Position numbers and translations under genes: made by a program
In this document: in pieces, positions 1 through 35,611 of the stretch
Position numbering within the stretch: position 1 is the first letter of the stretch
Layout: each line of letters begins with the position of its first letter
NCBI GenBank assembly: GCA_012965425.1
Contig: DTSI01000038.1
Location: 3,214 to 38,824 of the forward strand
Length of the DNA: 35,611 nt
DNA from: Methylococcaceae bacterium
GTDB lineage: Bacteria; Pseudomonadota; Gammaproteobacteria; Methylococcales; Methylomonadaceae
Direction: 5' to 3'
Notes under the pieces: model-generated
What the model saw: the letters and a program-made list of their open reading frames with translations, nothing else
What the model was told of the DNA's origin: nothing
Database searches by the model: none

Positions 1-191
1 CTACAATTGTCTTGAAAAATATAAACAACCTCTGGAAAACAACGCCTCACCATGTCCTCAGTATCATCTGTTGAACCATCATCAACAACAATCACCTCAT
101 CGGCAGGAAAGTCTTGCTTAAAAACTGAAACCAGTGCACGTTTAAGTAAAACACACCGGTTAAAACTCGGAATAATAACGGCTACTGACAT
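1..191 (-). CDS. Family 2 glycosyltransferase, N-terminal part (runs off the window)
   Basis: The first 63 codons are open to the left edge. The start is the ATG at 189-191, preceded by an AGTAGGG-like ribosome binding site. The protein opens with a beta strand and the motif VIIPSFNR, followed about 25 residues later by VIVVDDGSTDDT, the nucleotide-sugar binding core of GT-A fold family 2 glycosyltransferases. It lies about 90 bases downstream of the thioesterase-like gene on the same strand, so it may be the last readable member of that leftward run or begin a separate envelope-sugar unit. Acceptor and donor sugars cannot be told from this fragment. Confidence 0.8.
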   Translation of the reverse strand, partial: MSVAVIIPSFNRCVLLKRALVSVFKQDFPADEVIVVDDGSTDDTEDMVRRCFPEVVYIFQDNC

Positions 192-283
192 AATACCCTA
201 CTAAAAATCACTTTGGCCAACCACCCTTCACCGAACTGCTCAACAAAACAACAAACGGTCCAAAACCCTGTTCTCAAAAAGGA

Positions 284-802
284 TTATTTGAGCACACGAA
301 TCCCTTGTTTTTTATAATCCTTAGACCGTAGTGCCACCGTTGCTTTTATCCCGGTACACAAAGAGCCATCGGCCTGATAAAAACCATAGTCAAAGCTCGG
401 TGTACTTCGCCCTTTGGTTTCAAGTTCATGCTGAATACGCAATTCGTCCTCCGGCGTTATCGAAAACCTAAGTTCGGTTGCCGTAAGGGCTTCCCGCCTG
501 AAATCCAATTGCAATGACCGCGTCCAGACCGAATACTGGGGGAAAAGTTTCAGACAAACCATCGCCGCAATAGGATCAGCCAAACAGGCCTGAAAACCGC
601 CAAATAATCCGCCACCCGGATTCGTTGACAACCAAGTATGAGGCAACTTAATTCTTACCATACGCCAATCAGGTGCTAATTCGACAACCTTAACCCGCAT
701 TAACCAGAAGTTGGGGTACCATTCAATTCGTTTTTTATCATCTAAAAAACTACAATTCCAAATTAACTTACGTAGATTAACAGCCCCACGCGTATCAGTC
801 AT
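284..802 (-). CDS. DUF4442 / PaaI-like hotdog-fold thioesterase family protein
   Basis: This is a 172-residue soluble protein with no signal peptide. The central stretch, GGGLFGG then about ten residues later ADPIAAMVCLKLFP, and the later RSLQLDFRREAL are typical of the DUF4442 branch of hotdog-fold thioesterases, which hydrolyse or bind acyl-CoA-type thioesters. The substrate is unknown. I chose the ATG at 800-802 because AGGAG lies about seven bases upstream; an in-frame TTG just before it is less likely. It overlaps the end of pepN by eight bases, so it is probably translated as the distal gene of the htrA-moaB-DUF423-pepN run. The family call is fairly firm and the enzymatic role is inferred. 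Confidence 0.75.
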   Translation of the reverse strand: MTDTRGAVNLRKLIWNCSFLDDKKRIEWYPNFWLMRVKVVELAPDWRMVRIKLPHTWLSTNPGGGLFGGFQACLADPIAAMVCLKLFPQYSVWTRSLQLDFRREALTATELRFSITPEDELRIQHELETKGRSTPSFDYGFYQADGSLCTGIKATVALRSKDYKKQGIRVLK

Positions 803-3455
803 CAACCGCTCCTTTTAAACTTTTACTTACTATTTCATACACATCTTTACAAATCCCCGGCGTCGCCACAATTCTTTCTAATTGCAATTTCATCTGATCT
901 TGCCGCGCTAAATCAAACTTCTGCCAGTGCGTTAACGGTACCACCATGCGTGCAGCCACCTGCGGATTAATGGCATTTAACTTAAACACCTGATCGGCTA
1001 AAAACACATAGCCGTCACCATCGGAGCGATGAAAATGTAACGGGTTAGCCTGACTAAAAGCACCGACCAAAGCACGCACTCGATTAGGGTTCTTAATATC
1101 AAAAGCGGTGTGCCCGGCTAAAGTCTTAACCACGCTAAAAGCCTCGGGCAAAAAACTAGTTGCCTGCAAACTAAACCATTTATCGATCACTAAGGCATCA
1201 TCATGCCACTGATCATAAAACTGACTCAGACACTGTTCTCGCCCAGGGTATTTACTATTAATAATAGCCTGTAAAGAAGCCAACTGATCGGTCATATTTT
1301 TGGCTGACTTAAATTGCTGCTCAGACCGTTGATAACTTTCGGGATTCTCAATAAGCGATAAGTACGCCAGCGCACTATTTTTAACACGTCGACGCCCGAT
1401 AGCCCTGGAATCAAATTGACCGGACTCATCACAATGATGGTCTGTATACAGCTGCTCGAACTTGTCGTACAAGCATTCGGCCAACGTTCTTTTTACAAAC
1501 ATGCGCGCATGGTGAATGGCTTCAACGTCAACAACCTCCATTTGCTCGTGTAAATAAATCTCACTGGGCAACGTTAACAATAAGGCTAAATAAGATAAAT
1601 CGTCCCAGGGTTGACTTAAAATTTTGTCAAAAACCGCAACAATAGTTGTCTTTATACTTAATGATTTACCGTCTGCGTAATCCTGCGCCACCTCAAGAAT
1701 AACCACACAAGCCAATTTTTGCCCTGCCTCCCAACGATTAAAGGTATCAACATCATAGCTACTTAAAAAAGCTAACTGCTCAAGATCCTGATCTATTAAT
1801 AACTTAATCGGGGCTGAAAAACCGCGCAAAAGAGAAGGTACCGGGGGTTCTTTAACACCAATGAATTCAAAAGACTGTGTAGCCTCAGTTAACTCCAGAA
1901 CGACCTCATCGCTCGCCTCCATATCACCGGCTTGCTGTAGCCCTAGCACCTGACCGCGTTGCCCTAACAACCCTAATCGAATCGGAATATGTAACGGCAC
2001 TTGATTTTCATAACCGGGTATTTCACGGCAAAACTGACTAAATGTAAGCGATAATTTTTGCTCAGCCGGTCGATAATCAACTGTCACACGGACTTGTGGT
2101 GTGCCTGCTTGCTGATACCACCGTTTAAATTGCGACAAATCAGTCTGATTAGCATCTTCCATTGCCTTAACAAAATCATTGCAAGTCACCGCCTGACCAT
2201 CATGGCGCTTAAAATACAAATCCGTTCCTGAACGGAAACCTTTAGCACCCAACAAGGTATGCAGCATGCGCACAACCTCAGCGCCTTTTTCATAAATTGT
2301 CAGTGTATAAAAATTATTAATTTCAATGTAAGACTCCGGGCGAACAGGATGCGCCAACGGCCCTGCATCTTCTGCAAATTGTCGCGTTCTCAGCATGGTT
2401 ACATCTTCAATACGCTTAACCGCTCTTGAGGTATGATCTGCCGTGAACTCCTGGTCTCTAAAGACCGTTAGCCCCTCTTTTAGACTTAACTGAAACCAGT
2501 CTCTGCACGTGACCCGGTTGCCGGTCCAATTATGAAAATATTCATGGCCGATAACGCCTTCGATATGTTCATAATCAGCATCTGTCGCGGTATCAGGACG
2601 TGCTAAAACAAACTTGGTATTAAAAACATTAAGCCCCTTATTTTCCATTGCGCCCATATTAAAATGACTCACCGCAACAATCATATAAAGGTCTAAATCG
2701 TATTCCCTACCGTAAACCTTCTCATCCCATGCCATCGCATTTTTTAACGACTGCATAGCATGATCACACTTATCCAAATCATTCGGTTCAACAAAGACCT
2801 GTAACGCTATTTCACGTTCTGCCATTGTGATATAACGATCTTCAATACTGACTAATTTTCCTGCAACCAACGCAAAAAGATAACACGGCTTCGGAAAAGG
2901 GTCTTTCCAGGTCACCCAATGCCGACCATCATCTAACTCACCGTGTGCAACTTGATTACCATTAGATAATAACACCGGGTAAAGCACTTTATCGCCGATG
3001 ATCGTTGTTGTGTAACAAGACATCACATCTGGGCGATCCAGAAAATAAGTAATTTTCCTGAACCCTTCAGCCTCACACTGTGTACAAAATAAACCATTAC
3101 TCATATACAACCCTTCAAGGGCTGTGTTTGCATGAGGGTTTAACGTGTTTTCAATAATTAATTCAAAAGTAGCATCGTTGGGAGGAACCAATAACGTCAA
3201 CGACTCCTCATCAAGAGAAAAATCTCTCGTTGTCAATTCCTGACCATTTAACCGCACTGATTTTAGACTCAGTTGCTCACCTGATAAAATCAACGGACCT
3301 CCCGTACTATGCTCTGGGTTGGCCACAACTTTAAGCGTTGAGATAACACGGGTTTCAAACGCATCTAAAATAAAATTCAAATCCACCGTCTGAATAAGAT
3401 ACGCCGGCGGCAAATATTCCTTTAAATAAATTGTTTTCATATGACTATCAAGCAT
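795..3455 (-). CDS. pepN: Aminopeptidase N, M1 zinc metallopeptidase
   Basis: This 886-residue cytosolic aminopeptidase trims N-terminal residues from peptides. It aligns by eye with E. coli PepN along its full length (870 residues there). The exopeptidase motif GAMEN is at about residues 268-272. The zinc site HEYFH is at 304-308, with the third ligand Glu327 in LKEGLT, and the transition-state tyrosine corresponds to Tyr388. The FNPNR-like segment near the C-terminus (NPNRVRALVGAF) is also conserved. The ATG at 3453-3455 lies just after the DUF423 stop. A second in-frame ATG five codons later, giving MKTIYLKEYLPP, is an equally possible start. Neither has a strong ribosome binding site, which fits translational coupling to the gene upstream. 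Confidence 0.97.
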   Translation of the reverse strand: MLDSHMKTIYLKEYLPPAYLIQTVDLNFILDAFETRVISTLKVVANPEHSTGGPLILSGEQLSLKSVRLNGQELTTRDFSLDEESLTLLVPPNDATFELIIENTLNPHANTALEGLYMSNGLFCTQCEAEGFRKITYFLDRPDVMSCYTTTIIGDKVLYPVLLSNGNQVAHGELDDGRHWVTWKDPFPKPCYLFALVAGKLVSIEDRYITMAEREIALQVFVEPNDLDKCDHAMQSLKNAMAWDEKVYGREYDLDLYMIVAVSHFNMGAMENKGLNVFNTKFVLARPDTATDADYEHIEGVIGHEYFHNWTGNRVTCRDWFQLSLKEGLTVFRDQEFTADHTSRAVKRIEDVTMLRTRQFAEDAGPLAHPVRPESYIEINNFYTLTIYEKGAEVVRMLHTLLGAKGFRSGTDLYFKRHDGQAVTCNDFVKAMEDANQTDLSQFKRWYQQAGTPQVRVTVDYRPAEQKLSLTFSQFCREIPGYENQVPLHIPIRLGLLGQRGQVLGLQQAGDMEASDEVVLELTEATQSFEFIGVKEPPVPSLLRGFSAPIKLLIDQDLEQLAFLSSYDVDTFNRWEAGQKLACVVILEVAQDYADGKSLSIKTTIVAVFDKILSQPWDDLSYLALLLTLPSEIYLHEQMEVVDVEAIHHARMFVKRTLAECLYDKFEQLYTDHHCDESGQFDSRAIGRRRVKNSALAYLSLIENPESYQRSEQQFKSAKNMTDQLASLQAIINSKYPGREQCLSQFYDQWHDDALVIDKWFSLQATSFLPEAFSVVKTLAGHTAFDIKNPNRVRALVGAFSQANPLHFHRSDGDGYVFLADQVFKLNAINPQVAARMVVPLTHWQKFDLARQDQMKLQLERIVATPGICKDVYEIVSKSLKGAVDD

Positions 3456-3457
3456 AT

Positions 3458-3871
3458 TTAATCAGACTCATTAGTTTCATTATGACCGCTCACTATCGAC
3501 TTATCTTTTAACGAAAACAACGCCAACAGACCCCATCCGCCTAAGAAAGACACACCGCCTATCGGGGTAACCATTCCCAACCATTTCATATTTAAACACG
3601 CGAGCAAATAAAGGCTTCCTGAAAAAGAAACAACCCCAAACAAAAAACACCAGCCGGCCCGTATTAATGATTTTTCATCCGGATTATATCGTAACAATAA
3701 AGCAACCCCCATTAAGGCCAGCGCATGCCACATTTGATAGTCCACAGCCGTTTTATAAATCGTCAACATCGCTGGTGACAACGACTCTCGCAACCCATGC
3801 GCCCCAAAAGCCCCCAACAACACCCCGGTTAAACCGACGAGAGCGGCAGCCAATAAAAAATTAATCTTCAC
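3458..3871 (-). CDS. DUF423 family small membrane protein (YgdD-like)
   Basis: This is a 137-residue hydrophobic protein with about four predicted membrane segments. The N-terminal GVLLGAFGAHGLRESL and the following YKTAVDYQMWHALALM are the signature of the DUF423 family (E. coli YgdD, Bacillus YwdK), found in the inner membrane and without an established function. The start is a GTG at 3869-3871 with AGGAG about seven bases upstream. That start directly abuts the moaB stop codon, so the two genes are translationally coupled. The C-terminal tail is short and charged and probably cytoplasmic. Confidence 0.88.
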   Translation of the reverse strand: MKINFLLAAALVGLTGVLLGAFGAHGLRESLSPAMLTIYKTAVDYQMWHALALMGVALLLRYNPDEKSLIRAGWCFLFGVVSFSGSLYLLACLNMKWLGMVTPIGGVSFLGGWGLLALFSLKDKSIVSGHNETNESD

Positions 3872-4393
3872 CTAGCTCTCCTTTAACCGCGGCATCAATT
3901 GCACCAGATTACAAGGCCGGGTACGGTAATCTAACTGATCTTTTATCAATGAATCCCAAGCCGTACGACACGCTCCTGATGATCCCGGCAGACAGAAAAT
4001 ATAAGTTCCATTCGCAACACCCGCAATAGCGCGCGACTGAATCGTCGAGGTTTTAATCGTCTGATATGAAATCATCCTGAAAACCTCGCCAAAACCATCC
4101 AATACTTTATCCAACAACGGTTGCACCGCTTCCGGCGTCCCGTCTCGCCCGGTTACACCGGTTCCACCGGTTGTCAAAATAACATCTATTCCAGAATTTG
4201 CGATCCATTGCGACACTACGGAACGAATCTGATAAATATCATCCGGAACAATCTGCTTGTCGTGTAAAAAGTGCCCGGTTTTTTCCAAACGCTCAACCAA
4301 TACTTTCCCCGAAACATCATCGGCTTCAGAACGCGTATCGGAAATCACCAGAACCGCAACGGCTAAAGATTTAAACTCTCTTTCATGACTCAT
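3872..4393 (-). CDS. moaB: Molybdenum cofactor biosynthesis protein B (MoaB/MogA family)
   Basis: This 173-residue protein belongs to the MoaB/MogA family, which adenylylates molybdopterin or assists that step of molybdenum cofactor synthesis. LVISDTRSEADD near the N-terminus, the TTGGTGVTGRDGTPEA loop in the middle and the downstream IFCLPGSSGACRTAWD form the molybdopterin-binding site. The ATG at 4391-4393 is my choice; a TTG three codons upstream is possible. No other molybdenum cofactor gene is nearby, so it is isolated from its pathway and sits in a housekeeping run between the htrA-like protease (53-62 bases away) and DUF423. Confidence 0.92.
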   Translation of the reverse strand: MSHEREFKSLAVAVLVISDTRSEADDVSGKVLVERLEKTGHFLHDKQIVPDDIYQIRSVVSQWIANSGIDVILTTGGTGVTGRDGTPEAVQPLLDKVLDGFGEVFRMISYQTIKTSTIQSRAIAGVANGTYIFCLPGSSGACRTAWDSLIKDQLDYRTRPCNLVQLMPRLKES

Positions 4394-4455
4394 CTTATTC
4401 AATCACTTCAATTATTAAACACCCATATAAAAACACAAAAACGCACCGCTACCTG

Positions 4456-5829
4456 TTAATGTAAAACAATAAAAAAAGCATCCCGACCACGCTGAATATT
4501 CAATAATAAACGATTGCTGGACACGGCGACCTTCTTAAGGTCCGGTAGGGTCTGTACTCGGTAACGATTAACCGACAAAATAATATCACCGGGCCTTAAT
4601 CCGGCATTCCAGGCGTAAGAACCAGAATCAACCTGATTCACTAAAATACCGGGCACCCGATCTTTTTGCACTACACTCAACACAACGCCCGTCAATGTCT
4701 TGTGAATACTTTGACCCTTGATAGCTAACGAGACCGGCTTGCCGACAATGGCCTTAATGTTTTGTAGTCGGCCATTTCTAAGGATTGTTATATCAACCTG
4801 ATCACCGATTTGTAATAAACCAATAATATTACGAATTTGAGGGCTGTTCTTAATTTTAAGATTATTGACTGAACGAATAATATCTCCGGCTTCAAGACCG
4901 GCCCGTTCCGCCGATGAACCCGCCTGTACACGACTAATGACCGCTCCGTAATTTTCCGCCAACTCAAAAGCCTTCACTAAATCCGGCGTTAAATCCTGTG
5001 TTGAAATCCCTAAAAGACCGCGGCGAACCTCGCCATACTGTACTAGAGAGTTTTTTAATGTCATCGCCATATTGGAGGGAATGGCAAAACCAATTCCTAC
5101 ATTACCCCCATTCGGCGCCAGAATAGCGGTATTAATTCCTATTAACTCTCCTTTCAGATTAATCAATGCGCCGCCTGAATTTCCAGGGTTAATTGAAGCA
5201 TCAGTCTGAATAAAATCCTCATACCCTTCAATTCCCAACCCCGTTCGACCTAAAGCGCTGACAATACCGGACGTTACGGTCTGCCCTAAACCAAATGGAT
5301 TACCGATAGCAATCACAAAATCACCCACGCGTAGACGCGAAGAGTCAGCAACCGGCAACTCGACCAAATTATCTGCTGGGATTTGAATGACCGCGACATC
5401 GGCTTCCGGGTCCTTACCAATTAATTTCGCCTTGAATTGTCGCTTATCACTCAAGGTCACCAAAATTTCATCGGCTTTATCAATAACATGATTGTTAGTC
5501 AAAATAAGACCCAACCGGCTATCAATAATAACCCCCGAGCCTAAACTGCTGTTTTGCTGGCGTTGTCGCTGCCGGGGAGCCTGAAAAAAACGCCGAAAAA
5601 AAGGATCTTGCATTAAGGGGTTATCATTGACCCGGATATTTTGTAAAGTCGATATATTTACAACCGCCGGCATACTTTTGTCTAAGATGGGTGCCAATGA
5701 AGGTATCGATTCACCTGAAACGGTCAACGGTAAGGTCGCTGCAACTGTTTGGATAAACCCCAGGCCTAATAGCAAGACCCAAAATAAAGCGCTAACACCG
5801 TATTTTTTATTCACCACCGCACGTCTCAT
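4456..5829 (-). CDS. degQ: Periplasmic HtrA/DegQ-type serine endoprotease
   Basis: This 457-residue exported protease and chaperone acts in envelope protein quality control. An N-terminal signal sequence (about residues 11-32) precedes a trypsin-like domain. The catalytic triad is visible as His114 in TNNHVID, Asp144 in EADVAVIQI and Ser218 in NPGNSGG. Two PDZ domains follow (about 265-360 and 370-455). One contains AGSSAERAGLEAGDII and the other GSYAWNAGLRPGDIIL. Two PDZ domains and this length fit DegQ, DegP or MucD rather than single-PDZ DegS. The loop before the protease core holds an Arg/Gln-rich stretch (about 85-92). The exact paralogue name is uncertain; the protease assignment is not. 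Confidence 0.93.
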   Translation of the reverse strand: MRRAVVNKKYGVSALFWVLLLGLGFIQTVAATLPLTVSGESIPSLAPILDKSMPAVVNISTLQNIRVNDNPLMQDPFFRRFFQAPRQRQRQQNSSLGSGVIIDSRLGLILTNNHVIDKADEILVTLSDKRQFKAKLIGKDPEADVAVIQIPADNLVELPVADSSRLRVGDFVIAIGNPFGLGQTVTSGIVSALGRTGLGIEGYEDFIQTDASINPGNSGGALINLKGELIGINTAILAPNGGNVGIGFAIPSNMAMTLKNSLVQYGEVRRGLLGISTQDLTPDLVKAFELAENYGAVISRVQAGSSAERAGLEAGDIIRSVNNLKIKNSPQIRNIIGLLQIGDQVDITILRNGRLQNIKAIVGKPVSLAIKGQSIHKTLTGVVLSVVQKDRVPGILVNQVDSGSYAWNAGLRPGDIILSVNRYRVQTLPDLKKVAVSSNRLLLNIQRGRDAFFIVLH

Positions 5830-6229
5830 TTAACACACCCTGTTTTTTATCTAAAAGGCCACCGTCACTCGGATAGTCTCTCCGAGGTACCGAATCATCT
5901 CGTCCATTGCCTATTAATTTATCACATAAAACAAAAAAAACGCGCATTAAAGCACATACGGCCTCTTTAGTATCCGCTAAATAAATAGACCTTAATTGGA
6001 GTGGCAATCAGTTACCCAAAAGTAGAGTGGATACTCCGTCTTGAATAACTTCTGACCGGTATAAGATAAGAAAAAACGAGGACATCGACATTGCAAAAAA
6101 ACAGAAGGTCGACTAAAAATAATACCCGCGCAAGAATGCTTTTTGATCATTGGATAATGGTCAAAAAATATTCTCAACAGGTAACAAGAACGCGTAATGC
6201 ACCCCAACACTGTTGAGGGATAAAAAAGC
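5830..6229. other. Intergenic region between rpmG and the htrA-like gene
   Basis: About 400 bases hold no gene I can support. On the - strand it forms the leader of the htrA-like gene. It contains a short stem CTCGGA/TCCGAG (5868-5873 with 5881-5886) and a possible 18-codon reading frame at 5851-5907 that ends 22 bases before the htrA-like start. An AT-rich hairpin lies at 6140-6167 downstream of rpmG. Longer open frames here have no recognisable protein features and look like chance. Confidence 0.6.
6140..6167 (-). terminator. Possible weak terminator after rpmBG
   Basis: The arms TTTTTGATCAT (6140-6150) and ATGGTCAAAAA (6157-6167) can form an 11-base stem with one imperfect pair around a six-base loop. 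Its 3' arm on the - strand ends in a U-poor context, and it lies 60 bases beyond the rpmG stop. The stem is AT-rich, so termination is only a suggestion. Confidence 0.3.
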
Positions 6230-6385
6230 TTATTTGATTTTAGCTTCTTTATAATTGACGTATTTACGAACAACCGGGTCAAACTTCTTCATTTCTATTT
6301 TTTCAGGCATGGTCCGTTTGTTTTTAGTCGTCGTATAAAAATGACCGGTTCCTGCGCTGGAAACTAATTTAATTATATCTCTCAT
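6230..6385 (-). CDS. rpmG: 50S ribosomal protein L33
   Basis: This 51-residue protein of the large ribosomal subunit is nearly identical to E. coli L33 over its core: [19 protein letters not shown], then [19 protein letters not shown] at the C-terminus. It is the cysteine-free, zinc-independent form. It starts at the ATG at 6383-6385 and lies 11 bases downstream of rpmB on the same strand, the usual rpmB-rpmG pair. Relative to E. coli the first few residues (MAKGIRE) are shortened to MRD. Confidence 0.97.
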
Positions 6386-6396
6386 CGCTAATTTCC

Positions 6397-6633
6397 TTAA
6401 ACTTTATTGCCGCGTTTACGTATATCAGCAAGAACAGCATCAATCCCATTCTTATCAATAATACGCATACCTTTGCTTGAAACTTTCAAACGCACCCAAC
6501 GGCGCTCCGTTTCAACCCAAAATTTATGCATATGCAAATTTGGATTAAAACGTCTTTTTGTTTTATTGTTCGCGTGCGAAACGTTATTTCCGGTAACAGG
6601 CCGTTTACCTGTTACTTGACATTCTCTGGACAT
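6397..6633 (-). CDS. rpmB: 50S ribosomal protein L28
   Basis: This 78-residue ribosomal protein matches E. coli L28 in length and sequence: [20 protein letters not shown] at the start, and later [19 protein letters not shown]. The ATG at 6631-6633 follows GAGGGA at a good distance. An upstream in-frame ATG would add four residues absent from the family, so I rejected it. It is the first gene of the rpmB-rpmG unit and diverges from gshB. Confidence 0.98.
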
Positions 6634-6673
6634 GATTTCCCTCAAACACTTAAATTTTCTTAATTAGCCGATC

Positions 6674-6702
6674 TTTATACCAAATTACAAACTAATGGTA
6701 AA
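6674..6702 (-). promoter_or_regulatory. Candidate sigma-70 promoter for rpmB-rpmG
   Basis: On the - strand TTTACC (6697-6702) and TATAAA (6674-6679) are separated by 17 bases, about 40 bases before the rpmB start. The match is good at -10 and moderate at -35. It is a sequence inference only. Confidence 0.45.
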
Positions 6703-6721
6703 GACCTAATGAACTTTAGTC

Positions 6722-6730
6722 TGATAAAAT
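6722..6730 (+). promoter_or_regulatory. Candidate extended -10 element for the gshB operon
   Basis: TGATAAAAT reads as an extended -10 (TG, one base, TAAAAT) about 40 bases before the gshB GTG start. There is no convincing -35 at 17 bases, so this is tentative. It would drive the seven-gene gshB-pyrC' run. Confidence 0.3.
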
Positions 6731-6770
6731 ACCCCATCTCACTCACTAACAACCCAAAGGTTCTACGCTT

Positions 6771-7721
6771 GTGAAAATTAAACTCGGCATTGTAATGGAC
6801 GACATCAGCCTCATCAATATTAAAAAAGACACTAGTTTTGCTATGCTACTAGAGGCCCAATCCCGCTCTTGGTCACTATTTTACATGGAAATCAAAGACC
6901 TTTTTTTAAAAAACGGCCAAGCCTTTGCCCGCACACGCACATTAGAAGTAACCCCTGACCCGGCTAGCTGGTATCAGTTCAGTGATGATAAAGAAATGCC
7001 CCTAGCGGATCTCAATGTTATTTTAATGCGCAAAGACCCTCCCTTTAATCAAGACTATATCTACAGCACCTATTTATTAGAATTAGCCGAAAAAAGTGGC
7101 TCCTATATTGTCAACAGACCACAATCACTACGCGATGCCAATGAAAAGCTTTACACCGCCTGGTTTCCACACTGTTGCACGGACATGCTGGTGACCAAAG
7201 AAGCACACCGCATCCGTGAATTTCTTAATAAAAATCAGGATATTATCTTAAAACCCCTCGACGGCATGGGCGGCGCGTCCATCTTCCGTGTTCAACAAGA
7301 CGACCCTAATCTCAGCGTCATCCTTGAAACAATCACGCGCTATAACAGTGAATTCATCATGGCACAAAAATATCTTCCTGAAATCAAAGACGGCGACAAA
7401 CGTTTGCTCATGATCAATGGAGAACCTATTCCTTACACACTGGCCAGAATTCCAGCTCAAGGCGAAACCCGCGGTAATTTAGCGGCCGGCGGCTTGGCTG
7501 AAGGGCGAGAACTGACGGATAGAGATCGATGGATTGCTCGCCAAGTCGGTCCCACATTAAAAGAAAAAGGCTTGGTTTTTGTAGGCTTGGATATTATTGG
7601 TGACTACCTGACTGAAATCAATGTAACCAGCCCAACCTGCGTTCAGGAATTAGATCGACAATTTAATATTAATATCAGCGCAATACTAATGGATCATATC
7701 GAGACACACTTAAACTCATAG
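6771..7721 (+). CDS. gshB: Glutathione synthetase
   Basis: This 316-residue cytosolic ATP-grasp ligase joins gamma-glutamylcysteine and glycine to make glutathione. It follows E. coli GshB closely throughout: KLGIVMDDISLINIKKDTSF at the N-terminus, ILMRKDPPF, the ATP-binding loop KPLDGMGGASIFRV, GETRGNLAAGG, and the metal-binding FVGLDIIGDYLTEINVTSPT near the end. The start codon is GTG at 6771. It is the first gene of a compact rightward operon; tonB-like follows after 16 bases. The same gene order is known from pseudomonads and related gammaproteobacteria. Confidence 0.98.
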   Translation: MKIKLGIVMDDISLINIKKDTSFAMLLEAQSRSWSLFYMEIKDLFLKNGQAFARTRTLEVTPDPASWYQFSDDKEMPLADLNVILMRKDPPFNQDYIYSTYLLELAEKSGSYIVNRPQSLRDANEKLYTAWFPHCCTDMLVTKEAHRIREFLNKNQDIILKPLDGMGGASIFRVQQDDPNLSVILETITRYNSEFIMAQKYLPEIKDGDKRLLMINGEPIPYTLARIPAQGETRGNLAAGGLAEGRELTDRDRWIARQVGPTLKEKGLVFVGLDIIGDYLTEINVTSPTCVQELDRQFNINISAILMDHIETHLNS

Positions 7722-7737
7722 GTTGTGATAGGCCACG

Positions 7738-8535
7738 ATGCAACTAACAAGACCCCGCGGTATAACAAGCAATAAACTTTTATTGGCACTGGCGCTTTCT
7801 TTTCTGGTGCACGTAGTGGTCTTAACGCCGTTAATGCCCCCTATTGTCACACCGACTAGAGTCGCACCATCCATTACTATTACTCTCACTCAACCCAAGG
7901 CTCTAACACAAGCTAACCTCTCCACTCAAACGCCAGTACCCGTTAAAAAAATCATCACCACTACGGAAGATTCAACGCCAATAAAACAGCCCTTGAACGC
8001 AGCGCCCCAAAAAAACAATGTCCGTCACCCGTTAACACCCGCACCTAAGACGGTATCAAAACACCCCACCCTCAAGAAACCATCCAAAAACCTCTCCGTC
8101 AAGACTCTGGTGCAACAAATCAGCGATATGGGCCGCACTATTAGCAACCAAGCCATTAACCCTAAAAACAGCCGAATTAAATTCTCGAATTCACTTTCCC
8201 AATCGCATCAATACAAAGCCACCTACTACATTAAACAATGGCAGGCTAAAGTTGAACGCATTGGTAACCTTAACTACCCGGCCATTGCTCAAACCCCCGG
8301 ATTTCGGGGAACATTACGGATTGATGCCGGAATCAATCCTGACGGCAGTCTCTATAGTATTAAGGTGCGACAATCATCAGGCAACAAAGCTTTAGATGAA
8401 GCGGCCATGAATATTGTCCGCATGGGCGTTCCCTATTCACCGTTACCTAAAGAGCTTTTAGATGAAATAGATGTATTAGTTATTAGCCGAGTCTGGCAAT
8501 TTTCTGATGAAACTGGTATATCTACTAGTCAGTAA
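7738..8535 (+). CDS. TonB-family energy transducer
   Basis: This 265-residue inner-membrane protein has one N-terminal membrane anchor (about residues 14-34, LLLALALSFLVHVVVL), a Pro/Thr/Lys-rich periplasmic linker (about 35-115) and a C-terminal TonB-like domain (about 170-255). The domain shows NYPAIAQ, INPDGSLYSIKV, SSGNKALDEAA and a PYSPLP segment, typical of TonB/TolA C-termini. Such proteins couple the proton motive force to outer-membrane transporters. No exbB/exbD is in view, so it must borrow those elsewhere or have a specialised role. A tonB-like gene between gshB and yqgE is common in gammaproteobacteria. Confidence 0.88.
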   Translation: MQLTRPRGITSNKLLLALALSFLVHVVVLTPLMPPIVTPTRVAPSITITLTQPKALTQANLSTQTPVPVKKIITTTEDSTPIKQPLNAAPQKNNVRHPLTPAPKTVSKHPTLKKPSKNLSVKTLVQQISDMGRTISNQAINPKNSRIKFSNSLSQSHQYKATYYIKQWQAKVERIGNLNYPAIAQTPGFRGTLRIDAGINPDGSLYSIKVRQSSGNKALDEAAMNIVRMGVPYSPLPKELLDEIDVLVISRVWQFSDETGISTSQ

Positions 8536-8572
8536 TTGTGTCCTCACAAATAAACAGGAGGTACGTACTGTT

Positions 8573-9136
8573 ATGAAACAGCCACAGTCATTTACCAATC
8601 AACTTCTGGTTGCCATGCCGCATATGGTTGACCCTAACTTTCATCAAACGGTCACACTGCTTTGCCAACATGATCAAAAAGGCGCTTTGGGTATTATTAT
8701 TAATCGCCCTGCCGACATCAAAGCTAAAGATATTTTTCAGCAAATGGATATTACCCTCACTCAAGATTTTTCGAATAACATTCCCGTCTATGCCGGCGGC
8801 CCCGTTCAACCCGATCGCGGTTTTGTACTACATACCCCCTGTGCCGATTGGGATTCTTCATTAATTATTTCAGATTACGTCACCCTAACCACTTCACGGG
8901 ATATTCTGGAAGCCATCGCCCTCAATGAAGGTCCGAAAAATGCCCTCATTGCTTTAGGTTATTCCGGTTGGGGAGAAAACCAACTAGAGCAAGAAATGAT
9001 TGCGAACACTTGGTTAAATACACCCTCTAATCAAGCCCTACTCTTTGACATCCCTGTTAACCAGCGTTGGCAAAGAGCCGCTGAACAAATCGGTGTTAAT
9101 ATAAATTCACTAACCACAGCAGCGGGGCATGGCTAA
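8573..9136 (+). CDS. yqgE: YqgE/AlgH family protein
   Basis: This 187-residue cytosolic protein contains the YqgE/AlgH hallmarks: the N-terminal LLVAMPHMVDPNFHQTVTLL, GALGIIINRP, YAGGPVQPDRGFVLHT and LGYSGWGENQLEQEM. The family is widespread and linked to alginate regulation in Pseudomonas, but the biochemical role is unsettled. I set the start at the ATG at 8573, preceded by AGGAGG about 11 bases upstream. A longer frame reaching back into the tonB-like gene lacks family similarity. It is followed after nine bases by ruvX, its usual partner. Confidence 0.94.
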   Translation: MKQPQSFTNQLLVAMPHMVDPNFHQTVTLLCQHDQKGALGIIINRPADIKAKDIFQQMDITLTQDFSNNIPVYAGGPVQPDRGFVLHTPCADWDSSLIISDYVTLTTSRDILEAIALNEGPKNALIALGYSGWGENQLEQEMIANTWLNTPSNQALLFDIPVNQRWQRAAEQIGVNINSLTTAAGHG

Positions 9137-9145
9137 AGAATCACG

Positions 9146-9607
9146 ATGCCCCTAACAAAAAAAACCATCAACCCCAACGATACCTTTTTAGGCTTTGATT
9201 TTGGCCATAAAAAGATTGGCGTCGCCATTGCTCATATAGAAACTGCAATCGCTAATCCGTTAACCACTGTCACCGCCGTTAATCAACAACCCAACTGGCA
9301 ACAATTACAATTACTTATTGAAAAATGGCAACCACAAGGCTTAGTTGTGGGCCAATCAGTACAACAAGACGGCTCTGACAATCTAGTGACACCACGCATT
9401 ATAAAATTCTGTCGCCAACTCCACGGCCGATTCAACTTACCGGTCTACCAAGTTGATGAGACATTAACCACGTTTGAAGCTAAACAAATGCTATATAATG
9501 ACCTTAATGTTTCTGCTAAAAAGCTCTGGAAAGTTCAAGATCAACTGGCTGCACAACGAATATTGCTAACTTGGATAAATGAACAACAACGACCTCATGA
9601 ACCCTAA
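9146..9607 (+). CDS. ruvX: Holliday junction resolvase-like / pre-16S rRNA nuclease YqgF
   Basis: This 153-residue RNase H-fold protein is an essential nuclease implicated in 5' maturation of 16S rRNA in E. coli. The first catalytic Asp is Asp18 in FLGFDFGHKKIGVA. The glutamate lies in the VDETLTTFEA segment and the last acidic residue in the KVQDQLAAQRIL helix. The usual GLP loop reads GQSVQQDG here, a small deviation. The 3' end overlaps pyrR by 29 bases, showing tight coupling. Confidence 0.95.
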   Translation: MPLTKKTINPNDTFLGFDFGHKKIGVAIAHIETAIANPLTTVTAVNQQPNWQQLQLLIEKWQPQGLVVGQSVQQDGSDNLVTPRIIKFCRQLHGRFNLPVYQVDETLTTFEAKQMLYNDLNVSAKKLWKVQDQLAAQRILLTWINEQQRPHEP

Positions 9608-10121
9608 TGACCTTTCAATCCCTGAGCTACTCGATACACTTGAAAAACAATTACGCGCAACCCTTAACAGTCGAAAACTAACTAATCCGTTAATGATCGG
9701 TATTCATAGTGGCGGCGTCTGGGTTGCCGAGCATATGCACCACCGTTTAGGCCTGAGCAGCCCTTTAGGCTTGCTGGATATTTCTTTTTATCGCGATGAT
9801 TTTTCACAACTCGGGATTAACCCCTTTGTCAAACCCAGCCAACTACCCAAAGACATAGAAGCACGCGATATTATTCTTATTGACGATGTTTTTTATACCG
9901 GTCGAACCATTAGAGCGGCCCTCAATGAAATTTTTGATTATGGCCGCCCTAACCAAGTCATTTTAGGCATTTTAATAGAACGCGATGGTCAGCAAATACC
10001 CCTTAAACCTGACTGTATCGGCGTTAACATTAAGTTACAACCGGGCGAACGCATTAAACTAACCGGTCCTAATCCATTAACTATTGCCATACAGAATACG
10101 GATAATTCCGAATCCGCCTAA
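9579..10121 (+). CDS. pyrR: Bifunctional PyrR-type uracil phosphoribosyltransferase / pyrimidine regulator
   Basis: This 180-residue protein of the type I phosphoribosyltransferase fold has the PRPP-binding loop [16 protein letters not shown] at about residues 98-112 and the N-terminal [11 protein letters not shown]. In Gram-positive bacteria PyrR attenuates pyr mRNA. In gammaproteobacteria the adjacent gene is usually called PyrR and its regulatory role is less clear. It overlaps ruvX. A second ATG six codons downstream (9597) could be the true start, though neither has a strong ribosome binding site. pyrB follows after four bases. Confidence 0.92.
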
Positions 10122-10125
10122 CCCT

Positions 10126-11100
10126 ATGACGACAACCGACTCTCTGCAGTTTAATTCAGACCACCAATTACAACACCTGCTGTCCATAGAAGGACTCGAC
10201 CAACGGCTATTAACCGAGATTATGGATAATGCTGAATCGTTTGCCAGCCTTGCTAATCAACCGGTTAAAAAATATCCGATCTTACGCGGCAAAACGGTTG
10301 TTAATCTTTTCTTCGAAAACAGTACCCGGACACGCACAACATTCGAATTGGCTGCCAAACGATTATCTGCCGATGTCATCAATATGAACATTGCCACTTC
10401 AGCAACATCCAAAGGGGAAAGCCTTTTAGATACTATTCGCAATTTGGAGGCCATGCATGTTGATATGTTTGTGATACGCCATGCTTTAAGTGGTGCTGCT
10501 CATTTTATTGCTCAACATGTTGCCCCGGGAATCAGTGTCATTAACGCCGGTGACGGCAATCATGCTCACCCGACACAAGCCCTGTTAGACATGTTCACTA
10601 TTCGGCGGCACAAGAATGATTTTTCTTCATTACGCATCGCGATCATCGGCGACATTCTTCACTCCCGCGTGGCCCGCTCCCAAATTCAGGCACTGTCCAT
10701 TTTAGGTGCCAAAGAAATTCGGGTTATCGCCCCCAAGACCTTACTCCCGATTGAGGTTAACGCCTTAGGCGTCAGTGTGTCTCATACACTTGAAGAAGGT
10801 CTGCAAGACATTGATGTCGTGATCATGTTACGTCTACAAAAAGAACGCATGTCCGGCGCCCTCCTGCCCAGTGAAAGTGAATATTTTAATTGCTTTGGCC
10901 TTACTCAGGAAAAATTGGCGATCGCAAAACCCGATGCCATTGTTATGCACCCCGGGCCCATTAATCGTGGCGTTGAAATTTCATCTGAGGTCGCTGACGG
11001 GCCGCAATCTGTTATTCTGCAACAAGTCAGCTACGGTATCGCCATCCGTATGGCGATCATGTCATTGATTCTGCAACCACCCGGGAGACACCATACATGA
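10126..11100 (+). CDS. pyrB: Aspartate carbamoyltransferase catalytic subunit
   Basis: This 324-residue enzyme condenses carbamoyl phosphate with aspartate in the second step of pyrimidine synthesis. The carbamoyl-phosphate loop STRTR is at residues 66-70, Lys96 lies in the 80s-type loop (TSKGESL), and HPTQALLDM begins at His148. The C-terminal part has MLRLQKERM and [12 protein letters not shown]. The ATG at 10126 lies four bases after pyrR; a longer frame into pyrR is less likely. Together with the catalytically dead PyrC' just downstream it should form the class A dodecameric ATCase known from Pseudomonas, which needs no pyrI regulatory subunit. Confidence 0.97.
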
Positions 11101-12371
11101 CCGCTGTATTGATTACCGGCGGACGCATTATCGACCCCGCCAATACCATTGATAAAGTCGGTGACTTATTCATCAAAGACAACCGTATCATTTCGCTTTT
11201 TGAACGCCCAAATGACTTCACCGCAGTACATACCATTGATGCAAAAGACCACATTGTCTGTCCAGGCCTTATTGATCTGAGCGCTCATTTACGTGAACCC
11301 GGGCAAACACAGAAAGCAACCATTCTCTCTGAAACGACAGCCGCACTTAAAAGTGGTATAACCACGCTGTGTTGCCCGCCTGATACCCACCCGATCAATG
11401 ACACCCCTGCCGTTACTGAATTTATACTGGATAAAGTAGAACATGCAAATGCAGCAACCGTCTTACCGATTGGTGCTTTAACGCAAGGACTGGAAGGCAC
11501 TAAACTCAGCGCCATGGCCGCTTTACATAAAGCCGGTTGCATTGGTTTCAGTAATGCACACACTCCAATTAAAAACACATTGGTTTTACGCCGCACTCTG
11601 GAGTATGCAGCCAGCCACAATCTTTGCGTCATCATTCGCCCGGAAGACCCCTGGCTACAAAATCAAGGCTGTGTTCACGAAGGTATACCTGCTTCACGAT
11701 TTGGTCTGCCAGGAATTCCTCATGTCTCTGAAATCATTGCTATACAACAGAGCCTCGCTTTATGTGAACTGACTGGCTGTCGGATTCACTTTTCCCAACT
11801 CAGTTGTAGTGAATCGGTCAATTTATTAAAAGCGGCCAAACACAAACAATTACCCGTTTCAGCAGATGTTGCCATTCACCAATTATTTTTCACCGAGAAC
11901 GAACTCAATACCTTTGATAGCGCGCTCCATGTGACCCCGCCTTTCCGAACCGAAACTGACAAACAAGCCTTAATAGATGGGTTAAAGACCGGTGTTATTG
12001 ATGCAATCTGTTCAGCACACCAACCTCATGACGCTGACGCCAAACTGGGAGCATTTCCCTCGACAGAACCAGGGATTTCTGCTCTGGAAACACTCTTGCC
12101 CTTAGTACTTAAACTCACCGAGACAGAGGCTGTATCGTTAAGCCAAGGAATTTCTTGGGTAACACAAAATCCAGCGAGTATTCTAGCCCTTAAACAGGGC
12201 ACCTTAACCAAAGGTAGTGCTGCAGATATTTGTATTTTTAATCCCGAACTGACATGGACCGTTAATGAAAACAACTGGCTAAGCCAAGGTCGAAATACAC
12301 CGTTCTGGGGTCAAACTCTCAAAGGAAAAGCCGCCCAAATCATTAAGTCAGGACAGATTTTTTCTTCGTAG
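11097..12371 (+). CDS. pyrC': Dihydroorotase-like pseudoenzyme PyrC' (ATCase partner)
   Basis: This 424-residue amidohydrolase-fold protein is encoded in an ATGA overlap with pyrB. Compared with active class I dihydroorotases, most metal ligands are replaced. The HxH motif reads [10 protein letters not shown] (first His is Ser62; second retained as His64). The H-x-E-D site reads RPED (Arg181). The HxxH site reads HFSQ (Gln234). The final catalytic Asp is Ala307 in CSAHQPH. It closely resembles Pseudomonas PyrC', which is inactive but needed to assemble ATCase with PyrB. An active pyrC should therefore be elsewhere in the genome. The structural role is inferred from that family. Confidence 0.93.
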
Positions 12372-12400
12372 AACTGACGCTTCGGTAAATTAAGGACATA

Positions 12401-13726
12401 TCAATTATCGTCATCGCCAAGATGGGCTTGTTCAGAAATATTTTTAGGAATTGCTTTTTTCACTTTAACGCCGAGTTCAACAAAACTATTGGCTTGTCGA
12501 ATTAGGTTTCCTTGTCCTTGTGTTAATTTTCCCATTACCCCCGTATAGGTTTTATTAACCGTACTAAGTTGAGTGCCCAGTTTATCAAGATCCTCAACAA
12601 AACCGCGAATTTTGTCGTACAAACTACCGGCCTTTTCAGCAATAATCCGAGCATTTTCATTGCGGCGTTCATAACGCCAAATATTCTCAATCGTTCGTAA
12701 GGTGGCCAGCAGCGTGGTCGGCGTCACCACTATAATCTTATGCTCAAAGGCATCAGCAAACACCTTTTCATCGGCCTGAAAAGCAGCCATAAAAGCTGCT
12801 TCAATCGGCATAAATAACAAGACAAAATCCAAGGACCGCAACCCTTTTAGACTGCTATAGTCTTTTTCACTCAGGCCTTTAATATGCTGTCGAACCGCCA
12901 GAGTATGCTCTTTTAACGCTTTGATTCGTTCGCCGTCATCCTCTGCTGAACAGTAGCGCTCATACGCCACCAATGAAACCTTAGAATCAACCACGACATC
13001 TTTATCGCCCGGTAAGCGAATAATTACATCGGGTTTAAACAAGCTATTATTATTATCTCGAAAAGCGCCTTGCGGATCATACTCAATGCCCTTTCGTAGC
13101 CCTGACTCTTCAAGCACTTTTTCTAAAATCATTTCCCCCCAGTTACCTTGGGTTTTATTATCTCCTTTCAGGGCACGCGTTAAATTTAACGCCTCTTGAT
13201 TCATCTTTTGGGTATCTTGCCTAAGCTGGCTTATTTCTTCTCTTAACGTAACTCGGTCACGCGTTTCATGTTCATAAACATGCTCAATACGTTTTTTAAA
13301 TTCGCCTAATTGCTCTTTAAGCGGTGAAACAATTTCATTCAGACTGCTGTTGTTTTGTTCTTTAAACTGTTTGGTCTTGGCTTCAAAAATCTGATTCGCT
13401 AAATTCTCAAACTGCAATTTTAATCGGGTTTCCGAATCTTGCAGTAATTTAAGCTTTTCTGTACCGTGTTTTTGCTGCTCTTCAAGCCGCGCTTGTAATT
13501 GCGCTGTTAAGATATTGGCACGGGCTAATTGCTCTTGTAAGCGTTCGCATTCCTGATTACGCTGATCAAAAATCAGTAATTTTTCTTTTGCTATTAACAG
13601 GCACTGTTCAAGTTCTCGTCGGCTATGCTGCGACCACCACCCCATAATGAGCAGTCCAAGTAAACAACCCAAGCCAAGCGCAGTTAAGACAGGAGTGTTC
13701 TCAATTAGATAAGAAAAAATATCCAA
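12401..13726 (-). CDS. rmuC: DNA recombination protein RmuC
   Basis: This 441-residue protein has one N-terminal membrane segment (about residues 12-31), a long coiled coil (about 35-190, heptad-rich with many Glu/Gln/Leu) and the conserved RmuC nuclease-like domain (about 150-410). That domain contains ALKGDNKTQGNWGEMILEKV, FKPDVIIRLPGDKDVVVDSK and MPIEAAFMAAF. RmuC limits inversions and rearrangements at inverted repeats in E. coli; its chemistry is not settled. The start is a TTG at 13724-13726 with AAGGTGA five bases upstream. The TTG start keeps the membrane segment in frame, so I prefer it to any later ATG. It follows hemL by 20 bases on the same strand. Confidence 0.94.
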   Translation of the reverse strand: MDIFSYLIENTPVLTALGLGCLLGLLIMGWWSQHSRRELEQCLLIAKEKLLIFDQRNQECERLQEQLARANILTAQLQARLEEQQKHGTEKLKLLQDSETRLKLQFENLANQIFEAKTKQFKEQNNSSLNEIVSPLKEQLGEFKKRIEHVYEHETRDRVTLREEISQLRQDTQKMNQEALNLTRALKGDNKTQGNWGEMILEKVLEESGLRKGIEYDPQGAFRDNNNSLFKPDVIIRLPGDKDVVVDSKVSLVAYERYCSAEDDGERIKALKEHTLAVRQHIKGLSEKDYSSLKGLRSLDFVLLFMPIEAAFMAAFQADEKVFADAFEHKIIVVTPTTLLATLRTIENIWRYERRNENARIIAEKAGSLYDKIRGFVEDLDKLGTQLSTVNKTYTGVMGKLTQGQGNLIRQANSFVELGVKVKKAIPKNISEQAHLGDDDN

Positions 13727-13746
13727 AAATCACCTTATTGCAGTCA

Positions 13747-15027
13747 TTATGCCCATGATTCAAATACACGCTTTGCTGCATAAATCGTTTCATCTAAATC
13801 TTCTTGACGATGCGCAGATGATACAAAACCGGCTTCAAACGCAGAAGGCGCCAAATACACACCTTGTTCCAGCATGCCATGAAAAAACACTTTGAATTGT
13901 GCCTGATCACAAGCCATCACTTGGGCAAAATTGCTAACAGATTCATCCCTTGTAAAGAAAAGTCCGAACATAGCGCCCACTGAATTATAGGTCATCGCAA
14001 TGTTATTACGGCTTGCAACGGAGGCAATCCCTGCTAATAAATAATTAGTGGATGCCGTGAGCTGATCATAAAAATCAGGTTGCGCAATCAAGTCAAGCGT
14101 CGCCAGACCAGCGGCCATTGCAACGGGGTTACCCGATAGCGTACCGGCCTGATAAACAGGGCCCAATGGTGCAATAGCTTCCATTATTTCACGCCTGCCA
14201 CCAAAAGCACCTACGGGCATTCCACCCCCTAGAATTTTACCTAAGGTGGTCAAGTCAGGTCTCACACCGTAATGGCCCTGCGCCCCTGATAAACTTACTC
14301 TGAACCCGGTCATGACTTCGTCAAAAATAAGCACAGCACCGGCATCATCACAAACTGTGCGAAGGCCTTCCAAAAAACCTGAAACCGGTGGAATACAATT
14401 CATATTGCCGGCAACCGGTTCAACAATAATTGCGGCAATCTCAGACCCTATAGAATTAAAAACCTCCTCAACCCCCTGAAGATCATTATAAGTCAGCGTA
14501 ATGGTTTCAGCAGCCAAGGCTTCAGGAACCCCAGGAGAACTGGGCACCCCCAAGGTAAGCGCCCCAGAACCTGCTTTGACTAACAGTGAATCTGAATGAC
14601 CATGGTAACAACCTTCAAATTTAACAATTTTATCTCTACCGGTATAGCCACGGGCTAACCGAATCGCACTCATGGTCGCCTCTGTTCCTGAACTCACCAT
14701 ACGAACCAAATCAATAGAGGGAATCAAGTCACATACTTTAGCGGCTAAAGTTGTTTCGATTTCAGTCGGCGCCCCAAAACTCAAACCCTTCGTGGCCGCA
14801 CTGGTAACGCCCGCTATAACCTCAGGATGTGCATGACCGACTATCATGGGTCCCCATGAGCCGACATAATCAATGTAGCGTTTACCGTCGGTATCAAAAA
14901 TATAAGGACCCGTCGCGCGGTCAATAAAGACAGGGTCGCCACCGACCCCCTTAAAAGCCCTCACCGGTGAATTAACACCGCCAGGAATTACTTGTTGGGC
15001 ACGGGTAAATTGGGAATTATCACTCAT
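13747..15027 (-). CDS. hemL: Glutamate-1-semialdehyde 2,1-aminomutase
   Basis: This 426-residue PLP enzyme makes 5-aminolevulinate in the C5 tetrapyrrole pathway. The N-terminus has [13 protein letters not shown], then [15 protein letters not shown]. The PLP-binding FDEVMTGFR carries Asp236, and the Schiff-base lysine is Lys264 in [17 protein letters not shown]. Length and sequence match E. coli HemL (Lys265 there). I chose the ATG at 15025-15027 (MSDNSQ); an upstream frame adds a Cys-rich 31-residue stretch not found in the family. The gene begins just past the rRNA operon terminator, so it needs its own promoter, which I could not pin down, or readthrough. rmuC follows. Confidence 0.97.
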
Positions 15028-15118
15028 AAAGATCAATAGAAGATGGTAAAAAGAAGACGACTTCGTGAAACACATCATACAACAAGTACAGTTGTTATGA
15101 GTATTAAAAGTATCGGGC

Positions 15119-15150
15119 AAAAAAAAACCCAGATAACAAATATCTGGGTC
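15119..15150 (-). terminator. Rho-independent terminator of the rRNA operon
   Basis: On the - strand the stem CCCAGATA/TATCTGGG (15128-15135 with 15141-15148, extendable by one A-T pair) has a five-base loop and is followed by nine consecutive T residues. It lies about 10 bases beyond the 5S rRNA and before hemL. Confidence 0.92.
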
Positions 15151-15160
15151 TCAATTTAAA

Positions 15161-15278
15161 AACCTGGCAGTTCCCTACTTTCACATGGATAAATCCACAC
15201 TATCATCGGCGCTAAACGGTTTCACTTCCGAGTTCGGAATGGGATCGGGTGGGGCACATTCGCTATGGCCACCAGGCA
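15161..15278 (-). rRNA. rrf: 5S ribosomal RNA
   Basis: The - strand begins with TGCCTGG, contains CCGAACTCGGAAGTGAAAC and AGCGCCGATG, and ends with GTAGGGAACTGCCAGG, as in gammaproteobacterial 5S rRNA. The ends pair as helix I. Length about 118; ends are good to a few bases. Confidence 0.97.
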
Positions 15279-15413
15279 AATCGTTTTGGCAAAATATCCT
15301 TATCTCACCGTAACAGTCCTCATCAATCATCCTTTGAAGAACTGTCGGAATCTGTAAACTGTTCAAGCTAAGCTAATATTATCAACTTCACCCAAACTAC
15401 TTGGGTGTTATAT

Positions 15414-18308
<2,895 letters not shown>

Positions 18309-18556
18309 ATATAACCCCAACCAGTCTGGTTGTGACTATATAATCGCTGACAATTTCGCTTTGCTTGAGAACTCACCAATAACTTCTTGCATACAGTCCG
18401 ACTCATCATCAAACTAAACACAATCCATTACTGCTTCATTCTTTCTTTATTACAGTTTACAGATTCCAAATTTTTAAAGAGCAATTGTTGAGTTTCCTCA
18501 CCAATTCTATAAAAGCTATTTCCGTAACTTAATCCGTTACGTAACCCTTATAGAGT
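18309..18556 (-). other. Spacer between tRNA-Ala and 23S rRNA
   Basis: A 248-base transcribed spacer containing no further tRNA. It carries the upstream arm of the 23S processing stem and a boxA-like antitermination site (18474-18482). Confidence 0.8.
18474..18482 (-). promoter_or_regulatory. boxA-like antitermination site in the 16S-23S spacer
   Basis: The - strand reads GCTCTTTAA followed by AAA, matching the core of the rRNA boxA that binds NusB/S10 in E. coli. The same core occurs in the operon leader at 20600-20608. Confidence 0.7.
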
Positions 18557-18632
18557 TGGTGGAGCCAGGGAGGATCGAACTCCCGACCTCCTGCGTGCAA
18601 GGCAGGCGCTCTCCCAGCTGAGCTATGGCCCC
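18557..18632 (-). tRNA. alaT: tRNA-Ala (anticodon UGC)
   Basis: A 76-base cloverleaf on the - strand with GGGGCCATAGCTCAGCTGGG at the 5' end, anticodon TGC in CCTTGCACG, the T loop GTTCGATCC, and CCA encoded at the 3' end. It is the second tRNA of the 16S-23S spacer. Confidence 0.98.
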
Positions 18633-18750
18633 TCTATTGCGTGTAAACAAAAAAACCACTACCGTGGCCCCTTCATCTAGCAAGCGTCCCGTCCCAGAAG
18701 ATGTCCAAAAACTTTCCACAAAATAGTCTTTCAACCACGTTGCGCAAAAT

Positions 18751-18827
<77 letters not shown>

Positions 18828-18845
18828 AGGCTCATTGCTTTATTC

Positions 18846-18861
18846 AATCAAAATAATTTGT
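18846..18861. repeat. 3' arm of the 16S processing stem
   Basis: AATCAAAATAATTTGT is the exact inverted copy of 20577-20592. Allowing a one-base bulge and G-U pairs, the helix extends about ten more pairs inward. It brackets 16S rRNA and is the expected RNase III site. Confidence 0.8.
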
Positions 18862-18897
18862 TGTGAGTACTAAAATAGGCGTGCGCCTAACTTTTTG

Positions 18898-20436
<1,539 letters not shown>

Positions 20437-20576
20437 ATATCACTTTGTTACTAAATAAGATTAGTAACCAATCTTGGCTCGAAACCAGAATTAAACGCAA
20501 AATTACTTGAATTAACGTTTGAATACTGATGTCGATGTTTTGTCGTTAGACTACAACATCCTATATCAGCACCCAC

Positions 20577-20592
20577 ACAAATTATTTTGATT
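20577..20592. repeat. 5' arm of the 16S processing stem
   Basis: ACAAATTATTTTGATT pairs exactly with the arm at 18846-18861 across the 16S gene. Confidence 0.8.
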
Positions 20593-20599
20593 TATATTT

Positions 20600-20608
20600 T
20601 TAAAGAGC
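20600..20608 (-). promoter_or_regulatory. boxA-like antitermination site in the rRNA leader
   Basis: The - strand reads GCTCTTTAA followed by AAA about 30 bases downstream of the P2 -10 element, the expected place for the leader boxA of an rRNA operon. Confidence 0.75.
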
Positions 20609-20639
20609 GGCAAGGCTAGTAGCCCTGCTAAGTTCGACT

Positions 20640-20667
20640 ATTATAAACACTTTAATTACCGTGTCAA
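20640..20667 (-). promoter_or_regulatory. rRNA promoter P2
   Basis: On the - strand TTGACA (20662-20667) and TATAAT (20640-20645), both perfect sigma-70 consensus, are 16 bases apart. An A-rich tract (T run at 20685-20691 on the + strand) lies upstream, as an UP element would. Confidence 0.88.
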
Positions 20668-20734
20668 CATATCCGTCAAACTTATTTTTTTCTGCTTCAG
20701 ACCGGAAAACTACTTACCCCGAACTGAGCCGTGG

Positions 20735-20762
20735 AGTATACAGCCTAAAACCCAACCGTCAA
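20735..20762 (-). promoter_or_regulatory. rRNA promoter P1
   Basis: On the - strand TTGACG (20757-20762) and TATACT (20735-20740) are 16 bases apart, followed by a GC-rich discriminator CCACGGC. That is the arrangement of stringently controlled rRNA P1 promoters. An AT-rich upstream stretch (GATAAAATAAA) could be an UP element. It lies 95 bases upstream of P2, close to the E. coli P1-P2 layout. Confidence 0.75.
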
Positions 20763-20866
20763 ACCTTTATTTTATCCCTTACAACAACTAATACCAATAG
20801 CCTAACCCGAAGCCAGACTCACTCGCGCGTATTTGCGTTTACCCAATTTATAGTTAAGCCTAAACT

Positions 20867-22624
20867 CTAAGCTTCTACTGACTGGCTATTAAACTGCAAG
20901 TCATACAATCTCTTGTAGGCTACACCTGTTTTCAACAATTCACTGTGCGTACCTCGCTCAACAATACGACCTTGATCCATAACAACAATCATATCTGCAT
21001 TTTGAATTGTCGATAATCGGTGCGCGACAACAACGGTTGTTCTACCGTCCATAACCTTACCCAATGCTAATTGAATGTACCTTTCAGACTCACTATCTAG
21101 TGCTGATGTCGCCTCATCCAAAATCAAGACTGGTGCATTCTTTAATAACGCTCTTGCCAACGCCAGGCGCTGACGCTGACCTCCTGATAACTTCAATCCA
21201 TTTTCACCAATTTTCGTATCCAATCCTTGTGGCATCTTTTCTATAAAATTCAACGCATAAGCATCTGTTGCTGCTTGCACTATCTGCGCCCTTGAAGCCT
21301 TCGCCAACCCCCCATAAGCTATGTTATTGGCAACCGTATCGTTAAACAATGTCACATGTTGCGACACCAATGCCATTTGACTCCGCAAATTTGACAACTT
21401 ATAGTCCTTCAACTCTACCCCATCAAGATAAATTCCACCTTCTTGATGCTCATAAAACCGGAGCATTAAATTAATTAATGTGCTTTTACCACTTCCTGAC
21501 ACACCTACTAGCGCTACTGTTTGACCCGATTTTATTTTAAGGTTAATGCCATTAAGCGCACAATTTTTTTCATTTGCGTATTTAAAGGAGAGATCTCTAA
21601 ACTCAATATCTCCTGATACCCTGTTCTTTTCATGCCCCCCGAAGTCATCTTCCAGGGGCTCGTCCAAAACTTCAAATAAAGATTCTGCTGCTGCAAGACC
21701 TCGTTGCACTTCACCATTAGCCTCACTTAACTGTCTTATTGGTCTCGGCAATAAAAATGCTGCCGTCAAATACGCAACAAACTCCCCAGGCCCTTCATCT
21801 TCCAACACTATTAAAGCCAAATACATGAGCCCGGCAAGAGCTAAAGAAATAATAAATTGTATTAGTGGATTATGAATTGACATCGTCATAACCAACTTCA
21901 AAAACTGCTGTCTATTAGTTAAACTTCTCGTATTAAATCGCGACCGTTCATAAACTTCCCCTCCAAAACTTTTAACCTCCCTAATACCCGTAACCATTTC
22001 GGAAGTTACATGAGTCAAATCACCAACAGTCTCCTGCATTTTTCGGCTCAATAACTTCAAGCGCTTACTCACATACCCCACCAGTATCCCTATCACCGGG
22101 GCTACAGACAAAAAAACCAATGACAACTGCCAATTAACATACGTTAAATATGCCAATAACCCAATTACGGTCAAACCCTCACGCACAAAAGTTCTAACTG
22201 AATCACTTGTTGCTCTTGTCACCTCCCCCACATTATGAGTTATTCGAGAAATCATATAACCACTATTATTAGCATCAAAATACATAATAGGTAACCGAGT
22301 ATAGCGAATGAAAATCTCGTTTCTTAAAGCGTGAGTAACATTAGCTGATATTCGAGCCAAAAAATAACTTCCTAAAAAGGTTCCGATCCCACGTATAAAA
22401 AATAGCGCCACAAAAAATAACGGCAAATACTCCATTCCCGATCTTTCTTCTGTGCTTAATGTATCGATAATATGCTTAATAACCATCGCAAACAGTGGTT
22501 GAGTCACTGCGTAAAGCGCATACCCCACAACACTTACTAAAAATATTTTCCAAAATGGGAGCACATACCTCAACAACCTTATATAGGAATTAATTGGAAC
22601 CTTTACTTGTTTATCGTTAGTCAT
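20867..22624 (-). CDS. msbA: Lipid A export ATP-binding/permease protein
   Basis: This 585-residue ABC half-transporter flips lipid A-core across the inner membrane. Six membrane segments occupy about residues 20-300. The nucleotide-binding domain follows: Walker A GVSGSGKST (374-382), Q-loop VSQHVTLFND, signature LSGGQRQR (479-486), Walker B VLILDEATSALD (499-510) and the switch histidine His535 in AHRLST. Length and motif order match E. coli MsbA (582). lpxK, its frequent neighbour, is absent; the gene is alone on its strand between the rRNA promoters and the sugar-transferase genes, which it faces head-to-head. A related multidrug exporter is the alternative, but the neighbourhood supports MsbA. 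Confidence 0.93.
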   Translation of the reverse strand: MTNDKQVKVPINSYIRLLRYVLPFWKIFLVSVVGYALYAVTQPLFAMVIKHIIDTLSTEERSGMEYLPLFFVALFFIRGIGTFLGSYFLARISANVTHALRNEIFIRYTRLPIMYFDANNSGYMISRITHNVGEVTRATSDSVRTFVREGLTVIGLLAYLTYVNWQLSLVFLSVAPVIGILVGYVSKRLKLLSRKMQETVGDLTHVTSEMVTGIREVKSFGGEVYERSRFNTRSLTNRQQFLKLVMTMSIHNPLIQFIISLALAGLMYLALIVLEDEGPGEFVAYLTAAFLLPRPIRQLSEANGEVQRGLAAAESLFEVLDEPLEDDFGGHEKNRVSGDIEFRDLSFKYANEKNCALNGINLKIKSGQTVALVGVSGSGKSTLINLMLRFYEHQEGGIYLDGVELKDYKLSNLRSQMALVSQHVTLFNDTVANNIAYGGLAKASRAQIVQAATDAYALNFIEKMPQGLDTKIGENGLKLSGGQRQRLALARALLKNAPVLILDEATSALDSESERYIQLALGKVMDGRTTVVVAHRLSTIQNADMIVVMDQGRIVERGTHSELLKTGVAYKRLYDLQFNSQSVEA

Positions 22625-22713
22625 TACTTTAGATTACACACATAAAAAAATATAATTTTACACCTGACCACACCATCTACATCACAACAATTCCCAGCTA
22701 GTGATAATATAAA

Positions 22714-23790
22714 ATGCTGAAAATATTACATGTAGTTCGACGCTACGGACCAGTCGGCGGAATGGAACGTTACGTTTGGGAATTAACGCACGCTCTAGCC
22801 GACTTAGACATTGAGATACATATTATTTGCGAAGAAACCTTCCGCGTAACTGCCCACAATAACATACACATACACACACTTGGAGCATTACCCCCCAGAC
22901 CTAGATGGCTATCTATGTTACGCTTTTCTCATCGCGTCACCAAATGGGTCAAAGACAACGCTAACAAAAATTTCATCATTCACTCTCACGAACGAACCAA
23001 TGTCCATCATATAACAACTTTCCATTCTGCTGTGTTTGCAAACATTCGCCAAAAGCCCTGGTGGAAAAGAATCTCAATTCGAATAGCTATATGGCTATAT
23101 CTGGAAAAGAGAGAACTATCTGGAAAACAAGTTCAAATTATACTGCCTAACTCAGACGCCATAAAAGAAGAACTAAGTAATGCATACCCAAAAACCCAAA
23201 AAGCTCTCCATAACCCTGCTTATCCTGGCTCTCATTCCACCCCCCAAAATACCAAAAAACACAACACATCAAGCGATACGAAAATAATAATTTTTATTGG
23301 TCAAGAATGGCAAAGGAAAGGACTAAAAAAAGCCACCCTAATTATCAAAGAACTCAGAAAAACAATTCCCAAACTAGAACTCTGGGTATTCGGACCCAGT
23401 CCTCAAGATATTGAACATCTGTTCCAAGACTGCATGAGCGGATACAAATTATTTGGCTGGACAGATGCCATGCCCTTCCTAGCTAAGGCGCATTTGTTAC
23501 TTCATCCTGCCACTTCAGAACCCTATGGCATGGCCATTGCCGAGGCTTCTGCATCAGGTGTTCCTGTTGTCATATCAGATCAATGTGGCATTTCATCTCA
23601 GGTCACCCATCAGTCAGGACGAGTTATCAATATTAATGCTGTAATTGGTGATTGGGTTAACGCTTGCTTAACAGAGCTAAATAGAACCACTCCTACAATA
23701 ACAATAAATCATAGCTGGCTGGAACTAGCTGAGCAACACCTCAAAATATACTCAAATGTAGCCATAAAGGATGACCATCAAAAAATTTAA
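22714..23790 (+). CDS. Family 4 glycosyltransferase (GT-B fold)
   Basis: This 358-residue cytosolic glycosyltransferase has the N-terminal acceptor-side motif GPVGGMERYVWELTHAL, a central linker rich in Asn/Lys/Thr (about residues 165-190) and a C-terminal donor domain. The donor domain shows IIFIGQEWQRKGL and the EX7E element in EPYGMAIAEASASG. It resembles WaaG-like and other LPS core transferases. Sugar and linkage cannot be read. It diverges from msbA across 89 bases and is followed after five bases by the O-antigen ligase-like gene. Confidence 0.9.
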   Translation: MLKILHVVRRYGPVGGMERYVWELTHALADLDIEIHIICEETFRVTAHNNIHIHTLGALPPRPRWLSMLRFSHRVTKWVKDNANKNFIIHSHERTNVHHITTFHSAVFANIRQKPWWKRISIRIAIWLYLEKRELSGKQVQIILPNSDAIKEELSNAYPKTQKALHNPAYPGSHSTPQNTKKHNTSSDTKIIIFIGQEWQRKGLKKATLIIKELRKTIPKLELWVFGPSPQDIEHLFQDCMSGYKLFGWTDAMPFLAKAHLLLHPATSEPYGMAIAEASASGVPVVISDQCGISSQVTHQSGRVININAVIGDWVNACLTELNRTTPTITINHSWLELAEQHLKIYSNVAIKDDHQKI

Positions 23791-23795
23791 AGAAA

Positions 23796-25025
23796 ATGTC
23801 TTTTAGGGCAGTGAAGGAATCACTGACGATAAGGTTAGAATTTTTAGGCGCATGGCTACTTATTTTAGGCTGTTTTGCAGTCCCTGTTTTAGGAACCGCC
23901 GCGACTAATATTTTTTTACTGTCAGCGCTGGGGGTTTGGTTGCTGGATGGGCAATTTAAAGTATTGCCATTGTTAGCAAGACAATATCCACTGATTCAAG
24001 TGAGTCTTGGCTTGTTTTTTTGGCTTGGGCTCTCGGCGCTTTGGTCCTCTAGTTTTACTGAGAATATTTTGTATTTGTCCAAATATCGGGAATTTTTCAT
24101 GATCCCCGCCTTTATGTGGGTATTGACTCAAAAGGAGTATCGAACACTTGCGCTTAAGGCACTTTTTTTAGGGATGTTGTTAACACTGGTGATTAGTTTT
24201 CTACAGTACTTTCATGTGGCTACCTTTCATGGTCGACAACACAATATTGGAAACCATATTTTCCATGGTATTTTGTTCGGCTTTTTTGGCTATTGGTGTC
24301 TGGATTTAGCGAGAAAGTACAGGGCTTATGCTTGGCTCTTTGTCTTATTATTTCTTGTCTCTAGCTTTGCACTACTTGAAATTCAGGCAAGCCGTACTGG
24401 CTATGTTTTATTTAGTTTATTAACAGGTTTGTTTTTGTTGCAGCACTTTGGCTGGAAGGTGTTAACCGTAGGTTTGATGATCATCGGAGGGATTTTTTAT
24501 TCTGTTTTGGAGCCTTCACAGATTTTAGATAGAGCGGATAACTTAAGTCTTCTAAAAGAGGCCGCAACACTTCAGTCTCTGGCGGCTCTTGATATACGAC
24601 TAGAATTTTACATTTTTACCTTAAAAATTATAGCCGAGCATTGGTTTTTAGGCGTGGGCTTAGGTGATTTTGACTTAGCCTACCTGACTATTTGGGATGC
24701 GGGGCATTTATATTCTTTTACCACTAACCCCCATAATGAATACTTAATGATCTGGTCGCAATCAGGGCTAGTGGGTATTGGTTTGTTTATAGTATTTCAT
24801 TGGACTTTCTTTAAAATGGCTCGACATCTTTCCAAAGATGATGTGCCCTTGGCCATGGCTACGTTAATAACGCTTATTGTTTCGTGTTCTTTTAACTCTT
24901 CTTTTTTAGATATGAACGACGGCGCCTTGTTACTTATTTTAAGCTCTCTTTTTTTGGCTCCTGGCGTTAAACACATCGATTTAGTCAACTATTCGGCAAA
25001 AAAAACCGATACTCATAGCAATTAA
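23796..25025 (+). CDS. O-antigen ligase / Wzy_C family membrane protein
   Basis: This 409-residue polytopic protein has about ten or more membrane segments. A periplasmic loop holds QASRTGYV and, further on, NPHNEYLMIWSQSGLVG, the conserved region of the Wzy_C family, which includes O-antigen ligase WaaL and some polymerases. Its likely role is joining undecaprenyl-linked polysaccharide to lipid A-core, or polymerising it, on the periplasmic side. Base composition is odd: the coding strand is rich in G and T, whereas the window's + strand is otherwise C-rich. It ends directly against a decayed IS256-type transposase. Ligase versus polymerase is undecided. Confidence 0.85.
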   Translation: MSFRAVKESLTIRLEFLGAWLLILGCFAVPVLGTAATNIFLLSALGVWLLDGQFKVLPLLARQYPLIQVSLGLFFWLGLSALWSSSFTENILYLSKYREFFMIPAFMWVLTQKEYRTLALKALFLGMLLTLVISFLQYFHVATFHGRQHNIGNHIFHGILFGFFGYWCLDLARKYRAYAWLFVLLFLVSSFALLEIQASRTGYVLFSLLTGLFLLQHFGWKVLTVGLMIIGGIFYSVLEPSQILDRADNLSLLKEAATLQSLAALDIRLEFYIFTLKIIAEHWFLGVGLGDFDLAYLTIWDAGHLYSFTTNPHNEYLMIWSQSGLVGIGLFIVFHWTFFKMARHLSKDDVPLAMATLITLIVSCSFNSSFLDMNDGALLLILSSLFLAPGVKHIDLVNYSAKKTDTHSN

Positions 25026-25310
25026 GCCTCGTGTTAAATCACTCAGCAGCCCTAGCCAAAAGTTGGCGCCCTCACGCTCAGATAGATACAGACCTGATAC
25101 TTCTTTTTGCCTTCAATGTTAAGGCCAAGAACCGTGTAAACGGCACGACTTTAGTAATGTCTCTGGTAAGCACTTTGTAGTGAATAGCATCCCCCCATAC
25201 AAAGAGGTAACGTGAATCCAGCGGTCATGGCTGTCAGGCTTTAACGGGATTAATGCTTTTATCGTTAATCGCACTGATCGCTGCGGTAGAAACTAAGATC
25301 CACATGGGTA
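25026..25310 (-). pseudogene. Decayed IS256-family transposase fragment
   Basis: Read on the - strand, the sequence keeps pieces of an IS256 (mutator-type DDE) transposase in order: STAAISAINDKSINPVKA, a stop, PLDSRYLFVWGDAIHYKVLT (DAIHYKV at 25171-25191), then in another frame VLGLNIEGKKK, then in a third frame LYLSEREGANFWLGLLSDLT (about 25027-25085). At least two nonsense codons and two frameshifts break it, so it is inactive. Homology stops at the ligase stop codon on one side and fades near 25310 on the other. Terminal inverted repeats were not found. The assignment rests on recall of IS256 transposase motifs, not an alignment. Confidence 0.8.
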
Positions 25311-25600
25311 TGACCAAAAAATCATGCCTCCATCACGTTGGTTCAATAACTCAATCTGCCATGAAAAAAGAACGAGGCATTGCCAACAACAAAGATCTAG
25401 ACCATCCGGGCATTACTGTGAATTACAAGTAGGGCTGATTACAAAGAAAACTAACAAAATTAAGAAAAAAACACCAACAGTCACAATGGCGTAAACACCA
25501 ACTAAATCAATTCGGCATGTCTATACATGGGGAACGAACTAACAATTCATTTGTTTGGAAAAAATACATAACATACGCAACTATAAAAATAAAAATGCAT
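25311..25600. other. Unassigned intergenic sequence beside the IS remnant
   Basis: About 290 bases with no gene I can support. It may hold further transposase debris, but no motif is clear. Just inside the 3' end of the next gene (about 25595-25616) the sequence is rich in TGCAATTGCA-type palindromic repeats. Confidence 0.5.
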
Positions 25601-26350
25601 TCATTGCAATTGCATTAATTTAACATATTTATAATAAGTCACCTCTGCACTGGAAATAGCTAACATCAACCCTTGTTTACCATCTAAAAAAGCTGCCCTT
25701 AAAATATAGGTCCGAAAAAACATCCACAACCCTTTAAGAATTGCCTTCTTTAAGGTACTTGTTTCACCTAAATCATGTAATTTTTTAGCTCCTAGTGTTG
25801 AGTAATTATTAACCTTGGTTAGCACCTCATCGGAGTTAATAAAGGCCTCATGTAACAATGTGTGTTTTAATTGCGCAATCCGTCCATTAACAATAACCCG
25901 TTCATGAACTAGATCAGGGCTAAATGTACCTGACTCGCGTTTAAAAAGGCGCAATACATAATCAGGCCACCACCCTGCATGCTTGATATTACGACCACAA
26001 TAACTAGAAAGCCGGGGGATTTCAAAACCATCAGATTGACTCTTCTTAATAACTTGTTGTATCTCCGACTTTAAATCGGCTGTCACTTGCTCATCAGCAT
26101 CTATGGATAGCACCCAGTAACCTGTTGCTTTATCTAGAGCACGTTGCTTTTGCACACCAAATCCCTGCCAGTCGGTACTATAAACGCGCTTGGTATATCG
26201 CTCACAAATTTCAATCGTGTTATCGGTGCTTCCTGAATCCAATACAATAATTTCGTCCGCCCATACAACCGACTCAAGGCAACGAGCTATATGCAATGAC
26301 TCATTTTTAACGATGATAATGACACTAAGTTTTATATTAGATTTGTCCAT
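25601..26350 (-). CDS. Family 2 glycosyltransferase, WaaE/KdtX-like
   Basis: This 249-residue cytosolic GT-A transferase starts KLSVIIIVKNESLHIARCLE and carries IIVLDSGSTDNTIEI. The DxD-type motif is in LSIDADEQV, followed by HAGWWPDYVLRLFKR and DLVHERV. This is the pattern of the WaaE/KdtX group that adds glucose or another hexose to the LPS inner core. I chose the ATG at 26348-26350; a GTG two codons upstream is possible. It is on the - strand with FkbM and another glycosyltransferase upstream, probably one transcription unit. Confidence 0.88.
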   Translation of the reverse strand: MDKSNIKLSVIIIVKNESLHIARCLESVVWADEIIVLDSGSTDNTIEICERYTKRVYSTDWQGFGVQKQRALDKATGYWVLSIDADEQVTADLKSEIQQVIKKSQSDGFEIPRLSSYCGRNIKHAGWWPDYVLRLFKRESGTFSPDLVHERVIVNGRIAQLKHTLLHEAFINSDEVLTKVNNYSTLGAKKLHDLGETSTLKKAILKGLWMFFRTYILRAAFLDGKQGLMLAISSAEVTYYKYVKLMQLQ

Positions 26351-26417
26351 AAACACTATGATAAGGGGAGTTTGAGATAGATTTAAAACGCTATAAAAAA
26401 GGGGACCGATTTGTTTT

Positions 26418-27164
26418 TTATCGCCAACCCCAAATAATATCGCCCTCTACTTTTGTGCAAAATCCCCGCTCCTGTAAAAATTGTGCAAGTGATCTTGTAT
26501 TTTCATTTTCATTTTCACCCTTATGTGTTTCAAGACAAATTGCAGAGATACGTTTAAATTGGTTACTTGGACACTGGTATAAAATCTTATACTCAGAACC
26601 TTCACAATCAAGTTTTAAAAGATCTATTTTATCAAGCTTGTTTTCTTCAATAATGGAGGCAAGTGTGATTGCAGACACTTCAGCAGTATCACTCTGGCCC
26701 GAATTGTTGAATATGGTTGCCGAAGTTGTAAATGAATCATCTGCATTGTAAGCCAGAATAATCGTCTCATTTGTATTACTAACCGCTTTATTAAAAATAT
26801 TAAAGTCTAGACTTGGGTTTTCATTTTTGTACTTGTTAAGCAATTTAAAGTTACCTGGCATCGGCTCAAAAGAAAATACTTTTGCCTGAGGGAATTTATT
26901 TAAAATGAACAGCGAAAAGTATCCAACATTAGCTCCAATATCGATCACAACAGGTGCATTATTTATGGTGTTTTCAGGAAATCCATTAGTATAAACTTCA
27001 TCAAAAAAACACTCTTTATAGGTGTGCAGCATCCGTGACGGTACAGAAATGTCTATACCATTTCTAGTTTTAAAACAAAACCCTTTATTATTCTTATTAA
27101 AATATTTGGCGATATAATAATTAATCCAGTTTCTATGGCTTTTTATATTTTTAAGTAGTCTCAT
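26418..27164 (-). CDS. FkbM family methyltransferase
   Basis: This 248-residue SAM-dependent methyltransferase has the glycine-rich motif I PVVIDIGANVGYFSLFIL at about residues 72-90, the acidic SFEPMPGNFKLL and the late KIDLLKLDCEGSEYKIL that defines FkbM. Such enzymes O-methylate sugars in polysaccharides and other glycans. The gene is AT-rich compared with the housekeeping genes, as are many O-antigen genes. It lies between two family 2 glycosyltransferases on the same strand, so it likely methylates a residue in the same glycan. The target is inferred. Confidence 0.9.
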   Translation of the reverse strand: MRLLKNIKSHRNWINYYIAKYFNKNNKGFCFKTRNGIDISVPSRMLHTYKECFFDEVYTNGFPENTINNAPVVIDIGANVGYFSLFILNKFPQAKVFSFEPMPGNFKLLNKYKNENPSLDFNIFNKAVSNTNETIILAYNADDSFTTSATIFNNSGQSDTAEVSAITLASIIEENKLDKIDLLKLDCEGSEYKILYQCPSNQFKRISAICLETHKGENENENTRSLAQFLQERGFCTKVEGDIIWGWR

Positions 27165-27191
27165 AATTTGTTTTTGTATTGAAAAATTAAG

Positions 27192-28073
27192 CTATTTTTT
27201 CATGGAATTAATAATATACTTGGCTTTATTGATAAATTTATTGAAATTATTTATAACACAATCTTCGAGCGTACCATTAAAATCCGCCCCTCTCTTTAAA
27301 TAATTCTGTGTAAATGTTTTTGAAGTTAACCCCCATTTCATAAGGAATGTGCGTCGTCCATTATTATGTCTAGTTCTTGTTGTTGATTTAGACACAAAAT
27401 GATACGCGCGACTCTCACCTAACCCCTTAAAATAACGAACCCCGGAATCCCATAATTTTTTTGAAAAATCTGGGTCCGAATACATACCAGGAAAATACTC
27501 CACGCTATATCCACCGACTAAGTCCCAATTATCAATGTGAATAATATTAATAGGCCATGTAGCACCAGACCAGTCTTTTTTTGAAAAACTTTTATATGTT
27601 TTTAATAAATTCTGCTCTTGAAATTCGCTTATCTCTTTGCCAAAATTACTCACGATCGTACAATTATTAGTGTGCACAGGTTCTATCAAGGTACAAGAAA
27701 GGAAAAAACTGTTTGAACCAATTTTTTGTATTTCTTGGTCAAACACTAGATCCCACTCCGGGCAAACATACATATCATCATTAATATAAACCAAGTAATC
27801 CGTTATCACCAAAGAACGAGCAATGTTCATAGCATAACAAACACCAATATTCTCCTCTGAATATGTATAATCAATATCGCCTTGTTGCTTTACCCACTCG
27901 TAGGTTCCATCACTTCCCTCATTTATGTGCAAAATAATCTGATGCCGAAAAGTAGAGTTCTCTTGGATACTTCTAATAACCAACTGCAAATGATGCAAAT
28001 TATTCCATGTTGGGATAACAACCGAATACTTAAAATCATCACCGCCAGTCCTCTGAAATTTCTTTATTTCCAT
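27192..28073 (-). CDS. Family 2 glycosyltransferase
   Basis: This 293-residue cytosolic transferase has a GT-A core: KYSVVIPTWNNLHHLQLVIR, ILHINEGSDGTYEWV and the metal-binding YLVYINDDMYVCPEWD. The C-terminal half carries FPGMYSDPDFSKKLW and HFVSKSTTRTRH. The coding sequence is AT-rich, suggesting acquired DNA. It is the first gene of the leftward three-gene unit (GT2, fkbM, WaaE-like) and diverges from rmlB over 74 bases. Substrate unknown; rhamnose is a candidate given the neighbouring rml genes. Confidence 0.88.
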   Translation of the reverse strand: MEIKKFQRTGGDDFKYSVVIPTWNNLHHLQLVIRSIQENSTFRHQIILHINEGSDGTYEWVKQQGDIDYTYSEENIGVCYAMNIARSLVITDYLVYINDDMYVCPEWDLVFDQEIQKIGSNSFFLSCTLIEPVHTNNCTIVSNFGKEISEFQEQNLLKTYKSFSKKDWSGATWPINIIHIDNWDLVGGYSVEYFPGMYSDPDFSKKLWDSGVRYFKGLGESRAYHFVSKSTTRTRHNNGRRTFLMKWGLTSKTFTQNYLKRGADFNGTLEDCVINNFNKFINKAKYIINSMKK

Positions 28074-28105
28074 AACCCATTATCCAACTAAATTTTAAAA
28101 TGAAC

Positions 28106-28111
28106 TATAAT
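28106..28111 (+). promoter_or_regulatory. Possible -10 element for rmlBACD
   Basis: A perfect TATAAT lies 36 bases before the rmlB start. No good -35 is visible 17 bases upstream, and AT-rich DNA makes chance matches common. Confidence 0.3.
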
Positions 28112-28147
28112 ATCACTACAAATACATAATTAATCTACTCCATTCTT

Positions 28148-29215
28148 ATGAAAATACTTATTACCGGTGGCGCTGGTTTTATTGGGTCCGCACTAATTCG
28201 CTACCTGATCAGTCACACTGATCATTATGTCGTTAATGTTGACAAGCTCACCTATGCAGGCAACCTTGATTCTCTTGCTGATATTGGAAACAACGCACGA
28301 TATTCTTTTGAACCGGTAGATATTTGTAACCGAAATGGAATCGACCGGTTGTTAGCTGGCTACCAACCCGATGCCATTATGCACTTGGCTGCTGAATCTC
28401 ACGTTGACCGATCAATAGATGGACCGGCTGAATTTATAGAAACCAACATCATTGGCACCTATACGTTACTGGAAGCGGCACGAAGCTACTGGTCATCACT
28501 GCCTTCCGACAAAAAAAATACCTTTCGTTTTCACCATATTTCTACGGACGAAGTCTATGGCGACCTTAAAAGTCCAAAGGATTTTTTTACTGAAACTACC
28601 CCCTACGCCCCCAGCTCCCCCTATTCAGCCAGTAAGGCCAGCTCCGACCACCTTGTTCGTGCGTGGATGCGTACCTTTGGCTTACCCGTTTTAATTACCA
28701 ATTGCTCTAATAATTACGGCCCCTATCATTTTCCTGAAAAACTTATTCCACTGATGATCCTGAATGCACTGGAAGGAAAACCCTTGCCTATTTATGGCAA
28801 TGGCCAGCAAATCCGCGACTGGTTATTTGTTGACGACCATGCCCGCGCGCTTTACTTGGTCGTCACCCAAGGAACCACCGGAGAAACCTATAACATCGGC
28901 GGCCACAATGAAATGGCCAATCTTGATGTTGTTAACACGCTCTGTCAATTACTCGAAAAAATGGCGCCGAACAAACCTAAAGGCATTCAAAACTATACGG
29001 ACTTAGTTACTTTTGTCAAAGACCGCCCAGGACACGACCTTCGCTATGCCATTGATGCCAGTAAAATTCAACAAGAATTGGGCTGGACTCCAGTTGAATC
29101 ATTTGAGACCGGTCTTAAAAAAACGGTGCAATGGTATCTTGAGAATCAAGCGTGGTGCAAACGCGTTCAAGATGGTAGTTACCAACGTCAACGATTAGGA
29201 GACAATAAATCATGA
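28148..29215 (+). CDS. rmlB: dTDP-glucose 4,6-dehydratase
   Basis: This 355-residue NAD-dependent short-chain dehydrogenase-type enzyme converts dTDP-glucose to dTDP-4-keto-6-deoxyglucose. The nucleotide loop GGAGFIGS is at residues 7-14, with [22 protein letters not shown], the catalytic STDEVYGDL, and [14 protein letters not shown] with its Tyr and Lys. [17 protein letters not shown] is strongly conserved. The stop overlaps the rmlA start (ATGA), so the cassette is translationally coupled. Product and neighbours define the dTDP-L-rhamnose pathway. Confidence 0.97.
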
Positions 29216-30081
29216 AAGGGATTATTCTAGCCGGCGGAAGCGGAACCCGTTTACACCCAATCACACGTGGTGTGTCAAAACAAATGCTACCCATCTACGA
29301 TAAACCGATGATCTACTATCCCTTATCGGTTTTAATGTTGGCTGGTATTCGAGATATTCTGATTATTTCAACCCCCGAAGACCTCCCTAATTTCCAAAAG
29401 CTATTAGGCTCAGGCGAACAATTGGGTATCTCCTTAAGCTACGCTGAACAACCGTCCCCTGACGGCCTCGCTCAAGCCTTTCTGATTGGTGAGAATTTTA
29501 TTGGTACGGATTCCGTTAGCCTGGTATTGGGTGACAATATTTTTTACGGTCAACACTTTAATGAACACTTATTAGAAGCTGCTAGTATCCAGTTGGGTGC
29601 AACCGTGTTTGGCTACCATGTCAGCAACCCTTCTGATTTCGGCGTGGTAGAATTTGATCAAACCGGTAAGGCCATTAGCCTTGAGGAAAAGCCCACTCAG
29701 CCAAAATCTAACTTTGCTGTCACCGGACTTTATTTTTATGACAATCAGGTGATTGATATCGCTAAATCTATTAAGCCATCCCCACGCGGCGAACTAGAAA
29801 TTACCGACGTTAACCGTTACTACTTAGAACAAAACACTCTCAGCGTCCAAGTATTAGGCCGTGGTTTTGCCTGGCTTGATACCGGTACTCACGACTCTTT
29901 ATTAGCGGCCAGCCAATTTATTCAAACCATTGAACACCGACAAGGCCTTAAAGTGGCCTGCTTAGAAGAAATAGCCTACAGAAACCAATGGATTGATGCA
30001 CAAATGCTCAATACCCAAGCGCAACACTTGCGTAAAACAGGATATGGAAAATACCTACTCAAAGTCCTTGAAGGTTACTAG
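29212..30081 (+). CDS. rmlA: Glucose-1-phosphate thymidylyltransferase
   Basis: This 289-residue nucleotidyltransferase activates glucose-1-phosphate with dTTP, the first step of dTDP-rhamnose synthesis. It starts [20 protein letters not shown] with the pyrophosphorylase signature, then [47 protein letters not shown] and [14 protein letters not shown]. Length matches RmlA from enterobacteria. It follows rmlB by overlap and precedes rmlC by four bases. Confidence 0.98.
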
Positions 30082-30085
30082 CCTT

Positions 30086-30619
30086 ATGAAAATAATTCCA
30101 ACGGCTATTGCTGATGTTTTTATTATTGAACCCAAGGTCTTTGGCGATGAACGTGGTTTTTTCCTTGAAACCTTTCAAGCTAAACGTTACCAAGAAGAAG
30201 CCGGCATTACGCTTCCTTTTGTACAGGACAATACCTCACGTTCCAGTTATGGTGTACTGCGCGGCCTACACTTTCAAAGAACTAAACCCCAAGGAAAATT
30301 GGTACGCGTTACACAAGGTGAAGTTTTTGATGTTGCTGTTGATATTCGCCAACTCTCTCCCACCTATGGACAATGGGTCGGCGCTCACCTTTCCGGTGAC
30401 AATAAACATCAGCTATGGATACCACCCGGACTTGCCCACGGTTTTTTAGTCCTCAGTGATACGGCTGATTTTGAATATAAATGCACTGATTATTACGACC
30501 CTTCAGATGAAGGTTGTCTACTCTGGAATGATCCTGATATTGCTATTCAATGGCCCACCAATGCACCCATCCTATCAGAAAAAGACCTCCTTGGAAAACA
30601 CCTGTCAGAGCTTACATAA
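30086..30619 (+). CDS. rmlC: dTDP-4-dehydrorhamnose 3,5-epimerase
   Basis: This 177-residue cupin-fold epimerase has the N-terminal VFIIEPKVFGDERGFFLETF, the substrate loop QDNTSRSSYGVLRGLHFQ (His as catalytic base) and LWIPPGLAHGFLVLSD. The ATG at 30086 begins at the family's usual position; a longer frame into rmlA is not supported. Its stop codon overlaps the rmlD start (TAATG). Confidence 0.96.
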   Translation: MKIIPTAIADVFIIEPKVFGDERGFFLETFQAKRYQEEAGITLPFVQDNTSRSSYGVLRGLHFQRTKPQGKLVRVTQGEVFDVAVDIRQLSPTYGQWVGAHLSGDNKHQLWIPPGLAHGFLVLSDTADFEYKCTDYYDPSDEGCLLWNDPDIAIQWPTNAPILSEKDLLGKHLSELT

Positions 30620-31509
30620 TGCGGATTCTGATTACCGGTGCTAACGGCCAAGTCGGCTGGGCGCTCAAGCAACTAGCGAGACAGTTCCCACAACATACGC
30701 TCATTGCCCTAGAACGCCATAACTTAGATATTACTTGCAAGGATGCAGTTAACCAAACCATCGCCAAAGAAAATGCTGATATTGTCATCAATGCAGCGGC
30801 TTATACCGCAGTCGACAAGGCAGAGGAAGATGCAGAATCAGCTTGCAACATAAATCGTGATGGCGTTGATAATCTAGCTTCTTCCTGCCTAAACGCCGAT
30901 ATCCCATTACTGCATATCTCCACGGATTATGTTTTTAATGGTAAAAAAAACAGTCCTTATACAGAAACCGACTCACCCAATCCCCTAGGTATTTATGGAC
31001 ACAGTAAGTTAGCCGGCGAACAAGCTATTGCCGAGCAACTAAACCGCTTTATAATTCTCAGAACCAGCTGGGTTTTTGGACTCCATGGTCAAAATTTTGT
31101 TAAAACCATACTAAGACTCTGCCAAGACCGAAGTGAACTCAGTATTATTGCCGACCAATTTGGGGCGCCGACTTCGGCCTCAAGTATTGCGCACTGTCTT
31201 CTACAGATTTGCGACCAATACGATAATGACATTGCAATTCCCTGGGGACTGTATCATTTTTCTAACACACCGGATACCAACTGGCACGGCTTTACCTGTA
31301 AGATAATCGACTTAGCACAAAAATATAACTTAATTGATCACGAGATAAACGTTAATAAGATTACCACCGAACAATACCCACTCCCTTGTGCTCGGCCTCA
31401 AAATTCTTGCCTAAATAAAAATAGAATTACTAAAAAGTTATCGATCACCCTAACCCCTTGGGAAGAAGAGCTTGAGACGCTGCTAATGACATTATCGCAG
31501 CAAGTATAA
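30619..31509 (+). CDS. rmlD: dTDP-4-dehydrorhamnose reductase
   Basis: This 296-residue NAD(P)H-dependent enzyme completes dTDP-L-rhamnose. It opens MRILITGANGQVGWALKQLA, and continues with INAAAYTAVDKAEEDAE, STDYVFNGKKNSPYTETD, YGHSKLAGEQA with the catalytic Tyr/Lys, and LRTSWVFG. The start is the ATG overlapping the rmlC stop. It is the last gene of rmlBACD, and the next gene converges on it after 16 bases with no obvious hairpin between. Confidence 0.97.
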   Translation: MRILITGANGQVGWALKQLARQFPQHTLIALERHNLDITCKDAVNQTIAKENADIVINAAAYTAVDKAEEDAESACNINRDGVDNLASSCLNADIPLLHISTDYVFNGKKNSPYTETDSPNPLGIYGHSKLAGEQAIAEQLNRFIILRTSWVFGLHGQNFVKTILRLCQDRSELSIIADQFGAPTSASSIAHCLLQICDQYDNDIAIPWGLYHFSNTPDTNWHGFTCKIIDLAQKYNLIDHEINVNKITTEQYPLPCARPQNSCLNKNRITKKLSITLTPWEEELETLLMTLSQQV

Positions 31510-31525
31510 CCCTTTAAAGTTTGTG

Positions 31526-32392
31526 CTAATTTTTAATCGCGCCATACGTTCTTAGTGCTAAACCTGTGGTTTTTTTGATGCAAAAATCTGTCCCCAGCGC
31601 GACTCCTTTGGAGAACCATTGAAAGAGTCGATATTTATTCTGACTTCTATCAATGGGGTAACGGTGAGTCAACTTTGCCATTAATTTTAATGCCCCTGGC
31701 GCACCGTTTATTGCTACAGCATCGACTAAGCAATACATCGCAGCAACACCACTGGGAGGATTCCCCTGACTCCAATGCAAAACAGGATCAGTCGGTGCCC
31801 ATTGCCATGTCCCCGATACCGTCCCAATTATTTCAAGCCAGGTGGTAATAAAAAATGCGGCTAAATAGAGCAAAGGCGACTGTCCCTTAAATAAGAACGC
31901 CACAAAAATGACATATAACAAGGCGCCCGATAGATCTAACCTTTCTGCCAGCAATAAGCCCCAAAGTGACCATAGACCACAAACAATGAGTACAAAAATT
32001 GCTAGCTCTCTGGAATAACGTAAAAACAAACCCGATCGTGATAACGCCACAGCCGTTAAATAAACCATCCCATGTCCTGGCGGCACGTAAGCAGGCACAT
32101 TCTCAAATCGGTAAATGTAACCGCCCAAATACGGGGATGCGAAATTTTCCCCTACGGTAGCAAAAGCCACGGCCACGATGACCTGCATTCTGACTGAAGC
32201 GGTTTCTCCCATCAGTAAACAGAATAGAAAAAACCATGCAAAAACACCTAAAGCATATTGCCATTGGTGACTCCCGCTACCATCAGAAATTAAGCACGCC
32301 GCGACTGAGATAAAGGTAAATACCGCAATAAAATAATCACGATGATTATGTACCGGGTCGTTACTATCATTGGTAAAGGTGTTCAAAATCAT
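31526..32392 (-). CDS. Multi-spanning membrane protein of unknown function
   Basis: I do not recognise this 288-residue protein. It has roughly seven or eight hydrophobic segments between about residues 20 and 235, with short loops. Two loops look conserved in style: FASPYLGGYIYRFENVPAYV with PPGHGMVYL, and SQGNPPSGVAAMYCLVDAVA. The first combines aromatic and Pro/Gly/His residues and could form a site near the membrane surface; two further loops hold TTWLEIIGTVSGTWQWAPTD. The tail (about 250-288) is basic and probably cytoplasmic. It lies 49 bases downstream of the YqaA-like gene on the same strand. Enzyme or transporter cannot be decided. Confidence 0.75.
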   Translation of the reverse strand: MILNTFTNDSNDPVHNHRDYFIAVFTFISVAACLISDGSGSHQWQYALGVFAWFFLFCLLMGETASVRMQVIVAVAFATVGENFASPYLGGYIYRFENVPAYVPPGHGMVYLTAVALSRSGLFLRYSRELAIFVLIVCGLWSLWGLLLAERLDLSGALLYVIFVAFLFKGQSPLLYLAAFFITTWLEIIGTVSGTWQWAPTDPVLHWSQGNPPSGVAAMYCLVDAVAINGAPGALKLMAKLTHRYPIDRSQNKYRLFQWFSKGVALGTDFCIKKTTGLALRTYGAIKN

Positions 32393-32441
32393 TTATAGGT
32401 TCTCACTCTAGTAACTACTTCACTGATGCTTTTATTACGAC

Positions 32442-32873
32442 TTATTCAAACAAAAAAACTACAAAACTATAACGCGCTATTTTCCCTGCTGCAATGGCTA
32501 TGACACCGCCTAACAGCGGCAATCGCAACCAACCTGCTGCAAAACACAACCCGTCACCGACTACTGGTAGCCATGATAATAACAATGCCAAAACACCCCA
32601 CTTCTTTACTATTCCAATCGCTTTTTGTTGCCTTGCCGATAATACTTTTGAGACAGCAAACTTAACACTTGCCCAAGTCCCTAACCACCAAGTTGTTAAC
32701 GCGCCCAAGGTATTTCCCAATGAAGCGACGGCGACTAAAACCCAGACATCATGGTGAGCATCAACCACCAGATAGGCTAATACGGCTTCAGAGCCTCCTG
32801 GCGCAATGGTTGAGGAAATAAAAGCGCTTAGAAATAACCCAAGCACCCCTAAATTTTCAAAAAATAACTCCAT
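32442..32873 (-). CDS. yqaA: YqaA/DedA-type (VTT domain) membrane protein
   Basis: This 143-residue inner-membrane protein resembles E. coli YqaA. An early re-entrant-like segment STIAPGGSEAVLAYLVV is followed by SLGNTLGALTTWWLG, the amphipathic VKKWGVLALLLSWLPVVGDGLCFAAGWLR and a final hydrophobic helix. The VTT/SNARE-associated superfamily includes DedA proteins, several of which move or help recycle lipids across the inner membrane. The function of YqaA itself is not established. Its start lies only four bases from the T-tract of the terminator after the copper genes, so it has no room for a promoter of its own downstream of that hairpin. Confidence 0.87.
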   Translation of the reverse strand: MELFFENLGVLGLFLSAFISSTIAPGGSEAVLAYLVVDAHHDVWVLVAVASLGNTLGALTTWWLGTWASVKFAVSKVLSARQQKAIGIVKKWGVLALLLSWLPVVGDGLCFAAGWLRLPLLGGVIAIAAGKIARYSFVVFLFE

Positions 32874-32876
32874 ATT

Positions 32877-32915
32877 TAAAGAAAAACCCTTGTAACCGAA
32901 TTCGATTACAAGGGT
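32877..32915 (-). terminator. Rho-independent terminator after the copper protein pair
   Basis: Perfect 10-bp stem ACCCTTGTAA/TTACAAGGGT (32886-32895 with 32906-32915), ten-base loop, then TTTTTC TTT on the - strand. It lies 19 bases beyond the cupredoxin stop. The AAGGG that could serve as a ribosome binding site for yqaA is inside its 3' arm. Confidence 0.88.
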
Positions 32916-32934
32916 CTACATATTGTTTTTGTTA

Positions 32935-33789
32935 TTATTTCTTAAGCGATAACTTCTTAGTTTTATCGAATAACCGTACAAACATTGATTTCAAAAAGCT
33001 AATACTTTTAGCCCCTAAAGCAACCGTACAACCAAACAAAGCAGCAAAAATCTCTGTTATTTGCTTGCCTTTAAAATAATTCGCTAACGCCACTAAAAAT
33101 AAAAGCCCTATCACTAAACCAGCGATCATGTTAACCGTAAAATAAGGTGTATTTTTCTTTTTCGCGGCAACACTGGGATCTACAGGCGGCACATATAAAG
33201 GTACGGTGCGCTTATAAGAGTCTTGCACAACATATGGGGTAACCCCTGGAATACTGGGTAAATCAACATCGCCACCACCTACTTTCATCTGGCCTTTCAT
33301 GCCCTTTTCCATATGCTGGGCTATATCACAATGAACCAAATAAGTCTTTTTCGCGGGTGGCAGAATCAATGTACCCGTCACTTGACCCGGCCCTGTCACT
33401 TCTAAGTGAAACATCCCTTTAGCATAAAGATAACGCGGTAACCCATGAATCATAAATTGATGTCTGATTTTATCTTCATTGATAAAATTAACTGTTAACT
33501 TCGTACATGGCTCGAAATTAAATTCTTGCTGGTCAAAAGCAAACATCCGGCCTGGAAAACGCTTGGCATATTTATGCCCGGCACGAACTGTAATCTCTTT
33601 AGTCCCAGAAATACGACCACAACCATCAGGAACACGGTCAAGATTCTGACCCATGACCATGGCGCCGGCCATATCCATTAAGTGGCCACCGCCATGATCC
33701 ATCATACGATCATGAACAACAATCTTAGCCGCCCACAATGAGGGGCTCACCAGTAAAAGGACTAAAGCAACAGACTTAAAATTAAGCAT
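32935..33789 (-). CDS. Membrane-anchored cupredoxin (blue copper) protein
   Basis: This 284-residue exported protein has a signal peptide (about residues 1-21, ending LWA-A). A Met/His-rich segment follows (about 26-48), then a cupredoxin domain (about 60-175), a Pro-rich linker (about 185-212) and a C-terminal hydrophobic tail of two segments (about 219-237 and 248-262) ending in a basic stretch. Type 1 copper ligands are readable as His110 (IRHQFMIHG), Cys154, His159 and Met164 in VHCDIAQHMEKGM. The ATG at 33787-33789 overlaps the end of the multicopper oxidase gene by eight bases. It could carry electrons to the oxidase or hand it copper. Both roles are inferences. Confidence 0.85.
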   Translation of the reverse strand: MLNFKSVALVLLLVSPSLWAAKIVVHDRMMDHGGGHLMDMAGAMVMGQNLDRVPDGCGRISGTKEITVRAGHKYAKRFPGRMFAFDQQEFNFEPCTKLTVNFINEDKIRHQFMIHGLPRYLYAKGMFHLEVTGPGQVTGTLILPPAKKTYLVHCDIAQHMEKGMKGQMKVGGGDVDLPSIPGVTPYVVQDSYKRTVPLYVPPVDPSVAAKKKNTPYFTVNMIAGLVIGLLFLVALANYFKGKQITEIFAALFGCTVALGAKSISFLKSMFVRLFDKTKKLSLKK

Positions 33790-35533
33790 CTTTTCGCCCT
33801 CCCTTCTTGCCAAACAATGACAACACCCCAGCCAATTTACCTCGAAACACATAAAGTAAAAAGACAACCAATGCTGCGCCTAAGCCTTTCATAAAATTAA
33901 CAACCGGTGTTGCATCCGTTGTTGCTATTAAGGTCGCCGCCACTGTCTTTTTATTTTTATCTTTAGGGGGCGGCACAACAAATGCATCGCCTAAATCTTC
34001 CACATCTTCAGGTTCACCTAAACTATTCCACTCATCCATACCTTGCCAAACAGGTAACTGACGTGAGTGAAAAGCTTGGGTGAAAAATGGCCCTATATCA
34101 CTGCCCTGAACTTTAGGCATACCATTTTCATTTAGATAAGACTTATAAACCAAAGCACTGACATCCCCGCCCGGATTCATGCCATCCGTGGTAATACCTT
34201 TTTCGCGATGATCATGAAAAATCCAGATACCTTCACCATAACTGTGAAAACCATCATCCGTGGTGTTTATGCTGATATCATTACGCTGAACAGGCGCTAT
34301 GTCATAAACATCGCGGGTAATTTGTGCGACCGGATTATGTTCAACCCCGTCATAATGGGTAATCGTTCCTTTGTGACCGTGCGTATGAATAGCGACCATC
34401 TCGCCGGAACTGTTTAACATTCTTAATTTTATATTCTGATTAGGTTCCACGACCACCAATGATTCTCGCATCGTATAAGGGAAAGAACGACCATTCAAAA
34501 CATGGTAATCTTCTGTCGAATCTTGAACATCATATTCACGATTCATTTTTCTTGCAATCAAACGCGGGTCATTAAAGTCTTTGACAATATTACCCAATTC
34601 CTTGTCCATCGCATGATAATGTAGATCATATTCACTGTCATAGTCTGCCAAAACCCCTTTTGAAGGGTGGCGCACTTGACCGGCACCCACATTAAAAGTC
34701 TGCACCCAGTTATTGGGCTTATTTTCTTCAACCACAAACATGCCCACTAAGCCCATACTAATATGAACATGGGGTTGTACGTGACAATGGTAGAGAAATG
34801 AACCGGGTTGACGCGGTTTAATCTCATAGGTTCGACTTTGCCCTGGAAATACAGGTTTCTCACTGGTCTGGGGAATACCATCGTTACCCTCACCTGAGCT
34901 ATCAACAAACTGATGGTCAACACCGTGTAAGTGAATCGTATGCGGAAAATAATGACTGTTCTCTAACTGCAACCAAACAATATCACCCTGCTCAACTCGT
35001 ATCACCGGTGATGGGGCTCTTAACGTAGTGTTCGCTTCATTACTGATAAAACTCTGCGTTGACATCCCCCGGGTCTTCGGTGCAAAAACCCACATAGCCG
35101 GCTGTACACCCGGCGCTATATCGTAAGTCGTACTTAACCCAGCAAAATCGGGTGAATGACCATTTAATTCAAAGACTTCCAATTTGATGATAATAACATC
35201 AGGGTCACCGTCACCGTCTAAATCATCTTTCTTGATAACCGTATCCACTGACAAATGGGTTTCCATCAGTGTTTTCATGGAAATGTTATTAGTCCCCTTA
35301 ACCACAGCGGCAATCAAACTCGGGTTATCCGGCAAACAACGCCTTGACTCTTGAATTTGAACACCTTCAATAACTTGAGCATCACGCCATGTCGGTAAAT
35401 TAAACTTACAAGGCGGCTCCCCCTTACCCGGATCTATCGTGATTGAAGGCGGTAAATCAACAGTCGCTGTTGCCAAAAAAGGCAACAGCACTGCAAATGT
35501 ACCCACCAAACTAATAAACGTTTGTCTTAACAT
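33782..35533 (-). CDS. Two-domain multicopper oxidase, membrane-tethered
   Basis: This 583-residue exported protein starts with a signal peptide (about residues 1-23) and ends with a hydrophobic anchor (about 549-563) and a basic tail. Domain 1 (about 140-275) has HTIHLHG (His198, His201, His203) and YHCHVQPHVHISM (His249, Cys250, His251, His255, Met260). Domain 2 (about 350-470) has HTHGH (His383, His385) and FHDHREKG (His440, His442). These give eight trinuclear-cluster histidines and one type 1 copper site, in domain 1 only, the layout of type C two-domain oxidases such as the Nitrosomonas blue copper oxidase. It should reduce oxygen to water in the periplasm using an unknown reductant. 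DxDGDGDPD at about 104-112 may bind calcium. Confidence 0.92.
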   Translation of the reverse strand: MLRQTFISLVGTFAVLLPFLATATVDLPPSITIDPGKGEPPCKFNLPTWRDAQVIEGVQIQESRRCLPDNPSLIAAVVKGTNNISMKTLMETHLSVDTVIKKDDLDGDGDPDVIIIKLEVFELNGHSPDFAGLSTTYDIAPGVQPAMWVFAPKTRGMSTQSFISNEANTTLRAPSPVIRVEQGDIVWLQLENSHYFPHTIHLHGVDHQFVDSSGEGNDGIPQTSEKPVFPGQSRTYEIKPRQPGSFLYHCHVQPHVHISMGLVGMFVVEENKPNNWVQTFNVGAGQVRHPSKGVLADYDSEYDLHYHAMDKELGNIVKDFNDPRLIARKMNREYDVQDSTEDYHVLNGRSFPYTMRESLVVVEPNQNIKLRMLNSSGEMVAIHTHGHKGTITHYDGVEHNPVAQITRDVYDIAPVQRNDISINTTDDGFHSYGEGIWIFHDHREKGITTDGMNPGGDVSALVYKSYLNENGMPKVQGSDIGPFFTQAFHSRQLPVWQGMDEWNSLGEPEDVEDLGDAFVVPPPKDKNKKTVAATLIATTDATPVVNFMKGLGAALVVFLLYVFRGKLAGVLSLFGKKGGRKDA

Positions 35534-35571
35534 TTTTTTTCCATGAAAATCTGATTATCCTTGCAATTAAC

Positions 35572-35611
35572 CTACAGCTCTTTTGCTTTACCCAGCAATT
35601 TATCAGCAAAC
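35572..35611 (-). CDS. Possible C-terminal end of an upstream gene
   Basis: One frame reads FADKLLGKAKEL and a stop (35572-35574) before the multicopper oxidase, from the window edge. The Lys/Leu-rich ending looks like a plausible protein C-terminus, but twelve codons cannot prove it. If real, the gap to the oxidase start is 38 bases and the two may be cotranscribed. Confidence 0.35.
   Translation of the reverse strand, partial: FADKLLGKAKEL

What the first reader, a model, noticed from the sequence alone, without database searches (positions are those of the whole stretch)
32935..35533. Overlapping oxidase-cupredoxin pair as a candidate periplasmic copper redox module
Both proteins have signal peptides and C-terminal membrane anchors, and the genes overlap by eight bases, so they are made together. 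The cupredoxin keeps His110, Cys154, His159 and Met164, the same Cys+5/Cys+10 spacing as the oxidase type 1 site. One module could deliver electrons or copper to the other at the membrane surface. I know of no named system with this two-gene make-up.
Basis: inference. Interest (0 to 1): 0.62.

Follow-up and report, generated by a model that had tools for sequence, protein, structure and literature searches.

The report
Copper oxidase–cupredoxin partners of methane monooxygenase
This methane-eating bacterium carries two tightly coupled, membrane-anchored copper proteins, an oxidase and a small blue-copper partner, which in other lineages sit directly beside the methane- or ammonia-oxidising copper enzyme and are once fused to a copper chaperone, so they probably handle copper or electrons for that enzyme.

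Summary
The pair is real: a complete two-domain multicopper oxidase (MCO, 583 aa) and a single-domain cupredoxin (CUP, 284 aa), both with signal peptide and C-terminal anchor, overlapping 8 bp and ending in a strong terminator. The genome is a pMMO-bearing Methylococcales. Both genes occur in 58 of 61 related genomes, adjacent in 53. In a class-wide draw of 369 genomes, CUP and the methane/ammonia monooxygenase (CuMMO) each occur in 11, together in 10. In Methylothermaceae-like genomes and three lineages outside the order this set directly follows the CuMMO genes. In a bacterium without CuMMO, MCO and CUP are one protein carrying a CusF copper-chaperone domain. I read it as a membrane-anchored copper(I)-handling and oxidation module serving CuMMO; electron transfer is the main rival. 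PmoD beside an MCO was already published; the cupredoxin, the linkage and the fusion I did not find described.

The parts
33782..35533 (-). MCO: membrane-anchored two-domain multicopper oxidase, 583 aa, with an extra ~130-aa N-terminal domain
   Evidence: ORF; Pfam Cu-oxidase_2/_3; closest solved relatives 2ZWN and 3G5W by sequence and fold; all four HxH motifs 31/31
32935..33789 (-). CUP: membrane-anchored single-domain cupredoxin, 284 aa, with Met/His-rich N-terminal tail
   Evidence: ORF; Pfam Cu-oxidase_2 at 23 bits; cupredoxin fold matches; type 1 ligands conserved
33782..33789 (-). 8-bp overlap ATGCTTAA of the MCO stop and CUP start
   Evidence: sequence
33797..33803 (-). GGGAGGG, Shine-Dalgarno-like site of CUP inside the MCO 3' end
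   Evidence: sequence; function inferred
34748..34786 (-). MCO type 1 loop: Cys250, His257 (C+7), axial-position Leu262
34940..34942 (-). MCO His198, first type 1 His (inferred)
   Evidence: 31/31 conserved
33298..33330 (-). CUP type 1 loop: Cys154, His159, Met164
   Evidence: 29/29, 29/29, 27/29
33460..33462 (-). CUP His110, first type 1 His
   Evidence: 29/29
33652..33711 (-). CUP Met/His-rich tail (residues 27-46)
   Evidence: M+H 27% in the tail versus 10% in the core over 29 relatives
35198..35224 (-). MCO acidic loop DLDGDGDPD (D104-D112), Ca-binding-like
   Evidence: 31/31 Asp at 104, 106, 108, 110, 112; metal inferred
32884..32917 (-). intrinsic terminator after CUP
   Evidence: 15-bp hairpin plus T-rich tail, -21.4 kcal/mol, z -5.7
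32442..32873 (-). VTT/DedA-like membrane protein, conserved neighbour behind the terminator
   Evidence: Pfam VTT_dom 32.5 bits, just under the cut-off; near CUP in 66 of 80 named loci
31526..32392 (-). membrane protein of unknown family (c4), conserved neighbour
   Evidence: no accepted Pfam family; near CUP in 61 of 80 named loci

Best explanation
MCO and CUP are the oxidase and the docking/redox partner of a membrane-anchored periplasmic copper module (pmoD-MCO-CUP) that serves copper membrane monooxygenases (pMMO/AMO). Shown: identity, co-inheritance, tight coupling, the PmoD neighbour in relatives, genomic linkage to CuMMO, a natural MCO-CUP-CusF fusion, a Met/His-rich tail on CUP, and complete trinuclear ligand motifs in MCO. 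Inferred: CUP's tail and type 1 site receive Cu(I) and/or its electron; CUP (axial Met) passes the electron to the MCO type 1 site (axial-position Leu, expected to have a higher potential), and the trinuclear site reduces O2 to water. The module thereby oxidises Cu(I), sets the copper supply handed through PmoD to CuMMO at the periplasmic face, and protects the membrane from free Cu(I).
For: CUP/CuMMO association 10 of 11 and 10 of 11 in 369 class genomes (Fisher p 1e-17, or 2e-11 without the own order). pmoCAB-pmoD-MCO-CUP contiguous in L046, L065, L066, L038, L067 and CuMMO genes-pmoD-MCO-CUP in L156, L159 and L184; MCO-CUP upstream of pmoCAB in L062, L063, L064; Pfam AmoC/AMO/Monooxygenase_B confirmed for sampled genes. 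The gene before MCO matches PmoD 6CPD at 5.8e-24 and is beside CUP in 78 of 80 named loci. Fusion MCO+CUP+CusF_Ec in L179. MDHSQHM repeats in outgroup CUPs and M/H enrichment of the tail. Trinuclear motifs complete. A pmoD homologue next to an MCO in M. capsulatus (MCA2130) falls without copper, as reported in PMC6688271; pmoD disruption causes a copper-dependent growth defect in M. trichosporium (PMC6189053).
Against: No copper binding, cuprous oxidase activity or interaction was measured. Alphaproteobacterial-type G595 (same phylum, other class) has pMMO without CUP and only a weak MCO match, and G272 has CuMMO without CUP, so the module is not essential to every CuMMO. G104 has pmoD-MCO-CUP beside a haem-copper oxidase operon and no CuMMO match, and the fusion genome G789 has no CuMMO match. 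In one amoA-bearing genome (G381) the pair lies upstream of a norCB-like operon. In many freshwater genera the long MCO is no longer next to CUP.
Confidence: 0.5

Rival explanations
1. Electron-transfer module: CUP shuttles electrons between the respiratory chain (or PmoD) and MCO or CuMMO, so the pair is an electron donor to, or an oxygen-reducing relief valve beside, the monooxygenase, with no role in copper supply.
For: Type 1 sites in both proteins and an inferred downhill Met-to-Leu axial order; matching membrane anchors; linkage to CuMMO operons and once to a haem-copper oxidase operon; the solved N. maritimus MCO carries its own cupredoxin domain (9CCK).
Against: The CusF fusion and Met/His-rich tails point to copper handling; a pMMO-bearing genome of another class lacks CUP.
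Confidence: 0.27
2. Nitrogen-oxide handling: the MCO is a NirK/NcgA-like enzyme that removes NO, nitrite or hydroxylamine formed when CuMMO oxidises ammonia, with CUP as its electron donor.
For: 3G5W, a close solved relative, is the blue copper oxidase of the ammonia oxidiser N. europaea; the pair precedes norCBQD-like genes in L155.
Against: The motif at the type 1 Cys is HCH with four HxH pairs, i.e. a trinuclear oxidase and not a NirK type 2 site; the TIGR02376 NirK cut-off is missed by far, 48.5 against 296.3 bits; the nor linkage was seen in one genome.
Confidence: 0.1
3. General copper-resistance oxidase pair (CueO/PcoA type) that only detoxifies excess copper and is tied to CuMMO merely because these cells hold much copper.
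For: Cuprous-oxidase-like traits and MDHS-type motifs.
Against: Found in pMMO-operon synteny rather than with efflux pumps; CopA and CueO family cut-offs missed; the MCO-linked M. capsulatus pmoD is reported to fall without copper alongside the switch away from pMMO (PMC6688271), which fits service to pMMO at least as well as defence.
Confidence: 0.1

Closest known systems
Type C two-domain multicopper oxidases (N. europaea blue copper oxidase 3G5W; metagenome laccase 2ZWN)
   Same: Two cupredoxin domains with the type 1 Cys in domain 1, four HxH motifs, best sequence and fold match (TM-score by target length 0.79-0.80)
   Different: Extra ~130-aa N-terminal domain with an invariant acidic loop, C-terminal membrane anchor, Leu at the axial position, a dedicated cupredoxin partner gene
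PmoD/AmoD of methane and ammonia oxidisers (PDB 6CPD; PMC6189053)
   Same: The gene upstream of MCO in relatives belongs here; PmoD homologues near multicopper oxidases were already noted in that paper
   Different: Ligand pattern of the homologues here is Cx7HxxH, Cx9H or Cx8M, not the CuA set Cx7MxH; the cupredoxin partner is not mentioned in the passages I read
Nitrosopumilus maritimus multicopper oxidase with C-terminal cupredoxin domain (PDB 9CCK)
   Same: Oxidase plus cupredoxin in one working unit, from an ammonia oxidiser; fold match to our MCO
   Different: One chain there, two separate membrane-anchored proteins here
CueO / PcoA-CopA copper-resistance oxidases
   Same: Multicopper oxidase associated with copper-binding Met/His motifs (here in CUP)
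   Different: Two-domain core, misses the TIGR01480 and CueO cut-offs, not seen beside efflux genes
CusF periplasmic Cu(I) chaperone
   Same: A CusF_Ec domain is fused to MCO-CUP in L179
   Different: No CusF domain in the window proteins

Membership tests
Type C two-domain MCO | Type 1 Cys in domain 1 and none in the last domain | tested here: met
   HCH with Cys250 in 31/31; the second domain has HDH (440-442) without Cys
Type C two-domain MCO | Four HxH motifs of the trinuclear site | tested here: met
   H201/H203, H249/H251, H383/H385, H440/H442 all 31/31
Type C two-domain MCO | Axial Met at the type 1 site | tested here: not met
   Leu262 aligned with the Met in 30/31; alignment-based, no geometry measured
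Type C two-domain MCO | Compact soluble ~300-residue chain | tested here: not met
   583 aa with extra N-terminal domain and membrane anchor
Type C two-domain MCO | Homotrimer | not testable with these tools
   -
PmoD (gene upstream of MCO in relatives) | Sequence homology to solved PmoD | tested here: met
   6CPD, E 5.8e-24
PmoD (gene upstream of MCO in relatives) | Two conserved cysteines | tested here: met
   C37 and C63 invariant in A1
PmoD (gene upstream of MCO in relatives) | CuA ligand set Cx7MxHxnC | tested here: not met
   Cx7HxxH, Cx9H, Cx8M or Cx9M instead
Blue (type 1) cupredoxin (CUP) | His, Cys, His, Met ligand set in a cupredoxin fold | tested here: met
   Ligands 29/29, 29/29, 29/29, 27/29; auracyanin and laccase-domain fold matches, E about 1e-6
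Blue (type 1) cupredoxin (CUP) | Binds copper with blue absorption | not testable with these tools
   -
Copper nitrite reductase NirK | TIGR02376 cut-off | tested here: not met
   48.5 against 296.3 bits
CopA/PcoA and CueO copper-resistance oxidases | Family model cut-offs | tested here: not met
   38.7 against 479 and 33 against 525 bits

The most novel reading that the evidence does not exclude
CUP and MCO, with PmoD, are missing physical accessory components of the pMMO/AMO complex in gammaproteobacterial methane and ammonia oxidisers, loading or gating its copper (or its electrons) at the membrane surface; their loss on purification would help explain the low activity of isolated pMMO.
Probability: 0.22. 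Interest if true: 0.86.

Novelty: new variant of a known kind. Interest (0 to 1): 0.62.

Why it matters
How particulate methane monooxygenase obtains its copper and electrons is an old open question, and isolated pMMO is less active than whole cells (PMC6189053). An oxidase-cupredoxin pair that is near-universal in gammaproteobacterial methanotrophs, sits in CuMMO operons of several unrelated lineages and is fused elsewhere to a copper chaperone gives a short list of genes to knock out in tractable methanotrophs.

Tried and rejected
Rejected: NirK, CueO and CopA membership (family cut-offs missed). Rejected: an operon running on into the VTT gene, because of a strong terminator after CUP. Weak idea, not pursued: CUP His115 and His153 occupy the positions of NirK type 2 ligands (from memory of NirK numbering), which could allow an interface copper site; His115 is Pro in the L179 fusion. 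Profile-profile comparison of CUP with MCO was uninformative (11.5% probability). Plasmid search found no CUP and only distant haloarchaeal and Deinococcus oxidases. Alignment A3 contains a junk 21-residue row I added by mistake; it was replaced by A4 and not used for counts. The neighbourhoods of the short paralogue pairs showed no recurring partner that I recognised.

Full report
What is there. On the minus strand the window ends with two overlapping genes: MCO (33782-35533, 583 aa) and CUP (32935-33789, 284 aa from its own ATG). They share ATGCTTAA, and CUP has a GGGAGGG site inside the MCO end. After CUP lies a 15-bp hairpin with a T-rich tail (32917-32884, -21.4 kcal/mol, z -5.7), so the transcript probably ends there and the conserved VTT and c4 membrane genes behind it are probably separate. 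The window is almost a whole contig and stops 78 bp upstream of MCO.

Organism. The genome has pmoA, with pmoC and pmoB beside it. Its nearest named relatives by this locus are Methylococcales MAGs, apparently from oxygen-minimum zones (OPU3_GD_OMZ, 93%; ETNP20_MAG_37, 94%).

The proteins. MCO matches Cu-oxidase domains, and its closest solved relatives by sequence and by fold are the type C two-domain oxidases 2ZWN and 3G5W. All trinuclear HxH motifs are invariant in 31 relatives. It differs by an N-terminal domain with an invariant DxDxDGDPD loop and by a C-terminal anchor. Its conserved second type 1 His is Cys+7 (31/31) and not Cys+5 (18/31), and the axial position aligns with Leu262 (30/31), which from established knowledge of laccases suggests a high-potential site (inference). 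CUP is a cupredoxin (fold matches; model pLDDT 85) with His110, Cys154, His159 and Met164 (29, 29, 29 and 27 of 29) and a Met/His-rich tail (27% M+H against 10% in the core). In some relatives outside the order the tail carries MDHSQHM-type repeats.

The pair is a unit. Both genes occur in 58 of 61 related genomes, adjacent in 53. Sixty-two distinct adjacent pairs, 61 of them within 40 bp or overlapping and one spaced 364 bp, give a distance-matrix correlation of 0.90 with no permutation reaching it (shared species history contributes to this figure). In genome G789 one ORF of 669 aa holds MCO (41% identity), CUP (34%, E 5e-19) and a CusF_Ec copper-chaperone domain (E 4e-13).

The missing third gene. 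In relatives the gene before MCO is a PmoD homologue: a profile of 18 members finds PmoD 6CPD at 5.8e-24 and nothing else significant. It lies beside CUP in 78 of 80 named loci, against 26 of 80 for MCO, because the long MCO has moved elsewhere in many freshwater genera. In the same genus (L023) the PmoD gene directly precedes MCO. In the window's genome its first ~42 codons lie at the end of contig C39, and a near-identical full copy sits on C152 next to pgi, which may explain the assembly break (inference).

Link to CuMMO. In 369 genomes across the class, CUP occurs in 11, the CuMMO A subunit in 11, both in 10 (Fisher p 1e-17, 2e-11 without the own order). pmoC-pmoA-pmoB-pmoD-MCO-CUP(-VTT) is contiguous in five genomes of two families of the order. 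CuMMO genes-pmoD-MCO-CUP occur in three lineages outside the order (L156, L159; L184). MCO-CUP lies just upstream of pmoCAB in L062, L063 and L064. Pfam confirms AmoC, AMO and Monooxygenase_B in the genes sampled. All 51 related genomes with a pmoA match also have the pair; the two high-quality genomes without the pair (G002, G053) have no pmoA match. Exceptions: G104 (no CuMMO match; pmoD-MCO-CUP beside a haem-copper oxidase operon), G272 (CuMMO, no CUP), G595 of another class (CuMMO, no CUP), and the fusion genome G789 (no CuMMO match).

Mechanism. The CusF fusion, the Met/His-rich tails, the PmoD neighbour and the CuMMO linkage favour copper handling for a copper enzyme, with MCO as a likely cuprous oxidase and CUP as the partner that brings it Cu(I) or the electron. 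Published data agree: a pmoD homologue next to an MCO in M. capsulatus (MCA2130) falls without copper (cited in PMC6688271), and pmoD disruption gives a copper-dependent growth defect in M. trichosporium (PMC6189053). Pure electron transfer is the main rival; NOx handling is weaker. None of these activities was measured.

Novelty. The oxidase core, cupredoxins and PmoD are known kinds, PmoD beside MCOs has been noted (PMC6189053, PMC6688271), and an archaeal MCO with its own cupredoxin domain is solved (9CCK). In the library searched (ten searches, open-access papers only) I found no description of this cupredoxin, of the pmoD-MCO-CUP set next to CuMMO genes, or of the CusF fusion. I therefore rate it a new variant of a known kind.

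Noticed in passing
L179:8093-10099: Single ORF fusing MCO, CUP and a CusF copper-chaperone domain in a genome without a CuMMO match.
   Followed up: yes
L155:2347-10024: In an amoA-bearing genome (three amoA copies) the MCO-CUP pair lies just upstream of a norCBQD-like operon.
   Followed up: partly
L158:7545-15406: pmoD-MCO-CUP directly after a haem-copper oxidase operon (COX2 with cytochrome c, COX1, COX3) in a genome without a CuMMO match.
   Followed up: partly
window 35198-35224: Invariant acidic loop DxDxDGDPD in the N-terminal domain of MCO, FG-GAP/EF-hand-like; that domain has no accepted Pfam family.
   Followed up: partly
G000 contigs C38/C39/C152: Two near-identical pmoD copies: one broken at contig ends C39/C38, one complete next to pgi on C152; two more divergent homologues are on C64 and C155.
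   Followed up: partly
window 15162-20436: Complete rRNA operon on the minus strand: 16S, two tRNAs, 23S, 5S.
   Followed up: yes
window 31526-32873: VTT/DedA-like protein and a 288-aa membrane protein without an accepted family follow CUP in most Methylococcales (66 and 61 of 80 named loci); function unknown.
   Followed up: partly
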